Assembly: GCA_035533755.1 (NCBI GenBank)
Contig: DATLTC010000051.1
Location: forward strand, 1-64,000
Length of the DNA: 64,000 bases
Direction of reading: 5' to 3'
Origin: Gemmatimonadaceae bacterium
Lineage (GTDB): Bacteria; Gemmatimonadota; Gemmatimonadetes; Gemmatimonadales; Gemmatimonadaceae
Part shown: piece after piece, positions 1 to 64,000 of the stretch
How positions within the stretch are numbered: position 1 is the first letter of the stretch
Layout of the letters: each line of letters opens with the position of its first letter
Made by a program: the position numbers and the translations under genes
Notes under the pieces: generated by a model
Told to the model about the DNA's origin: nothing
Seen by the model: only the letters and a program-made list of their open reading frames with translations
Databases searched by the model: none

Positions 1-772
1 CGAACATCGGCGCCCCCACCCGCACGCCCTGCGCATCGGACGAGAGCACGTCCACCACCACTTCCAGATTGCGCGGATCGCCCACATCCATCAATGCGGT
101 GCCCGCCGGCACCAGCCGGTCGTGCTCCTCGAACACGCGCAGCACCCGCCCCGCCACCGGCGAACGCACCACCACCCGCGAGCCCTCCGGCGCCGACGCC
201 GAGCTCGCGCCCTCGACGCCCGCCCGCGCGCTCGCGCGCTGCGCTTGTGCCGCGGTCACCTGGTCGCGCGCCATCTCCAGCCCTCGCGCCCGCGTGTCGC
301 GCAACCGCTCCGCGCTCTCGAGATCGCGGTCCGCCACGGCGCCCGTCCGGTGCAGCTCCTGCGCCCGCGCGAGCGCCCGCTGCGCCTCGTCCATCGCGAG
401 CTGCGCCACCGCCAGCCCCGACCGCGCCTGCGATATGCCGGCGTCGGCCGCCCGCAACGCCGCCTCGGCCTGGTCGCGCGACCGCGGATCGAGCGGCGCC
501 GCCACCATCGTGAGCAGCGGGTCGCCCCGCGCCACCGAGTCACCCGCCTCGAGCCGCATGGCCAGCAGCCGGCCCGACACGGGCGCCGACACGGTCACGT
601 GGCGCAACACGCGCGTCTCGCCGTCCTCGTCGAGCGTCACGCGCAGCAGCCCGCGCGTGACTACCGCCAGATCGGCCGTCACCGCCGCCGGCCGCGCGAG
701 CCACAGGCCCACGAGCGCCACCGCGGCCACCGCCACCGCGCCGATCACGATCCTCCGCGTCTTCCTGGTCAT
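1..772 (-). CDS. HlyD/MacA-type periplasmic adaptor (membrane fusion protein), 3' end outside window
   Basis: Only the first 257 residues are visible; the gene runs off the left edge. Residues 8-25 form an N-terminal membrane anchor. Residues about 58-88 (TVSAPVSGRLLAMRLEAGDS) are the first half of a lipoyl-like barrel-sandwich domain, residues about 95-190 an Ala/Arg/Glu-rich coiled-coil hairpin, and residues about 196-231 (VVRSPVAGRVLRVFEEHDRL) the second lipoyl half. This order is standard for adaptors that link an inner-membrane ABC exporter to an outer-membrane channel. The ATG lies 3 bases after the stop of the FtsX-type permease upstream, so the two are co-transcribed. By family knowledge it would work with that permease and the ATPase as a tripartite MacAB-like exporter; the substrate is unknown. 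Confidence 0.9.
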   Translation of the reverse strand, partial: MTRKTRRIVIGAVAVAAVALVGLWLARPAAVTADLAVVTRGLLRVTLDEDGETRVLRHVTVSAPVSGRLLAMRLEAGDSVARGDPLLTMVAAPLDPRSRDQAEAALRAADAGISQARSGLAVAQLAMDEAQRALARAQELHRTGAVADRDLESAERLRDTRARGLEMARDQVTAAQAQRASARAGVEGASSASAPEGSRVVVRSPVAGRVLRVFEEHDRLVPAGTALMDVGDPRNLEVVVDVLSSDAQGVRVGAPMF

Positions 773-775
773 GAC

Positions 776-3139
776 TCACTCACCCGTCTTGAGACATTCC
801 ACGATATCGAGCGCGCGAATGCGCTGCCGCATGGCCAACCCCGACGCGCCGAACGCGCCCACGATCACCGCCGCCGCAAACCCGTACGACGCCCAACTGA
901 CCACGAGCGGGATCCGGAACAGCTCCGTGTTCCCCACGGACGATACGAACGCGCACAGGCCATAGCCCACCCCCACGCCCACCGCCATCCCGGCCACGGT
1001 GAGCAGGATCTGCTCCCCGAACACCATCATCGTCACCTCGCGCTTGGAGAAGCCGAGCACGCGCAGGCTGGCCAGCTCGCGCGACCGCTCCGACAGCGAC
1101 ACGCGGGCCCCGTTGTAGACGACCCCGAACGCGATGATCACGGCAAAGATCACCGCGATGCTGAGCATCAGCTGGAACGAATCGGCCACCGTGCGCTCGA
1201 ATCCCGCCAGCGCGGCCGACCGGATGCCGATGCCCACCAGCGCCGGCTGGTCCTTGAGGGTGAGATACAACTCGCCCTCGCGGCGCGGATCCACCGCGAG
1301 CAGCGCCCCCGAGATCGCCCGCCGCTCGCCGGTGAGCCGGGCCGCGAACTCCAGATCCGCGTAGGCGGTGGTGCCGAGCATCTCGTTGGCCACCGCGGAC
1401 ACCGCCACGCGCGCGGTGCGGCGCGTGCCCTCGCGCAGCTCCACGGTCAGCGAATCGCCGGGCGCCACGTGCAGCACCTCGGCCAGCTTGGTGGTGAGCA
1501 GCACGCCGGACGCCGGCACGCGGTGCACGCGCAGATCCTGATCCACGATCTGCCGCAACTCCGCGCCCGCCGGCAACGCGATCAGCGCCGTGCGCCGCTC
1601 CACCGTGCCATGGCGCAGCGCCACGGGCACTATCCGGAGCGGCTCCACGGCCAGCACGCCCGGCAGCCTCCGCAGGGCATCGATGGCCGTGCGCGGCGCC
1701 GCCTCGCGGAAGGTGACGCTGATGTCCTCGCGCTGCACGTACTGGAACTGCACGTTCTTGATCCGGTCGATGGCGCTGAACGAGAACCGCGAGACCACGA
1801 GCATCGCGAACGCGAGCGCGATGCCGGTGACGGCCGCCACCGCCCGCAGCGGCCGGCGCGCCGTGTTGCGCACGACGATCCGCGCCGACGGCGCGAGCCA
1901 CCGCTGCACGCCCAGCTTCTCGAGCAGCCCGGCCTCGAACCACGCCGGCGCGGGCGGCCGCATCCCTTCGGCGGGCGGGAGTCGCACCGCCGCGCGCACG
2001 GCGATCGCCGCCCCCGCCACGGCGGCGCCGGCCGCGATCAGGCACGCCGCGAGCGCCACCTCCCAGTCGGGGCGGACCGTGGCCACCGGGAAGCGATAGT
2101 ACCGCGCGTAGATCCCCGCCGTGGCCTCCGCCAGCCGGAACCCGAGCGGCACGCCCACCACGGCGCCGGCCGCCACGGGCGTGAGCGCGAGCAACAGGTA
2201 GTGCGTGCCGATCTCGCGGTTGGTGTACCCGAACGCCTTGAGCAGCGCGATCTGCCCGCGCTGCGTGGCCACGAGCCGCGACAGCACCACGTTGAGCAGA
2301 AACGCCGTGACGCCGAGCAGGATGGCCGGCATGATCACCGCGCCCACGTTGTTCTGCTCGATCTCGTCGGTGAGGAACTTGTGCGACACATGCTCCGACC
2401 GTCCGTAGGCGCCCAGCGCGCCGTAGGGCTCCAGCACCCGGTCCAAGGCGTCGATCACGTCCGGCTCCGAAGCGTCGGGCGCGAGCTGCAGCGCCATGGC
2501 GTTGAACCCGGTCTCGAGGCCCGTGGCCGAGGCGAGCAACGCCCGCGGCGTCCAGATCACCCCGAACAGCCGGTTGTCGGGAAAGAGTTCCCCGCCCTGC
2601 ATCTCGTAGATGTACTCCGGCGAGATCGCCACGCCCACCACGTGCACGCGCTCCCACCGGCCGTTGAGCACGGCCCCCAGCGAATCGCCGGGCACGAGCT
2701 TGTTGGCCTGCGCGAACGCCTCGCTGATCAGCACCTCGCGCGGCGCGCCCGGCGCCGGCATGCGCCCCACGCGCACGTGTGGCACGTTGAGCAGCGGCTC
2801 GCCCGACGCCGGAATCGACACGAACCGCCCCACGGCCGGCTCGGCCAGCCCCGGCACGTCGAGCACCGCCTCGAACACGATCCTCGGCTCCACCACGCGA
2901 ACGCCGGGGATCGCTGCGATGCGCCGCGCCACCGACGCCGGCGCGCGCTTGACCAGCACGAACACATCGGCAAAGTGATAATCGCGATAGTAGTTGGCCT
3001 GCGAATCGGACAGGAACCCACGCATGCTGCGCAGCGTCACGAACAGCGCGATCCCCGATACCGCGACCATCGCCACGGCGAGCAGCGGACCGGCCAGCCC
3101 CATCACGTCGCGCGCCAGCTTCCGGTTGAGCATCCGCAT
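776..3139 (-). CDS. FtsX/MacB-family ABC exporter permease
   Basis: A 787-residue inner-membrane protein built as two tandem FtsX-type modules. A first transmembrane helix (about residues 15-38) is followed by a large extracytoplasmic domain and helices near 262-285, 312-340 and 360-390. A second periplasmic domain follows, and the C-terminal FtsX module lies at about 665-787 (helices near 668-690, 722-745 and 752-775). Both modules carry the loop after the first core helix that contacts the ATPase (ALLKAFGYTNREIG and SLRVLGFSKREV). The eight-plus-helix layout resembles lipoprotein or antibiotic exporters of the LolCE/YbbP type rather than single-module MacB. The start is 3 bases after the ATPase stop; a second in-frame ATG two codons later is equally possible. 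Confidence 0.92.
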   Translation of the reverse strand: MRMLNRKLARDVMGLAGPLLAVAMVAVSGIALFVTLRSMRGFLSDSQANYYRDYHFADVFVLVKRAPASVARRIAAIPGVRVVEPRIVFEAVLDVPGLAEPAVGRFVSIPASGEPLLNVPHVRVGRMPAPGAPREVLISEAFAQANKLVPGDSLGAVLNGRWERVHVVGVAISPEYIYEMQGGELFPDNRLFGVIWTPRALLASATGLETGFNAMALQLAPDASEPDVIDALDRVLEPYGALGAYGRSEHVSHKFLTDEIEQNNVGAVIMPAILLGVTAFLLNVVLSRLVATQRGQIALLKAFGYTNREIGTHYLLLALTPVAAGAVVGVPLGFRLAEATAGIYARYYRFPVATVRPDWEVALAACLIAAGAAVAGAAIAVRAAVRLPPAEGMRPPAPAWFEAGLLEKLGVQRWLAPSARIVVRNTARRPLRAVAAVTGIALAFAMLVVSRFSFSAIDRIKNVQFQYVQREDISVTFREAAPRTAIDALRRLPGVLAVEPLRIVPVALRHGTVERRTALIALPAGAELRQIVDQDLRVHRVPASGVLLTTKLAEVLHVAPGDSLTVELREGTRRTARVAVSAVANEMLGTTAYADLEFAARLTGERRAISGALLAVDPRREGELYLTLKDQPALVGIGIRSAALAGFERTVADSFQLMLSIAVIFAVIIAFGVVYNGARVSLSERSRELASLRVLGFSKREVTMMVFGEQILLTVAGMAVGVGVGYGLCAFVSSVGNTELFRIPLVVSWASYGFAAAVIVGAFGASGLAMRQRIRALDIVECLKTGE

Positions 3140-3142
3140 GGC

Positions 3143-3850
3143 TCACCACTCCAGCTCGGCGGGGTCGCGCCGCGTCGGGTTCGCCTCGATGGACGCGATG
3201 CGCCCGCTGCGCATGCGCAGCACGCGGTCGGCCATCTGGGCGATGGTCGCATTGTGCGTGATGATCACGAGCGTGGTGCCCAGCTCGCGGTTGGCGCGCG
3301 CCAGCGCCTGGAGCACGACGATGCCCGTCTCGGCGTCGAGCGCGCCGGTGGGCTCGTCGCACAGCAGCACGTCGGGCCGCTTGGCGATGGCCCGCGCGAT
3401 CGCCACCCGCTGCTGCTCGCCCCCCGACATCTGCGACGGGAAGTGGTCCAGCCGCTCGGCCAGCCCCACCAGATGGAGCGCCTCGACCGCCGGCATGGGA
3501 CGCTCCGCGATCTCGGTGACCAGCTCCACGTTCTCGCGCGCCGTGAGACTGGGCAGGAGAGTATAGAACTGGAATACGAACCCCACGTGCTCGCGGCGGT
3601 ATCGCGTGAGCGCGGCATCGCCGGCGCCCACCAGCTGGTGGTCGCGGAAGTTCACCTCGCCGCCGGAGGGCGCGTCCAGCCCGCCGAGGATGTTGAGCAG
3701 CGTGGACTTGCCGCTGCCCGAAGGACCGAGGATCACCACGACCTCGCCTTCCACCAGGTCGAGGTCAACGCCCTGCAGCGCATGGACGTCGACGTCGCCC
3801 ATGTGATAGGTCTTGGTGAGACCGCGCGCGTGGAAGAGAACGGCGTTCAC
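3143..3850 (-). CDS. ABC transporter ATP-binding protein (MacB/LolD family)
   Basis: A 235-residue ATPase that powers the downstream permease and adaptor. Walker A is GPSGSGKS (residues 42-49), the signature is [14 protein letters not shown] (about 141-154), and Walker B is VLLCDEP (161-167) followed by the D-loop. The reading frame is open further upstream, but those residues are not conserved in kind. The GTG at 3850 is chosen because GGTGAG sits about 7 bases before it and the family homology starts at the next residues (ARGLTKTY). It is the first gene of a three-gene operon, ATPase, permease, adaptor. About 160 bases separate it from the divergent RiPP-like precursor gene at 4011, so the two may share a regulatory region. 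Confidence 0.93.
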
Positions 3851-4010
3851 ATGCTCACCGTAGGGCAGCCACTCGCCGCAGTCTGTCGGGCAATGATCGC
3901 CGCGGTGTCGGGGGGAATGGGTCCTGTAGGCCGGAGACTCCATGGGCACCGACACAACCCGGCGCCCGCTGTCCATAGACGGAGGACCCGAACGTCGATA
4001 GCTATACGGT

Positions 4011-4193
4011 ATGAATAAGGTCCCTACCCAGTCAGTCCGGCCTGCCCCGATCGCGCGTGCATCCGATGCATCCGCCGCGCCGGGGTACGCCAAGCCGCGC
4101 CTGATCGTCTACGGAACCCTGATCGCGATCACGGCCAAGGTTGGCTCCAAGGGTAAGTGGGACCGGTCCGGGAGTCGCCGCACCGGCTTCTGA
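4011..4193 (+). CDS. Candidate RiPP precursor with lasso-type leader signature
   Basis: A 60-residue ORF, start ATG AAT AAG. Residues 26-41 read [16 protein letters not shown] and match the lasso-precursor leader consensus YxxPxLxxxGxxxxxT at every fixed position and spacing (Y26, P29, L31, G35, T41). In known lasso peptides that Thr is at -2, which would make the core residues 43-60, [18 protein letters not shown]. Asp51 would then be core residue 9, a position normally used for the macrolactam ring. Lys as residue 1 is atypical (usually Gly, Cys, Ser or Ala), so the mature product may not be a classical lasso. No cyclase, RRE or leader peptidase is in the window. GGAGGA lies about 25 bases upstream, too far for a normal ribosome site. 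It diverges from an ABC exporter operon; a link is inference. Confidence 0.6.
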
Positions 4194-4223
4194 CGGGCCT
4201 GCCGATCGGAGGGCCACGCACGC

Positions 4224-4257
4224 AAAACGCCCCGCTCTCGCATGAGAACGGGGCGTT
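4224..4257 (-). terminator. Intrinsic terminator of the tRNA operon
   Basis: Inverted repeat AACGCCCCG (4226-4234) and CGGGGCGTT (4249-4257) with an inner CTC/GAG pairing. Read on the minus strand it is followed by TTTTGCG, so it ends transcription coming from tRNA-Thr 16 bases upstream. It also lies just past the stop of the plus-strand RiPP-like gene and may act there too. Confidence 0.8.
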
Positions 4258-4272
4258 GGAATATCTAACAAG

Positions 4273-4344
4273 AGCCAGCGCTCGGGATTGAACCGAGGAC
4301 CGCCCGATTACGAATCGGGTGCTCTACCACTGAGCTACGCTGGC
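4273..4344 (-). tRNA. tRNA-Thr (anticodon CGU)
   Basis: Minus-strand cloverleaf of 72 bases: acceptor GCCAGCG/CGCTGGC, anticodon stem CCCGA/TCGGG with loop TTCGTAA, T-loop GGTTCAATCC. CCA is not encoded. Last tRNA of the seven-gene operon. Confidence 0.96.
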
Positions 4345-4371
4345 GAAGCGACCGCCATGCGATCGCCCGAA

Positions 4372-4453
4372 TGCCCTGGCGCGGACTCGAACCGCGACGC
4401 CTTTCGGCACCACCCCCTCAAGATGGCGTGTCTACCAATTTCACCACCAGGGC
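4372..4453 (-). tRNA. tRNA-Leu (anticodon GAG)
   Basis: An 82-base class II tRNA on the minus strand: acceptor GCCCTGG/CCAGGGC, anticodon loop TTGAGGG, long variable arm GTGCCGAAAGGCGT, discriminator A. CCA is not encoded. Confidence 0.96.
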
Positions 4454-4462
4454 AAACAGCTA

Positions 4463-4537
4463 CGGGGCCGACGGGGCTCGAACCCGCGACCTCTCGAGTG
4501 ACAGTCGAGTGCTCTAACCAAACTGAGCTACGGCCCC
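4463..4537 (-). tRNA. tRNA-Asp (anticodon GUC)
   Basis: A 75-base cloverleaf: acceptor GGGGCCG/CGGCCCC, anticodon stem CTCGA/TCGAG with loop CTGTCAC, discriminator G as expected for aspartate. CCA is not encoded. Only 9 bases separate it from tRNA-Leu. Confidence 0.96.
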
Positions 4538-4577
4538 TGAACTACGCGTACCGATCACTCCCAGCCCAGAGCCGTGA

Positions 4578-4626
4578 GCTGACAGCTAACCGTCCTACTG
4601 TCCCACCCTCCTACCGTCCTACCGTG
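4578..4626. repeat. Short tandem repeats in the Asp-Glu tRNA spacer
   Basis: The spacer holds imperfect copies of CCTACCGT (4610-4625) preceded by degenerate forms (CCTACTGT, CCCACCCT) and an AGCTGACAGCTAAC doublet. The same CCTACCGT unit recurs in tandem at 8168-8210. No gene is visible here. Confidence 0.7.
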
Positions 4627-4632
4627 ATTCGA

Positions 4633-4704
4633 TAGCCCGTAGGGGAGTCGAACCCCTCTCTGCACCGTGAAAGGGTGCCGTCCTAACCGATAGACGAACG
4701 GGCC
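4633..4704 (-). tRNA. tRNA-Glu (anticodon UUC)
   Basis: A 72-base cloverleaf with anticodon stem GCACC/GGTGC and loop CTTTCAC. The acceptor GGCCCGT/ACGGGCT closes with a G1-U72 wobble instead of a Watson-Crick pair. D arm GTCTATCGGTTAGGAC is typical of glutamate tRNAs. CCA is not encoded. Confidence 0.95.
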
Positions 4705-4716
4705 TCTCGTCCCAAG

Positions 4717-4789
4717 TAGCGGTAACGGGATTCGAACCCGTGTTTGAGCCTTGAGAGGGCTCCGTCCTAGTCCCCTAGACGATACCGCC
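4717..4789 (-). tRNA. tRNA-Glu (anticodon CUC)
   Basis: A 73-base cloverleaf with anticodon stem GAGCC/GGCTC and loop CTCTCAA. The acceptor GGCGGTA/TACCGCT again closes with G1-U72, as in its UUC neighbour. CCA is not encoded. Confidence 0.95.
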
Positions 4790-4855
4790 AACGGCACCGC
4801 CGTCGGCGGCAGCCGGTGGCGGTCATCTCATCCCTTCGTCATCTCAATCATCGAA

Positions 4856-4928
4856 CAGGCCGGGAGGGACTTGAACCCCCAACCGCTGGTTTTGGAGACC
4901 AGTGCTCTACCAGTTGAGCTACCGACCT
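4856..4928 (-). tRNA. tRNA-Trp (anticodon CCA)
   Basis: A 73-base cloverleaf: acceptor AGGTCGG/CCGGCCT, anticodon stem CTGGT/ACCAG with loop CTCCAAA, discriminator G as in other bacterial tryptophan tRNAs. 3' CCA is not encoded. Confidence 0.96.
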
Positions 4929-4951
4929 ACACTCGAACTCCAGGTCAACAG

Positions 4952-5010
4952 TCCGCAGCGCGCAGCCCGCAGTTCCGAACGACCCACTGCCAACCGCCCA
5001 CTGCCAACCG
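4952..5010. repeat. Two short tandem repeats in the Trp-His tRNA spacer
   Basis: Three 7-base units ending CGCAG (4952-4972) are followed by two exact 14-base copies of CCCACTGCCAACCG (4983-4996 and 4997-5010). They are non-coding and lie inside the transcribed tRNA operon. Confidence 0.75.
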
Positions 5011-5022
5011 TCTCTTGTTGAG

Positions 5023-5097
5023 GGTGACTGACGGGAATTGAACCCGCAACCCCCGGAGCCACAGTCCGGTGCTCTAACCAATTGAGCTACAGCCACC
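5023..5097 (-). tRNA. tRNA-His (anticodon GUG)
   Basis: A 75-base cloverleaf including the genome-encoded extra G-1 opposite C73, the identity element for histidine. Acceptor GTGGCTG/CAGTCAC, anticodon stem CCGGA/TCCGG, loop CTGTGGC. First tRNA of the operon. Confidence 0.96.
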
Positions 5098-5140
5098 ATG
5101 GTGGACGCTCGCGCGTCCCATCGCGCTACGGCAGACGTTC

Positions 5141-5169
5141 ATTTTAACCGCCGCACGACACCGTATCAA
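5141..5169 (-). promoter_or_regulatory. Promoter of the tRNA operon
   Basis: On the minus strand, TTGATA (5164-5169), a 17-base spacer, and TAAAAT (5141-5146): five of six consensus bases in each box. Transcription would start near 5134, about 37 bases before tRNA-His. No other promoter-like sequence is evident between the tRNAs. Confidence 0.8.
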
Positions 5170-5208
5170 CTGCAGCCTGCACACTCGTCCGCTTCACCGC
5201 GCTCCCGA

Positions 5209-5772
5209 CTACTTCGCGCGCTCCTGATATTCGCCCGTCGCCGGGTTCACCTTCACCTTGTCGCCGGTGCCCACGAACTCCGGCACGTTGATCGTCACGC
5301 CGTTCTCGAGCTTGGCCGGCTTGGCGGACGACGTCTTGGTGGCCGTCTTCATGACCGGCGACGTCTCCACCACCTCGAGGACGAGCGAGTTCGGCAGCTT
5401 GATGCCCACCGGCCGGCCATCGTAGTACTCGGCCACGATCTTCATGCCCGGCTGCATCCACGGCGCCGCATCGCCCAACGCCTCGTCGTCCATCTCGAGC
5501 TGGTCGTAGTTCTCGGTGTTCATGAAGTGGTAGCGGTCGCCGCCCTGGTACATGAACTCCAGTTCGTGCGTCTCCATCGAAGCCGGCTCGATCGAGTCGG
5601 CGGCGCGAAACCTATGCTCGAAGCCCGCGCCGGTGCGCAGGTTCTTGAGCTTGGCCTGGACCATGGCGCGGAGGTTGCCCGGCGTGTGGTGCCGGAACTC
5701 CACCACGCGGTAGGGCTCGCCTTCGAATACGATGACCATGCCGCGGCGAATCTGGGTCGCGGGGATCGCCAT
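5209..5772 (-). CDS. efp: Translation elongation factor P
   Basis: A 187-residue protein with the three EF-P domains: KOW-like domain I (about 1-65), OB domain II (about 68-128, YHFMNTENYDQLEM) and C-terminal OB domain III (about 130-187, ending NPATGEYQERAK). It relieves ribosomes stalled on polyproline. The ATG at 5772 follows AAGGA by about 8 bases; an in-frame TTG two codons earlier is less likely. The domain I tip loop reads HTPGNLRAM: the modified Lys34 of E. coli EF-P is replaced by Asn33, with Arg35 two residues on. It therefore does not match the beta-lysyl-Lys, rhamnosyl-Arg or aminopentanol-Lys tips. No modification enzyme is nearby. Confidence 0.96.
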   Translation of the reverse strand: MAIPATQIRRGMVIVFEGEPYRVVEFRHHTPGNLRAMVQAKLKNLRTGAGFEHRFRAADSIEPASMETHELEFMYQGGDRYHFMNTENYDQLEMDDEALGDAAPWMQPGMKIVAEYYDGRPVGIKLPNSLVLEVVETSPVMKTATKTSSAKPAKLENGVTINVPEFVGTGDKVKVNPATGEYQERAK

Positions 5773-5816
5773 GAGCAACGTCCTTGAAATCGGGTGATAA
5801 AGTAAGACAGCCTATC

Positions 5817-5846
5817 AATTTACGCCCCCCGTACACCCCGGGTCAA
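5817..5846 (-). promoter_or_regulatory. Probable efp promoter
   Basis: TTGACC (5841-5846), an 18-base spacer and TAAATT (5817-5822) on the minus strand, about 45 bases upstream of the efp start. Confidence 0.5.
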
Positions 5847-5878
5847 CTGATGGCCCCGCCCAACCCCCGCCGGCGGTG

Positions 5879-5906
5879 TTAATCCAGGCTTAATCCGCCG
5901 TTAATC
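5879..5906. promoter_or_regulatory. Three TTAATC direct repeats at 11-base period
   Basis: TTAATC occurs at 5879, 5890 and 5901, exactly 11 bases apart, between efp and the gene starting at 5964. Direct repeats on one DNA face are how PhoB/OmpR-type regulators bind. This is pattern only; no binding protein is identified. Confidence 0.45.
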
Positions 5907-5963
5907 GACATTCGCGCCACGGGTGCGATCATCCATGACCAGTCCCCGGAGCGTGAGGCCGCG

Positions 5964-8159
5964 ATGCCCCTGAATAGATGGCGGGTCGCCCCCCTGCTGC
6001 CCCTGCTGCCCCTGCTCCTCCTCGCGGCCCCGCCCCTCGCCGCCCAGCAGCTGCGGGGCGTGGTGCGCGACAGCATCAGCGGCGTGGGCGTGGCCGGCGC
6101 CGTGGTCTCGGTGATCGACTCCACGGGATCCACCGCCGGCCGGACCATTGCCGGCGAGGACGGCCGCTTCCGCCTCGCCGCCTCGCCCGCCGCCGCCTCC
6201 CTCCGCGTGCTCCGCATCGGGTTCTCGCCGCGCGACGTGCCACTCCCGGCCGACCGCCAGCAGCCGGTCACCATCGCCATGGCGCGCCTCCCCGCGCTCC
6301 TCGCCAGCGTGCACGTGTCCGATCGGGCGGTGTGCGGCGGCTCCACCGACCGCGGATCGGCGCTCTCGCTCTGGGAACAGGCCCGCGCCGGCCTGCTCGC
6401 CGCCGTCGTGGCGCGCGAGACCAAGCCCGGCCGGATGAACGTGCTGCTCTTCACCACGGACCAGGCGCCCGACTCCCGGCTCGTGCGCCGGCAGACCCTC
6501 CACCTCCAGTCGGGCACCACGGGCCGCCCCTTCGTGGCGGCGGCCAGGGCCACGGATTTCGCCGCCCACGGCTACATGCAGGAGGATGAGTCGGGACGCA
6601 CCTTCCACGCCCCAGACGCCGACATCCTGCTGGACGAGAGCTTCGCGGCCACCCACTGCTTCACGGTGGCCGAGGACGCCGATCACCCGGGACAGGTGGG
6701 CCTCGCCTTCCGGCCGGCGCGCGATCGCGACGGAATCGTGGACGTGCGGGGCACCCTCTGGATCCGGCGCGACGTGCCGGCGCTCGAAACGCTGGAGTTC
6801 CGGTTCACCGGCCTCGAGCCGGCGTTCGAGAACGCGCGCGCCGGCGGCAGCCTCACCTTCCGCACCATGCCCAACGGACTGGTCTACATCGAACGGTGGA
6901 CCATGCGGCTGCCCGAGGTGGAAGCCACGAACTCGTTCGGTCCCGACATGCCGTCCGCCCTCTCGCGCATCGGTGCTCCCATGGGCCGCGACCGGCGCGA
7001 GCTGAAGGTGGCGGGGATCCGGTACGTTGGCGGCGAAGTGACGGCCGCGGCTTGGCCCGACGGCTCGCACGCCGAGTCGGCGCTGGGCGCCGTGACCGGC
7101 CGCGTGCTGGCGCCGGGCACGGGACAGCCGCTGGACCAGGTGCAGGTGCTGCTCGCCGGCACGGCGGATACGGTGCGCACCGACTCCACGGGCCGCTTTG
7201 CCCTGCTGGGCGTGCTTCCGGGCCGGTACACGCTCCAGGCGGTGGACGCCACGCTCGAGCCGTACGTGGATGCGCAGACCGTATCGCGCACGGTGGACGT
7301 GGCGCGCGACACGGTGCGCGGCGTGACGCTGCACCTGTCGTCGCGCGCCGCCTATTTCGCGCGCCTGTGCCCGGACGACTCGCTGCTCGCCACCACCGCC
7401 GTGCTACTGGGCCGCGTGACGGACGCGCAGGGCGCGCCGATCTCGCGCCTCGAAGTGCACGGCACCTGGCTCCAGAATTTTCAGGTGCGCCCCGAGGGCG
7501 GCCCCGTCTCGGTGACCCACGCCGTCCGCTCGCTGGCGCCCGATCGCGACGGCCGCTTCCAGCTCTGCGTGCCGCGCGACCGTCTGCTCACGTTCGGCGC
7601 GTGGCGCGGGTCGATGCGGCTGGCCCCGGATACGTCGCTCACGATCGCCGACGCCGACGCGCAGGCGTTCGACTGGCGGGTGCGCGCGCCTCCGCCCGAC
7701 ACCACGGCGACCTTGGACGGCATCGTGACGGCCGACTCCTCGGCCGCGCCACCGGCCGGCGCCGACGTGACGCTGCTGCCGCTCGGGCAACGCGTGGCGC
7801 GGAACTACCGCCTGGGCACGCTGCTCCGCGCCAGGATTCCCGGCGCGCTGCTCGTGCCGTATGCGGGCAGCCTGTTCCTGGCCTCCGAGCGCGGGTCGTC
7901 GGCCACGCTGCGTCCGCTCCCGCACGCCCTCCCCAATCAGAGCAACAGCCCCACCGGCTGCTGGGCATCGATCTATCTGGACGGCGTGCGCATCTACGAT
8001 GTGGGCCAGGGCAAACCGGCGCCCGACTTCAACGCGCTCAACGTGGACCAGTACGCGGGCGTGGAATTCTACGCCGGCGCCGCGACCACGCCGCTGCAGT
8101 TCAGTTCGTCGAGCGGGTTCGACTGCGGCGCGCTGGTGCTCTGGACGCGCGAGCGGTAG
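5964..8159 (+). CDS. Secreted carboxypeptidase-regulatory-like / TonB-plug-like protein
   Basis: A 731-residue exported protein of unknown role. A signal peptide (residues 1-27, cleavage near LAAQQ) leads into an Ig-like CarboxypepD_reg domain (about 29-110, GVVRDSISGVGVAGAVVSV). A second such domain follows at about 358-440 (VTGRVLAPGTGQPLDQVQV), a third, shorter one near 470-530 and a fourth near 565-600. The C-terminal 80 residues (IYLDGVRIYDVGQG to YAGVEFYAGAATTPLQF) resemble the plug end of TonB-dependent receptors, where a named position is said to be a peptide attachment point. No barrel follows, so it is not a full receptor. A pair of Cys (C667-like CWAS and C721-like DCGA) near the end may form a disulfide. 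No clear operon partner. Confidence 0.75.
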   Translation: MPLNRWRVAPLLPLLPLLLLAAPPLAAQQLRGVVRDSISGVGVAGAVVSVIDSTGSTAGRTIAGEDGRFRLAASPAAASLRVLRIGFSPRDVPLPADRQQPVTIAMARLPALLASVHVSDRAVCGGSTDRGSALSLWEQARAGLLAAVVARETKPGRMNVLLFTTDQAPDSRLVRRQTLHLQSGTTGRPFVAAARATDFAAHGYMQEDESGRTFHAPDADILLDESFAATHCFTVAEDADHPGQVGLAFRPARDRDGIVDVRGTLWIRRDVPALETLEFRFTGLEPAFENARAGGSLTFRTMPNGLVYIERWTMRLPEVEATNSFGPDMPSALSRIGAPMGRDRRELKVAGIRYVGGEVTAAAWPDGSHAESALGAVTGRVLAPGTGQPLDQVQVLLAGTADTVRTDSTGRFALLGVLPGRYTLQAVDATLEPYVDAQTVSRTVDVARDTVRGVTLHLSSRAAYFARLCPDDSLLATTAVLLGRVTDAQGAPISRLEVHGTWLQNFQVRPEGGPVSVTHAVRSLAPDRDGRFQLCVPRDRLLTFGAWRGSMRLAPDTSLTIADADAQAFDWRVRAPPPDTTATLDGIVTADSSAAPPAGADVTLLPLGQRVARNYRLGTLLRARIPGALLVPYAGSLFLASERGSSATLRPLPHALPNQSNSPTGCWASIYLDGVRIYDVGQGKPAPDFNALNVDQYAGVEFYAGAATTPLQFSSSSGFDCGALVLWTRER

Positions 8160-8167
8160 CTCCCGTC

Positions 8168-8210
8168 CTGCCGTCCTACCCTCCTACCGTCCTACCGTCC
8201 TACCGTCCTC
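8168..8210. repeat. CCTACCGT tandem array
   Basis: About five head-to-tail copies of the 8-base unit CCTACCGT and variants between two convergent genes. On the minus strand one unit supplies the last codons and TAG stop of the esterase gene (8192). It is the same unit as in the tRNA spacer at 4610. Confidence 0.75.
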
Positions 8211-8902
8211 AGCACCGGCTCCAGCCCCTTCCATACGTTCCGCGCCACCATCTTCTCGCCCACGTCGTTGGGGTGCATGCCGTCGGCCTGATTGAGCGAC
8301 GGATGGCCGGCCACGCCGTCGAGCAGGAATGGCAGCAGCGTGACGCCGTTGCGAGCGGCGAGCAGCGGATACGTCTCGTGAAACGCGCGCGTGTATCGCT
8401 GGCCCATGTTGGGCGGGGCTTCCATCTGCACCAGCAGGATGCGCACATCGGGGCGCGCCGCGCGCACGGAGTCGATGATCGCCTGGATGTTCCGGCGCGT
8501 CTCGCTGGCCGGCGTTCCGCGCAACCCGTCATTGGCGCCGGTCTCGAGCACCATGACCCGGAACGGCTCGCGCAGCAGCCACTCCATGCGCTGCAACGCG
8601 CCGGCCGACGTCTCGCCGCTCACGCCGGCGTTCACCACGTGAAAGGGGAGCCCCGCGGCGTCGATCTTGCGCTGGATGAGGGCCGGATAGGCGCTGTCGG
8701 GGTCGAGCCCCAGCCCGGCCGTGAGGCTGGTGCCCACGAACAGGACGGTCTGCGGCTGCGCCCGGGGCACGGCCGCCGGGGCGGCGGCCCGCGCCGCCCC
8801 CGTGGTGCCCGTGCTATCCTTCGATTGCGCGGGGCGCGTTCGCTCGGCCGTCCCGCACGCCGAGAGCATCACCAGACCCCACGCCAACACTCGCCATCGC
8901 AT
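8192..8902 (-). CDS. tesA: GDSL/SGNH esterase, TesA-like lipoprotein
   Basis: A 236-residue arylesterase/lysophospholipase-type hydrolase. Residues 1-16 are a lipoprotein signal with lipobox MLSAC (Cys16), followed by a Thr/Ala/Pro linker. Block I is VLFVGTSLTAGLG with the nucleophile Ser in GTSLT (about residue 58). Block II is NAGVSGETS, block III is ETGANDG, and block V is DGMHPN with the catalytic Asp and His. E. coli TesA is periplasmic rather than lipidated. The gene diverges from an ATPase/permease pair exactly as tesA does from ybbA-ybbP in E. coli. Its ATG (8902-8900) overlaps the ATG of the divergent gene (8901-8903), so no private 5' leader exists. The stop is inside an 8-base tandem repeat. 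Confidence 0.88.
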   Translation of the reverse strand: MRWRVLAWGLVMLSACGTAERTRPAQSKDSTGTTGAARAAAPAAVPRAQPQTVLFVGTSLTAGLGLDPDSAYPALIQRKIDAAGLPFHVVNAGVSGETSAGALQRMEWLLREPFRVMVLETGANDGLRGTPASETRRNIQAIIDSVRAARPDVRILLVQMEAPPNMGQRYTRAFHETYPLLAARNGVTLLPFLLDGVAGHPSLNQADGMHPNDVGEKMVARNVWKGLEPVLRTVGR

Positions 8903-9590
8903 GCTCGTTGCCCGCCAGCTCACCAAGGAATACCGCATCGGCGAGCGTTCGCTCGCCGTACTGCGCGACGTGTCGTTCTCCATTCCGCAGGGCGCCTTCG
9001 TGGCCATCGTCGGCCCGTCGGGCAGCGGCAAGACGACGCTGCTCGGCCTGCTCGCCGGCCTCGACACGCCCACCCGCGGCACCGTCCTGCTGGACGACGC
9101 CGACCTCGGCGCCATGGACGAGGACCGGCGTGCCCGCCTGCGCGGTGAGAAAGTTGGCTTCGTGTTCCAGAGCTTTCAATTGATCCCGACGCTCACCGCC
9201 ATCGAGAATGTACAGGTACCCCTCGAATTGCGGGGAGATTCCGGGGCGGCCGAGCGGGCCGGCGAACTGCTCACCCGCGTGGGGCTGGGCGACCGGCTGC
9301 ACCATTTTCCCACCGAGCTGTCCGGGGGCGAGCAGCAGCGGGTGGCGATCGCGCGCGCGTTCTCCAACCAGCCGCGGATCCTGTTCGCCGACGAACCCAC
9401 CGGCAACCTGGACAGCGACACCGGCCAGCGCATCGTGGAGCTGCTGGAGCAGTTGAACCGCGAGTCCGGGGCGACCATCGTGCTGGTGACGCACGATGCG
9501 GCGTTGGCGGCGCGGGCCAGCCGGATCATTCGCCTGAGCGACGGCGTGGTGGTGCAGGATACGGCGCCGGTGGGCGCGGGCGTCGAGTGA
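8901..9590 (+). CDS. ybbA: ABC transporter ATP-binding protein, YbbA-like
   Basis: A 229-residue ATPase. Walker A GPSGSGKT (38-45), signature [14 protein letters not shown] (140-153), Walker B ILFADEP (160-166), and a switch His in LVTHDAA. It belongs to the LolD/MacB ATPase group and is paired with the following FtsX permease, whose GTG start overlaps this stop by four bases (GTGA). The ATG at 8901 is chosen because homology begins directly at MLVARQLTKEY; the frame is open upstream but that stretch is the antisense of the esterase signal peptide. No Shine-Dalgarno sequence is apparent before this ATG, so a leaderless message is possible. Confidence 0.92.
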   Translation: MLVARQLTKEYRIGERSLAVLRDVSFSIPQGAFVAIVGPSGSGKTTLLGLLAGLDTPTRGTVLLDDADLGAMDEDRRARLRGEKVGFVFQSFQLIPTLTAIENVQVPLELRGDSGAAERAGELLTRVGLGDRLHHFPTELSGGEQQRVAIARAFSNQPRILFADEPTGNLDSDTGQRIVELLEQLNRESGATIVLVTHDAALAARASRIIRLSDGVVVQDTAPVGAGVE

Positions 9591-12202
9591 GCGCGTCGTT
9601 CACGCGGCTGGCGGCGGTGGCGTGGCGCGAGAGCCGCACGGCGCGCCGCCGGCTGTTGTTGTACATGTCGTCGATCACGCTGGGCGTGGCGGCGCTGGTG
9701 GCCATCGACTCGTTCGCCGACAACGTCACGCGGTCGGTGCACGAGCAATCGCGGGCCCTGCTGGGCGGCGACCTGTCGCTCACCAGCGGCGCCAAATTCA
9801 CGGCGCCGGTGGAAGCGCTGTTCGACTCGCTGGCCCGCCACGGCACGGGGATCGCGCGCCAGACGAGCTTTGCCTCGATGGCGTTGGTGCCGCGCACGGG
9901 CGGCACGCGGCTGGCGCAGGTGCGCGCCGTGACCCCCGACTATCCGTTCTACGGTCAGATCCAGACCGACCCCGAGGCGGCCTGGTCGGAGCTGCAGGCC
10001 GGCCCCCACGCGATCGTGGATCCGTCGCTGCTGGTGGCGCTCAATGCCAAGGTGGGCGACACGCTGTCGCTGGGGACCAGCAGGTTCCTGATCACCGGCA
10101 CGCTGACCAGCGTGCCCGGCGAGATCGCCGTCACGGCGGCGATCGGCCCGCGGATCTACATCCCGGCCCGGTTCCTGGCCGCCACGGGGCTGTTGGTGTT
10201 CGGCAGCCGCGCGGATTACGAAGCGCTGGTCAAGCTGCCGCTGAACATGACCACCGAGCAGTTCCAGGGACGCACGGCGCTGGTGCTGTCGCGCAACAAG
10301 GTGCGCGTGCACACCGTGGCGCAGAACGAGTACAACCTCACGTACGACATCCAGCAGCTGCGCAACTTCCTGAGCGTGGTGGGGTTGGTGGCGCTGCTGC
10401 TGGGCGGGATCGGCGTGGCGAGCGGCGTGAACGCGTTCGTGATGCGCAAGATCGACACGGTGGCGATTCTGCGCTGCCTGGGCGCGACGAGCGCGCAGGT
10501 GCTGGTGATCTACGTGCTGCAGGCGGCGGCGATGGGGCTGGTGGGGGCCGCGGCGGGCACGGCGCTCGGCGTGGGCCTGCAGTTCGCCATGCCCAACGTG
10601 GTGAAGGATTTCCTGCCCGTGGACGTGACGATGCGCCTGGCTCCGCAGGCGTTGCTGCTCGGGCTCGGGATCGGCGTGTGGGTGGCGCTGGTGTTTGCGC
10701 TGCGTCCGCTGCTGGCGCTCCGCGGCGTGTCGCCGCTGCAGGCGCTGCGGCGCGATTCCGATCAGACGGTCATGCGCCAGTCGCGCCGCGACAGCGCCAC
10801 GTACGTGGTATCGTTCGCGATCGCGGCCAGCGTGTTCGCCCTGGCGCTGATGCGCGCCGACCGGCTGCGCGACGGCATCGGGTTCAGCGTGGCGATCCTG
10901 CTCGCCGTGGGCGTGTTGTGGGTGGTGGCGGCGCTGCTCGCGGCGGTGACGCGGCGCGTGGTGCGGCCGTCGTGGCCGTTCGTGCTCCGGCACGGCATGG
11001 CCAGCCTGTACCGCCCGGGCAATCAGACGCGGTCGGTGATTCTGTCGTTGGGCTTCGGCGTGTTCCTGGTGAGCACGCTGTATCAGGCGCAGAAGAATCT
11101 CCTGGGCCAGCTCGACCTGCGGCTCGACCAGGTGCGGGCCAACGTCGTGTTCTTCGACGTCCAGGGCGACGAAGCGGCGGGCGTGGATTCGATCATCCGC
11201 GCCGGCCACCACGAGGTGGTGCAGCGGATGCCGATCGTCCAGATGCGCATCGCGGCGATCAACGGCCGCACGCCCGATCAACTGCTGGCCGGAAACAACC
11301 TGGCGGCGCCGCCGGCGGCAGGACGCGGCGCGGGGCGCGGGGCCGGGGCCGGGCGCGGCGGGGCCGACCAGACGCGCCGCCCGCGGTGGGCGCTGACCCG
11401 CGAATACCGCTCCACGTATCGCGACTCGCTGGACGCGAGCGAGAAACTCCTCGCCGGCGCCTGGTGGGGCGCGTCCAAGGACACGATGTCGCAGGTCTCG
11501 CTCGATGCCGGCCTGGCCACCGAGTTGGGCGTGCTGCTGGGCGACACCATCACCTGGGACGTGCAGGGCGTGAAGGTCGCCACGCGGGTCACCAGCCTGC
11601 GCGAGGTGTCGTGGGCGCGCTTCCAGCCCAACTTCTTCGTCGTCTTCCAGCCCAAGGCGCTGGCGCACGCGCCCACGCAGTTCGTATTCCTGGCCTACGG
11701 CGCCACGTCGCGCGACGTGGCCCTCATGCAGCGCGACGTGGTGCAGAAGTTCCCGAACGTATCGAGTCTCGACCTGTCGCTGGTGCAGCGCACGCTGAGC
11801 GACGTGATCAACCGCGTGACGTCGGCCATCCGGTTCATGGCGCTGGTGAGCCTGCTGCTCGGCGTGCCGGTGCTGTTCAGCGCCGTCGCGGCCACGCGGC
11901 GGGAGCGGCTGCGCGAGGGCGTGCTGTTCAAGACGCTGGGCGCCACGCGCCGGCAGATCGGCCGCATCATGCTGGCCGAGTACGCGCTGCTGGGCGCGCT
12001 GGGCAGCCTGGCCGGCGTGCTCCTCTCGGTGGGAGGCGCGTGGGCGCTCATGCACTTCATCTTCCAGGCGCCGTTCAAGCCGGCCGTCGTGCCGGCGCTC
12101 GTCGTGAGCCTGGGGATGACCGTGCTGGCGATGGCGATCGGGTTGCTCACCAGCCGCGAGGTGTTCGCGTCCACGCCGATGGCGGCGCTCCGCGAGAACT
12201 AG
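9587..12202 (+). CDS. ybbP: FtsX-family ABC permease, YbbP-like
   Basis: An 871-residue inner-membrane protein with the large two-module plan of YbbP: a first helix (about 25-45), a periplasmic domain, a helix cluster at about 262-390, a second helix pair near 405-450, a second periplasmic domain carrying a Gly/Arg/Ala-rich low-complexity insert (about 575-592), and a C-terminal FtsX module (about 745-871, ending STPMAALREN). Starts at GTG 9587, four bases inside the ATPase gene, so translation is coupled. YbbAP-TesA is a known synteny group; the transported substrate is not firmly established. Its TAG stop overlaps the TAG of the convergent receiver gene through a CTAG palindrome. Confidence 0.92.
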   Translation: MSASFTRLAAVAWRESRTARRRLLLYMSSITLGVAALVAIDSFADNVTRSVHEQSRALLGGDLSLTSGAKFTAPVEALFDSLARHGTGIARQTSFASMALVPRTGGTRLAQVRAVTPDYPFYGQIQTDPEAAWSELQAGPHAIVDPSLLVALNAKVGDTLSLGTSRFLITGTLTSVPGEIAVTAAIGPRIYIPARFLAATGLLVFGSRADYEALVKLPLNMTTEQFQGRTALVLSRNKVRVHTVAQNEYNLTYDIQQLRNFLSVVGLVALLLGGIGVASGVNAFVMRKIDTVAILRCLGATSAQVLVIYVLQAAAMGLVGAAAGTALGVGLQFAMPNVVKDFLPVDVTMRLAPQALLLGLGIGVWVALVFALRPLLALRGVSPLQALRRDSDQTVMRQSRRDSATYVVSFAIAASVFALALMRADRLRDGIGFSVAILLAVGVLWVVAALLAAVTRRVVRPSWPFVLRHGMASLYRPGNQTRSVILSLGFGVFLVSTLYQAQKNLLGQLDLRLDQVRANVVFFDVQGDEAAGVDSIIRAGHHEVVQRMPIVQMRIAAINGRTPDQLLAGNNLAAPPAAGRGAGRGAGAGRGGADQTRRPRWALTREYRSTYRDSLDASEKLLAGAWWGASKDTMSQVSLDAGLATELGVLLGDTITWDVQGVKVATRVTSLREVSWARFQPNFFVVFQPKALAHAPTQFVFLAYGATSRDVALMQRDVVQKFPNVSSLDLSLVQRTLSDVINRVTSAIRFMALVSLLLGVPVLFSAVAATRRERLREGVLFKTLGATRRQIGRIMLAEYALLGALGSLAGVLLSVGGAWALMHFIFQAPFKPAVVPALVVSLGMTVLAMAIGLLTSREVFASTPMAALREN

Positions 12203-12570
12203 GACGCGGACTTCAGTTGGTTCGCGATCGCCCGCAGCAGCACCGTCTCGTCCACGATGGGCTTGGTGACGTAGTCGTCGAACCCGGCCACGAGGTACTT
12301 CTCGCGGTCGCCCGCCATGGCATGCGCGGTGAGCGCGATCACCGGCAGGCTGGCCAGCCGCGGGTCGGTGCGGATGCGCGACAGGATCTCGATCCCATCC
12401 ATGCCCGGCAGCGAGATGTCGAGCAGCACGACATCCGGGCGCGCGCGGGCGAACGCGGCCAGCGCGTCGGCGCCGTTGTCATACTCGGCGATCTCGAACC
12501 GGCCGCCCAGAATGGCCTGGAGCAGCAGCCGGTTGTCCGGATTGTCTTCCACCACCGCGAGCCGCGTCAT
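12199..12570 (-). CDS. Single-domain response regulator (CheY-like)
   Basis: A 123-residue receiver with no output domain. The acidic pair is Glu8/Asp9, the phospho-acceptor Asp51 (VVLLDISLPGMDG), the switch Thr81 (IALTAHA) and the Lys103 (DDYVTKP), so it looks active. Its ATG shares one base with the stop of the HPt gene (TGATG), making a coupled HPt-receiver pair behind a PilB/GspE-type ATPase. By family logic it exchanges phosphate with that HPt. The partner kinase is not obvious; the hybrid kinase at 16428 is a candidate. Confidence 0.93.
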   Translation of the reverse strand: MTRLAVVEDNPDNRLLLQAILGGRFEIAEYDNGADALAAFARARPDVVLLDISLPGMDGIEILSRIRTDPRLASLPVIALTAHAMAGDREKYLVAGFDDYVTKPIVDETVLLRAIANQLKSAS

Positions 12571-12932
12571 CACTCGTCTCCCTGTCTGATGCCGGCCAGC
12601 CACTCGCGCACCGCGTGGTGCTCGGCATCGAGCTCCGGCAGCAGCGCGCTCACGCCGGCCAGGTCGCCGCGGGCGGCCAGCAGCTCGCCCTGCTCGCACA
12701 GCGCCTGCAGGTGGCCGGCGCCGAGCTGACCGGCGCTGGACTTGAGCGCGTGGAACGCCGAGCGCGCAGGTTCGGCGTCGCCGCTCGCCAACGCGTCACG
12801 CACCACATCCAGCCGCTTGGGCGCGGCGGCCGTGAGCAGATCGATCATCTGGAAGAGCAGCGGGTCGCCGCCAAAGCGGCGCAGTCGCGTGATGGCGTCG
12901 GGGTCGAACCGTGGGGTGAGACCGTCGGACAT
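12570..12932 (-). CDS. HPt (histidine phosphotransfer) protein
   Basis: A 120-residue four-helix HPt domain protein. The phosphorylatable His61 lies in AFHALKSSAGQLGAGHL, the classic HxLKxxAxxxGA motif. It would relay phosphate between a hybrid kinase receiver and the CheY-like protein encoded next, whose start overlaps this stop. An in-frame GTG directly precedes the chosen ATG. The upstream ATPase gene ends 39 bases before, so it is probably in the same transcript. Confidence 0.9.
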   Translation of the reverse strand: MSDGLTPRFDPDAITRLRRFGGDPLLFQMIDLLTAAAPKRLDVVRDALASGDAEPARSAFHALKSSAGQLGAGHLQALCEQGELLAARGDLAGVSALLPELDAEHHAVREWLAGIRQGDE

Positions 12933-12971
12933 CACGGAAGGTACGGCGCCGCCGCGCGCGCCGTGAGCCGG

Positions 12972-15035
12972 TCAGTGAACGGTGCGGCGCACCGCGTTCT
13001 GCACGGCGCCGGCAAACCGCGTCCAGTCCACCGCGCCACCGGGCGACGCCGGCGCGTCGGAGTGTCCATTGGTGGGGCCGCCCAACGGCGCGTCGGCCAC
13101 CGCGTCGATGGGCGGGTCGCCCGCGCCGCTGCCGGCCGTGAGCAGATCCTGCCGCACCGGCGAGGCGAGCATGGGGAGCGAGGCCTCGGTGACCACGAAC
13201 GAGAACTGCAGCCCGTCGTGCATGAACTGCGCCGCAGTCTCGGCGTCCATCGCTTCGGTCACGCGGAAGCCGCCCCCCTCGAGCAGGGCCCGCGCCATGC
13301 GGCGCCATGCGGGATCGGGATTGACGATCAGGATGCCCGGCGGGCCGGTGCGGTCCGGGGTGTCTTCGAGCTGATCGCCCAGCACGCGCTCGATCTCCTG
13401 CAGCGTGGTCTCGCCGCGCCGGACGCGCGCCACGGCCACGTCGCGGAGCGGCGCCATGCCGGCGGCGATCGCGGCGTGCTGCAACTGCGCCGCCGTGGCG
13501 CCGGTGGCGATCAGGTCGGCGATGCTCGGCGTGACGATGGCCACTTCGATCAGCGGGAGCCGCCCGCGATAGCCGGTGTTGCCGCAGCGCTTGCACCCGG
13601 CGGCGCGCGACAGCGGGAGCACGCCGAACTGCGCCGACAACCGCTCCTCCTCCTCGGTGAGCGAGCCGAGCAGCGGCTGCGCGCAGTCGGGGCAGACGCG
13701 GCGCACGAGGCGCTGCGCCAGACAGCCGCGCAGACAGGTGGCGATGGTCTGCCGGTCGAGGCCGAGATCGGCGAGGCGGGTGACGGCGCTCATCGCGTCG
13801 TTGGTGTGCAGCGTGGCCAGCACGAGATGGCCCGTGAGCGCCGCCTGCGCCGCCACTTCGGCGGTTTCCAGATCGCGGATCTCGCCCACGAAGATGACGT
13901 CCGGATCCTGGCGCAGGATGGCCCGCAGCGAACTGGCGAAGGTCACGCCGCGCTTGGTCTCCACCTGGATCTGCGTGATGCCCGGCAGCTCGTACTCGAT
14001 CGGATCCTCGACCGTCATGATGTTCACATGACCGGTGGCGATCTCCTTGATCGCCGAGTAGAGCGTGGTGGTCTTGCCCGACCCCGTTGGGCCGGTGACA
14101 ATCACGATGCCGTCGCGGCAGGCGAGCAGCTGGCGCATGCGGGCCAACTCGCGCGGCGTGATCCCCACCTCTTCCAGGCGACGCGCGTTCTCCGGGCGCA
14201 GCACGCGGATCACCGCCTTCTCGGCGTCGCGCGTGGGCACTGTGGAGATGCGCAGATCGTAGTTGCGGCCTTCGATCGCCACCTTGGCGCGTCCGTCCTG
14301 CGCCACGATGCGGTTGGCGATGTCCATGCGGCCGAGCACCTTGATGCGCGACACGACGCGGTTGAGCGCCGCCATCGGCAGGTGCATGTGCTGCCGCATC
14401 ACGCCGTCGATGCGGAACCGCACCGTGCCGCCCTTGGGCCCGGGCTCGATGTGCACGTCGCTCACGCCGTGCATCACGGCGTCGCGCAGGATCAGGTTGG
14501 TGAGTTTGACGACCGGCCCGGTCTCGACCTCGGTGAGATCCACCGCTTCCGGCTCCAGGTCGTCCACCACCCGCACCGCGTCGGCGATCTGCGAGTCCAC
14601 GGTGGTGAGCAGGTTCTCCACCATGCGATCGGCGGAGTAGCCGGAGAGCAGCGCATCCTCGATGATGTTGGGCGGCGCCAACTCGAACACGGGACGGCGT
14701 CCCGACGCGAAGCCGATGGCGTGCTCGACTTCGATGTCGGTGGGGTCGGCCGTGGCCACGTAGATGTGGCGGTCGTCTTCGCGCAGCGGGAAGACATGAT
14801 AGCGGCGCGCGAGCCGCTCGGGCAGCAGCGCCAGCGCACGAGGGTCGGTGCGCTCGAATTCGGCCACGCGCAACCCGAACTGCGAGGCCACGCGGCCGGC
14901 GAGGTCGAGCGGGGCCAAGCCGAGCGTGCGCGATGCGATGTCCCACGCCTCGATGTTGCCGACGTCGCCGGGAATCGAGAGCGAGGACGCTCCTGCCAGA
15001 CCTGCACGCGCAACCGCGCCTTCGAGCCAATGCAT
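12972..15035 (-). CDS. PilB/GspE-family secretion ATPase with degenerate C-terminal receiver-like domain
   Basis: A 687-residue ATPase of the type IV pilus or type II secretion kind. An N-terminal GspE_N-like domain (about 30-150) is followed by the ATPase: Walker A GPTGSGKTTTL (about 313-323), Asp box TVEDPIEYELPGI, Walker B VGEIRD and the His box TLHTNDAMSA. The zinc-type motif CPDC-x(30)-CKRC is at about 446-484. Residues about 560-640 (GILIVNPDPAWRRMARALLE) fold-match a receiver, but the phospho-Asp position reads VVTEASLP and lacks Asp; a Pro/Gly tail follows. Neighbouring HPt and receiver genes suggest phosphorelay control of a pilus or secretion motor. No pilin or PilC gene is in the window. 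Confidence 0.88.
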   Translation of the reverse strand: MHWLEGAVARAGLAGASSLSIPGDVGNIEAWDIASRTLGLAPLDLAGRVASQFGLRVAEFERTDPRALALLPERLARRYHVFPLREDDRHIYVATADPTDIEVEHAIGFASGRRPVFELAPPNIIEDALLSGYSADRMVENLLTTVDSQIADAVRVVDDLEPEAVDLTEVETGPVVKLTNLILRDAVMHGVSDVHIEPGPKGGTVRFRIDGVMRQHMHLPMAALNRVVSRIKVLGRMDIANRIVAQDGRAKVAIEGRNYDLRISTVPTRDAEKAVIRVLRPENARRLEEVGITPRELARMRQLLACRDGIVIVTGPTGSGKTTTLYSAIKEIATGHVNIMTVEDPIEYELPGITQIQVETKRGVTFASSLRAILRQDPDVIFVGEIRDLETAEVAAQAALTGHLVLATLHTNDAMSAVTRLADLGLDRQTIATCLRGCLAQRLVRRVCPDCAQPLLGSLTEEEERLSAQFGVLPLSRAAGCKRCGNTGYRGRLPLIEVAIVTPSIADLIATGATAAQLQHAAIAAGMAPLRDVAVARVRRGETTLQEIERVLGDQLEDTPDRTGPPGILIVNPDPAWRRMARALLEGGGFRVTEAMDAETAAQFMHDGLQFSFVVTEASLPMLASPVRQDLLTAGSGAGDPPIDAVADAPLGGPTNGHSDAPASPGGAVDWTRFAGAVQNAVRRTVH

Positions 15036-15196
15036 TCGAGATCAATTCTCCGTGCGCGGATCCGGCTTCGGATCCGCCCGAACAGTCAGCCAGCCGGCTC
15101 GTGCTTACCGTAGGTCCTCGTGCAATCTGTCAGTCCATGGATGGGTCACGCAACGGGGAAGCTACCGTGACCCACGTCACTGACGGATAACACCAT

Positions 15197-16435
15197 TCAA
15201 GGCAACGCGATAGCCACCTTGAGGGCTTGCGACGTGGCGCCGATCCTTTGCCCGTACCCCAGCTGGCCCGATTGGGCCAGCCCCCAACAGTAGATGTTGG
15301 TGTCGCGGGTAACGCCGCACACGTGGTTGCCGAGCCCCGTGCTGATGCTCTTGAACGGCCGCCAGCCCGGCACCCGCACGGGCACCAGGCTGCACGGCAG
15401 CCGCTGCAGGCCGCATCGCGCCCCGAGCGCGGCCGACGAGACGCCGAGTTGGCCGAAGCTGTCGTTGCCCCAGCAGTACGCGGCGCCGTCCGTCGTGACG
15501 CCACACGTCTGGATGATGCCCGCCGACAGCTGCGTGAACTGCAATCCGCCGGCCACCGCAGTGGGCGTGGTGGCGCCGTCGGTGGTGCCGTTGCCCATCT
15601 CGCCGAACGGATTCGCTTCCCAGCAGTAGGCGGTGGTCCCCGAAACGCCGCAGGTGGTGAGCGGCCCCACGCTCAAGCCGGTGAGCGAGGGCGCCGCAGG
15701 CACGGGTTGGGGCAGCGGCTGCGCGCGCGTGTACTCGAGCCCGCCCTGCCGGTACTCCCAGATGGCCCCCCAGCAGTACACGACGTTGGCCACACTCCGC
15801 GCGCAGGTGCGGCCCTGCCCCGTCGAGATCTCGACGAATCGCAGCGCCGTGGCCACCGGCGCCGGCATGGCGCGCGCCACAGTGTCGCCCGTGCCCAACT
15901 CGCCGCGCTCGTTGGAGCCCCAGCAGTACGCGGTGCCGTCGGTGGCCACGGCGCAGGTGTGCGAGAACCCCGCGGCGATGGAGGCGAAGCGCAGGCCGCC
16001 GCTCACCGGCTCGGGAATCGCCGCGCGCGAGGCCGCCATGCCGAGCGCGCCGGCGGCGTTGCTCCCCCAGCAGTATGCGGTGAAATCGGTGCTCACGGCG
16101 CAGGTGTGCTCGCCGCCGGCGCTGATCGAGCGGAAGCGAAGCGTGGTGGCCACCGGCTCCGCGGCCAGCGAACAGGCGCCGGACGCGGTGGTGTCGCACA
16201 ACGCGGTGGCGGGATGGCCCAACTGCCCGTGGGCGTCGCTCCCCCAGCAGAACGCCACGCCGGCGGTGCTGAGGGCGCAGGTGTGGTCCAGCCCCGCGCT
16301 CACCGAGGCGAATCCGGCGGCGCCCTGTTCGTCGAGCGTGGGCACCGTGGGCAGCCCGCTGGTGTCGCTGCTGCCGCACGCCCAGACCGCGGCGAGCAAG
16401 GCGACGGCGGCCACGCTCCGGCGCGCGTCAGGCAC
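15197..16435 (-). CDS. RCC1-repeat lipoprotein (seven-bladed propeller) with paired cysteines
   Basis: A 412-residue exported protein. The GTG at 16435 overlaps the end of the upstream hybrid kinase by 8 bases and gives a short signal with lipobox AVWAC. Seven RCC1-type repeats follow, each with the pattern HTCAL/V-x(5-7)-YCWGS then GxLG. So every blade carries two Cys about 10 residues apart, well suited to one disulfide per blade outside the cytoplasm. RCC1 propellers are usually protein-binding platforms. Coupling to the kinase suggests a sensing or ligand-binding partner, which is inference. The frame is open 13 codons further upstream, but the earlier start would destroy the signal peptide. 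Confidence 0.82.
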   Translation of the reverse strand: MPDARRSVAAVALLAAVWACGSSDTSGLPTVPTLDEQGAAGFASVSAGLDHTCALSTAGVAFCWGSDAHGQLGHPATALCDTTASGACSLAAEPVATTLRFRSISAGGEHTCAVSTDFTAYCWGSNAAGALGMAASRAAIPEPVSGGLRFASIAAGFSHTCAVATDGTAYCWGSNERGELGTGDTVARAMPAPVATALRFVEISTGQGRTCARSVANVVYCWGAIWEYRQGGLEYTRAQPLPQPVPAAPSLTGLSVGPLTTCGVSGTTAYCWEANPFGEMGNGTTDGATTPTAVAGGLQFTQLSAGIIQTCGVTTDGAAYCWGNDSFGQLGVSSAALGARCGLQRLPCSLVPVRVPGWRPFKSISTGLGNHVCGVTRDTNIYCWGLAQSGQLGYGQRIGATSQALKVAIALP

Positions 16436-18650
16436 CGCGCGACCGGATCTGGCGCAGGGCGCCGCGGAGCACACGAGCCAGATCGGCGCCCAGCGCCGCG
16501 CCCTTGGCGAGCACCGTGATCGTGTCGCGCTGCAGGGCGCGGTGCTCCTCGTCGGTGAGCGACTTGGCGGTGATCACCACCACCGGCGTGTCGCGGAACT
16601 GCTCGGTGCGCCGGATGCGCTTGAGAAACTCCAGCCCATCCATGCCGGGGAGCATGATGTCGAGCAGGATCAGGTCGGCGGGGAAGCTCTGGAGCCGGGC
16701 CAGCGCATCCACCGCCGTGGCCACCGATGCCACTTCGAGTCCGGGGAACCCGGCCAGGTGCGCTTCGAGCACGTGCCGGGTGTCTTCGGAATCCTCCACG
16801 ATGAGCACGCGGGCCGGGCTGAGGTTGAGCGCGCGCTCGATGGCGTCGCCGAGCGCGTCGCGGGCGATCGGCTTGTCGAGTACGTCGGCGGCGCCGGCCA
16901 GGCGCCCGAGATATTCCGACGCCACCACGCTGACCACGATCACCGGGGTCCGGGCGATGGACGGGTGCGCCTTGAGGCGTTGCAGCGTCTCGAAACCGTC
17001 CATCTCGGGCATGAGCAGATCGAGGACGACGAGATCGGGCCGGCGGTCGAGCGCCGCGGAGATGCCCGCCTCACCGGAGGCGGCGGTGAGGACGCGGCAT
17101 CCCGATTCCTCGAGGAGCTGCGAGAGCAGGAGGCGCGAATCCTCGCTGTCGTCGATGAGGAGGACGAGCGGCTGGTCGGCGCCCGCGGCCGGCGTGATGC
17201 GGCGAGCCGCCGACGGGGTGGGTCGAGCGCCGGCCGGGCCGGGCCCGGGCGGCTCGTAGCGTTCGATGATCGGCGCCCGCGGGTCGATCACGATGCTGAA
17301 CGTGGCGCCGACGTCTCGCTCGCTGACCACGCGCAGCCCGTAGCCCAACCGCTCGGCCATGGATCTGGCGATGGCGAGGCCGAGCCCGGTGCCGCCGAAG
17401 CGGCGCTGGATGGAGCTGTCGCCCTGCTCGAATGCCTGGAAGATCCGCTCCAGCCTGTCGGGCGCGATCCCCACGCCGGTATCGATCACGTCGATGCGCA
17501 GCAGGGCGCCGGTGGGCGCGTCGGCCACCACGCGCACCACGACACGTCCGTCGCTCGCGAACTTGGCGGCGTTGGAGATGAGGTTGAGCAGCACCTGGCG
17601 CAGCTTGTCGAGGTCGGTGCGCAGCGGCGCCACGGCGGCCGGCGCCTCGATGTCGATGGGCGGCGTCTCGGGCCCGCGCCCGGCGAACTGCGCGACCGTC
17701 TCGCGCACCAGCCGCAGCGGGTCGACGTTCTCGAGCACCACGTCCATGCGTCCCGATTCCACCTTGGACAGGTCGAGGATGTCGTTGATGATATCGAGCA
17801 GGTGCGTGCCGTTGGCGCGGATGCGCTCGACGTACGACCTCGACTGGCCATCGAGCGCGCCGGCGCCGGGCTTGAGCAGCACGTTCGAGAAGCCGATCAC
17901 GGAATTGAGGGGCGTACGCAACTCGTGGCTCATGCGCGCCAGGAATTCGCTCTTGGCGCTGCTCGCGGCGTGGGCCTGGTCGAGCGCCGCGACACGTTCG
18001 GCGTCCAGCCGCTCGCGTTCGCGCACGTCGCGGCCGATCGTGAGCACGGCGAGCGCGGCGACCACGCAGGCGACCAGGAAGCCGAACAGCACGATCGTCG
18101 TCGCCATCTGCTGCTCGGCGCGTTCGTCCTCGAGGCGCTGGTCGAGCAGGGCGCGCTCGGCGCGCGTCATGCGGGCGATCTGCCGGCGGATGGAGCGCGA
18201 CATGGCTGCGCCCACGCCCGAAGCGACCGTGTCGCGGGCCGCGGACGCGCGGCCGGCATCGTACAACGCCAGCACGTGATCGGTGAACGCCATCTTGTGG
18301 CGCACCGAGTCGGCGAGGATGCGCGCGCGGGCCGACTGGGCAGGATCGTCGGGCTCGAGGCGGGCGAGGCTCGACAGATCGCCGTCCACGCGATGGGCGG
18401 CGTCCTTGTGCGGGCCGCGGAACTCGCTCCGCCCGGTGAGCAGCAGCCCCCGCACCGCCGACTCGGCGTCGAGCACGTCGGCCTCGACCTGGCCCAGCGT
18501 CTGGATGGCGTCGTAGGTCATCCGCACGCGCGCCGAGGCGACGGTGGACGCCCGGAGTCCACGGTACGATTCCGCCCCGATGATGGCGAGGATGAGAAGC
18601 GCCGCGCTGAACCCGAGCAGGGCCTTGCGTGGAACGGAGAGCGAGATCAC
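16428..18650 (-). CDS. Hybrid histidine kinase: CHASE3-like sensor, HisKA, HATPase, two receivers
   Basis: A 740-residue membrane kinase. Helix 1 (about 9-28) and helix 2 (about 185-208) flank a mainly helical periplasmic domain of CHASE3 type. HisKA has His242 in MSHELRTPLNSVIGF, and the HATPase N box is LLNLISNAAKFASDG with G boxes DTGVGIA and GGTGLGLA. Two receivers follow with phospho-Asp in LVVLDLLMPEMDG (about 545) and LILLDIMLPGMDG (about 663). The first receiver lost its usual Thr-Ala switch (VVSVVAS). The start is GTG 18650; the next gene on the plus strand begins within about 22 bases. It may feed the HPt protein at 12570. The RCC1 lipoprotein overlaps its 3' end. Confidence 0.92.
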   Translation of the reverse strand: MISLSVPRKALLGFSAALLILAIIGAESYRGLRASTVASARVRMTYDAIQTLGQVEADVLDAESAVRGLLLTGRSEFRGPHKDAAHRVDGDLSSLARLEPDDPAQSARARILADSVRHKMAFTDHVLALYDAGRASAARDTVASGVGAAMSRSIRRQIARMTRAERALLDQRLEDERAEQQMATTIVLFGFLVACVVAALAVLTIGRDVRERERLDAERVAALDQAHAASSAKSEFLARMSHELRTPLNSVIGFSNVLLKPGAGALDGQSRSYVERIRANGTHLLDIINDILDLSKVESGRMDVVLENVDPLRLVRETVAQFAGRGPETPPIDIEAPAAVAPLRTDLDKLRQVLLNLISNAAKFASDGRVVVRVVADAPTGALLRIDVIDTGVGIAPDRLERIFQAFEQGDSSIQRRFGGTGLGLAIARSMAERLGYGLRVVSERDVGATFSIVIDPRAPIIERYEPPGPGPAGARPTPSAARRITPAAGADQPLVLLIDDSEDSRLLLSQLLEESGCRVLTAASGEAGISAALDRRPDLVVLDLLMPEMDGFETLQRLKAHPSIARTPVIVVSVVASEYLGRLAGAADVLDKPIARDALGDAIERALNLSPARVLIVEDSEDTRHVLEAHLAGFPGLEVASVATAVDALARLQSFPADLILLDIMLPGMDGLEFLKRIRRTEQFRDTPVVVITAKSLTDEEHRALQRDTITVLAKGAALGADLARVLRGALRQIRSRGA

Positions 18651-18671
18651 GTGGCCAATATATCTTTCGGG

Positions 18672-18776
18672 ATGCCAGAGCGCCCGAAGCCGTCCGGCCT
18701 CAAGCCGTATCTCATCTTTGGGATCGTCGCTGCGACGATCGAGATGGCGGTCGTGCTCTGGCTGCTGTTCCGCTGA
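18672..18776 (+). CDS. 34-residue single-helix membrane protein
   Basis: A tiny ORF between a divergent kinase and a convergent kinase. Residues 1-12 (MPERPKPSGLKP) are basic and Pro-rich; residues 13-33 (YLIFGIVAATIEMAVVLWLL) make one clear transmembrane helix. In-frame GTG at 18651 would add seven residues. It has no close Shine-Dalgarno match. It fills the only plausible coding use of this gap, and its composition is membrane-like rather than the Arg/Ala-rich look of antisense frames. Function unknown. Confidence 0.5.
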   Translation: MPERPKPSGLKPYLIFGIVAATIEMAVVLWLLFR

Positions 18777-18788
18777 GCGGTCGGGCGC

Positions 18789-20621
18789 TCATCCGCCGCC
18801 CGGGGGCGTCTTGCGGCCGCCGCGCCCGCCGCGCCCGCCCCGGGCAAACCGCTGCTCCAGGTTGGCGCACCGCTGGAGCGCGCCGGCCTGCGTGCCGGCC
18901 GCCGAGAAGCAGGCGCTGACGGCCCGGCTCGCCGCCATGCGCAGCTCCTGACCCACTGCCGGCGGCATGTTCGCGCCCGGCATCAGATCGCGCAGCATCT
19001 TGATCTCGCCCTGCGCGTCGCGCATTTCGTTGCCCGCCTGGCCCGGCTTGTTCGCGGCCACGAACCGTCCGGCGCGCTCGAAGTGCCCGCGAATCTCGTT
19101 CACGGCCGCGTTCACTCCCTGGCGGCCGGAAGAGTCCGGCGTGGCCACCGAATCACCGTTGGCGCGGAGCCACGGATGTCGCGTGCGCACGGTAACCGGA
19201 GCGGCGGCAGCCGTGGGCGCGGCGGCCGTGTCGGTCAGCGCGGGCGCGGCGGGCGGCTGCGAGGGCGGCGCGGCGTCCTTGTGCGTTGCCGCGCGGAGCG
19301 GCACGGGTGCGGGTGACGGCGCGGTGGTATCACGCGCCACGGGCGCGGAGGCGGCGGCCGTCGTGTCGGGAGCGGCCGCGGTCGTGTCGCGCGTGGAATC
19401 GCGGTCCGCCGGCACGCTGGACGCCGCGGCGGGCCGGGGATTCCGGTGCACCAGGGCAAAGGCGGCGACGGCGACCAACAGCAGCGCGCCGGCCGCGGCC
19501 CACGCGCGTGCCCCGCGCTTGGGCGTGGCAGGAGGCGGAAGCGGGCGGGTGCGGCCGGGACCAGCCGCGGACTTTGGCCGGTTCACCGCGGTGGCGGCGA
19601 GGGCCGGCCGGCTGGGGGCGGACACCCGGACGGTGCGATCGGGATCGATCGCGGGCGCCGACGCCGCGGCGTCGATCACTTCGCGCCCGAGGTCGGCCAC
19701 GCTGGCGTATCGGTGTTCGGGTTCCGGAGCGAGCGCGCGATCGAGCACCGCCTGCAGCGGCGCCGGCCAATCGATGTCGGGGCGCACCTCGGCGAGGCTG
19801 GCCGGCCGCGACGTGAGGCGCCGCACCAGCGTTTCCTTGGAGGTGAGCCTGGGATAGGGCAGCGCGCCGGTGAGCATATTGAAGAGCACGAGCCCCAGCG
19901 AGTAGATGTCGGTGCGGTGGTCGAGCCTCTCGCCCGCGAGCTGTTCGGGACTCATGTACTCCGGCGTGCCCAGCGAGACGCCGGCCGTGGTGACCGTCTG
20001 GCCGCCGGAGGGCCCCTGCGAGCCCATCGACTTGGCGATGCCGAAGTCCACGACCTTCACCCAGTCGCTCCCGTCGAGTTGGCGGGAGAGCATGATGTTG
20101 TCGGGCTTGAGGTCGCGGTGGATGATGCCCAGGTGGTGCGCGGCGTGCAGCGCGTCGGCCGCGCCCTTGGTGATGGCCGCCGCGCGGGCCGCCGGCAGCG
20201 GACCGCCACGATTGATCAGGGCGTGCAGTGTCTCGCCCTCGACGTATTCCATGGCCAGATACAGCAACCCGTCGGGCGTCTCGCCGAAATCATAGATGGC
20301 GGCCACGTTCGGGTGGTTGATGCGGCTGGCGTTGGACGCCTCGCGGTTGAAGCGCGTGATGGCGTCGGCGGTGGTGGCGAGCGCGGGGCTCATCACCTTG
20401 AGCGCGCTCTTGCGTCCCATGCGGACGTGCTCGGCCAGATACACGCGGCCCATGCCGCCCTCGCCGATCAGGGCCGTGATGTGATAGCGGTCGGCGATGA
20501 CCTGGCCGATGAGACGGTCGTCGGTGGATTCCACGCGAAGCGGGCTCCCGTCGTTGGGGCAGAACTTCTGCTCCGACCCGAACTCGGTGCCACACTGGGT
20601 GCAGATCTTCTTGGTGCTCAT
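18789..20621 (-). CDS. Ser/Thr protein kinase with N-terminal zinc ribbon and membrane-anchored tail
   Basis: A 610-residue PknB-type kinase. Residues 8-24 form a zinc ribbon (CTQCGTEF, CPND). The kinase spans about 45-310: glycine loop GEGGMGRVYLAEH, Lys in SALKVMS, catalytic HRDLKPDN, DFG in VVDFGIAKS, activation segment to GTPEYMSPEQL. A Pro/Ala linker leads to a helix (about 372-390) and a periplasmic Asp/Thr/Ala/Pro-rich stretch. A helical C-terminal domain with two Cys ends in a Gly/Arg-rich tail (RGGRGGRGG). ATG 20621 follows AGGAT closely. By family it phosphorylates Ser/Thr of cytoplasmic targets; the outside domain may sense envelope signals. It is convergent with the 34-residue ORF. 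Confidence 0.93.
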   Translation of the reverse strand: MSTKKICTQCGTEFGSEQKFCPNDGSPLRVESTDDRLIGQVIADRYHITALIGEGGMGRVYLAEHVRMGRKSALKVMSPALATTADAITRFNREASNASRINHPNVAAIYDFGETPDGLLYLAMEYVEGETLHALINRGGPLPAARAAAITKGAADALHAAHHLGIIHRDLKPDNIMLSRQLDGSDWVKVVDFGIAKSMGSQGPSGGQTVTTAGVSLGTPEYMSPEQLAGERLDHRTDIYSLGLVLFNMLTGALPYPRLTSKETLVRRLTSRPASLAEVRPDIDWPAPLQAVLDRALAPEPEHRYASVADLGREVIDAAASAPAIDPDRTVRVSAPSRPALAATAVNRPKSAAGPGRTRPLPPPATPKRGARAWAAAGALLLVAVAAFALVHRNPRPAAASSVPADRDSTRDTTAAAPDTTAAASAPVARDTTAPSPAPVPLRAATHKDAAPPSQPPAAPALTDTAAAPTAAAAPVTVRTRHPWLRANGDSVATPDSSGRQGVNAAVNEIRGHFERAGRFVAANKPGQAGNEMRDAQGEIKMLRDLMPGANMPPAVGQELRMAASRAVSACFSAAGTQAGALQRCANLEQRFARGGRGGRGGRKTPPGGG

Positions 20622-20671
20622 ATCCTAAGAGACATGGGGGCGGGGTCCGGCGTCACGACGCGGGCGTGCGG

Positions 20672-20700
20672 ATTGTACCGGACCCCGGGCGCGAGCGCAA
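20672..20700 (-). promoter_or_regulatory. Promoter of the zinc-ribbon Ser/Thr kinase gene
   Basis: Minus-strand TTGCGC (20695-20700), 17-base spacer, TACAAT (20672-20677). Predicted start near 20665, about 44 bases before the ATG. Confidence 0.6.
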
Positions 20701-20851
20701 ACGCGCCAGTCTACCGCGGACCCGGTACCCCGGGTAACATCCGGCGGCCAAGTGTTTTCAGGTCCCGACGCCGGCGCCGCCGCCGCAAGACGGGCGGTGC
20801 TGACGGCCGGACCGGCCCGGCGCGACTTGGGCGCCAACATCCGGGGGCACC

Positions 20852-21748
20852 ATGCACCATCGCTGGCTGATCTCTGCCCTGCTGGCGGCGACCGCCGCCG
20901 CGGCCGGGGCGCAGGAATATCCGCTCGCCCCGCTCATCGCGCGACTGCCCGGCGGCACGCGCGCGCTGGCCATGGCCAATGCCGACGCGGGCGGGCGCGA
21001 GGACGACGTGATCTTCTACAACCCGGCGCAGCTGGCCGTGGCGCGCGGCACGAGCGCGTCGGCCGAGTTCTACACGGGCGCCAATCTGCTGGCCACGCTG
21101 TCCACGGCGATGAGCGTGGGCGGCGGCGGGCTGGGCATCGGCGTGCAATCGCTCACCTTCTCCAGCGACGCGGCGCCGTTCGCCAACCCCGACGCGCTGG
21201 GCACGTCGTCGCTGCTTCCGGCGTCGGGGCTGCTGCTCACGGCCGGCTACGCCCGGTCGGTGTTCGGCCTGCGCGTGGGAGCGGCGGCCAAGCTGCTGCA
21301 ACAGGAGATCGGCGCCGCGCGCGACACGCGCGCGGCGCTGGACCTGGGGCTGGCGCGCGACCTGTGGCGCGGCACGGCCGGGCTCAGCGTGCAGAACATC
21401 GGGCCGGCGTTCCGCACCGTCACCGGGCGCGTGAGCCAGCCGGAGCGCGCGAATCTGGGATTCTCGTCGGGCCGGTACGAGGCGGGGCCGTTCGACCTCT
21501 CGGGCGCGGCCACGGCATCGGTGCTCCGGGGGCGCTCGTTCGTGGCCGGCGCCGGCGGCGAGATGTCGTACAGCTGGCTGGAGGGCTACGCGATCGCCGC
21601 GCGCGCGGGCGTACGGCGCGCCGCCGAAGGCGAGGGCCCGTGGACGGCGGGGTTCGGCATCTCCGCCGACCGGTTCTCGCTGGACTACGCGTTCGAGACG
21701 CGCGACAACCGGCCCGGCGCGCATCGCATCGGCGTGCGCATTCGATGA
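20852..21748 (+). CDS. PorV/PQ-like outer-membrane beta-barrel protein
   Basis: A 298-residue protein with a signal peptide (1-20, cleavage AGA-QEY). Repeated amphipathic strands follow, each ending in aromatic or Gly residues. The early stretch GGTRALAMANADAGGREDDVIFYNPAQLA is the hallmark start of the PorV/PorQ (UPF0164/FadL-related) barrel family. In Bacteroidota such barrels help type IX secretion, but in other phyla they are widespread with unknown roles. The stop overlaps the start of the next lipoprotein gene (ATGA), so both are one operon. Confidence 0.8.
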   Translation: MHHRWLISALLAATAAAAGAQEYPLAPLIARLPGGTRALAMANADAGGREDDVIFYNPAQLAVARGTSASAEFYTGANLLATLSTAMSVGGGGLGIGVQSLTFSSDAAPFANPDALGTSSLLPASGLLLTAGYARSVFGLRVGAAAKLLQQEIGAARDTRAALDLGLARDLWRGTAGLSVQNIGPAFRTVTGRVSQPERANLGFSSGRYEAGPFDLSGAATASVLRGRSFVAGAGGEMSYSWLEGYAIAARAGVRRAAEGEGPWTAGFGISADRFSLDYAFETRDNRPGAHRIGVRIR

Positions 21749-23667
21749 GTCGCGCGGCGTGGGTGGGCGCGCTCGCGGCTCTGGGCACGGCCGCGCTGAG
21801 CGGATGCACGCAGTCGCTCAAGCTGAGCCCCGACGACTCGCCCACCGTGCTCGCGCACCAGGCGATCACGGCGCCCGATCCGGGGGAACCCGGCCCGTAC
21901 CGCGTGCGGTATCTGACCTACGGCAGCGGCACCGACAAACGCCGCGCCGCATTCCGCGACTCGGTGGCCTTCCGGACCAAGGCCGTGGACGCGTCGCCGT
22001 TCGTGAAGATGTCGCCCGAGCAGGCCCGGGACCGCAAGGACACGTGGGGATTCGACATCAAGCATTCGCCGTTGAACGGCCGCGTGTGGTACCCCGACGG
22101 CCCCGGCCCCTTTCCGCTGGTGGTGATCGCGCACGGCAATCACGACCCCACCGACTACTCGGACCCGGGCTACCAGTATCTGGGCGAGCTGCTCGCGTCG
22201 CGCGGCTTCATCCTCGTGTCGATCGACGAGAACTACATCAACGGCAGCCTGCGCGGCGAGAACGCCGGGCGCGCCTGGATCATGCTCGAGCACCTCGCGG
22301 CGTGGAAGGCATTCACCGACAGCGCGGGCAACCCGTTCTTTCACAAGGTGGACTGGAGCGAGATCGGCATCATGGGCCACTCGCGCGGCGGCGGCGCGGT
22401 GAGCCACGCCGTGCAGTTCAACCGGCTGGCGCGCTTCCCGGACGACGCCAACGTGACGTTCGACTTCCATTTCAACATCCGCGCCGTGGTGGCGATCGCG
22501 CCGGTGGACGGGCAATACAAGCCCGCGGGGCAGTTCGAGCCCATCGAGAACGTGAACTTCCTGGTGATCCACGGCTCGCACGACGGGGACGTGTCGGAAT
22601 TCATGGGGCTGCGGCCGTACGAGCGGCTGAGGTTCACCGACGGCCAACCCTGGTTCAAGTCGGCGTGGTACGTGTACCGCGCCAACCATGGCCAGTGGAA
22701 CACCGTGTGGAACAACCACGACAACGGGCCGCGCAGCGGCAACCGGCTCGACCTGCGGGCGCTGCTCACGCCCGCGGAGCAGCGGCAGTTCGGCAAGGTG
22801 GTGATCGGCGGATTCCTGGAGGCCACGCTGCACCACCGTTCCGAGTACCTGCCCATGTTCCGCGATCAGCGCACGATCGGCCACTGGCTGCCCAAGACGA
22901 TGTACATCACCCGGTTCCAGGAGAGCAGCTTCCACCTGCTCGCCGACTACGACGAGGACGTGGATGTGACCACGGGATCGGTGCCCGGGGTGACGCTCCG
23001 CGGCGACAGCCTGGCCACCTGGCACGAAGCGCCGCTTCCCCTGCGATTCAAGAACGACGAGCAGAACACCAACGCGGTGTGGCTGGGATGGAACAACCGC
23101 ATCGCCGGCGCGGACACCGCGGCCCGCGGCAAACCGGCGTCGTACACGCTCGCGCTGTCCGACTCGCTCGTCGCGGCGCTCCACGTGGGCGACACGTCGT
23201 CGGTGATGCTCTCCCTGGCGCCGACGCGCGCGATGCCCAAGCCGCGCACGCCGGCGCGCGACTCCAGCGCGGTGGGCGCCGGCCGCGCCCGCAAGGCCGA
23301 TCGGGCCAAGCCCCCCGCCGTGCACGACGACTCGGTGCCGATGGACCTCACCGTGGAACTGGTGGACGCCGACGGCCACGTGGCGCGGCTGCCGCTGTCC
23401 ACGTTCGGGCCCGTGCGGCGTCCGCTCGAGACCCACGTGCTGCGCCGCGCCGACCGCGAGGCGGAGGCGTTCCGCGAGCCGTACGAGCTCGTGCTGCAGA
23501 CCTATCCGATGCCGATGACCGCATTCATGAAGGCGGCACCGGGCTTCGAACCGGCGCGGCTGCGCGCCATCCGGCTGGTGTTCGACCGCACGCCGTCGGG
23601 CACGGTGGTGATGGACGACGTGGGGCTGGCGAACATGAATCCGGCCTTCCTGCCGCCCACGCCCTGA
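21745..23667 (+). CDS. Alpha/beta-hydrolase-fold lipoprotein
   Basis: A 640-residue exported enzyme-like protein. The signal ends in lipobox LSGC (about Cys21). A hydrolase core spans about 110-350: oxyanion strand PFPLVVIAHGNHD, nucleophile elbow GHSRGGG with Ser about 213, acid Asp in VIHGSHDGDVSE, and a His region in ANHGQWNTVWNNHDNG. The elbow and length resemble chlorophyllase/PET-hydrolase-like lipases. The C-terminal 200 residues are a beta-rich domain with a charged Arg/Lys/Ala linker (about 500-530). It starts by ATGA overlap with the barrel gene. The substrate is unknown; an ester or peptide substrate at the outer membrane is inference. Confidence 0.8.
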   Translation: MSRAAWVGALAALGTAALSGCTQSLKLSPDDSPTVLAHQAITAPDPGEPGPYRVRYLTYGSGTDKRRAAFRDSVAFRTKAVDASPFVKMSPEQARDRKDTWGFDIKHSPLNGRVWYPDGPGPFPLVVIAHGNHDPTDYSDPGYQYLGELLASRGFILVSIDENYINGSLRGENAGRAWIMLEHLAAWKAFTDSAGNPFFHKVDWSEIGIMGHSRGGGAVSHAVQFNRLARFPDDANVTFDFHFNIRAVVAIAPVDGQYKPAGQFEPIENVNFLVIHGSHDGDVSEFMGLRPYERLRFTDGQPWFKSAWYVYRANHGQWNTVWNNHDNGPRSGNRLDLRALLTPAEQRQFGKVVIGGFLEATLHHRSEYLPMFRDQRTIGHWLPKTMYITRFQESSFHLLADYDEDVDVTTGSVPGVTLRGDSLATWHEAPLPLRFKNDEQNTNAVWLGWNNRIAGADTAARGKPASYTLALSDSLVAALHVGDTSSVMLSLAPTRAMPKPRTPARDSSAVGAGRARKADRAKPPAVHDDSVPMDLTVELVDADGHVARLPLSTFGPVRRPLETHVLRRADREAEAFREPYELVLQTYPMPMTAFMKAAPGFEPARLRAIRLVFDRTPSGTVVMDDVGLANMNPAFLPPTP

Positions 23668-23673
23668 GCGCCG

Positions 23674-25980
23674 TCAGGCCGCGGGCTCGCGGTGCAGGAT
23701 CTCGCCCACGCGCTCGACCAGCGCGGCGGCGCTGAACGGCTTCTGCAGGATGGGCGTGTTGGCGTTGTCGAGCGTGCGGCGCAGCGCGTCCTCGTCCATG
23801 TAGCCCGACATGATCGCGATCACGGCGGCGGGGCGCTCGGCGGCGAACGCGCGGGCCAACTCGCCGCCGTTCATGCGCGGCATCATGACATCGGTGAGCA
23901 GCAGGTCAATCTCCCCCTCGTGGCGCCGCGACACCTCGAGCGCCTCAACACCGTCGCGCGCCGTGAGCACCACGTAGCCCTCGTTGCGCAGGATGCGTTC
24001 GGCGAGCACGAGCACTCCCTCGCTGTCCTCGGCGATGAGAATCGTCCCACCGCCGCGCGGCACGACGCGCGAGCGGGGCGCCGACGGCCGCTCGGCCTCC
24101 ACCTGGGCGTCCACCGTCGGCAGGTGGATGGCAAACGTCGCGCCCTTGCCCGGCGCGCTGTCCACGACGATGAACCCACCGCTCTGGGTCACGATGCCGT
24201 AGACCATCGACAGCCCCAGGCCCGTGCCCTTGCCGCGCTCCTTGGTGGTGAAGAACGGTTCGAATAGCCGTTCGCGCACCTCGGGCGTCATGCCGCACCC
24301 GGTGTCGACCACGCGCAGCACCGCGTAGCGCCCCGGGGCGTGGCGCGCATCGGGCCCCGGCGCGACGTCCACGTTGGCCGTCTCGATGGCGAGCGATCCG
24401 CCGGCCTCGCCCATCGCGTCGCGCGCGTTGAGCGCCAGGTTCAGCAACACCTGCTCCATCTGGCCCGGATCGGCGCGCACCGTGGCCAGGTCGGGCGCGA
24501 GTCGCGTGGACACCGTCACCCCGTCGCCGAGCAGGCGCTGAAGAATGCGCGCGAGATCGGTGACGATCGTGTTGAGACTGAGCGATTCGGGACGCATCAA
24601 CTGCCGGCGGCTGAAGGCGAGCAGCTGGCGAGTGAGGGTCGCGGCGCGGTCGGTGGCTTTGCAGATCTCGAGCACGTCGCCACGGCGCGGATCGTCGGCG
24701 CGGATGCTCTGGAAGAGCACGTCGCTGAATCCGCGAATGGCGGTGAGCAGATTGTTGAAGTCGTGCGCCACGCCGCCGGCGAGCTGTCCCACGGCTTCCA
24801 TCTTCTGCACGTGGCGCAGCTCCTCCTCGAACCGCCGGCGTTCCGTCACGTCGCGCGACACCGTGAGGAATCCGGTGACCTCGCCGGTGGCCTCGTCCAC
24901 GATCGTCTGGCGGGTGGTCTCGAACCACACCTCCCGCCCGTCGGACCGCCGCATGCGGCAGGTGGTGAGGTCCACGCCGTGATCCTGCAGCAGGCGCTCG
25001 TGCGCGGCGCGCACCGCCCGGACGTCGGCCGGATCGCACAACTCCTCGAACAACCGACCCACGAGCTGTTCTGGCTCGTACCCGAGGAGCGCGCGGCACA
25101 CCGGCGACACGTACACGAACCGCCCGGCACGCGTGAGACGGGCCAGCATGTCCATCGAGTGGTCGGCCAGGAACCGGTGCCGCTCCTCGCTCTCGCGCAG
25201 GGCTTCCTCGGCGGCGCGCTGCGCCGTGATGTCGCGCGCCACCGCGAACAGCGCCACCACGCGGTCGTCCTTCACCTCGACCTGCACGTTCTGGCCCACC
25301 CACACGTCGCGGCCGTCGGCGCGAAGCGCCGGGAACTCCCAGTAGGTGACCGGGACGCGGTTCCGGATCTGCCCCGTGTACAGATCGATCCCTTCCATGC
25401 GATAGTCGGGACGCACGAAATCGAGGTACGAGCGCCCCACGATGCTCCCCTCGCCCATGCCGAGCACGCGCGACGCGACCGGATTGGCGTAGGTGAAGAT
25501 GCCGCGCGGATCGATGCGATAGATGCCGTCGGTCGCGCTCTCCACGAGCAGCCGGAACCGCTCCTCGCTGGCCCGCAGTGATTCCTCCACGTGCTGGCGG
25601 TCGGAGATGTCCCGCGACGTGATGACGATGCCGTCGTCCACGCGCACCACCTGATGGCGCACCCATTCCGCGCGGATGGCGGGCTCCTGCACGCGCACTT
25701 CCTCGGCGTACGATTCCCCGGAGGCCACCACCTGCGCGCACCGGTCGATGAATCCGGCGGCGCGCGCCGTGGGCAGGATGTCCGACAGCAGCCGGCCGAC
25801 CACCGCCTCGCGAGGTCTGCCCAGGAACTCCTCGCCCCGGCGGTTCAACTCCACCAGCCGGAAGTCCACCACCGACCCACCGGCGTCACGCACGGACTCG
25901 AGCAGGAAGAAGGCGTCGAGGCTCGCGGCGATCGCGCCGCGGAAGCGGCTCTCGTCGGCGTGAGCGGAGGATGGCGGCAC
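23674..25980 (-). CDS. PAS-domain hybrid histidine kinase with C-terminal receiver
   Basis: A 768-residue soluble kinase. Three PAS domains (about 12-130, 140-265, 270-385) are each followed by PAC-like strands ([22 protein letters not shown]). HisKA has His406 in [17 protein letters not shown]. The HATPase N box is [13 protein letters not shown], with G boxes DTGCGMT and KGTGLGLS. The receiver has Asp697 ([13 protein letters not shown]). The HDFNN-type His box and terminal receiver are common in stress-responsive kinases that often lack a dedicated regulator. The frame is open to 26082, but a TATAAT box at 26056-26061 implies transcription starts downstream of that ATG, so GTG 25980 is preferred. 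It diverges from a marR-type gene. Confidence 0.88.
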
Positions 25981-26055
25981 AGGGCGAGGGCGGAAGGCGG
26001 GAATCGCGAGGGAACAGGCCGAGCGCGCGTCGGGTGCGCGCTGCGCGAGGCCAGA

Positions 26056-26082
26056 ATTATAGCCTAACCGGCGCGCAGGCAA
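26056..26082 (-). promoter_or_regulatory. Promoter of the PAS hybrid kinase gene
   Basis: A perfect TATAAT (26056-26061, minus strand) with a weak TTGCCT about 15 bases upstream. Transcription would begin near 26048, which rules out the upstream in-frame ATG at 26082 as translation start. Confidence 0.6.
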
Positions 26083-26120
26083 CGGGCCGTTCCGCCGGCT
26101 GCGCCGGCCGACCGCCGGAC

Positions 26121-26147
26121 GTTAACCGCATGATTCTGCTGGTTAAC
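26121..26147. promoter_or_regulatory. GTTAACC/GGTTAAC inverted repeat (possible operator)
   Basis: Perfect 7-base arms at 26121-26127 and 26141-26147, centres 20 bases apart, about two helical turns. It lies between the PAS kinase promoter and the MarR-type gene, so it may bind the MarR dimer. No T-run follows, so a terminator is unlikely. Confidence 0.4.
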
Positions 26148-26370
26148 AGCGCGGAATTGCGTCCAGGCCGCGCGGTTCCGTGGTGCCCGCGACAGTCTGC
26201 CAGGCGATCCGCCCCCAGACGCGGGCCAGCATGGGCCCCAACATAACAACAGGGGCACATGGGACCGCGTATAGTAGACAACGTTTGGCGCCCGAAGGCT
26301 GGCGACGCGCCCCCCCGGCGCGTACGCTGACGGCCCAGGGCTTTGCGATCACCCTTCTGCCACTCCCCCC

Positions 26371-26862
26371 GTGACCACAGAAGAAATCGAACACACCACC
26401 ACGGCGATGAACGCCATCCGCTCGATCGTGCGAGCGCTGCGCGTGTCATCCCGCATGATCGAAACCAAGATGGGCATCAGCGGCGCGCAGCTGTTCGTGC
26501 TGCAGCAGCTGAGCGAGCGGTCGGCCGACTCGCTCAACGACCTGGCCGATCGGACCGCCACGCACCAGAGCTCGGTATCCGTGGTGGTGCGGCGGCTGGT
26601 GGACCACGGCTACGTGGCGCGGCACACCGCGTCGGCGGACCGGCGCCGCGTGGAACTGGCGCTCACCGAGAAGGGGCGCGAGTTGCTGGCGGACGCGCCG
26701 ACCACGGTGCAGGTGAAGCTCCTGCGCGGCGCGCGCGCGTTCACGGCCGCGCAGAAGAAGGAGCTCGCCGCCCTGCTGGGGTCGTGGGTCCGCGCCTCGG
26801 GTCTGGAGGACGGGAGTCCGCCGATGATGCTGGAGGATACGACGGGCGGGAACGACGTCTGA
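26371..26862 (+). CDS. MarR-family transcriptional regulator
   Basis: A 163-residue winged-helix dimeric repressor or activator. Recognition region: LNDLADRTATHQSSVSVVVRRLVDHGYVARHTASADRRRVELALTE spans the HTH and wing (about 55-100), with the wing pattern ADRRRVELALT characteristic of MarR. Starts at GTG. It stands alone, divergent from the PAS kinase, and converges with a KdpD-like kinase 15 bases past its stop. An inverted repeat upstream (26121-26147) is a possible autoregulatory site. Ligand and targets unknown. Confidence 0.92.
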   Translation: MTTEEIEHTTTAMNAIRSIVRALRVSSRMIETKMGISGAQLFVLQQLSERSADSLNDLADRTATHQSSVSVVVRRLVDHGYVARHTASADRRRVELALTEKGRELLADAPTTVQVKLLRGARAFTAAQKKELAALLGSWVRASGLEDGSPPMMLEDTTGGNDV

Positions 26863-26877
26863 GAACCAGACCCCGGT

Positions 26878-28311
26878 TCAGTCGGGGTCGTACGCGGGCA
26901 GCACCAGCGAGAACACGCTGCCACCACCCAGGCGCGGGGCGAACTGCACGGCCCCGCCTTGGGAGTGCGCGAGCCGCTGGGCGATGGAGAGTCCGAGACC
27001 GGCGCCGCCGTCGTTGGCCGCCGTGGGCGGCCGATAGAACGGCTCGAAGATCTGGTGCACCTCGCTCGCGGGAACGCCGGGGCCGCGATCCGAGACCGAG
27101 AATCTGAGCGTGTCGCCCTCGCGGGTGACGGTCAGGTCGACCGTCGAATCGCTGGGCGCGTAGCGTAGCGCATTCTCCACGAGATTGCCCAGGATGCGCA
27201 GCGTGTGCACGAAGTCGAACATGCCGAACAGCGCCGGCTGGGTGAGGTCCACCGTGGTCACGAGCTTGCGCCCGCGGGCCGCCCCGGCGAACTGGCGCGC
27301 CACCGCGCCGATCACGTCCTCGGCGGAATTCAGCTCGGGCGTGGTGCGGAACGTGCCGCCCTTGATGCGCGACAGATCGAGCAGATCATTCACGAGGCCC
27401 GACAGCCGGTCGGCCTGCTCCTCGATCACCACCGCGTTCTCGTCGCCGCGGAGGGCCGCATCCTGGGCCAGGGCCTTGATCGTGGTGAGGGGCGTTCGCA
27501 GATCGTGGCTCACCGTGGCGAGTAGGATGTCCTTCAGGCGGTTCGCTTCGCGGAGGCCTTCGGCGTGGGCCGCCTCGCCTTCCAGACGCATGCGCTCGAT
27601 GCCCAGCGCCGCGTAGTACGTGAGCGCCTCGAGAAACTGGATCTGCGAGGCGTTGAGCTGGATGTCGGTGGGATGGTGCAGCCGCAGCATCCCCACCGCT
27701 TCGCCGTGCGCGGTGAGCGGCAGCGTGAGCGACCGCGCCGATTCGCGCACCGGCCAAGCGCCCGCGTGCGCGACCTCCACTTCGCTGTCGCCCATCACGC
27801 GATCGATGGCACACGAATCGACGCGCAACTCGTCGCGGATCACGCGGGCGATGGCCGCCAGCGCCTGCTCGGCGGTGCCGGCGTTGAGGGTTTCCGAGCC
27901 CAGGTGCGACAGGCGCGTGACCTCGTCGGCGCGCTGCTCGGCCTCGGCCGCCTGCGTCTGCGCGTACGACAGGAGTTGGGTGGCCGTCATGGACGTGGCG
28001 AGGAAGGCGAACAGCTCCACCAACTCCAGCGGCTTGTGGACGGCGACGGTGTCGAACGGTTCCTGGAAGTAGTAGTTGATGAGCACGAAGCTCGCGATCG
28101 CCAGGAGAAATCCGAACCGCCGGCCGCCCGCCAGACTCCCCCCGAGCACGACCAGGAGGTACGTGAGCACCACGTGCGCCTGGTCGATGTCGGGACGGAA
28201 CCGGCTCATCGCGATCGTGACGAGCGCGAGGAGCACCGTCCACATGACCCACCCGCGTGCGGGTGAGCCGCGGAGCGCGCTAGATGTTCGACTCGAAGCG
28301 GTACCCGACAC
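26878..28311 (-). CDS. KdpD-like sensor histidine kinase lacking the N-terminal KdpD domain
   Basis: A 477-residue kinase. Four helices of the DUF4118/KdpD membrane block lie at about 22-113 (QAHVVLTYLLVVLGGSL, FVLINYYFQEPFDT typical). Then come a GAF-like domain (about 120-245), HisKA with His269 in VSHDLRTPLTTIKAL, and HATPase with N box LGNLVENALRYAPSD and G boxes DRGPGVP and GAGLGLSIA. The ATP-binding N-terminal Usp/KdpD sensor region of true KdpD is absent. It starts at GTG 28311, 32 bases inside the 3' end of the regulator gene, so the pair is translationally linked. K+ sensing is not assured without that domain and without kdp genes nearby. Confidence 0.9.
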   Translation of the reverse strand: MSGTASSRTSSALRGSPARGWVMWTVLLALVTIAMSRFRPDIDQAHVVLTYLLVVLGGSLAGGRRFGFLLAIASFVLINYYFQEPFDTVAVHKPLELVELFAFLATSMTATQLLSYAQTQAAEAEQRADEVTRLSHLGSETLNAGTAEQALAAIARVIRDELRVDSCAIDRVMGDSEVEVAHAGAWPVRESARSLTLPLTAHGEAVGMLRLHHPTDIQLNASQIQFLEALTYYAALGIERMRLEGEAAHAEGLREANRLKDILLATVSHDLRTPLTTIKALAQDAALRGDENAVVIEEQADRLSGLVNDLLDLSRIKGGTFRTTPELNSAEDVIGAVARQFAGAARGRKLVTTVDLTQPALFGMFDFVHTLRILGNLVENALRYAPSDSTVDLTVTREGDTLRFSVSDRGPGVPASEVHQIFEPFYRPPTAANDGGAGLGLSIAQRLAHSQGGAVQFAPRLGGGSVFSLVLPAYDPD

Positions 28312-29014
28312 CCGGCTCCGTGATGATCAACTGGGGACGCGAGGGATCGATCTCGATCTTTCGCCGCAGATTGGTGATGTGCACGCGCAGGTACTGCTGC
28401 GGATTGCCGAACGCCCGTCCCCAGACGGCGTCGAAGATCTGCTGGTGGGTGAGCGTGCGGCCCGACGCGGTGGCCAGCGTGCGCAGGATCTCCCACTCGA
28501 TGGGCGTGAGGTGGATGGCCCCGGCGCCGGCGCCGCGCGACACGCGGCGGCGCACGAGATCGATGCTCAGGCCGTCCACGGTGATCGTGGCGGTGTGCGA
28601 CGGCACGGACAGCGACTGGAACCGCCGCAACTGGGCCCGCACGCGCGCCGAGAATTCGAGCGTGCTGAACGGCTTGGTCACGTAGTCGTCGGCGCCGAGG
28701 TTGAGCAGGTTCACCTTCTCCTCCTCGCCGTGCCGGGCCGACAGCACGACGATCGGCATCGTGCCCCAGCGGCGGACTTCGCGACACACGTCGGCGCCGG
28801 CCATGTCGGGCAGGCCGAGGTCGAGCACGATCAGGTCGGGCATGGATGCCGCCGCCTGGTCGATGCCCTCGCGTCCAGTGGCCACCTCCACCACCTGGTC
28901 GGTGAGGTCGCGGAGCGCATTGCGCACGGCGCGGCGGATCTGCACTTCGTCGTCGATGACGAGCAGCTTGGGCTTGTCCGGCGTGTCGGCGGGTGGAACA
29001 GTTGGGGTCGTCAC
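28280..29014 (-). CDS. KdpE/OmpR-family response regulator
   Basis: A 244-residue two-domain regulator. The receiver has acidic pair Asp21/Asp22, phospho-Asp65 (LIVLDLGLPDM), a switch Ser in VVLSARHGEEEKV and Lys in DDYVTKPFS. The C-terminal winged helix (about 140-240) has LTPIEWEILRTLATASGRTLTH and the wing TNLRRKIE...ITEPGVGYRFE. The HGEEEK loop is typical of KdpE. It starts at GTG. It is transcribed first, with the KdpD-like kinase overlapping its end. Likely binds direct repeats; no kdpFABC operon is adjacent. Confidence 0.92.
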   Translation of the reverse strand: MTTPTVPPADTPDKPKLLVIDDEVQIRRAVRNALRDLTDQVVEVATGREGIDQAAASMPDLIVLDLGLPDMAGADVCREVRRWGTMPIVVLSARHGEEEKVNLLNLGADDYVTKPFSTLEFSARVRAQLRRFQSLSVPSHTATITVDGLSIDLVRRRVSRGAGAGAIHLTPIEWEILRTLATASGRTLTHQQIFDAVWGRAFGNPQQYLRVHITNLRRKIEIDPSRPQLIITEPGVGYRFESNI

Positions 29015-29256
29015 AGTCGCGTCCTCGAGTCAGGTACCGTTGGGGAGTCTCTACCCCACAAAGACTCCGGGTTCCGACGCTGCGCCACGCGGGCGCGCGA
29101 AGTCGCTGTTTCAAGGTACTGCCAACAGGCCCCTCCGCGGGAGAGTGCGGCCAAATTGGCGGGATTCGGCGGTTGCCGCGTTGCGCGGTTGCGGGGCTGC
29201 CGCTCCGGCGTTCAGTTCATGGGCCACCCCCGCACCGCCCACCGGAGAGATTGGAC

Positions 29257-32200
29257 ATGATCAGAGCCGCGTCCGCCGCCTCACTGCTGCTGGCCCTTGG
29301 ATCGCCGCCGCGCGGCCCGCGGCAACATGCGCACGTGCCCACGCCGGTGGTTCCGGCAACCGCCTATCAGGCGTTGCGATGGCGGTTCGTGGGGCCGTTC
29401 CGCGCCGGCTGGGCCACCGTGGCCGAGGGGATTCCGAGCCAGCCGAACACGTTCTACTTCGGCGCGGCGGGCGGCGGGGTGTGGAAGACCACCGACGCGG
29501 GCCGCACGTGGCACGGCCTGCTGCAGCACGAGGGCGCGTCGAGCGTGGGCGCGCTGGCCATCGCACCGTCCGACGCGAAGATCATCTACGCGGGCACCGG
29601 TGAGGTGGCGGCGCGCTACGACGCGGCCGCCGGCAACGGCATGTACCGCTCGGACGACGGCGGCGCCACGTGGAGGCACCTGGGACTCGACGCCACGCAC
29701 CATATCGGCCGGATCCTCGTGGATCCGCGCAACCCAGATCGTGTGCTCGTGGGGGCGCTGGGACATATGTTTGGCCCCAACCCCGAACGTGGTGTGTATC
29801 TCACCACCGACGGCGGCAGGAGTTGGCAGCAGGTGCTGCACGTGGATGACGCCACCGGCGCCGTGGACCTGGCGTGGGATCCGGAGCACCCCGCCGTGGT
29901 GTACGCGGCCATGTGGCAGATGCGCATGCATCCGTGGATGGACTACTTCATGCCGCAGTCCGGCCCGGGTTCCGGCATCTACAAGAGCGTGGACGGCGGC
30001 GTGCACTGGGCACGCCTCACCAACGGGCTGCCGTCGGCGAACGTGGGCCGCATCGGGCTGGCGGTGGCCCGCGGCAGCGATGGATCCATCGTCTACGCCT
30101 CGGTCGCCGTGGATGGGCCGGCGACCGCCGCGCCGGGTGCGGACGCGAGCGGGCTGTATCGCAGCGACGACGCCGGCGAAAGCTGGCGTCTGGTGAACGG
30201 CAGCGGCGCGCTGGCCAGCAGCTATTTCGGACGGGTCACCGTGGCGCCGAACGACCACAACACCGTATACGTGATGGGGCAGTCCATTCGCCGGTCCACC
30301 GACGGGGGCAAGACGTTCGGCTTCTTCAAGGGCGCGCCCGGCGGCGACGACTACCACTTCCTGTGGATCGATCCCAGTGATCCGTCGCACATGATCTCGG
30401 GGGCGGACCAGGGCGCGGCGGTCACGGTGAACGGCGGCGCGAGCTGGTCGAGCTGGTACAATCAGCCCACGGGGCAGTTCTATCATGTGGCCGCGGACGA
30501 CCGCTTCCCATATCGCGTCTACAGCGGGCAGCAGGACAACGGCTCGGCGGAACTGTGGAGCCGCGGTCCCTACGGCGTGGTGGACGAGCGCGACTGGCAC
30601 CCCGTGGGCGGCGACGAGCGCGACTACATGGTACCCAAGCCCGGCGCCCCGGACACGGTGTTCGGCACCGGCCTCGGCGGCCACGTGTCGCGGTTCGACG
30701 AGGTCACGCGGCAGTCGGCGGAGGTCTCGCCGTGGCCGGTGTCCACGTACGGCGCGTATGCGCCCGACGTGAAGTACCGGTATACCTGGATCACGCCGCT
30801 GGCGTTCTCTCCCCTGCCCCCGCACACGATGTATCTGGGGGCGCAGGTGCTGTTCGCGTCCACCGACGACGGCGACCACTGGCGGGTGGTGAGTCCGGAC
30901 CTGAGCGCCAAGCGCGCGGGCGCCACGGGGTGCCGCACGCCCGACTTCGCCCAGGCCAGCGCATGCGGCTTCGGCGTGATCTACTCCATCGCCCCGTCGC
31001 CGGTCGCGCAGGGGCTGATCTGGGTGGGCACCGACGACGGGCTCATCCACGTGACGCGCGACGGCGGCGCGCACTGGCGCGATGTGACGCCGGCCGCGGT
31101 GCCCGCGTGGGCGCGCATCGACAACGTGGAGCCGTCGCCGTTCGACGCGCGCACGGCCTACGCGTCGGTGGACATGCACCGCATGGATCGCGACACGCCG
31201 ATGATCCTCGAGACCACGGACGGCGGCACCAGTTGGCGCGCGATCACCAGCGGCATTCCGTCCGACGAATTCGTGATGGTGGTGCGCGCCGACCCGGTGA
31301 AGCGGGGGCTGCTGTACGCGGGCACCAACCGCGGCGTGTACGTGTCGTTCGACGACGGCGCCGAGTGGCAGCCGCTGTCGCTCAACCTGCCCACCACCTG
31401 GTACCGCGACCTGCTGGTGCACGACGGCGACCTGATCGCGGCCACGCAGGGGCGCGGCCTCTGGATTCTGGACGACGTGGAACCGCTGCGCGAAGCGGCG
31501 GCCGCCGCGGCCGCGCCAGCGCATCTGTTCGCGCCGCTCGTGGCCACGCGGCTCCGCAACGATGAGAATCGCGACACCCCCTGGCCGCCCGGGACGCCCG
31601 TGGCGCAGAATCCGCCCACCGGCGCGGTGCTGGACTACTGGCTCGCCTCGGCGGCCGGCGGGCCGGTGACGCTCACCGTGCGCGACGCCGCCGGCCGCGT
31701 GGTGCGCGAGTTCTCGAGCGCCGACCGGCCCGAGCAGTTGCCGTCCTCGCAGTACTTCGAGAATGGATGGCTGCGCCCCGAACCCACGATGTCCGCCGGA
31801 GCGGGCATGCACCGGTTCGTGTGGGACCTGCGGTATCCGAGGCCCGAGGCGCTGTCGTATGACTACTCGATTGCCGGCGTGTGGCACGAAGGCACGCCGC
31901 TCGAACCGCGCGGACCGTTGGCGCTGCCCGGGCGATATACGGTCACACTTTCCGCCAACGGCACGACGTACACGCAGCCGCTCACGGTGCGCATGGATCC
32001 GCGCGTGCACGTGAGCCAGGCGGCGTTGGAGCACCAGTTGGCGCTCGCCCAGTCGGTGGATTCCACGCTCGCGCGCGCGGTGGAAGCACATCGCGCCGTG
32101 ACGCGGATGCTCCAGGAGCGGAAGGCGGCCCTCACGCCGGCGCAGGTGGACTCGCTCACGGCGCTCGCCGATGCGGGAACGCCCAGCTTCTCGTCGGTGG

Positions 32201-32349
32201 CCGGGGTGCTCACCAGTCTCGCCACCGCGGTGGTGGCGGCCGACGCGCCGCCCACGCAGGGCGAGGAGGGCGTGCTCCGCGAGTACGCGCGCGAGCTCGA
32301 CGGACTGCTGGCGCGGTGGACGCGGCTTCGAGAACGGATCAGGCCGTAG
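29257..32349 (+). CDS. Sortilin/VPS10-like BNR-repeat exported protein
   Basis: A 1030-residue protein with an N-terminal hydrophobic signal (about 1-16). At least eight Asp-box/BNR-like repeats follow (GVWKTTDAGRTW, GMYRSDDGGATW, GVYLTTDGGRSW, GIYKSVDGGVHW, GLYRSDDAGESW, LIHVTRDGGAHW, LETTDGGTSW), forming a sortilin/glycosyl-hydrolase-type propeller over about 60-740. A beta-sandwich domain (about 790-900) with an HFVWDLRYPRPEAL-like core and a helical C-terminus complete it. ATG 29257 follows GGAGAGA by 8 bases; the frame is open upstream without a signal. Such proteins are abundant in Gemmatimonadota and Acidobacteriota; a role in polysaccharide or protein binding is only presumed. Confidence 0.87.
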   Translation: MIRAASAASLLLALGSPPRGPRQHAHVPTPVVPATAYQALRWRFVGPFRAGWATVAEGIPSQPNTFYFGAAGGGVWKTTDAGRTWHGLLQHEGASSVGALAIAPSDAKIIYAGTGEVAARYDAAAGNGMYRSDDGGATWRHLGLDATHHIGRILVDPRNPDRVLVGALGHMFGPNPERGVYLTTDGGRSWQQVLHVDDATGAVDLAWDPEHPAVVYAAMWQMRMHPWMDYFMPQSGPGSGIYKSVDGGVHWARLTNGLPSANVGRIGLAVARGSDGSIVYASVAVDGPATAAPGADASGLYRSDDAGESWRLVNGSGALASSYFGRVTVAPNDHNTVYVMGQSIRRSTDGGKTFGFFKGAPGGDDYHFLWIDPSDPSHMISGADQGAAVTVNGGASWSSWYNQPTGQFYHVAADDRFPYRVYSGQQDNGSAELWSRGPYGVVDERDWHPVGGDERDYMVPKPGAPDTVFGTGLGGHVSRFDEVTRQSAEVSPWPVSTYGAYAPDVKYRYTWITPLAFSPLPPHTMYLGAQVLFASTDDGDHWRVVSPDLSAKRAGATGCRTPDFAQASACGFGVIYSIAPSPVAQGLIWVGTDDGLIHVTRDGGAHWRDVTPAAVPAWARIDNVEPSPFDARTAYASVDMHRMDRDTPMILETTDGGTSWRAITSGIPSDEFVMVVRADPVKRGLLYAGTNRGVYVSFDDGAEWQPLSLNLPTTWYRDLLVHDGDLIAATQGRGLWILDDVEPLREAAAAAAAPAHLFAPLVATRLRNDENRDTPWPPGTPVAQNPPTGAVLDYWLASAAGGPVTLTVRDAAGRVVREFSSADRPEQLPSSQYFENGWLRPEPTMSAGAGMHRFVWDLRYPRPEALSYDYSIAGVWHEGTPLEPRGPLALPGRYTVTLSANGTTYTQPLTVRMDPRVHVSQAALEHQLALAQSVDSTLARAVEAHRAVTRMLQERKAALTPAQVDSLTALADAGTPSFSSVAGVLTSLATAVVAADAPPTQGEEGVLREYARELDGLLARWTRLRERIRP

Positions 32350-32353
32350 CGGC

Positions 32354-32389
32354 GTCCGATCCCGAGCGAGCGGATGCTCAGGATCGGAC
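32354..32389. terminator. Bidirectional hairpin between convergent genes
   Basis: GTCCGATCC (32354-32362) pairs with GGATCGGAC (32381-32389), with an inner GAGC/GCTC stem. It sits just after the sortilin-like gene stop and before the stop of the convergent hypothetical gene. No T-run, so it may act with Rho or as an mRNA 3' cap. Confidence 0.6.
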
Positions 32390-32398
32390 GGATGCTGC

Positions 32399-32782
32399 TC
32401 AGCGCGTTCGGGCGCGGATGTCGGCCAGCGGGAGCCGCAGATCGGGGTTCGCCTTGAGGATATCGGCCAGGAGATCGGCCGCCGGCGGATCGTCGAAGAC
32501 GGTCGGCTCGGCGCCGAAGCGCTTGTTCATGCCCATGTGACGGTCGGGGTCGATGCGCACCTCATGCGGCAGAATGAGATCGGCCTTGCTGTCCATGACG
32601 CGCACCACGAAGAACTTCTTGCCCTCCTTCTCCATGTAGCCGAACCGGACGCCGTCCACCTCCTTGGGCCACGGCGGGAGGCTGTGCGACTGGCCGTCGG
32701 TGCCGAGGAACGCCGTGGCGCCGGGCTTGAGCAGCGGGAAGTTCGTGTCGAAGGCACCGTGATACATGAGGGCGTGTTTCAT
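32399..32782 (-). CDS. Conserved-looking hypothetical cytoplasmic protein
   Basis: A 127-residue protein I do not recognise. It has no signal or membrane segment and a balanced composition with many Lys, Asp and Met (KEVDGVRFGYMEKEGKKFFV), unlike an antisense artefact in such GC-rich DNA. The ATG follows CCGGA closely. Two halves: a beta-rich N-terminus (1-75) and a helical C-terminus (PPAADLLADILKANPDLRLP). It lies 29 bases downstream of the Ser/Thr kinase gene and may share its transcript. Confidence 0.75.
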   Translation of the reverse strand: MKHALMYHGAFDTNFPLLKPGATAFLGTDGQSHSLPPWPKEVDGVRFGYMEKEGKKFFVVRVMDSKADLILPHEVRIDPDRHMGMNKRFGAEPTVFDDPPAADLLADILKANPDLRLPLADIRARTR

Positions 32783-32811
32783 TCCGGGTCTCGAGTTGGA
32801 GTGGACACTGA

Positions 32812-35800
32812 TTACGGATGCTTCTCGGTATCGCGCAGGTGAGTGAGCCGTTGCTTCACGTCCGCCACCTGCGGCTGGAGGTCGGGATCGGCGTGCTGCC
32901 AGAGGTTCACGAACTTCGAATAGTAATTGGCGGCTTCGCCGGGGTTGCCCTGGGCCTCATATAGCTCGCCCAGGCTCTTGTACACGAAGGCGAGGTCGTC
33001 GCCGTCGGGGGCCGTAGCGAACTCGTACGGGGTGTCCAGATAGCGGTGAAATTCTGCGATCGCCGAATCGGGCATGTTGGCCTGGTCGAACGCCATGCCG
33101 AGCGTGACGGCCACGCACTTCGCGCAGTCGCTGGCCGGCCCGTCGGGAAGCGAATCGGCGGCGCGGAACTCGCGGACGGCGTCGAGCGGGTGCTTCTCGG
33201 CCAGCGCGATGTAGCCGAGCGCGGAATGGCGCGCAGGTTGGCTGGCGCGGAGGATGCTCGTGTCCCGTATCTCGGATTGCATCTGCGCGAGTAGCGCCCG
33301 CGCCCGGTCGGGGCGGCCGGCCATGGAGTAGATCTGGGACAGCTGGGCGTACGCGGTCGACCGGATTTCTTCGGGAATGGACCGCAGGGGTGTGGCGGCG
33401 ATCGCCGCATCGAGCGTGCGCACCGCGCGCGCCGGCTGCCCGCGGAACCAGGCGTCGAACATCGCCGACTGCGCCGAATCCAGGAGCACCGGGGCGAACG
33501 CGCCGTTGGCGCGGAGCACGGCCACCGACGCTCCGTACTCGCGCATGTATGCGGCGAGCTGTCCGCCGCGCTCGTCGAGGCTGGCGAGATTGGCGAGAAT
33601 CGTGGCGTGATCGACCGGGCTGGCCCCCGACACCGCCCGCTCGAGGATCGCCCGGGCCGAGTCGGCGTGGCCCTCGTTGTAGAGCACCGAGGCCCGCTCG
33701 AATTCCATCTCGGCCTGCGGTCCGAATTGCTTCTCGTAGGCGCGCATGACGGAATCGGCCGCCGTGTACTTACCCTCGTTGACGAGGGCGCCGGCCAGGT
33801 TCGTGTAGTTGGACACCCCGTTCGACGGCGCTTTCGCGACGCCCACGGCCAGTACCGACTCCGCGGCCGCGAACTGGCGCCGCGAATTGAACAGGATTCC
33901 CAGGTTGTTGGGGGAAATCGCATAATCGCCCAGCGCCATGGCCTGCTGGTATGCCTGGACGGCTTTGCCGCGATCGCGCCCCGGCCCCATCTCGTAATAG
34001 CTGGCCACCGTGCTGTACCGCTCGCGGTCGGTGAGGCGATCCCGGAATCGATAGGCCTTGGCCAGCGCCGAATCCACGAGCACCGGCGACATGTTGGCGT
34101 CCTTGTACGCCACAGCCAGCCGCCGCCATGCCATGGCGAACGTCGAATCGAGGGCCACCGCCTGTTTGAGCCACTCGCTCGCCTTGGCGTAATCGAGTCG
34201 ACTGAACGCGAGGTCGCCTTCCGTATACGCCTTGAGCGCCTCGAGCGAACTCGTGGTCACCGCTTCGAGCGGCGGCGAATTCTGCACGGCCTTGAGCGAC
34301 TCGCCGATCTTGCCGCGCAGGTCGCGGCTGATCTGGCCCACGGTGGGAATCAACTCCGACGGACTGTTGGCGGTGCCCTGGAACGAGGCCAGTTCATTGC
34401 CCGACTGCGCCGCGACGATGCGCGCCGTGACGATGAAGCCGGTGCCGAGCGGCGTGATGTCGCCCGTGATCACGGCCTTGGCGCCGTCGCGCTGGGCGAT
34501 CTGGCGCGCCAGGTTGGCGTCGATGCGGCTGTCGAGCGGCAGCTGCATGCGCTGCAACGCGTCGCGGATCATGCTGGCCGGCATGACGGTGATGGCGCTG
34601 GACTGCGCGAGATCCGTGCGCACGGCCTCGGCCACCACGCCGCCCAGGGCGCTGTCGGCCCCGCCCTTGGCACTGAACTCCGCCACGAGCAGCGGCTGGT
34701 TGGCGTCGAGCTTGCCGGCGGCGAGCAGCGAGCCCGCCGGCCCGATACCGAACGCGCGCAGCAGCATGAACACGCCGATCAGCAGCACGAAGCCCCCGAG
34801 GGCGTACGCGCCCCCGATCGTCGTACGCCGCCAGCTCATGTGGGGGCTGGCCTTCATGGCGATCGTGGCCATCGTGCCCTGCGGCGCGGCGGTGCCACCG
34901 GGCGTGTACGTGGGCGTCATCGTGATCAGCCGGCGCGTGGCATGATGCACGTAGCCGGTGAACAGGATCACCGGCAGTCCCAACGACATGACGGCCACCG
35001 CCCCGGGGAATACCCAGTCGGGCAGCCCGATCACGATGATGGCCGACTTGGCCACGAGCGCCACGACCACGAACGACACGGCGTAGATGGCGAGGGCGCG
35101 CCAGAGCGCGAACCGGCCACCCAGCAGGATGGGCGGCAGGGCAGCGTGCCCGCCGCCGCTCGTGACGGTGTCGAGCACGCGCACCAGCTCGGCGGCGCTC
35201 TGCGGGCGGTGGTCGGCGTCCTTGGCCAGGCAGCGCATGACCATGTCGGCCAGTTCGACCGGCGCGTCGGCCCGCAATTCGGCCACCGGTTGCGGCGTCT
35301 CGCCCATCTGCGCGGCGAGCAGCTTCTGCGGCGACTTGCCCACGAACGGCGGGCGGCCGGCCAGCAGTTCGTAGGCCATGCATCCGAACGCGTAGAGATC
35401 GGCCCGGTGGTCGGTGGCCGGATCGGCCGCGGCCTGTTCCGGCGCCATGTAGGCCGGCGTGCCCAGCGAAGTGCCCACCTGCGTGAGGGTGGCGTTGGGC
35501 GCCACGGTGCGCGACGCGCTGATGGCCTTGGCGATACCGAAATCCGTAACCACCGCCGAGCCGCCGGAGAGGAGCACGTTCTCGGGTTTGATGTCGCGGT
35601 GGACGATGCCCCGCTCATGCGCGTAGGCCAGCGCCTTGGCCACGTCCCGCAGGATGCCGATGGCGTCGGTCATCGGCAGCGCGCCGCGGGCGAGTTTCAC
35701 GCGCAGCGACTGTCCCTCGACGAACGGCATCGTGTAATACGGGAGGCCGTTGGTCTCGCCCGCGGCCAGCACGGGCACGATGTGCGGGTGCTGCAGCTTG

Positions 35801-36000
35801 GCGGCGAGCAGGATCTCGCGCTTGAACCGGTCCACGTTCACGCCCGCGGTGAGTTCCGGGGGCAGCACCTTGACCACCACCTGGCGCTCGAGCGAATTCT
35901 CCTGGGCCACGAACACGCGCGACATGCCGCCGCCGCCCAGCTCGCGCTCCAGGGTGTATGCCGTGCCGAGCGTTGTCTGCAACTGATCGCGCAGATCCAT
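32812..36000 (-). CDS. Ser/Thr protein kinase with membrane domain and C-terminal TPR region
   Basis: A 1062-residue kinase. Kinase domain about 14-275: GGGGMSRVFVAQE, Lys in VVVKVLP, HRDIKPEN, DFG in VTDFGIAKA, GTPAYMAPEQA. Several transmembrane helices follow (about 300-350 and 405-425), then a FlgO/TolB-N-like domain (about 435-580, predicted to bind secretion or envelope parts). A long TPR-like helical array reaches the end (about 590-1062; YTEGDLAFSRLDYAKASEWL). This kinase-membrane-TPR plan is very common in Gemmatimonadota. ATG 36000 is chosen because the kinase begins right after MDLRDQLQTTLG. Substrates unknown. Confidence 0.92.
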   Translation of the reverse strand: MDLRDQLQTTLGTAYTLERELGGGGMSRVFVAQENSLERQVVVKVLPPELTAGVNVDRFKREILLAAKLQHPHIVPVLAAGETNGLPYYTMPFVEGQSLRVKLARGALPMTDAIGILRDVAKALAYAHERGIVHRDIKPENVLLSGGSAVVTDFGIAKAISASRTVAPNATLTQVGTSLGTPAYMAPEQAAADPATDHRADLYAFGCMAYELLAGRPPFVGKSPQKLLAAQMGETPQPVAELRADAPVELADMVMRCLAKDADHRPQSAAELVRVLDTVTSGGGHAALPPILLGGRFALWRALAIYAVSFVVVALVAKSAIIVIGLPDWVFPGAVAVMSLGLPVILFTGYVHHATRRLITMTPTYTPGGTAAPQGTMATIAMKASPHMSWRRTTIGGAYALGGFVLLIGVFMLLRAFGIGPAGSLLAAGKLDANQPLLVAEFSAKGGADSALGGVVAEAVRTDLAQSSAITVMPASMIRDALQRMQLPLDSRIDANLARQIAQRDGAKAVITGDITPLGTGFIVTARIVAAQSGNELASFQGTANSPSELIPTVGQISRDLRGKIGESLKAVQNSPPLEAVTTSSLEALKAYTEGDLAFSRLDYAKASEWLKQAVALDSTFAMAWRRLAVAYKDANMSPVLVDSALAKAYRFRDRLTDRERYSTVASYYEMGPGRDRGKAVQAYQQAMALGDYAISPNNLGILFNSRRQFAAAESVLAVGVAKAPSNGVSNYTNLAGALVNEGKYTAADSVMRAYEKQFGPQAEMEFERASVLYNEGHADSARAILERAVSGASPVDHATILANLASLDERGGQLAAYMREYGASVAVLRANGAFAPVLLDSAQSAMFDAWFRGQPARAVRTLDAAIAATPLRSIPEEIRSTAYAQLSQIYSMAGRPDRARALLAQMQSEIRDTSILRASQPARHSALGYIALAEKHPLDAVREFRAADSLPDGPASDCAKCVAVTLGMAFDQANMPDSAIAEFHRYLDTPYEFATAPDGDDLAFVYKSLGELYEAQGNPGEAANYYSKFVNLWQHADPDLQPQVADVKQRLTHLRDTEKHP

Positions 36001-36251
36001 GGTGGCGGCGGAGGAGTGCGAGAGAAGGGCGGTCGGGCCGGCGATGGCGCGCGGGGGCACCGCGAGTGGGGCAAAGGTACGGCGCGGGGAGGTCCCGGGC
36101 TAGACCAGTCGCCGACGCTCGCGGCCGCCCCGTAGGACATCGCGCGACCAAGTCTCAGGCCTCCCCCGACCCCGGTCGCGGCGGCCCATCGGCTACGTTG
36201 TGTGAGTGCGGCGCGCCGAGCGCGCCCGACCCATTCACGAACGGAGCGACC

Positions 36252-36665
36252 ATGGCTCAACAGACCACACCATACGGATTGTCGATCACCGTCCCCCTGG
36301 GCTACGACGCGGCGGTGGAACGCGCGCGGGCCGAGCTCGCCAAAGAAGGATTCGGCGTGCTCACGGAGATCGACGTGAAGAAGACGTTGAAGCAGAAGCT
36401 CGACGCCGAGTTCCGCCCCTACGTCATCCTGGGGGCATGCAATCCCCCGCTCGCGCAACAGGCGCTCACGGCCGAGCTGGACATCGGGCTGCTGTTGCCG
36501 TGCAACGTGGTGGTATATGCAGCAGACACGCCCGGCCACTCCGTGGTCTCGGTCATGGATCCGGTGGCGGCGCTCAGCCTGACGGGCAACAAGGACATCG
36601 GGCCCCTTGCCAGCCAGGTGCGCCAGCGGCTGGAGCGCATGCTCGACGCGATGGCCCGCGGGTAG
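36252..36665 (+). CDS. DUF302 family protein
   Basis: A 137-residue cytoplasmic protein with the DUF302 core: YDAAVERARAELAKEGFGVLTEIDVKKTL (about 18-48), RPYVILGACNPPLAQQAL (about 56-74) with the conserved Cys, and GLLLPCNVVVY with a second Cys (about 84-94). DUF302 proteins are small ferredoxin-like-fold proteins of unknown or metal/heme-related function. ATG 36252 is preceded by ACGGAGCGACC. The gene stands alone and ends at a strong terminator shared with the convergent DUF2892 gene. Confidence 0.9.
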   Translation: MAQQTTPYGLSITVPLGYDAAVERARAELAKEGFGVLTEIDVKKTLKQKLDAEFRPYVILGACNPPLAQQALTAELDIGLLLPCNVVVYAADTPGHSVVSVMDPVAALSLTGNKDIGPLASQVRQRLERMLDAMARG

Positions 36666-36681
36666 CGTCGCAAGACGACCA

Positions 36682-36719
36682 ACGGCCGCACCCCCGGAAT
36701 CGCCCGGGAGTGCGGCCGT
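36682..36719. terminator. Strong bidirectional terminator-like hairpin
   Basis: ACGGCCGCAC (36682-36691) pairs exactly with GTGCGGCCGT (36710-36719), extended by inner CCCGG/CCGGG-type and outer GACG/CGTC pairing. It lies between the convergent stops of the DUF302 and DUF2892 genes. Confidence 0.75.
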
Positions 36720-36736
36720 CGTCTATCCCTGAGCGC

Positions 36737-36943
36737 TCAGCCGCGCGCCTTGTCCTGCGGCACCGCGCACGTGGACCACCCGAAGATGCTGTACAGCGGG
36801 CAGAACGACATGCCGGCCGTGGCCAGGGGCACCAGCCCGATCAATCCCCACATGGTCTTGGGACCCACGAACACCAGCGACAGCAGCCCCAATCCCAACA
36901 GCACGCGAACCACGCGATCAATCCCACCGACGTTGTGCGACAT
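36737..36943 (-). CDS. DUF2892 / YgaP-type small inner-membrane protein
   Basis: A 68-residue protein with two helices (about 12-28 and 33-50). The family signature is NVGGIDRVVRVLLGLGLL at the start and CPLYSIFGWSTC at the end, with paired Cys. DUF2892 is found alone or fused to rhodanese in YgaP, where it handles sulfur species at the membrane; here there is no rhodanese partner. Start ATG 36943 fits the family; the frame is open 23 codons upstream but without similarity. Confidence 0.88.
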   Translation of the reverse strand: MSHNVGGIDRVVRVLLGLGLLSLVFVGPKTMWGLIGLVPLATAGMSFCPLYSIFGWSTCAVPQDKARG

Positions 36944-37018
36944 GTACACCGCCTCCGCCAGAGATGTGAATTCCACTTGGTGAACCTTCGGCCCACTGCC
37001 GTACAAGCACAAGCCAGG

Positions 37019-38161
37019 TCAGGATGGTTCCCCGTGCGGCGCGAGTTCCGCCTTCACCTTCGCGCCGCGGCTGGCGAACCGCAGCGTGGCGCCCACGCCG
37101 CCGGCCTCGCCGTCCAAGCGCAGGGCCGCATGCCCCTCCACCTCCTGGACGCGGGCCCCATGGGCGAGCGCTTCGAGGGCGATGGACTCGGCGTCGGCCG
37201 CGTGCTGCTCGAAGAATCCCTCCGAGATCAGGATCTCGCGGGCGGCGCCGGTGCGCAGGGCGTCGAGGGACTTCTCGGGGCCGAGCACGCCGCGCCGCCG
37301 GCTCACCGAGCGATCGATCAGCTCGGTCACCGCTTCCATCTGATGGGCGGCCAGCAATCGGGCCCGGCCGTCGACGGCGGCGCGGCTGATATCCACCTCG
37401 GAGGCATCGGTGCTGACGCCGGCCAGGTACAGCGTCCGCTTGGCCGCCGTCTTGCCGAGGTGCTTGAGGACGTCGCTCGTGACCGTGCGTATGCCCGCGA
37501 TCACGATCCATCCGTCGGGCTTGACCAGCGCTTCGAGGCGGTTGACCAGATCATGCACCATCCGGGTGCGGCCCACGTCCAGGGCGCGCTGCGCCGCATC
37601 GGTGAGCGCGGTACCGCGAGTGCCCGAGTGGAAACCCTGTTGGGGCGTATCGCCCATGTGCGCGGCGCGGCTCAGGTGGGCATGGGAGCGCAGGCGGTCC
37701 ACGCGCTCCAACTCGCCGGCGCTCCACCGGTACACGTCGGCCGAGCGTGCGTCCACCAACGCCACGATCACGTCGCCGTCTTCGCGATCCAGGCGCAGAT
37801 ACGGCGCCGCGGCGATGCCCGTTCGCCACTCCACCAGGGGCGGGGGCGGCGACTTGACCGGGCCCGCATGGAGCACGCGATCCGGCGCCACGAACGCCAC
37901 CCATCCGGCGGCGCCCTCCATGTCATCGGCCAACTGTTTGACGCGATCGTCCAGCAGTTCGGCGGCCCGCTCGAAGGCGTTGCGTTCGGCGTGCGGAGCA
38001 TCGGCGAGCGATTTGCGGGTGGCCACGATCGCGTTGGCCAGCGTTCGCCGCCACGACCGGCGGGACACGGCATCCAACTCGCCGGCATTGACGTACACGT
38101 TGAGCACCTGCGCATCGTGCGCCGTCTGCTCCAACTCGGCCAGTTGCGAATAGGTGAGCAT
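37019..38161 (-). CDS. baeRF (bacterial archaeo-eukaryotic release-factor-like) family protein
   Basis: A 380-residue cytoplasmic protein. The N-terminal domain has VLNVYVNAGELD and many Arg; the middle (about 130-250) is an RNase-H-like eRF1 domain 2 analogue (DGDVIVALVDARSADVYRWSAGEL); the C-terminus (about 240-380) is an eRF1 domain 3/L7Ae-like fold (ALVKPDGWIVIAGIRTVTSDVLKHL). These are baeRF features, a group proposed to act on ribosomes or stress, without a GGQ peptide-release loop. ATG 38161 follows GGAGGAAG at good distance. It is a stand-alone gene. Confidence 0.75.
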   Translation of the reverse strand: MLTYSQLAELEQTAHDAQVLNVYVNAGELDAVSRRSWRRTLANAIVATRKSLADAPHAERNAFERAAELLDDRVKQLADDMEGAAGWVAFVAPDRVLHAGPVKSPPPPLVEWRTGIAAAPYLRLDREDGDVIVALVDARSADVYRWSAGELERVDRLRSHAHLSRAAHMGDTPQQGFHSGTRGTALTDAAQRALDVGRTRMVHDLVNRLEALVKPDGWIVIAGIRTVTSDVLKHLGKTAAKRTLYLAGVSTDASEVDISRAAVDGRARLLAAHQMEAVTELIDRSVSRRRGVLGPEKSLDALRTGAAREILISEGFFEQHAADAESIALEALAHGARVQEVEGHAALRLDGEAGGVGATLRFASRGAKVKAELAPHGEPS

Positions 38162-38368
38162 CCCCGCTTCCTCCGGATCGAGATTCGGTCCGCGCCTGGA
38201 CCGGCGCGGGCGTCTGGTTCCCAACTGCAGGGTATCTCGCCGGAGCGGGTGGGTCAGTCGGCGCTACGCTCACGCGCGGTCAGGGAATACCGCCCACGCG
38301 CCGCGCCTCTAGCGCGACGGCACCGCGCGTCGCAGGATTGTGGACCCCCGCCTACGACAGGAGCGTTC

Positions 38369-40465
38369 ATGCACGTCCCTCCCGCCCCCCGCGCCGTTTC
38401 TCGCCGCCTCGTGCCGCATCGCCGCCACCTCGCGGCGCTGGCGTTTGCGCTCGCGGCCCTCGCCCCGGCGCTCGCCGCGCAGCAGGCGCCGGCCAACCGC
38501 ATCCAACTCGATCAGTACCTCGACTGGCAGGACGTGCAGAGCCCGCGGCTCTCACCCGACGGCACGCAGATCATCTACGGGCGCCGCTGGGTGGACAAGA
38601 TGAACGACCGGTGGCGCACGTCGCTCTGGATCATGAATGCCGACGGCACGCGGGATCGGTTTCTGGCCGACGGCTCCGACGCCCAGTGGTCGCCGGACGG
38701 CCAGCGCATCGCGTACGTGGCGGCCGGCGAGCCGTCGGGCCCGCAGATCTTCGTGCGCTGGGTGGACGTGGCCGGACCGGGCTCGCAGATCTCGCACCTC
38801 ACCGCGGCCCCGTCCGATCTCACCTGGTCGCCGGACAGCAAGACGCTGGCGTTCAACATGAACGTGCCAGACAAGGAAGGCTGGCACATCGACATGCCGG
38901 CGCCACCCAAGGGCGCCAAGTGGATCGAACCGCCGAAGATCGTGACGCGGCTCAACTACCGGTCGGATCGCATCGGATTCACCGACGACTACTACCGTCA
39001 GATCTTCGTGATCGCGGCCGACGGCGGTGAGGCGCGCCAGGTGACCACCGGCGACTGGAACGCGTCGGCGCCGGCGTTCTCCGGCGACGGCGAGTGGATC
39101 GCCTTCTCGTCGCTGCGCACGCCCGACGCCGAGTATGCGTTCCGCCACTCCGACATCTACGAAGCCAACGTGCGCACGGGCGCGGTTCGCCAGCTCACGC
39201 ACTCCTCGGGCGGCAACAGCGCGCCGGTGTTCTCGCCGGACGGGCGGTGGGTGGCGTATCTCCACGCCGACTCCGTGTACCATGCGGCGTGGTCGCCGGC
39301 CCGGGTGTGGATCATGAATGCCGACGGCTCGTCGCCGCGACTGCTCTCGGGTTCGCTCGACCGGCCGGTGTCGGACCTGCTCTGGGCCCGGGACGGCAGC
39401 GGCGTCTACGCCAACGTCGAGAGCGAGGGCTCGAAGAACCTGTATTTCGTGTCCACGGCGGCGCAGGTGCGCCCGGTGACCACGGGGGAGCAGGTGCTCA
39501 CGGTGACCGACCTGAGCCGCACCGGGCTGGCGGTGGGCATCCGCACGACGCCGGTCAAGCCCAACGACGTGGTGACGTTCTCGATTCCCACGTCGGGCAC
39601 GACGTCGACGTTCGCGCAGCGCACCGACGTGAACGCGTCGATCCTGGCGGGCAAGGAGTTGGCGCAGACGCACGAATTCTGGTACAGGTCGGTGGGCGGG
39701 TTGCGGATCCAGGGGTGGGTGGTGACGCCGCCGGGCTTCGACCCGAGCAGGAAGTACCCGCTGATCCTCGAAATCCACGGCGGCCCGCAGGCGATGTACA
39801 ACGTGGCGTTCAACTTCGCGCGGCAGGACCACGCCGCCCACGGCTACGTGCAGCTGTTCACCAATCCGCGCGGCAGCACCGGCTACGGCGAGCAGTTCAC
39901 CAACCTCATCGACAACGATTATCCCGACAAGGACTTCGACGACCTGATGGCGGGCGTGGACACCGTGGTCAACCGCGGCTACATCGACACGAAGAACGAA
40001 TTCGTGTACGGGTGCTCGGGCGGCGGCGTCCTCACGGCGTGGACGGTGGGCCACACGCACCGATTCGCCGCCGCCGTGTCGCAGTGCCCGGTGATCGACT
40101 GGATCAGCTTCGTGGGCGAGACCGACGGCGCCGGCTGGTATCAGAACTTCGCCAAGCCGTTCTGGGAGGACCCGTCGGAATACCTGCGCCGCTCGCCGAT
40201 CATGTACACCGGCAACATCACCACCCCCACGCTCCTCATGACCGGCGTGCTCGACCTGCGGACGCCGATCCCGCAGATCGAGGAATTCTACCGAGCGCTC
40301 AAGATGCAGCACGTGCCCACGGCGATGATCCGCATGAACAACGAATACCACGGCACGTCGAGCACGCCGTCCAACTTCCTGCGCACGCAGTTGTATCTGC
40401 GCAGCTGGTTCGATCGGTACGCCACACCGTCCAGCGAGCACGCCGCCGCCGGCGCCATGCGGTAG
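38369..40465 (+). CDS. Exported S9 family (prolyl oligopeptidase / DPP-like) peptidase
   Basis: A 698-residue serine peptidase. A signal peptide (about 1-37, cleavage ALAAQQ) is followed by a WD40-like propeller with TolB-type repeats (about 55-410; PRLSPDGTQIIYGRR, PVFSPDGRWVAYLHA). The alpha/beta-hydrolase domain (about 440-690) has HGGPQAMYN, nucleophile Ser in GCSGGGVL, Asp in TGVLDLRTPIPQIEEFY and His in NNEYHGTSS. By family it removes dipeptides or cuts short peptides in the periplasm. ATG 38369 follows AGGAG by 6 bases. Stand-alone, ended by the hairpin at 40493. Confidence 0.93.
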   Translation: MHVPPAPRAVSRRLVPHRRHLAALAFALAALAPALAAQQAPANRIQLDQYLDWQDVQSPRLSPDGTQIIYGRRWVDKMNDRWRTSLWIMNADGTRDRFLADGSDAQWSPDGQRIAYVAAGEPSGPQIFVRWVDVAGPGSQISHLTAAPSDLTWSPDSKTLAFNMNVPDKEGWHIDMPAPPKGAKWIEPPKIVTRLNYRSDRIGFTDDYYRQIFVIAADGGEARQVTTGDWNASAPAFSGDGEWIAFSSLRTPDAEYAFRHSDIYEANVRTGAVRQLTHSSGGNSAPVFSPDGRWVAYLHADSVYHAAWSPARVWIMNADGSSPRLLSGSLDRPVSDLLWARDGSGVYANVESEGSKNLYFVSTAAQVRPVTTGEQVLTVTDLSRTGLAVGIRTTPVKPNDVVTFSIPTSGTTSTFAQRTDVNASILAGKELAQTHEFWYRSVGGLRIQGWVVTPPGFDPSRKYPLILEIHGGPQAMYNVAFNFARQDHAAHGYVQLFTNPRGSTGYGEQFTNLIDNDYPDKDFDDLMAGVDTVVNRGYIDTKNEFVYGCSGGGVLTAWTVGHTHRFAAAVSQCPVIDWISFVGETDGAGWYQNFAKPFWEDPSEYLRRSPIMYTGNITTPTLLMTGVLDLRTPIPQIEEFYRALKMQHVPTAMIRMNNEYHGTSSTPSNFLRTQLYLRSWFDRYATPSSEHAAAGAMR

Positions 40466-40492
40466 CGCCGCGGGAGGACGTCTGCCGGTTAC

Positions 40493-40525
40493 GCGCCGCC
40501 GCTCCGGGTTCGGGGGCGGCGGCGC
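40493..40525. terminator. Terminator-like hairpin after the S9 peptidase gene
   Basis: GCGCCGCCGC (40493-40502) pairs with GCGGCGGCGC (40516-40525). It lies 28 bases after the peptidase stop and before ftsH. No T-run follows. Confidence 0.55.
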
Positions 40526-40622
40526 TGCCGTGTCGGCCGTTGCCTGACACCGCGTACCCCGGCCCCTGATTCCCCGCTCCGCGCGATCGGGCCACGTTGC
40601 GCATGGGGCACGAGGAGCGGCC

Positions 40623-42536
40623 ATGAGTGCAGCGCAGCACGAGAGCGGCGCGGGGGACCACCAGCAGCCGGGCGGAAAGCGCGCCGGCCCGAAGGCGTGG
40701 CTGGTGTGGGTGACGATCATCGCGCTGCTCCTGCTGCCGCAGATCTTCGGACCCGCGTTCGGGCTCAAGCAGATCCCGTACAGCGTGTTCTCGCAGAAGC
40801 TGGATTCGGGACTCGTCCAGAGCGTGCAGGTGGGCGACACGTACATCACCGGCACCCTCAAGCCGCCGGGCGTGGATGGGGAAACGCAGTTCGTCACCAC
40901 GCGCGTGGAACCGGCCATCGCCGACCGTCTGGCGTCCAAGGGCGTGCCGTTCTCGGGCGCGCCGCGCAGCACGATGATCGAAGGGCTGCTGCTGTGGGTG
41001 CTCCCGGCGCTCCTGTTCGTGGGCGTATGGTGGTTCTTCGCGCGGCGCGCGCTGGGGCAGCAGGCAACGGGCGTGTTCGGCGTGGGGAAGAGCCGGGCCC
41101 GCGTCTATGCGGAGAAGGACACCAAGGTCACGTTCGACGACGTGGCGGGCGTGGACGAGGCCAAGGCGGAACTGCTCGAGGTGGTGGCATTCCTGCGCGA
41201 TCCCACCGGCTTCAGCCGATTGGGCGCGCACCTGCCCAAGGGCGTGCTGCTCGTGGGGCCGCCGGGCACCGGCAAGACGCTGCTCGCGCGCGCCGTGGCG
41301 GGCGAGGCGGGCGTGCCCTTCTTCTCGATCAACGGGTCGGAGTTCGTGGAGCTGTTCGTGGGCGTGGGCGCCGCCCGCGTGCGCGATCTGTTCGCGCAGG
41401 CCCGCCAGACAGCGCCGTGCATCATCTTCATCGACGAGGTGGACGCGCTGGGCCGGGCCCGCGGCGCCACGGTGATCAGCGGCGCCAACGACGAGAAGGA
41501 GCAGACGCTCAACCAGCTCCTGGCCGAGATGGACGGGTTCGATCCCAAGAGCGGCGTGGTGCTGCTGGCGGCCACCAACCGTCCCGAGACCCTCGATCCA
41601 GCGCTCCTCCGCGCCGGACGCTTCGACCGCCAGGTGCTGGTGGACCGGCCGGACCGCGTGGGGCGCGTGCAGATCCTCCGCGTGCACGTGCGCAAGGTGC
41701 CCATGGCGCCCGACCTCGACCTGGACCACGTGGCGGCGCTGACGCCGGGATTCACCGGCGCCGACCTGGCCAATCTCGTGAACGAAGCGGCGCTCGCCGC
41801 CACGCGCCGCGGCGCCGACCTCGTGTCCTTCGACGATTTCTCCACGGCCGTGGAGCGCATCGTCGCCGGTCTGGCCAAACGCAGCCGCGTCCTGAGCCCC
41901 CGCGAGCGCGAGATCACGGCGTACCACGAGATGGGCCACGCGCTGGTGGCGCTCGCCACGCCAGGCGCAGACCCGGTGCAGAAGGTCTCGATCATTCCGC
42001 ACGGACTCGGCGCCCTGGGATTCACCCTCCAGCGCCCGTCGGAAGAGCGTTACATCGCCACGCAGGACGAGTTGGAAGGCAAGCTCACGGTGATGCTCGG
42101 CGGGCGTGCCGCCGAACTCACCGTGTTCGGCGAGTTGTCCACCGGCGCCGCCGACGATCTGGTGCGCGCCACCGACCTGGCGCGGGAGATGGTCACCCGG
42201 TTCGGCATGGACGAGACCGTGGGGCACGTGGTGTACGGCCAGTCGTCCAGTCCGTTCCTGCCGCAGCCGTCGTACGCGCCCATCGAGCCGCCGCCGTACA
42301 GCAATCAGACCGCGCGCGAGATCGAGTTGGGCGTGCGCCGCCTGATGCAGGACGGGCTCGGCCGCGCGCTGGCCGTGCTGGCCGCCAACCGCAAGCCATT
42401 GGACGAGGGCGCGCACCTGCTGCTGGAGCACGAGACGCTCACGCGCGATCAACTGCCGGCGCTCGTCACCCCGCCCGCCGCGCCCGTGCCGGCGCCGGCA
42501 TCGCGCGACGCCCGTGAACCGGCGGGCGCCGCATGA
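40623..42536 (+). CDS. ftsH: ATP-dependent zinc metalloprotease FtsH
   Basis: A 637-residue membrane AAA+ protease that degrades misfolded membrane proteins and short-lived regulators. Two helices (about 25-45 and 120-140) flank a small periplasmic domain. AAA module: Walker A GPPGTGKT (212-219), Walker [10 protein letters not shown], second region [20 protein letters not shown], Arg finger. The protease zinc site is HEMGH (His435), a change from the usual HEAGH, with the third ligand Asp in the LSTGAADDL region. Its stop overlaps the next gene by ATGA. Promoter and Shine-Dalgarno are modest (GGAGCGGCC before ATG). Confidence 0.96.
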
Positions 42537-43408
42537 CCACGTTCGCCCCTGCCGCGCCGGTGGCCGCGCTGTCCAACGCCGGGATCGCGGACCGCTTCGA
42601 GGAGGTGGCGTCGCTGCTCGAAGCACAGAACGCCAGCCAGTACCGGGTGCAGGCGTGGCGCGGCGGCGCGGCGACCATTCGCCACACCCCGCAACCGGTG
42701 GCCGAGATCCTGGAGGCCGAGGGACTGGACGGGCTGGAGCAGCTTCCCGGCATAGGCCCGGCGTTGGCGCGGGCGGCGCGCGAGTTGGCGGAGACGGGCA
42801 CGCTCACCACGCTCCAGCGGCTACGCGGAGAGAGCGATCCGCTGGCGCTGCTCGCGTCGGTGCCCGGCGTGGGCCCCAACCTCGCGCAGCGCCTGCACGA
42901 CGAACTGGACCTCGATACGCTCGAAGGGCTCGAGATCGCGGCGCACGATGGGCGCCTGGCGCAGGTGAAGGGCTTCGGCCCCAAGCGCGTGGCCGGCATC
43001 CGCGACGCGTTGGGCACGCGACTGCGGTCGCGCCGGCGCGCGGCCGAGCCCGAGCAGTCGGTGCCCACGGTGGACGAACTGCTCGACGTGGATCGCGAAT
43101 ACCGGGAATCGGCGCGGGCCGGCACGTTACCGCGCATCGCGCCTCGGCGGTACAATCCCACCGGGGAGCGGTGGCTGCCCGTGCTGCACACCACCCGCGG
43201 CGACCGGCACTACACGGCGCTGTTCTCCAACACCGCGCTGGCGCACCAGCTCGCGCGCACGCACGACTGGCTGGTGCTGTACTACGACGGCCGGGACGGC
43301 GAGCACCAGTGCACGATCGTCACCGCCCCCAAGGGGCCGCTCAGGGGCCGCCGCGTGGTGCGGGGCCGCGAGCGCGAGTGCATGGCGCACTATCACGTGT
43401 CGGCATAG
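42533..43408 (+). CDS. Helix-hairpin-helix protein resembling the N-terminus of DNA polymerase X
   Basis: A 291-residue cytoplasmic protein. The first 150 residues match the 8-kDa and thumb region of bacterial PolX: ASQYRVQAWRGGAATIRH, then HhH motifs LEQLPGIGPALARAAREL and LASVPGVGPNLAQRL. A third HhH is QVKGFGPKRVAGIRD. The catalytic palm and PHP domains are absent. The C-terminal 100 residues (RYNPTGERWLPVLHTTRGDRHYTALFS) are a distinct domain I cannot name. HhH motifs bind DNA backbone. The ATG overlaps the ftsH stop by four bases, so its level tracks FtsH. A link between protease and DNA protein is inference. Confidence 0.82.
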   Translation: MTTFAPAAPVAALSNAGIADRFEEVASLLEAQNASQYRVQAWRGGAATIRHTPQPVAEILEAEGLDGLEQLPGIGPALARAARELAETGTLTTLQRLRGESDPLALLASVPGVGPNLAQRLHDELDLDTLEGLEIAAHDGRLAQVKGFGPKRVAGIRDALGTRLRSRRRAAEPEQSVPTVDELLDVDREYRESARAGTLPRIAPRRYNPTGERWLPVLHTTRGDRHYTALFSNTALAHQLARTHDWLVLYYDGRDGEHQCTIVTAPKGPLRGRRVVRGRERECMAHYHVSA

Positions 43409-43429
43409 CGGCCGCCACGCGGACCCCGG

Positions 43430-43984
43430 TCAGCGCGCCGGGGAGAAGAGCAGCGAGTCCACCAGAGCGCGGCTCTCCGGCGTGGACCAATCCCGGCCGT
43501 ACTGCGTGCCCACGATCCTGCCCTGCGCCGAGATGAGGAACGTCTCCGGCACGCCGCGCACCTGATACTGCGCCATGATCCTGGACCGGGCGCCGTGCAG
43601 CACGTCGAACGTGAGCCCGTACTGGCGGACGAAGGCGCGGATCGCGTCGTCGGTGCCGGGGTCGTCCACGCTCACGGCCACGATGCGCAACCCGCGCGGT
43701 CCGTCGTCGCGGTAGAGCCGCTCGAAGCTCGGCATCTCCTCGCGGCAGGGCTGGCACCACGTGGCCCACAGGTTGAGAAGCAGCGGATGGCCGGCGAAGT
43801 CGCGCAGGGCGAGCGTGCGCGGACTGCCGCTCAGCGTCGCCGCCCGGAATTCCGGGGCGGCGGATCCCACCGTCACCGGCAGCGGCGGCGCCGCGAGCAT
43901 GGGGCGCAGCAGCAGATACAGGCCGGCAGCCACCGCCGCCGCCCCCAGCACCACGAGCCACCCGAGTCCGCGCCGCCCGCTCAC
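43430..43984 (-). CDS. TlpA/ResA-like membrane-anchored thioredoxin
   Basis: A 184-residue extracytoplasmic disulfide reductase. An N-terminal helix (about 8-30) anchors it. The thioredoxin fold has the active-site Cys77-x-x-Cys80 (WATWCQPCREEM) and the cis-Pro loop VRGVPETFLI. By family it keeps cysteines reduced for cytochrome c maturation or other periplasmic clients. GTG 43984 is chosen because GGGAGA lies about 9 bases upstream and the helix then begins within 10 residues; the frame is open 68 codons further without merit. Stand-alone. Confidence 0.92.
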   Translation of the reverse strand: MSGRRGLGWLVVLGAAAVAAGLYLLLRPMLAAPPLPVTVGSAAPEFRAATLSGSPRTLALRDFAGHPLLLNLWATWCQPCREEMPSFERLYRDDGPRGLRIVAVSVDDPGTDDAIRAFVRQYGLTFDVLHGARSRIMAQYQVRGVPETFLISAQGRIVGTQYGRDWSTPESRALVDSLLFSPAR

Positions 43985-44157
43985 GCGCGCAATTCTCCCA
44001 TGCCCGCAATTAAGCGCGCCGGCGGCGCGATCGGGAGTCGGGGCGACGCGTGTGACGCCCCTCGCGCCGGCGCGGGTTCGTGGTATTGTAGAGACCATGC
44101 CGAGCCACGGACCCATCCGTCCCCGCTCGGCGCCCACGCCGCGCCGGGAACCCCCCC

Positions 44158-44565
44158 ATGATCCTTCGCGACCCCATCGCTCGCGCACTGTGCGCGTTCG
44201 CCCTCGCTGCGGCGGCGATCGCCGCCTGCTCCAACAGCACCAGCCCCGGGAGCTTTCTGTCGCTCACCGGTTCATATGCCCTGCGCGCGGTGAACGAGTC
44301 GCCGCTCCCTTACCCGAACGGCCCCTCGATCATCGTCCGCGGCACGTTGACCATCCAGTCCTCCGCCAACTACTCGTTCACCGAGGTGGACAGCGCGGCC
44401 GGCGGCACCACGCAGCTCACGTCGAGCGGCACGTGGAGCATGCAGAACAACGCGATGTCGCTCCGCGACGCCAACGGCGCGCTGTATCTGGCCGCCGTGT
44501 CGGGAAGCACCGACACGATCCGCGTGCAGATCTCCACCCACGTGAGCATGTACGTGCGGCAGTAA
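44158..44565 (+). CDS. Small lipoprotein of unknown function
   Basis: A 135-residue exported protein with lipobox AIAAC (about Cys24) followed by Ser/Asn/Thr-rich residues. The rest is beta-rich (SLTGSYALRAVNESPLPYPN, GTLTIQSSANYSFTEVDSA), like a lipocalin-type or META-type small barrel. I do not recognise the family. It lies just before an M20 peptidase gene, 48 bases upstream of that start, probably in one transcript. Confidence 0.75.
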   Translation: MILRDPIARALCAFALAAAAIAACSNSTSPGSFLSLTGSYALRAVNESPLPYPNGPSIIVRGTLTIQSSANYSFTEVDSAAGGTTQLTSSGTWSMQNNAMSLRDANGALYLAAVSGSTDTIRVQISTHVSMYVRQ

Positions 44566-44613
44566 GGCGTCGTGTCCCCGCCTGTCCCTCTCTCCCCTCC
44601 GCCCCCACTCCAG

Positions 44614-46050
44614 ATGTCCCACGCTCGCGCTGTCCTCGCCGCCGCACTGCTGGCGCTCCCCGCCCTGCTCCCCGCCCAGGAAACCCCCACCGAGCGCGAT
44701 GCCGCGCGCGACGTGGTGCGCACGCTCGACTCGCTGGAGCACTCGCTGGCCATTCCCGCGTTGACGGCCAGGCTCACCGGCCCCGACGCCGCGCGCGACC
44801 AGGTGGTGGCGCGCGCCGCGGAGTTGATGAACACGGAACTGCTGGCGATGGGCGACGACATCACCAGCCATCCCGAGATCGGCTTCACCGAGACGCGGTC
44901 GGTGAAGATCCTCACCGACTGGCTCACGAGGCACGATTTCGACGTCACGATGGGGGTGGCGGGCCTGCCCACGGCGTTCGTGGCCCGCTACAAGCACAAC
45001 GCGGGCGCCCCCAATCTGGGCGTGATCGTCGAGTACGATGCCCTGCGCGGCACCAAGGGCGCCTTCCACGGCGACCAGCACAGCACCCAGGGCCCGATCG
45101 GACTCGCCGCCGCGGTGGCGATCGCCGAATACCTCACGCGCACGCACACGCCCGGCAGCGTGACCGTGTTCGGGACCCCGGGCGAGGAGATGATGCCGCC
45201 GGTGGCGAAGACGGTGATGTACGACGCGGGGGTGTTCACGGGCATGGATGTCATCGTGCGCAGCCATTCGAGCAGCACCACCAGCCGGCCGGCCGCCGGA
45301 TTCGGCACCTGCTGCATGAACATCAACGGCACCAGGTACACGTTCAGCGGCGCGCCGGCGCACCAGCTCACGGCATGGAACGGCCGCAATGCGCTCACGG
45401 CGGTGATCCACTTCTTCGACAACGTGGACGGCATCCGGAGCAACCTGCGCCCGGAGGCCCGCATCCAGGGAGTGATCACCGAAGGCGGCGCGGCGCCCAA
45501 CGTGGTGCCCGACCGCGCGGCGGCGGACTTCTACATCCGCTACCCCGACGAGGTCTATCTGGCACAGGAGACCGAGATGGTGGACAACGCGGCGCGTGCC
45601 GCGGCGCTCGCCACCGGCACCAAGGTCAAGATCGATCACTACGGCAAGCTCCGCGACGGCATCGGCGTGGGCACGCTCGACGAGCTGGCGTTCGCATACA
45701 TGAAGAAGTACGGCGCCACCAACGTGCAGCCGGAGCCCGGCAAGCCGCAGGGCTTCGAGGAGACGGGCAGCGTCTCGATGGACATTCCCGGCGCGCAGTT
45801 CACCTCGCAGACATCGTTGGCGCCCAACCACACCTACGAGATGCTGGCCGACGCCACGGCGCCGATCGGCCACCACGGCTTCACGGTGGACGCGCAGGCG
45901 ATGAGCGCGCTGCTCTACGACTTTGCCACGCACGCCGAGTACCGGGCCGCGGTGAAGCAGGAGTTCGAGACGATCCGGGGGCTGCACGCCCGGTACCTGC
46001 AGGAACTCGAGCAGGTGTACACGGTGCCCAAGGTGCCCGACCCGCGGTGA
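44614..46050 (+). CDS. Exported M20-family amidohydrolase (AbgB-like)
   Basis: A 478-residue zinc hydrolase. A signal peptide (1-22, cleavage LLPAQ) directs export. Metal-site features: HPEIGFTE, VEYDALRG, HGDQHSTQGPIGLAA, GTPGEEMMPP, RSHSSS and NHTYEM near the end; an M20 dimerisation domain (about 215-330). The motifs fit the AbgB/aminobenzoyl-glutamate and imidazole amidohydrolase group. The usual CGHN loop is altered to HGDQH. ATG 44614 begins a normal signal peptide; an earlier in-frame GTG (44572) would add a Pro-rich lead. The substrate is an amide of unknown kind. Confidence 0.88.
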   Translation: MSHARAVLAAALLALPALLPAQETPTERDAARDVVRTLDSLEHSLAIPALTARLTGPDAARDQVVARAAELMNTELLAMGDDITSHPEIGFTETRSVKILTDWLTRHDFDVTMGVAGLPTAFVARYKHNAGAPNLGVIVEYDALRGTKGAFHGDQHSTQGPIGLAAAVAIAEYLTRTHTPGSVTVFGTPGEEMMPPVAKTVMYDAGVFTGMDVIVRSHSSSTTSRPAAGFGTCCMNINGTRYTFSGAPAHQLTAWNGRNALTAVIHFFDNVDGIRSNLRPEARIQGVITEGGAAPNVVPDRAAADFYIRYPDEVYLAQETEMVDNAARAAALATGTKVKIDHYGKLRDGIGVGTLDELAFAYMKKYGATNVQPEPGKPQGFEETGSVSMDIPGAQFTSQTSLAPNHTYEMLADATAPIGHHGFTVDAQAMSALLYDFATHAEYRAAVKQEFETIRGLHARYLQELEQVYTVPKVPDPR

Positions 46051-46072
46051 CCGCGGCCACGGGAACCTTCCC

Positions 46073-46102
46073 GCGTCCGGTGTATTGATAGAACACGGAC
46101 GC
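46073..46102. promoter_or_regulatory. Inverted repeat before msrA
   Basis: GCGTCCGGTGT (46073-46083) and ACACGGACGC (46093-46102) pair with one bulged base. It could end the M20 peptidase transcript or act as an operator for msrA, whose start is 36 bases on. Confidence 0.4.
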
Positions 46103-46137
46103 GGGGCCATCTCGCCCCGCCGCATCGGTGAGGCTCC

Positions 46138-46827
46138 ATGACTCGCGTCGTGTCCCGCGGACTTCTCCTCATCGGAGTGGCCATTCCCATGTTCAGCGCC
46201 CTGTCGTGCAGCGCGGCCAGCGCCGCCGTCACCATTCCCGATCCGGCGGTGGACGCGCCGCTGGCCCACGCCGAGGGCCAGGAGACCGCCGTGTTCGCGG
46301 GCGGTTGCTTCTGGGGCATCCAGGCGGTGTTCGAGCACGTGAACGGCGTGCTCCGCGCCACGTCGGGCTACTCGGGCGGGCACGTGGTGAACCCCGACTA
46401 CGATCAGGTGAGCAGCGGGACCACCGGCCACGCCGAATCGGTGGAGGTGGTGTTCGATCCGTCGCGGATCACCTACGGTACGCTGCTCAAGGTGTTCTTT
46501 GCCGTGGCCCACGACCCCACCGAGCTCGACCGCCAGGGACCGGACGAGGGCACGCAGTACCGGTCGGCGCTCTTCACCACGAGCGCCGAGCAGGACCGGA
46601 TTGCCCGCGCGTACATCGCGCAACTCGACGCGGCGCACGTGTACGCGCGGCCAATCGTGACGCAGGTGACGCCCTTCTCGGCGTTCTACCCTGCCGAAGC
46701 GTACCACCAGGACTTCGCGCGCAAGCATCCGGACAACGCGTACATCGCGATCAACGACGCCCCCAAGGTGGCCAACCTGAAGAAGGAGCTGCCGGCGCTG
46801 TACACCAGCGATCCGGCGCGTCCGTAG
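46138..46827 (+). CDS. msrA: Exported peptide methionine-S-sulfoxide reductase
   Basis: A 229-residue MsrA. An N-terminal signal (about 1-30) sends it outside the cytoplasm. The active site is GGCFWGIQAVF with Cys57; GYSGGHVVNPDYDQVSSGTTGHAE replaces the usual GYAGG, and the acidic/aromatic site residues follow (EGTQYRSALF, EAYHQDF). The only other Cys is Cys24 in the signal region, so the C-terminal resolving cysteines are missing and it is a one-Cys type needing an external reductant; the TlpA-like protein at 43430 is a possible donor (inference). Repairs oxidised methionine in periplasmic proteins. Confidence 0.94.
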   Translation: MTRVVSRGLLLIGVAIPMFSALSCSAASAAVTIPDPAVDAPLAHAEGQETAVFAGGCFWGIQAVFEHVNGVLRATSGYSGGHVVNPDYDQVSSGTTGHAESVEVVFDPSRITYGTLLKVFFAVAHDPTELDRQGPDEGTQYRSALFTTSAEQDRIARAYIAQLDAAHVYARPIVTQVTPFSAFYPAEAYHQDFARKHPDNAYIAINDAPKVANLKKELPALYTSDPARP

Positions 46828-46834
46828 CGCCGCG

Positions 46835-46903
46835 CTACTGCGCGGCCGCCGGGGCGGGCGTGAGGAGCGCGAGCGCCGACAGGGCCACGGCGCGGAGCGA
46901 CAT
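46835..46903 (-). CDS. 22-residue signal-peptide-only ORF
   Basis: ATG 46903 to TAG 46835, minus strand. It encodes MSLRAVALSALALLTPAPAA then AQ: a basic start, a Leu/Ala core and an AxA-Q cleavage-like end, then stop at once. It lies 10 bases beyond the stop of the translocase-like gene. It may be the truncated remnant of a secreted protein gene or a tiny peptide; nothing more is visible. Confidence 0.35.
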   Translation of the reverse strand: MSLRAVALSALALLTPAPAAAQ

Positions 46904-46912
46904 TCGCAGGGG

Positions 46913-48292
46913 TCAACTCACCTCAGGTTGGGGAAACACCGGCACCGTCGGCGGGACATCGCCTGCCAACTCGGCCTGCTTGCGGCCCAGCCACAAGCCG
47001 AGCATCAGCCACACGGCGGCCATCGGCACCGCCGCGAAGGCGATGCCCGTGAGACCCAGGCCCAGCGCCGCCAGCCCGGCATACGTCCACGCCGCGATCT
47101 GATCGCCGCCGCGATACACGAACGTCTCGATGAAGCTCTTGGCCTTGTACTTGTCCTCGCGCGGCACCACGGTGAACAGCACTTCCATGGCCGGATTGGT
47201 GAGCGCGAAGTTGCTCGCCCGCCGCAGCACGATGAACAGCGCCAGCGCGGTGAACACGGGCATCACGCCCAGCGCGCCGAAGCCGAGCATCGTCAGCACC
47301 GGCAGGAACGCGAGCGTGGCCGTAAGCCCGATCCACCGGATCACGCGACCGGTGAAGAACATCTGGATGAGCACGGTGAGCGTCTGCCCCACGAGCTCGA
47401 TCTGCGCCAGCACCGCCGTGCGGGCCGCGCTCCCGTGGTAGAACCGGCCCACGATGTCGGACTGCTCGAAGTACAGGAACGTGGACCCCACGGTGTAGAG
47501 AATCAGGAAGACCGCGATGCCGGCCAGATAGGGCGACTTCATCACGCTGGTGAAGCCGGCCCACACGCTGCCGCCGATCGGCGCGCGGTCGATCTGCTCG
47601 GTGCCCACCGCCGTCGCCCCGCCGTCGCGCCGCACGGGAAAGAGGATCACCATCAGCACGGCCAGCTCGAGCAGCGCCGCCGAGACGAGCAGCAGGTTCA
47701 CCACGCCGATCTGCCGCGCCAGCAGCGCCGTCACCCCCGAGCCGGCGATGGCCCCGAGCGTGCCGCCCACGCCGATGAATCCGAACAGCCGCTTGCCTTG
47801 CCCGCTCCGGTAGATGTCGGCCATGAAGCACCAGAACACCGACACCACGAACAGATTGAACACGCTGGTCCAGATGAAGAACGCGCGTCCCGTCCACACG
47901 TTGGCTAGCGATCCGTCGGCCGGCGCCAGGCGCATGAGCGCGTAGAACGCCAGCAGGTTGGCAATGAAGAAGTGATACGTGATGGGGATGAACCGGCGCA
48001 CCGGGAACCGCACCACCAGCGCCGAGAACATCGGCTGGCACACGAGCATCGCGGTGAGCGTGCCGGCAAACAGCCACGGGAGCTGCGACACCCCCGACGC
48101 CGCGGCCACCGCGTCGCGGATGGGCCGGAGAATGAAGTACCCGCTGAGGACGAAGAAGAAGTACGCGAACGCCATGAGCATCGGGCGCACCTCGTCCGGG
48201 CGCACATCCACCATGTGGGCGAGCCACGCATGGACGCGCCCGCCGATCGGCGCGTCGCCGGCGCCGCCCGCCGCTCCGCGCATCGCGCTCAC
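46913..48292 (-). CDS. ATP/ADP-translocase-like (NTP/NDP exchange family) carrier
   Basis: A 459-residue membrane carrier with about 12 helices. It carries the family-like motif GYFILRPIRDAVAAASGV after the first helix and FWCFMADIYRSGQGKRLFG later. These fit the MFS-related Tlc/NttA nucleotide translocase superfamily, whose classical members import ATP in intracellular bacteria; free-living homologs exist with unknown cargo. The start GTG 48292 overlaps the stop of the Tat-exported epimerase by four bases (GTGA), so translation is coupled. The gene ends near the signal-peptide mini-ORF. Confidence 0.8.
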   Translation of the reverse strand: MSAMRGAAGGAGDAPIGGRVHAWLAHMVDVRPDEVRPMLMAFAYFFFVLSGYFILRPIRDAVAAASGVSQLPWLFAGTLTAMLVCQPMFSALVVRFPVRRFIPITYHFFIANLLAFYALMRLAPADGSLANVWTGRAFFIWTSVFNLFVVSVFWCFMADIYRSGQGKRLFGFIGVGGTLGAIAGSGVTALLARQIGVVNLLLVSAALLELAVLMVILFPVRRDGGATAVGTEQIDRAPIGGSVWAGFTSVMKSPYLAGIAVFLILYTVGSTFLYFEQSDIVGRFYHGSAARTAVLAQIELVGQTLTVLIQMFFTGRVIRWIGLTATLAFLPVLTMLGFGALGVMPVFTALALFIVLRRASNFALTNPAMEVLFTVVPREDKYKAKSFIETFVYRGGDQIAAWTYAGLAALGLGLTGIAFAAVPMAAVWLMLGLWLGRKQAELAGDVPPTVPVFPQPEVS

Positions 48293-49482
48293 CGGCCCGC
48301 CGCCTGCTTGGCCTTCCAGGCGGCGAGCACCTGGGCTTCACGCGCCGCCGGGATGCCCGCGATCTTCCCGTCGGCCAGCGCCTGCTGCTGCGCCGCGGGG
48401 CGCGTGCGGTTCCAGTCGAGCGTGTCCTTGGCCGTCACCGCGAGCGGACGGAAGGTGAGGCCGGCGGCGATGGCCCGGGCGTTGTTGCGCGCCATGAACC
48501 CGGCGTCGCGTCCGGGCCACGGCACCCACACCGGCATGTCGCGCCACGCCGAGATCTTCTGCTCGCGCAGGAAGTCGGCCGGCACCCACGTGAACTGCGC
48601 GCCCGCCGTGGTCACCGCCTTCATGCCGTACAGCATCTCGGCCATCGTCAGCGGCGCGATCGGCCCCATGCCGTTGTAGATGCCGAGCGTGCGATTCTCA
48701 GCCATGCGCACGGTCCATTCGGCGAGGTCGCGGGCGTCGATGAATTGCACCGGCTCCTCGGGCACGCCCGGCGCCAGCACCTCGCCGCCGCGATCGATGC
48801 GCGCCGGCCAGTAGGTGAAGCGGTCCGACGGATCGAGCGGTCCCACGATCAGGCCCGGACGGATGATCGTGAACATCCCGGCGTAGTCCTTCTGCACCAG
48901 GCCCTCGCAATACGTCTTCAGCGCGCCGTAGTAGTTGCGCGCCTGCGACGCCGGCACGGCGAACGGATCGATGCCGGCCGGTAGCGGCGTGAGGCCGTCG
49001 GATTCGTCGGCGCCCGGATGGCTGTTGTCGGGATACACCGAGAGGGTGGAGATGAAGATGTAGTGCTTGGTGTGGCCCATCATGTACCGGGCCACGTTCC
49101 GCACCCAGATCGGCGATGTCGTGGGATTGTCGATCACGACATCGAACTCCTTGCCCTCGAGCGCGCGCGTGTCGTCGTTCAGATCGCCGATCAATTCCGT
49201 GACGCGGCCCTTGAAGAAGTCGGGGCGCGTCTTGTTGCGGTTGAACAGCGTCACCTGGTGCCCGCGGGCCAGCGCGTAGTTCACCTGCTCGGGACCGGTG
49301 AACCCCGTGCCGCCGATGATCAGGATGTTCAGCGGGGTGGCCGCGCGGCCCACGGGCGGCACGGTCGCGCGCGGGGTGGGCGTCGGCGTGGCGGCGAACC
49401 CGAGATCGGGGAGGGCGCCCATTCCGATCGCGCCGCCTGCGGCCGCGGTCAGTTTGAGAAAGGTGCGGCGGGATGGGGACAT
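48289..49482 (-). CDS. Tat-exported NAD-dependent epimerase/dehydratase-like protein
   Basis: A 397-residue short-chain reductase/epimerase with a twin-arginine signal (SPSRRTFLKLTAAAGG, residues 2-17) cleaved near FAA. Rossmann motif ILIIGGTGFTGPEQ (about 53-66). The usual YxxxK is represented by YYGALKTYCE, and HYIFISTLSVYP carries the Ser. Tat export implies it folds with its nucleotide cofactor in the cytoplasm. ATG 49482 was chosen since the Tat motif starts at residue 4. It is first of a two-gene operon with the translocase-like carrier. The substrate is unknown. Confidence 0.88.
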   Translation of the reverse strand: MSPSRRTFLKLTAAAGGAIGMGALPDLGFAATPTPTPRATVPPVGRAATPLNILIIGGTGFTGPEQVNYALARGHQVTLFNRNKTRPDFFKGRVTELIGDLNDDTRALEGKEFDVVIDNPTTSPIWVRNVARYMMGHTKHYIFISTLSVYPDNSHPGADESDGLTPLPAGIDPFAVPASQARNYYGALKTYCEGLVQKDYAGMFTIIRPGLIVGPLDPSDRFTYWPARIDRGGEVLAPGVPEEPVQFIDARDLAEWTVRMAENRTLGIYNGMGPIAPLTMAEMLYGMKAVTTAGAQFTWVPADFLREQKISAWRDMPVWVPWPGRDAGFMARNNARAIAAGLTFRPLAVTAKDTLDWNRTRPAAQQQALADGKIAGIPAAREAQVLAAWKAKQAAGR

Positions 49483-49611
49483 GGCGCGGACCTCGAAGCG
49501 GGGAATTCGGCGGGGGGAAGGGCCGCGCAAAGATGTGGCGCAACCCCCGCCGCCGACAGGGGCCGGCGTGCATGACCGCGGCGGCGCGCGCCCGCCGCCA
49601 ACTGACCGCCG

Positions 49612-50538
49612 TCAGACCGGCCGCTTCACGCCGGCCACGATCGTCTTCTTCGCCGGCGCCATGTCGCCCAGCAACCAGGCGTCGAAGTCGAACACCCACG
49701 GCTTGCCGCCGGCGCGGGCCCAGACGCCGCTCTTCGTGGAATCGACCGTGACGTCGAGCAGCGGCGTCGCGCCCTTGCCGAACAGTTGGACGCGCGCCGT
49801 GGGGCGCGCGAAGCTCGCCGAGTCGGCCTGCGCCGCGGTGGCGAAGCCCGATGCCACGAGCGGATCGTACCGGTTGAGCAGCGCCACCACGGCCGACGAA
49901 TCCGCCGCCGCGCCCCCGGCCACCTTCCACCCCTTGCCGGCGCGCAGCAGCGTGTACGCCTCCCGGCCGCGCGACACCACGATCTTCATCACGCTCGCCG
50001 GCGCCACCGACGCGACGGTCTTGTCGCGCCAATCGTCCAGGCCGTGCGACAGCGCCTCGACCAGCGATCCGTGAAGCGCGTACACCCGATCCTTGCCCGA
50101 CCGGCGCACGTAGAGCGCCGTGCCGTCGGTGGTCCGATGCCCGCTGACCAGATCGAGCAGCGTGCCGCCCTGGCCGGCGACGCGCACGCGCTGCCCGCTG
50201 TCGGCGCTCACTCCCATCGCGCCGTGCGACGCGCGGCTCTCGGCGGCGAGTTCGCTCCACGTCGTGGTATCGGCCAGCGCGCCGAGCAACTGCCGCACGT
50301 CCGCCGCCACCGCCCGATGGCCGTTCACGCGCCACGTCTTGTCCGCGGCGCGGGCCAGCGTCGCCGTATCGCGCGCCGTGGTGAGGGCGATCGTGTCCAC
50401 CGCCGCGGTGTCGATCTTGGCCAGCGCGAGCCCCGCCGGCCGGTCGGCGCCATGGTGCCTGGCAAAGGCCAGGACGCCCCACGCGATCACCGCCACCGCC
50501 AGCAGCCCTGCCAGGCGCACCAGTTGCTTGTTGGTCAT
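49612..50538 (-). CDS. DUF4340 protein, accessory of a Gld-type ABC system
   Basis: A 308-residue protein with one N-terminal helix (about 6-25) and a periplasmic beta-rich repeat region typical of DUF4340 (KTWRVNGHRAVAADVRQLLGALADTT, and a second copy about 180-250). DUF4340 genes regularly follow GldG-like genes. Its ATG overlaps the stop of the GldFG fusion (ATGA), so it is the third cistron of the operon. Its role is unknown; a solute- or complex-binding subunit is inference. Confidence 0.88.
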   Translation of the reverse strand: MTNKQLVRLAGLLAVAVIAWGVLAFARHHGADRPAGLALAKIDTAAVDTIALTTARDTATLARAADKTWRVNGHRAVAADVRQLLGALADTTTWSELAAESRASHGAMGVSADSGQRVRVAGQGGTLLDLVSGHRTTDGTALYVRRSGKDRVYALHGSLVEALSHGLDDWRDKTVASVAPASVMKIVVSRGREAYTLLRAGKGWKVAGGAAADSSAVVALLNRYDPLVASGFATAAQADSASFARPTARVQLFGKGATPLLDVTVDSTKSGVWARAGGKPWVFDFDAWLLGDMAPAKKTIVAGVKRPV

Positions 50539-52775
50539 GCCGCTTCTCCCGCCGCCGCGGCCAGCGGCCGATAGGGTTCCCGCGTCTTCCGCCGCCGGCG
50601 CTCCATCACCATCAGGCCCGCCACCATGATCAGCACCGGCACGCCGATCACGTTGGCGTACTTCACGCCATTGCGCGTGGCCGCGCTGGTGAATGCCAGC
50701 GTGGGCGGGCTGCGGTCCTTGGACCGGATGGAGATCAGCGCGTCGTCCTGCGACAGCCAGTCCACGGCGTTGAGCGCGAACGTGAGGTTCTCCGGCGAGT
50801 GCTGCTCGATGCGATCGGAGATGAAGTCGGTGTTGCCCACCACGATCAGCCGGCCGGGCGCCGGCCCCTTGCCCTCGGCCCTGGGCACCACCTGCACGGC
50901 GAGCAGCCGCGTGCCCAGGCTGTCCTGCGGGAAGGTGCGCGAGGGATCGATGGACGTCGCGCCGCTCGCGATGCCCGCGTCGCGGCTCGACACGAACAGC
51001 GGCGTGATCGTCTCCGCCGCCTGCTTGGCGCCCGTCGTGTCCACGCTGCTCGCCCAGGTGAGCATGATGTCGCTCACGTCCTGCGCCGCCACCGCCCGGC
51101 CCACGGGCTGCGCGTGCACGAAGAACGGATACCGCGTGAGCACCTGCCCCACCGACGACGGCACCGGGATGATCTCGTTGGACGCGAGATCGTACACCAT
51201 GTTGGCGGGAATCGACACGCCGAACGGCGCCAACAGCGCGTTCCACGCCACCGGCTGCGGCATCGCCATCGGCATCTGCGGCGACGGCAGCATGCCGCTG
51301 GTCATCACGAGCGCGCTGCCACCGCGGGCCAGGAACGCGGCATACCGCGCGCGCGCCGCAGGGGGCAGCGAGTCGGGGCCGCCGATGAGGATCACCGTCT
51401 TCACGTCCGCCGCCGGTTGCGCCGTGTCGGCCAGGGTGAACGGACGCACGTCGTACGACTTGGACAGTTCGTGCTGGAAGTCGTTGAGCGACGCATCCGG
51501 GCCGCTCGACGCATTGACCAGCCCCACCACGGGTTTGTTGGCGCGGGTCAGCGAACGGATCGCCGCCGCCAGCCGGTACTCCAGGTCGCTGGTCCGGCTC
51601 ACGAACGGAATCGTGGCCGTCTTGCCCTGGTACTGGATGGCCAGGCCCAGATAGCCCTGCTTCACCTGCAGCGAGGCGTTGCCCACCACGTTGAACTGCA
51701 CGGGCGCGATGCCCAGCGCCTGGGCGTCGTTGGCGGCGCTCTTGTTGCGGCTCGGATCCTGCGCCACCACGCGAATCTTGCCGTGCCCCGCCGACCGGAT
51801 GTCGCTCAGCAGGTCGTCCACGTCGCGCTTGAGCAGCGAGATGCTCGCCGGCAGTGCGTCGGACGCGAATTCCTTGATCGTGACGATGTCGTCCAGGTGG
51901 CCCACGATCTGCCGCGTGCCGGACGACAGCGTGTACTCGTGCCCCGGCGTGAGATCCAGGCGGCCGTCGATGTAGCTGCCGAGCAGGTTCACCACGATCA
52001 CGATCGCCGTCACGAGGCCGACGCCCAGCCGCAGGCGGCGCCGCGTCTCGCCCGCCCGCGCCAGCTTACGGCCCAGCAGCGCCCCGTACGCCAGCGCCAG
52101 GAACACGCCGGCCAGCGAGAAGAAGTAGACCGCGTCGCGCAGATCGATCACGCCGCGCCCGATGTTCTGGAAGTGCGACAACACGCCCACCCGCGCCGCG
52201 ATCGCGCCCAGCGTGGGCGGCAATCCGACGATGAGCGGATCGAGCCCGAACAGCGTGAGCACGAACATCACGGCCACGGCGAGGATGAACGCCGTGATCT
52301 GGCTGCGTGTGAGGCTCGACGCCCACACGCCCACGCCGGCCAGCCCCATCGCCAACAGCGCCGCGCCGGCGTACTGGGCCACGATCGGCCCCCACTGCAC
52401 CCGGGCGCCCAGCATCAGCCCCACCGGAACCGGCAGCGTGAGCGCCAGCCCGATCCACAGGAACAGTACCGCCCCCGCGAACTTGCCCAGCAGCAACTCC
52501 AGCTCGGTCACCGGCTGCGCCAGCACCAACTCCAGCACGCCGCTCCGGTTGTCCTCGGCCAACGTGCGCATGGCCACCGCCGGCACGAAGAACAGGAACA
52601 TCCACGGCAGCAGATCGAACATCGAGCGCAGACTGGCCACGCCCAGCAGATACGCGTTGCGGAAGTACAGGAAGTTGTTGACGGCCACGAACACCACCAG
52701 CAGCACGTAGCCCGTGGGGTGGTCGAACAGCGCCTTCACCTCGCGGCGCGCGATCGTCCAGATGCGCGCCATCAT
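50535..52775 (-). CDS. GldF-GldG fusion: ABC-2 permease joined to ABC-auxiliary domain
   Basis: A 746-residue membrane protein. Residues 1-245 are a GldF-type ABC-2 permease with six helices (FDHPTGYVLLVVFVAVNNFLYF, DNRSGVLELVLAQPVTELEL). Residues about 265-720 are a GldG-type periplasmic ABC_transp_aux domain (LDLTPGHEYTLSSGTRQIVGHL; GGPDSLPPAARARYAAFLARGGS), ending in a last helix and basic tail (MERRRRKTREPY). The two are separate genes in Flavobacterium. GldAFG was first linked to gliding there, but homologs occur in non-gliding bacteria. ATGA overlaps at both ends couple it to the ATPase and DUF4340 genes. Confidence 0.9.
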   Translation of the reverse strand: MMARIWTIARREVKALFDHPTGYVLLVVFVAVNNFLYFRNAYLLGVASLRSMFDLLPWMFLFFVPAVAMRTLAEDNRSGVLELVLAQPVTELELLLGKFAGAVLFLWIGLALTLPVPVGLMLGARVQWGPIVAQYAGAALLAMGLAGVGVWASSLTRSQITAFILAVAVMFVLTLFGLDPLIVGLPPTLGAIAARVGVLSHFQNIGRGVIDLRDAVYFFSLAGVFLALAYGALLGRKLARAGETRRRLRLGVGLVTAIVIVVNLLGSYIDGRLDLTPGHEYTLSSGTRQIVGHLDDIVTIKEFASDALPASISLLKRDVDDLLSDIRSAGHGKIRVVAQDPSRNKSAANDAQALGIAPVQFNVVGNASLQVKQGYLGLAIQYQGKTATIPFVSRTSDLEYRLAAAIRSLTRANKPVVGLVNASSGPDASLNDFQHELSKSYDVRPFTLADTAQPAADVKTVILIGGPDSLPPAARARYAAFLARGGSALVMTSGMLPSPQMPMAMPQPVAWNALLAPFGVSIPANMVYDLASNEIIPVPSSVGQVLTRYPFFVHAQPVGRAVAAQDVSDIMLTWASSVDTTGAKQAAETITPLFVSSRDAGIASGATSIDPSRTFPQDSLGTRLLAVQVVPRAEGKGPAPGRLIVVGNTDFISDRIEQHSPENLTFALNAVDWLSQDDALISIRSKDRSPPTLAFTSAATRNGVKYANVIGVPVLIMVAGLMVMERRRRKTREPYRPLAAAAGEAA

Positions 52776-53746
52776 GCCGCCGCCTCCGCGCGTTCCGCCG
52801 CCGGCGCCGCCGCCCCGTCGCCGTGCGTCAGCTGCCGGAACAGATCCTCGAGGCTGCCCGTCTCCTGGTGCAACTCGTAGAGCGTCCACCCTTCGGCCTT
52901 GGCCATCTCGAAGATGTGCGGGCGCAGATCGGTGTCGCCCGACGCCGACACGCTCACCCGCACGCGGCCGCGCGGCGCGTCCTGCACCTCCACGTCGCGC
53001 ACGCCGGAGAGCCCGCTCACCCGGCGGCCCACGTCGGCGCCCGACGCCTCGATCGTCACCCGCACCCCCGCCGTGGCCCGGCTCACCAACTCGTCCACCG
53101 ACCCGTCGGCCACCAGCCGCCCCTGATTGATGATCAGCAGCCGCGAGCAGGTGTGCTGCACCTCGGGGAGCACGTGCGTGGACAGCATCACCGTGCGTTC
53201 GCGTCCCAGATGCGCGATCAGATGGCGGATCTCCACGCGCTGATTGGGATCCAGCCCCTCGGTGGGCTCGTCCAGGATGAGCAGGTCGGGCCGGTGCAGG
53301 ATGGCCGCCGCCAGCCCCACGCGCTGCTTGTAGCCCTTGGACAGCTCGCCGATCGGCCGGTGGAACACGGGCTCGATGCCGGTGGACGCCACGGCTTCGT
53401 CGATCGCGCGCGATCGCTCCTGGCCCGCCAGTTCGCGCAACCGCGCCACGAAATCCAGATACTCGGTCACGAGCATCTCGCCGTACAGCGGGTTGTTCTC
53501 GGGCAGGAATCCGATGCGGCGCTTGGCGTCGCGACCGGCCTGGCTCAGCGGCACGCCGTCGAATCGGATCTCCCCGCCGTCGGGCTCGAAGATCTGCGTG
53601 ATCATCCGCATGGTGGTGGACTTGCCGGCGCCGTTGGGACCGAGAAATCCCACCACCTGCCCGCGATCGACCGTGAACGACACCCCGTCCACCGCCGTCA
53701 GGCCGTCGAAGCGCTTGGACACGCGCTCGAGCGAGAGGAGCGACAT
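52772..53746 (-). CDS. ABC transporter ATP-binding protein, GldA-like
   Basis: A 324-residue ATPase. Walker A GPNGAGKS (36-43), signature LSKGYKQRVGLAAA (instead of LSGGQ), Walker B LLILDEPTEGLDPNQ, His in MLSTHVLPE. A C-terminal regulatory domain of about 90 residues (VRVTIEASGADVGRRVSG) is typical of the ABC-2 group. Starts at ATG 53746 after GAGAGGAG. First gene of a three-gene operon under the promoter at 53801-53829. Confidence 0.94.
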   Translation of the reverse strand: MSLLSLERVSKRFDGLTAVDGVSFTVDRGQVVGFLGPNGAGKSTTMRMITQIFEPDGGEIRFDGVPLSQAGRDAKRRIGFLPENNPLYGEMLVTEYLDFVARLRELAGQERSRAIDEAVASTGIEPVFHRPIGELSKGYKQRVGLAAAILHRPDLLILDEPTEGLDPNQRVEIRHLIAHLGRERTVMLSTHVLPEVQHTCSRLLIINQGRLVADGSVDELVSRATAGVRVTIEASGADVGRRVSGLSGVRDVEVQDAPRGRVRVSVSASGDTDLRPHIFEMAKAEGWTLYELHQETGSLEDLFRQLTHGDGAAAPAAERAEAAA

Positions 53747-53800
53747 GATATCGAATAACTCTGATAAAGGGCCGTGTTGCAATACTTATGGGACCCCATC

Positions 53801-53829
53801 AGTAAAAAAAGTGTCCGCGGTCATGTCAA
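53801..53829 (-). promoter_or_regulatory. Promoter of the GldA/GldFG/DUF4340 operon
   Basis: Minus strand: perfect TTGACA (53824-53829), a 17-base spacer and TTTACT (53801-53806). Transcription would start near 53794, giving an untranslated leader of about 48 bases. The surrounding stretch is unusually AT-rich for this genome. Confidence 0.75.
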
Positions 53830-53868
53830 TCGGCGGCGCCCGCTAGGATTTCATTAGCAACCCGCCGC

Positions 53869-55131
53869 TCAGTTGCTCTTGCCGGCCTTGGCGCGCGAGT
53901 CGAGCCACTGCCGCCAATCGTCGTCGAGCTGGCCCAACGTCCGCGGACCCGCCGCCTGCGCCTCGAGCACGTCGTCCACCGGCTTGCCGCGAAGCTGCGC
54001 GTCCACCATCTGCCCGATCAGCGGCGCGCCTTCGCGCGTCATGAGGAACCGGCCCAGCACGGTGGCTTCGGCCGAGTACATCGCGCCGCCGCGCAGCGCC
54101 TGCGACTCGCCGGCGTTGTTGGGACGCCCGCCGCCGCCGCGCGGCATCCCGCCGCGGCCCATGCCCCCGCGCCCGTATCCGCCACCGTATCCGCCCCCCA
54201 TGCCGCGTCCATATCCGCCGCCGCCCATGCCCCCGAACCCGCCGCCGAATCCGCCGCCGTCGCCACCTTCCCCGCCCTCGCCACCGCGCCCCTCGCCACC
54301 GCGCCCCTCGCCGCCGCGGCCCTCGGCGCCGCCGCGATCCGCGCCCCCGCTCTCGCCGCCTCGCGCGTACTCCGCCTGCGGACGCGGCATCGTAAAGAAC
54401 ATCCGCAGCGGGAACAGCGCGTCCACGTTGGCCGAGATCCGCATCGAGAGCCCGTCCACGGTCTTCTCGTCGGCCGCCAGCGCCGGCACGAGCGTCTCCA
54501 CCCAGCTCGGCACCCGCGGATCGTCCACCAGACCGGTGGCCCCCTGCACCGACGGATGCCCCAGCAGCTGCGACGCCCGCGCCGACAGCCAGGCGCGCAT
54601 CACGCGCTCGGTAGCGTTGGCGCCACCCTGCACCGCGAACCCACCGCCGTAGCCGCGGCCGCCGTTGCCCTCGGGGCGCGACGACGGCTCGATGATCGGG
54701 ATCTCCACCACCGGTTCCACGGAGCCCGGCGGAAGCGGCGGCGCGGGTTGATACGCCGGCGCCTTGGGACCGAAGCTGATCCGGTGCACGGTGACCGCCA
54801 CCTCGGGCGGCGCCTGGCCGAACAGCTGCGAGTACACGAGGCTCTGCCGCGCCACGGCCGAGTCCACGTCGGCGATGTCGCGCTTGGTGAACCCCACCAG
54901 CTCGTAGCCCGGTCCGCGCGACACCCACGTGGTCTCACCCGAGACCATCCGCGTCTCGGCGTGCACCGCGGCCACGAGCGCCGGATTCTGGTCGGGCAGC
55001 CGCGCGCCGCTCGATGCGCACGCCGACACGGTCACCGCGCTCAGGGTCGCGGCGAGCGCGTGACCAAGGTGGCGAACGGGGCGCGGCGGCCTGCGCGACG
55101 CGCGATGGCCGATCGTGAGGGGAGCACGCAT
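53869..55131 (-). CDS. Gly-rich low-complexity lipoprotein
   Basis: A 420-residue exported protein with lipobox VSAC (about Cys38 after an Arg-rich lead). The N-terminal half is ordered (RDIADVDSAVARQSLVYSQLF) and contains paired Val/Pro strands. Residues about 250-325 are nearly pure Gly/Arg/Glu/Met/Tyr, including four GRGGE units encoded by tandem 12-base DNA repeats at about 54280-54330, then GYGRG and GGYG runs. The ordered C-terminus (VLGRFLMTREGAPLIGQMVD) resumes. ATG 55131 has GGAGGA nine bases upstream; another ATG three codons earlier is too close. Function unknown; no partner. Confidence 0.75.
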   Translation of the reverse strand: MRAPLTIGHRASRRPPRPVRHLGHALAATLSAVTVSACASSGARLPDQNPALVAAVHAETRMVSGETTWVSRGPGYELVGFTKRDIADVDSAVARQSLVYSQLFGQAPPEVAVTVHRISFGPKAPAYQPAPPLPPGSVEPVVEIPIIEPSSRPEGNGGRGYGGGFAVQGGANATERVMRAWLSARASQLLGHPSVQGATGLVDDPRVPSWVETLVPALAADEKTVDGLSMRISANVDALFPLRMFFTMPRPQAEYARGGESGGADRGGAEGRGGEGRGGEGRGGEGGEGGDGGGFGGGFGGMGGGGYGRGMGGGYGGGYGRGGMGRGGMPRGGGGRPNNAGESQALRGGAMYSAEATVLGRFLMTREGAPLIGQMVDAQLRGKPVDDVLEAQAAGPRTLGQLDDDWRQWLDSRAKAGKSN

Positions 55132-55237
55132 GGTGGGCATTCCTCCGCCGGAGCGGTGGTCGCGGTTTCAGGGAGTGGTATGACGGTTCCTGATACCGCC
55201 CGTTCCGGCGAAAGTTGCACGGCGCCCCGCGATCGGC

Positions 55238-55717
55238 TTACCGGATCACCCCGTACGACGCCACCGTGCGCGCCGACGTCTCGGTCACCCACACCCGCGC
55301 GCCCACGAGACCCGCCAACTCCGCCGGCACGCCGTTGAGCGCGTGCAGCCCACCGTCCGGCAGCCGCAGCGCCACCCCGGCCCCCGCGCGCTCCACGGTG
55401 CCGTCCCACGCCGGATCCCCGCCGGCGCCCCGCACCAGGAAGTCCTCCACCCGGAACCGTCCGCCCGCCTCGGCCACGCCGCGCACCCAGAGGTCCAACT
55501 GCACGAGACCCCGCATGGCGCCGGGGACGCTGTCCAGTTCCACTCGGCCGTCGGCGGTGCGCAGCACCGCTACCGGCGCCGGGTCGCTGCCCTCGAGCAC
55601 GAACGTGCCCCGCAGCGTGTCGGCCCCGACGGCGGCCGGCACCGCCGCGCTCCCCGGACCGCGCGCATGACACCCGACCGCCGCGGCCAACGCCAGCCCC
55701 ACGATCATGCCGCGCAT
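55238..55717 (-). CDS. Small lipoprotein downstream of the metallopeptidase lipoprotein
   Basis: A 159-residue exported protein with lipobox AVGC (about Cys16). Beta-rich (GTFVLEGSDPAPVAVLRTADGR, GALRGLVQLDLWVRG); reminiscent of small OB or beta-sandwich lipoproteins, family not recognised. ATG 55717 shares one base with the upstream stop (TAATG), so it is co-translated with the peptidase. Ends with TAA at 55238. Confidence 0.78.
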   Translation of the reverse strand: MRGMIVGLALAAAVGCHARGPGSAAVPAAVGADTLRGTFVLEGSDPAPVAVLRTADGRVELDSVPGAMRGLVQLDLWVRGVAEAGGRFRVEDFLVRGAGGDPAWDGTVERAGAGVALRLPDGGLHALNGVPAELAGLVGARVWVTETSARTVASYGVIR

Positions 55718-58290
55718 TACTGGATCCTCGCGATGGCAATGCGCAGGCTCGACGCGGCGGGCCCGCTTCCGCCCGTGCCGAGGAGCGCGAGCGTCTGTCC
55801 CGCCGTGGCGCTGGCCGTGAGTTGGTACATCGCGAACGCGCCGCCGTGAATGCCGGCGTTGTCCACGGCGAACGTCCCCGCCGGCAGCGGCTGCGCCGAC
55901 AACGGGAAGCTCACCGGAAAGTTCGTGGGGAAGTCCACCGACATTCCGGAGTACACGTCGCGCGTGTTCCAGGTGGGGAATTGCACGTCGGCGTTGGACG
56001 CGAACGCGCTCTGCCCGTCCAGATACAACGACAGCACCCAGTGCCCGAGCATCTGATCCACCGACTGCCCTGTGAGCGCCGCGATGCTCGCCGTGCCGGT
56101 GGTGGCGGTGGCCTGCGTGATCCCGCGCAGGAACGCCGCGTCGGACGCGGCATACCGGTCGTCCGCCCAGCGCGAGAACGACCACGCGAGCGAGTAGAAG
56201 TTGAAGTCGTTGTCGGCCACGCGGCCGAACAGCGACGACGCGCCCGGCGCCTGCAGCACCGCATACAGCGTCATGTAGTGCTTGTAGATGCCGTACGGCG
56301 CGCCGGTACACTGCGGGAAGGTGGGGCGCACGTCGCAGTACATCGTGGCCGCATAGCCGGCGTCGCCCTTCCACGCCACGTGGTAGATGTTGTTGCGCAG
56401 CCACACCTCCTCGGCCTCACGCGCCATCCCCTCCTCCAGCCACGACTCCTCGTAGCTGGTGGCGCCATCGGTGAGCCGGGCCCCGAACGACGCGATGTGC
56501 TTGACCTCGTGCACCACGGTCGTCCGGATGGTGCGCAGCCACGAATCGGCGGTGTTGCCCGTGAATCCCGTGCCGGCCACGGTCGGCACCACGGCATAGA
56601 AGAACTCGCCGAAGTTGCTCGACGGATTGTTCACGGAGTCGCGCGCGAACAGATCGCACGAGATCACGAACCCGGCCAGCCCCGTGGGCACCGCCGGCGT
56701 GAACACCATGTCCAGATGCTGGTCGGCATCGGTGTACTGGTCGGTGATCAGCGGATCGCCGAAGTACGCGGAGTCGCTCCGGTACATCGTGGCGTCGAAT
56801 TCCTGGCCCAGGCGCGTGAAGTAGGAGTCCATCGTCCCCGCCAGCGGCGCCGCCACGTCCTCCCACATGATGCTCTTGGTTCCCACGTACACCACCCGCG
56901 CCGTGATCTCCTTGTACGACGCGCAGGTGCTGGTGGAGTTCAGGGTCGTGGTGAATTGGTTCACGCGGAAGACCCGCGTGGCCCCCACCACCGGCACGGT
57001 GGCCAACGCCGGCTGCCCCGCCGCGGCCCGCGCCGCGCGCGCCCCCACGCGAGCGTGCCCCCGCAGCATCGCGTACGCGGCCCGGCTGGCCTCGAGTACG
57101 CGATAGTGCATCGCCGCGCTCTCGGACGGTCCCGCCGCATCGGCCGGGAGAGCGCGCGCTGCCGCCGGCGCCAGCATGCGCTGCCGGATCATCACCGGCG
57201 CCGCACGATCGGCCCCGGCCGCGTTTGCCGCGCCCGCCAGACGGAACGCCGCTGTCGAGGTGGGCGTCTGCAGGTCGTTGAACACACTCACCACGTAGCT
57301 GCCGTTGGACGCCGGCAGCTCCAGGCACGCGAGCTCGCTGGCCGCCGTGATCACCAGCGACCCGCCCACGGCCAGTGTCTCGGGCGTCCCCGCGCGCAGC
57401 GTCTGCGTTCCCGCTCCGCTCTGTCCGCCCACGGTCACCCGCACGGTCGCGGCGTGCGTGGGCGTGCACGGCAGCGTCGACGGCACCGTCACCGTGAGCT
57501 GCACGGTCGAGGCGGCCGTCACCGCCGCGCTCACGCCGTCGATCGTCACCGAATCCGCCGCCGCGGCGGCGCTGAACCCGGTGCCCGCGATCGTGACCGC
57601 CGCTCCCGGCGTCATCACGGCGGGCCCGATCGACGCGATGGTCGGCGCCGAGCCGGGCGCCGCGGCGGTGACGGTGATGGCCGCCGTCCCCGACTGCGCC
57701 TCGCTCGTGGCCGTGATCGTGGTCGTGCCGGCCGCGACCGCGGTCACCAGTCCCGCGGCGCTCACCGTGGCCCGGGTGGCGTCGGACGACGTCCAGGTCA
57801 CCACGCGCCCGGACAGCGCGTTGCCGCTGGCGTCGAGCGTGGCCGCGGTCAACTGCTGCGTGGCGCCGGCAACGAGCGTCGCCGAGGCCGGCGACACGGA
57901 CACCCGCGCCACCGGCACGGGATTGACGGTGAGCGTGGCCTGGCCCTGCCTGCCGCCCGCGGTGGCGATGATGGTCGTGGTGCCGGCGGCCAGCCCGGTC
58001 ACCAGCCCGCCGCTCGTCACCGAGGCCACGCTCGGCGTGCCCACCGACCAGGTCACGGTGCCGGTGGCGATGGATGCGCCGTTCTGATCCGCGCCCGCCG
58101 CCGAAGCGGTGGTGGTGGAGCCCACGAACACCGCCGCCGCCGACAGCGTCACCGATACGGTGGTGAGCACCGGCGTTGGCGGCGGTGTGACCATGCCGTT
58201 GCCGTCGGTCGAGCCGCCCCCTCCGCTACACGATGCAGCGAGCAGGGCCGCGAACAGCCCCGCGAGGGGGCGCCGCCACAGACGAGTCAT
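55717..58290 (-). CDS. Ig-like repeat lipoprotein with an HExxH metallopeptidase domain
   Basis: A 857-residue exported protein. The signal ends in lipobox LLAASC, then SGGGG. Two BIG_2 Ig-like domains (about 40-200; SVTLSAAAVFVGSTTTAS, VSPASATLVAGATQQL) and an IPT/TIG domain (about 215-290) follow, then a linker. The peptidase domain (about 430-760) has HEVKHIAS (His594-Glu595-His598) and a downstream Glu in WLEEGMAREAEE, the gluzincin layout of M30/hyicolysin-like enzymes. ATG 58290 is chosen for its signal peptide; the frame is open upstream. It is followed by a coupled small lipoprotein. Confidence 0.85.
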   Translation of the reverse strand: MTRLWRRPLAGLFAALLAASCSGGGGSTDGNGMVTPPPTPVLTTVSVTLSAAAVFVGSTTTASAAGADQNGASIATGTVTWSVGTPSVASVTSGGLVTGLAAGTTTIIATAGGRQGQATLTVNPVPVARVSVSPASATLVAGATQQLTAATLDASGNALSGRVVTWTSSDATRATVSAAGLVTAVAAGTTTITATSEAQSGTAAITVTAAAPGSAPTIASIGPAVMTPGAAVTIAGTGFSAAAAADSVTIDGVSAAVTAASTVQLTVTVPSTLPCTPTHAATVRVTVGGQSGAGTQTLRAGTPETLAVGGSLVITAASELACLELPASNGSYVVSVFNDLQTPTSTAAFRLAGAANAAGADRAAPVMIRQRMLAPAAARALPADAAGPSESAAMHYRVLEASRAAYAMLRGHARVGARAARAAAGQPALATVPVVGATRVFRVNQFTTTLNSTSTCASYKEITARVVYVGTKSIMWEDVAAPLAGTMDSYFTRLGQEFDATMYRSDSAYFGDPLITDQYTDADQHLDMVFTPAVPTGLAGFVISCDLFARDSVNNPSSNFGEFFYAVVPTVAGTGFTGNTADSWLRTIRTTVVHEVKHIASFGARLTDGATSYEESWLEEGMAREAEEVWLRNNIYHVAWKGDAGYAATMYCDVRPTFPQCTGAPYGIYKHYMTLYAVLQAPGASSLFGRVADNDFNFYSLAWSFSRWADDRYAASDAAFLRGITQATATTGTASIAALTGQSVDQMLGHWVLSLYLDGQSAFASNADVQFPTWNTRDVYSGMSVDFPTNFPVSFPLSAQPLPAGTFAVDNAGIHGGAFAMYQLTASATAGQTLALLGTGGSGPAASSLRIAIARIQ

Positions 58291-58392
58291 GAGCGAGGTG
58301 GTTGGGGGGGAGAACACCGTCGAGCGCTCACCGGCCAATGTACGGCCGCCGGCCGGTTCCGGCCAGACCGCATACCATAATAAATAACTCAT

Positions 58393-58431
58393 GATCCGGC
58401 GCCGGGCCCCGAAAGGGCCCGGCGCCGGATC
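58393..58431 (-). terminator. Perfect 17-base hairpin ending the acyl-CoA dehydrogenase gene
   Basis: GATCCGGCGCCGGGCCC (58393-58409) pairs exactly with GGGCCCGGCGCCGGATC (58415-58431) around the loop CGAAA. It lies just past the dehydrogenase stop and, on the minus strand, is followed by an AT-rich stretch. Confidence 0.88.
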
Positions 58432-58435
58432 ACCG

Positions 58436-60247
58436 CTACTCGTCCGTGGCCGCCTCCACCCCCAATTCCCCGGTCTCCAGGCTGTGCTTGGCGATCGCGC
58501 TCACCCGCGCGTCCTGGTGGTGCCGCAGGCCGCGGATGTTGCGCCGCGCCCGCCGGTACGCCATCGGCACGAACACGCGCGCCAGATCCAGGTGCGGCTG
58601 CACGCTGGCCGCGTCGGGCCCGCCCGCGCGCTCGATCTCCCACGTGGTCCGCGACAGCACCGCCGTGGCCAGGAAGATGTCGATGGCCGCGTTGGCCATC
58701 CGCTCCTGCAGGAACTGGCGGTCGAGGATTGCCTTGCCGTGCTTCATGATCGCCGCCTCCACGCCGAGCGCGAAGTTGTGCACCAGCTCGGCCACCTGAT
58801 CCGCTTCGCCGGCCAGCGCCGGATGCACCTTGGTGAAGCTGGGCTTGGTGATCTGGCGCTTGGCGCGGTCGCTCAGGTAGTGGCTGATCGCCCCGATCGA
58901 ATGGATCGGGTCCTTGAACGCCTTGCCCAGCGTCTTCAGCCGCTCGCCCGGCTGCTGCAGCCCCATCAGCGCGATCAGGGCCCGCAGGATCTCGTTGGTG
59001 CCCTCGAAGATCAGGTTGATGCGCGAATCGCGCACCGCCTGCTCGTACGGGAACTCCTTGGAGTAGCCGATGCCGCCCGCGATCTGCATTGCGTCGTTCG
59101 ACGCCCGGAACGCCAGCTCGCTCGCGAACACCTTGCACGCCGCCGTCTCCAGCGAGAAGTCGATCCCGCCGCGATCCATCATCCCGCTGGCCAGCTGCAC
59201 CCCCGAATCGGCCGCGTACACCTCGGCGGCATTGAGCGCGATCTTCTTCTGGATCATCTCGAACGAGCCGATCGACTTGCCGAACTGCTGCCGCTCGTTG
59301 GCGTACTTGATCGCCTCGCGCATGATGCGCCGCGCGCCGCGCGCCGAGCCCGCCGCCAGCCCCAGCCGTCCCGAATTCAGCACCTCCAGCGCCACGTGGA
59401 ACCCCTGCCCCACGTCGCCCAGCCGGTCGGCCATCGGGACCTTCACGTTCTCGAAGAACACCGCCCGCGTATCGCTGGCCTTGATCCCCATCTTCTCTTC
59501 GAGCTTGCCCAGCCGCACCCCCTCGGCGTGCGCGTTCACGATGAACGCCGTCACCCGCTGCTTCGGCTTGCCGTCGATCTCCACCGGCACCTTGGCGAAC
59601 ACGGTGAAGATGTCGGCGTAGCCGGCGTTCGAGATCCAGATCTTCTGGCCGTTGAGCACGTAGTGCGCGCCGTCGGCGCTCGGCACGGCCGTGGTCTTCA
59701 TGGCCTGCGCGTCGGAGCCCGATCCCGGTTCGGTGAGGCAGAACCCCGCCACGTATTCGCCGGTGGCGCACTTGGGCAGGTACTGCTGCTTCTGCGCCTC
59801 GGTGCCGAACAGCACGATCCCCTTGCACCCGATGGACTGGTGCGCGCCGAAGTACACGGTGAGCGCCGGATCGGTGCCGCCCAACTCGCCGAACACCCGC
59901 GTGTACACCTTGGCCGTGGCGCCGAAGCCGCCGTACGCCTCGGGAATGCTCACCCCCATCAGCCCCAACTCGTGCAGCCCGAACCGCACCTCGTCGGGAA
60001 AGTGCGCGTCGTGGTCGAACTTGGCGGAGTCGATGTGGTCGGCCGCGAAGGCCCGGAACGAACCGAGGATCGCGTCCAGCGACTCCTTCTCGTCGGGGCT
60101 CAGCGCCGGAAACGGAAAGACGAGATCCTCGAGGACCTCGCCCAGAAATACGCCGCGCGTGAACGACGGGTTGACGTCGGGCGCGGCAAGGTGCGGTTCG
60201 CCGGCTCTGCTCGACGGGCCGGCAGTGGGTGCGGTGGTGGCGGTCAT
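58436..60247 (-). CDS. Acyl-CoA dehydrogenase, long-chain (ACAD9/VLCAD-like)
   Basis: A 603-residue FAD enzyme for the first step of fatty-acid beta-oxidation. N-terminal helices (FPFPALSPDEKESLDAILGS), FAD/substrate loop FCLTEPGSGSDAQ, WISNAGYADIF, then VLNSGRLGLAAGSARGARR and ERQQFGKSIGSFE. The Glu of IFEGTNEILRALIALMG is the catalytic base position of this group, and AGGIGYSKEFP is typical. The C-terminal 150-residue extension (about 455-603) marks the VLCAD/ACAD9 type. ATG 60247 follows GAGGGGG by nine bases. Stand-alone gene ended by a strong terminator. Confidence 0.95.
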   Translation of the reverse strand: MTATTAPTAGPSSRAGEPHLAAPDVNPSFTRGVFLGEVLEDLVFPFPALSPDEKESLDAILGSFRAFAADHIDSAKFDHDAHFPDEVRFGLHELGLMGVSIPEAYGGFGATAKVYTRVFGELGGTDPALTVYFGAHQSIGCKGIVLFGTEAQKQQYLPKCATGEYVAGFCLTEPGSGSDAQAMKTTAVPSADGAHYVLNGQKIWISNAGYADIFTVFAKVPVEIDGKPKQRVTAFIVNAHAEGVRLGKLEEKMGIKASDTRAVFFENVKVPMADRLGDVGQGFHVALEVLNSGRLGLAAGSARGARRIMREAIKYANERQQFGKSIGSFEMIQKKIALNAAEVYAADSGVQLASGMMDRGGIDFSLETAACKVFASELAFRASNDAMQIAGGIGYSKEFPYEQAVRDSRINLIFEGTNEILRALIALMGLQQPGERLKTLGKAFKDPIHSIGAISHYLSDRAKRQITKPSFTKVHPALAGEADQVAELVHNFALGVEAAIMKHGKAILDRQFLQERMANAAIDIFLATAVLSRTTWEIERAGGPDAASVQPHLDLARVFVPMAYRRARRNIRGLRHHQDARVSAIAKHSLETGELGVEAATDE

Positions 60248-60443
60248 GCGCGAATCCCCCTCGGTAGGCCTCTATATGTATGAATGTAGCTTGCCCCGGG
60301 AGCACCGTCCCGCGCAATCGGCGATTCCTTGGCGCAGTGAGGGGGTGTCGCCGGCGTACCCTGGTCCCCGCGCCGGCAAGCGGATAACGTATGTGACGTT
60401 GCGCGTTCCCCGCCGCCGGGGCCCCGCCCCGACCCCGCCCACG

Positions 60444-63400
60444 ATGCCCATCCGTCGCTGGACCATTGCGCTGGCGCTCGGCTTCACCGCCCGCGCCAAC
60501 GCGCAGCTATCGGCCGCGTCCCGTCACTCGCCCGTCCCGTCGGCTGAAAACCAGCCGCCGGTGCACGAAGCGTGGGCGCAACGCGACCTCCTGCCCGGCG
60601 CGCAGATCGGAATGGCCGTGCAGTCCGCCGACGGGTATCTCTGGCTTGCCACGACCAAGGGGCTGCTGCGCTTCGACGGCGAACGGGCGCTGCGCATGGA
60701 TCCACCCGCCATGGATTCCCTGCCGTCGCCCTGGGTGCTCGCGCTCACCACGTCCCGCGACGGCGCGCTCTGGGCAGGCACGGCGCGCGGCGGCGTGTTC
60801 CGCCTCTTCCACGGCACCTACACTCGATGGACGACGGCACAGGGCCTGCCCACCGATCAGGTCAACGCGATCTACCAAGACCCGGCCGGCACGGTGTGGA
60901 TCGGCACCCAGGCCGGCCTCTGTCGCATCGACGGCTCGCGGTGCACGCGCGTCGGCCAGCGCGGAATTCCTGCTCTCGCACTGGGCGCCGACTGGGACGG
61001 GCGTCTGCTCGTGGGCAGCTATGGACTGTTTCGCCTCGCCGGCGATTCCCTCGTCACGATCCCACAGCTCACGCCCTCGCTGTTCCGCATCAACCGCATC
61101 GTGCGCGATTCGAGCGGCGCCGTCTGGCTGGCCACCGTGGCCGGGCTCGTGCGACTGTCGCCGCCCACGGCGCCGGGCGCGCCGCCCCAGGCCCGGATCT
61201 TCACCACGGCCGACGGGCTGCCGTCCAACTATGTGCTCTCCGTGCTCACCGGTCCGGGCGACGAACTCTGGGTGGGGACGGTGGGCGGTGGCATCGCGCT
61301 GCGGCGCAACGGGCACTTCATGGTGCTGGACGAGCGCCAGGGACTCACCGACGACCGCGTCAACGACCTCCTCCGCGACCGCGAGGGCGACGTGTGGGCC
61401 TCCACGAGCGGCGGCCTCGATCGCTTTCACGATCGCGCGGTCACCACGTACACGCGCACCGACGGACTGCCCGACCCGTTGGTGTGGGGCGTGGCAGGCG
61501 ACGTCGCGGGCAACATCTGGCTCACTACGAACGCCGGTGGACTCACGCGGTTCGACGGCCGCGCCTTCACCACGTGGCGCGACCATCCCGCCATCGCCAC
61601 CAGCCGCATCAGCGTCATCGCGCCCGTTGCCGACGGCAGCGTGTGGCTCGGCGTGCGCCCCGGCATGGTGGTGCGGTTCCATGACGGCCGCGTGGACGAC
61701 TGGAGCCACGCCCCCAACGCGCCCACCGGCAACGTGGTCGCCATCCTGCAGGCCGCCGACGGCGGCCTCTACTTCGGGGGCCCCGGGGGGCTCTATCGTC
61801 TGGACGGCGGCCGGTTCGCCGCCATCGCGCTCCCGGGCGACTCCGCCGCGCGCGCCATTCGCGTCCTCGCGCAGTCAACCGACGGAACGCTCTGGGCGGC
61901 CGGCAATTCGCTCTATCGTCTGCGCAACGGCCGCGTGAGCCTCGAAGGCGCGGCGGGCGCGTTCACCAGCCAGCCGATCACCGCGCTGCTGCCCGACAGC
62001 GGCCGGCTCTGGCTGAGCACGCAGGGCGCCGGGCTGCGGCTGCTCCGCAACGGCCGGCTCATCTCGTTGGCGAACGCCAGCGCGTCGATGCTCAACGATG
62101 CGTTCACGATGCTCGACGACGGGGAGGGTGGCATCTGGCTCGCCTCGTCGTTCGGACTGCAGCGCGTCGAGAAGCGGGCGCTGCTCGACGCCGCCGACGG
62201 CCGCGCCGGACCGATCTTCGTGCGCACCATCGACAAGACCGACGGGCTGCTCAGCACCGAATTCAACAGCGCCGGCGCCTCCTCCGGCTGGCGGTCGCCC
62301 GACGGGCGCCTCTGGCTCCCCGGCGCCGACGGGCTCGTGGAGGTGGACCCGCGGGCGCTGCGGGCGCCGACGTCCCCGCCGCCGGTGCGCGTCGAGTCGG
62401 TGCTGGCCGACGGCCGCGCGCTCCCGCTCGGCGGGCCGATCACGCTGCCGCACGGCACGCGGCAGATCGAGATCGACTTCACGTCGCTGCGGTTCCGGTC
62501 GTCGCGCCAACTCCGCTTCCGGTATCGGCTGCTCGGCCTCGACACCGCATGGGTGGACGCCGGCACGCGGCGCAGCGCGTTCTATTCGAGCCTGCCCGGC
62601 GGCACGTACGACTTCCAGCTCTCGGCGCAGGACGACGGCGGCGTCTGGAACCCCGTGCCCGCGACGGTGTCGCTACGCGTCATCCCGCCGTTCCGCCAGA
62701 CCCCGTGGTTCTTCGTGTTGCTCGGCGTCGCGACGTTGGGCGTCACGGCCGGCGTCGTGTTCCTGCGCGGCCGTGCATTGCGCGAGCACGCGCGGGTGCT
62801 CGAGGCCCAGGTGGCCGCGCGCACGGCCGATCTCGAGCATCAGGTGGAGATCCGCGAGCGCGCCGAGCACGCGCTGCGCGAAGCGCGCGACAACCTCGAG
62901 CATCGCGTGGTCGAGCGCACCGCCGCCCTCGCCCGGGCCAACGATGAGCTGCGCCTCAACCAGGAGCGGCTCGGCCTCCTGGTGCGCCAGCTCCCCGCCG
63001 TCGTCTGGTCCACCGACCTGCGGCAGCGCATCGTCTCGTCGGTGGGCTCCGGGCTGTCCACGATCGGGCTGCGACCGGGCGAGCTCACGGGCCGGACGTT
63101 CGGCGAGATCATCGACGATCCCAACGTCACCGCGGCCCTCGAGGAAGCGCACGACCGCGCGTTCCAGGGCGAGTCCACCCAGCACCACGGGTCGTATCGC
63201 GGCCGCGTCTTCGAATGGCGGGTGGAGCCGCTCCACGACGACGACGGGAGCATCGACGGCGCCATCGGACTCGCTTTCGACGTCACCGAGCAGGCCAAGC
63301 TGCGCGAGGAGATGCTCCAGACGCAGAAGATGGACAGCATCGGCCGCCTGGCCGGCGGCCTCGCCCACGATCTCAACAACATCCTCACCGCCGTGCTCGG

Positions 63401-64000
63401 CTACGTGGAATTGAGCAAGATGGCCGGCAGCGGCGCCGACCTGCAGGACAATCTCGACGAGATCCGGTTCGCCGCCGAGCGGGCGGCGGCGCTCACGCGC
63501 CAACTGCTGACCTTCGCCCGGCGCCAGAAGACGAGCGTGCACCCGCTCGATCTCAGCCGCACTCTCGCCGACCTCGACGGCCTTCTGCGCCGCCTGCTCG
63601 CCGCCGACGTCGAGCTGCTCACCGTCCCCGGCGACGACGTCCCGATCGTGCTCGCCGATCCCAACCAGATCGAGCAGGTGATCGTCAACCTGGCGGTGAA
63701 CGCGCGCGACGCCATGCCGGACGGCGGACGCCTCACCATTGCCACCGGCAGCTGCGAGCTGGCGGAGCCGCGCGGCGACATGCCCGCCGGCCGCTACGCG
63801 ATGCTGACCGTCACCGACACCGGCACCGGCATGTCGGACGCGGTCAAGCGGCGCGCCTTCGAGCCGTTCTTCACCACCAAGGAAGTGGGCAAGGGCACCG
63901 GCCTCGGCCTCGCGACCTGCTTCGGGATCGTGCGCGAATTCGGCGGCTTCATCGAGATCGACTCGGCCCTCGGCGCGGGCACCATGGTGCGCGTGTGTCT
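60444..64000 (+). CDS. Two-component propeller hybrid kinase, 3' end outside window
   Basis: The first 1185 residues of a long sensor kinase; the gene runs off the right edge. Signal peptide 1-20 (cleavage ANA-Q), then about 14 Reg_prop/propeller repeats (about 50-640; GYLWLATTKGLLRFDG, GTVWIGTQAGLCRIDG) and a Y_Y_Y domain (about 650-750; YSSLPGGTYDFQLSAQD). Helix 753-773 crosses the membrane. A coiled coil (775-838), PAS (about 840-945), HisKA with His975 in GGLAHDLNNILTAVLGY, and HATPase (N box NLAVNARDAMPDGG, G boxes DTGTGMS, KGTGLGLA) follow. Such kinases sense polysaccharides or other outside ligands. ATG 60444 begins the signal peptide. Confidence 0.93.
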   Translation, partial: MPIRRWTIALALGFTARANAQLSAASRHSPVPSAENQPPVHEAWAQRDLLPGAQIGMAVQSADGYLWLATTKGLLRFDGERALRMDPPAMDSLPSPWVLALTTSRDGALWAGTARGGVFRLFHGTYTRWTTAQGLPTDQVNAIYQDPAGTVWIGTQAGLCRIDGSRCTRVGQRGIPALALGADWDGRLLVGSYGLFRLAGDSLVTIPQLTPSLFRINRIVRDSSGAVWLATVAGLVRLSPPTAPGAPPQARIFTTADGLPSNYVLSVLTGPGDELWVGTVGGGIALRRNGHFMVLDERQGLTDDRVNDLLRDREGDVWASTSGGLDRFHDRAVTTYTRTDGLPDPLVWGVAGDVAGNIWLTTNAGGLTRFDGRAFTTWRDHPAIATSRISVIAPVADGSVWLGVRPGMVVRFHDGRVDDWSHAPNAPTGNVVAILQAADGGLYFGGPGGLYRLDGGRFAAIALPGDSAARAIRVLAQSTDGTLWAAGNSLYRLRNGRVSLEGAAGAFTSQPITALLPDSGRLWLSTQGAGLRLLRNGRLISLANASASMLNDAFTMLDDGEGGIWLASSFGLQRVEKRALLDAADGRAGPIFVRTIDKTDGLLSTEFNSAGASSGWRSPDGRLWLPGADGLVEVDPRALRAPTSPPPVRVESVLADGRALPLGGPITLPHGTRQIEIDFTSLRFRSSRQLRFRYRLLGLDTAWVDAGTRRSAFYSSLPGGTYDFQLSAQDDGGVWNPVPATVSLRVIPPFRQTPWFFVLLGVATLGVTAGVVFLRGRALREHARVLEAQVAARTADLEHQVEIRERAEHALREARDNLEHRVVERTAALARANDELRLNQERLGLLVRQLPAVVWSTDLRQRIVSSVGSGLSTIGLRPGELTGRTFGEIIDDPNVTAALEEAHDRAFQGESTQHHGSYRGRVFEWRVEPLHDDDGSIDGAIGLAFDVTEQAKLREEMLQTQKMDSIGRLAGGLAHDLNNILTAVLGYVELSKMAGSGADLQDNLDEIRFAAERAAALTRQLLTFARRQKTSVHPLDLSRTLADLDGLLRRLLAADVELLTVPGDDVPIVLADPNQIEQVIVNLAVNARDAMPDGGRLTIATGSCELAEPRGDMPAGRYAMLTVTDTGTGMSDAVKRRAFEPFFTTKEVGKGTGLGLATCFGIVREFGGFIEIDSALGAGTMVRVC

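Follow-up and report, generated by a model that had tools for sequence, protein, structure and literature searches.

A stand-alone lasso-type precursor gene between an ABC exporter and a tRNA array, and its probable maturation in trans

The precursor gene and its surroundings

The analyzed DNA, a 64-kb stretch of contig C51 of a Gemmatimonadaceae genome (G000), hereafter the window, carries a short open reading frame (ORF) between an ABC exporter operon and a tRNA array. The features of the locus are as follows:

776–3139, minus strand: FtsX-type ABC permease of the exporter operon, 79–96% identical in the other three genomes of the genus
3143–3850, minus strand: ABC transporter ATPase of the same operon, the divergent conserved left neighbor, 90–98% identical in the other three genomes
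3997–4007, plus strand: AT-rich box GATAGCTATAC just ahead of the start codon, a probable −10 element of a leaderless transcript
4011–4193, plus strand: stand-alone lasso-type precursor gene, 60 amino acids plus stop, read from the ORF, with syntenic orthologues in genomes G001, G002, and G003
4011–4136, plus strand: predicted leader, residues 1–42, its end placed by alignment and by the rule of Thr at −2 (PMC10368454)
4086–4133, plus strand: leader motif YxxPxLxxxGxxxxxT, Tyr26 to Thr41, positions −17 to −2
4137–4190, plus strand: predicted core, with Asp51 (4161–4163) as the putative ring acid at +9
Within the predicted core: Thr58, a likely tail phosphorylation site, judged from a kinase encoded on contig C62 and from PMC9266682
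About 4226–4257, no strand assigned: G+C-rich hairpin between the convergent precursor and tRNA genes, present at 4/4 orthologous loci
4272–5096, minus strand: tRNA array (Thr, Leu, Asp, Glu, Glu, Trp, His), the conserved right neighbor

Analysis of the translated ORF indicated that Tyr26, Pro29, Leu31, Gly35, and Thr41 stand at exactly the lasso leader spacing, as the initial annotation had read them. The pattern Y..P.L...G.....T occurs once in the six frames of the window, with 0.017 matches expected from 60 order-2 Markov simulations of the window. The ORF has both the Y/WxxPxL leader of lasso precursors and a Thr two residues ahead of the predicted core, a residue that is near-universal at −2 in characterized lasso precursors (PMC10368454). 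Lasso cores also carry an Asp or Glu at 7–9 residues from the N-terminus, and with the core placed by the Thr(−2) rule Asp51 falls at +9, in agreement with its earlier assignment as core residue 9. The core is very basic and by the same rule would begin with Lys43, outside the first residues observed experimentally, which are Gly, Cys, Ser, Ala, and Asn (PMC12670498). Lasso precursors commonly have a known first residue, though this does not strictly define them, and a core starting at Gly45 would have one.

The window ORF passes none of the curated precursor models, and no Pfam model matches it. NF033521 (lasso_leader_L3, cut-off 19 bits), the leader family to which the initial annotation had pointed, gave no match at E ≤ 10, and that lead failed. 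NF033528 (lasso_cyano) aligns with the C-terminal half of the ORF at 18.5 bits, under its cut-off of 33, and scores 31.1 bits with an in-cluster relative from G001.

In all four species of the genus, one precursor copy has the divergent ABC exporter on one side and, on the other, the tRNA-Thr...His array that leads to efp. The right-hand array is the same at loci L053, L057, and L059, with tRNA-Thr present at L054; in G003 the contig stops within the array, at tRNA-Thr. Comparison of the orthologous loci revealed 47–65% amino acid identity for the precursors and 79–98% for the exporter and EF-P proteins. On these alignments, the precursor varies while its neighbors stay much the same. Between G000 (window 701–3838) and G002 (L057, 4986–8123), the DNA of the exporter operon shows 95% identity, although the other protein-coding stretches compared between these two genomes reach only about 80–86%, a difference that may reflect recent exchange or strong constraint.

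Upstream of the start codon, an AT-rich block occupies −13 to −6 in 12 precursors of the genus, and a box resembling TAnnTAT or TATATAT ends about 6 bases ahead of the start in the window and at L051, L052, and L054–L061. No ribosome-binding sequence is evident upstream of the genus precursors. Taken together, the AT-rich block and the lack of an evident ribosome-binding sequence suggest a −10 box of a leaderless message. Two elements that had been described from the window alone, a strong hairpin beside the end of the ORF and divergence from an exporter, are both confirmed, the exporter being an ABC ATPase/FtsX-type permease pair. The hairpin is present at each of the four orthologous loci and probably serves the genes on both sides as a terminator. 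Since scans of 3700–4400 for sigma-70 promoters and for strict T-run terminators were both empty (the hairpin fails the strict T-run criterion in the window), the promoter and terminator assignments derive from conservation across 12 and 4 loci, respectively.

Related precursors within and beyond the genus

With the window ORF as query, we searched 60 relatives; the genus is represented by four genomes, G000 and G001–G003. Homologues were recovered at E values of 1e-13 to 1e-5. The closest paralogue is encoded in the same genome (C62:84159–84326; 54% identity over 56 amino acids, E 1.5e-13), and its core, KVGPQGKKDHSGSRRTGY, is nearly the same as the window core. A third precursor of this genome lies on contig C5 (48% identity, E 1.6e-8) and passes NF033521 at 20.7 bits. 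A further weak match on contig C65 of G000 (E 0.02) is not a precursor.

The C5 gene is a second stand-alone precursor, found at a common site in all four genomes, ahead of a gene for a 166-amino acid membrane protein (L052 7478–7666, L058 8351–8554, L061 8382–8582, and L056 1327–1521); its core is arginine-rich, of the TVGTKGRRDGRRSRRRTGY type. Both syntenic stand-alone precursor loci lie near exporter genes. At the window locus, we found no evidence that the neighboring ABC exporter handles the peptide, and we claim no such link because another gene intervenes at the second locus and the cluster on C62 has an exporter of its own.

In total, 12 precursors were read from the loci of the four genus genomes. 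The initial annotation had made its reading depend on conservation of the Tyr, Pro, Leu, Gly, and Thr positions in related genomes; all five are invariant in the 12 sequences, as are Gly at +3, Gly at +6, and Asp at +9. The +3 Gly, Gly45 in the window, is thus fixed, whereas the +1 residue varies among Lys, Thr, Ala, and Asn. All 12 sequences end in RTG followed by a final Phe or Tyr. In all six pairs of orthologues dN is lower than dS (0.23–0.55 versus 0.60–0.94), values that come from a short stretch with high dS. Frame conservation, a weak test here, places one antisense frame nearly level with the coding frame (0.55 versus 0.58).

Analysis of 60 distinct precursors of the family indicated that the first core residue under the Thr(−2) rule is Lys in 15, Ala in 13, Thr in 12, Arg in 6, and Val in 4, the remaining listed residues being Asn (3), Ser (3), Cys (2), and Gly (2). 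Lys is unusual at this position by textbook rules, as the initial annotation had remarked, but the peculiarity belongs to the whole family in this phylum and not to the window ORF itself. The ring acid stands at +9 in 39 of the 60 precursors, at +10 in 12, and at +8 in 8, and many relatives carry Asp, Ser, or Asn at +3. The precursors at L128, L133, L135, L136, L137, and L142 have their only ring acid at +10, one position past the known range. Ring size or the cleavage rule may differ in this phylum; on these alignments, either the cyclases would accept many first residues, or the cut would fall one or two residues later.

In other genera, most of the homologous precursors are clustered with genes for B1, the cyclase, the kinase, and the nucleotidyltransferase, often together with B2, and the scattered layout with a detached B2 thus looks special to this genus. 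One genome of another genus, G034, has a precursor without nearby lasso enzymes (L144, around 8382) that closely resembles the in-cluster precursor of the same genome (L145, around 7945), a possible second instance of a detached lasso precursor.

Maturation enzymes at other loci

When the G000 genome was searched for the cyclase, PqqD/RRE, and Transglut_core3 families, contig C51 gave no match; this bears out the earlier statement that the 64 kb hold no cyclase, RRE, or peptidase gene. All matches are on other contigs: the RRE protein and the macrolactam cyclase are encoded on C62 and the B2 leader peptidase on C3, so that the genome-wide scan for B1, B2, and cyclase that the initial annotation had suggested found all three, at two loci. 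The term orphan is thus apt for the locus 4011–4193 and wrong for the genome, which encodes lasso enzymes.

The cluster on C62 is ordered RRE (B1), cyclase, precursor, HprK-like kinase, NTP_transf_5 nucleotidyltransferase, and ABC exporter, with the paralogous precursor between the cyclase and the kinase. The RRE protein scores 65.7 bits against PqqD and 76.4 bits against NF033536 (lasso_PqqD_Bac), below the cut-off of 80 for the latter, and is related in sequence to the solved lasso B1 proteins 9x90 (2.5e-15) and TbiB1 5v1u (9e-13). The cyclase reaches 307.8 bits against NF033535, below the cut-off of 525, and has full Asn_synthase and GATase domains; the nucleotidyltransferase scores 158 bits against NTP_transf_5. 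No B2 gene lies within the C62 cluster. The B2 gene stands alone on C3 as an intact ORF whose product, scored only against PF13471, reaches 51.4 bits (cut-off 26); its orthologues in G001 and G002 pass NF033537 at 46.5 and 47.1 bits (cut-off 33). In three genus genomes, this detached B2 gene occupies a common site several kb from queC (L063 2196–2651, L072 6335–6865, and L073 1836–2243), well away from the RRE and cyclase genes.

G001 has the same cluster as C62 but with two precursors, and in G003 the RRE end of the cluster is at a contig border. G002 yielded neither the RRE nor the cyclase, though both stand-alone precursors and B2 are present. The neighboring cluster genes are also missing there (no match to the WecA-like neighbor and a weak, partial match of 33% to the TolB-like neighbor), so the region is probably unassembled and the absence an assembly gap, or possibly a real loss.

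Proposed maturation in trans

The initial annotation had left two options, enzymes acting in trans or a leader family that makes something else. The first is strongly favored because B1, cyclase, kinase, nucleotidyltransferase, and ABC exporter genes adjoin the C62 precursor, whose core closely resembles that of the window ORF, and B2 lies at a third locus. We consider it highly probable, from the sequence comparisons, that 4011–4193 encodes a detached lasso precursor and that a single shared set of enzymes processes it in trans.

From what is known of the family, we infer the following working. The window precursor would be transcribed separately, as its own gene. Its leader segment YAKPRL (−17 to −12) would bind the PqqD-like RRE protein B1 from C62, and the HprK-like kinase, perhaps followed by the nucleotidyltransferase, would modify the conserved C-terminal Thr. 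Such tail decoration would resemble that of paeninodin and pseudomycoidin (PMC9266682), and the Thr of RTG is the only invariant hydroxyl residue of the tail. The stand-alone B2 from C3 would cut between residues 42 and 43, two residues past Thr41, and the C62 cyclase, which resembles asparagine synthetase, would join the new N-terminus to Asp51, giving a 9-residue ring if Lys43 is first and, presumably, a threaded product. The same enzymes would also process the C62 and C5 precursors, one apparatus thus serving at least three precursor loci.

The site of the cut could differ within this same pathway. If the core began at Gly45, the ring to Asp51 would have seven residues, and if it began at Val44, eight. 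Gly is a classical first residue and Gly45 is invariant in 12/12 genus precursors while +1 varies, and a later cut of this kind would give the relatives with an acid at +10 rings of 8 or 9. However, it would put Thr41 further from the cut than usual, given the near-universal Thr(−2) (PMC10368454); metanodin shows that a non-classical first residue is accepted with Thr(−2) (PMC12670498), and many relatives lack Gly at +3, having Asp, Ser, or Asn. We regard this later cut as rather unlikely; being a sub-variant of processing in trans, it shares part of the confidence given to that reading.

Three other readings of the ORF fit the data less well. The gene could be a degenerating spare copy, duplicated out of the lasso cluster into its place by the tRNA genes and now decaying unprocessed, which would account for the low identity of the orthologues relative to the flanking exporter proteins and for the lack of enzymes nearby. 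Yet four species have it at one site, with the frame intact and the AT box, the 3' hairpin, and every motif position kept, and dN stays below dS in all pairs, so decay appears improbable. A YxxP leader could also recruit an RRE in a RiPP of a non-lasso class, whose core receives another modification: lasso-like RREs recognize the YxxP leaders of other RiPPs such as LPP (PMC13381572), the window core is very basic with Lys first, and the acid at +10 in 12/60 family members lies beyond the usual ring range. The closest paralogue, however, directly adjoins a lasso-type cyclase, the partners found are relatives of lasso B1 and B2, and no genus precursor lacks the acid at +9, which together make a non-lasso product similarly improbable. 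LPP in particular, a RiPP of Bacillota, was rejected as a candidate, as its leader YxxPxVLxHQxIxFETxxS (PMC13381572) differs from the window sequence, which has neither HQ nor FET. Finally, short ORFs arise spuriously in high-G+C DNA, and one might occupy the gap between exporter and tRNA genes by chance; the motif expectation for the window, the E values of the homologues, and the synteny in four species contradict this and leave it a very slight probability.

Among the closest known systems are the paeninodin/pseudomycoidin-type clusters (A, C, K, B1, B2, D, and nucleotidyltransferase; PMC9266682). Common to both are a YxxPxL-type leader and a discrete PqqD-type B1 (whose binding is predicted here), together with a cyclase resembling asparagine synthetase, a kinase of the HprK type, a nucleotidyltransferase, and an ABC exporter; close to the C-terminus, both conserve a hydroxyl residue. 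In the present genus, by contrast, the three precursor loci are scattered and B2 is detached from the cluster, the putative phosphorylatable residue is not a terminal Ser but the Thr two places before the last residue, and cores would begin with Lys, Thr, Ala, or Asn. Paeninodin-like leaders also carry WxxP (PMC13381572), whereas the window leader carries YxxP. Metanodin, likewise from an uncultured source, resembles the window precursor in Thr(−2), in the position of its acid, which suits a 9-residue ring, and in a core that starts with a non-classical residue (Asn there), but its genes are clustered and of Steroidobacterales origin, and a Lys-first core is not among the findings on it (PMC12670498). 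Citrulassin with its distant deiminase is another lasso pathway that uses a gene elsewhere in the genome (PMC9266682); there the distant gene encodes a tailoring enzyme, whereas the genes set apart in the present case are those for the precursor and the leader peptidase. Lanthipeptides with unclustered proteases similarly have an essential maturation protease far from the cluster (PMC8960859), with different chemistry and enzymes.

Our search of the open-access literature found no report of stand-alone lasso precursors. Lasso mining usually seeks a precursor adjoining the enzymes, and detached precursors and detached B2 genes would therefore be missed. In multi-precursor RiPP systems such as the prochlorosins, one enzyme set serves scattered precursors. 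For this genus, a dispersed system is plausible, and we propose it tentatively: a B1/cyclase/kinase/exporter cluster and a detached B2 may serve at least three precursors that sit at separate fixed sites on the chromosome under their own promoters, with the ring nitrogen supplied by Lys, Thr, Ala, or Asn and not by the usual Gly. The interest of the system is its dispersed architecture together with the unusual first residue. If one enzyme set truly serves three scattered precursors, the pathway would be naturally promiscuous and each peptide could be regulated separately, and the natural substrate set would make the acceptance of Lys, Thr, Ala, and Asn as first ring residues directly testable.
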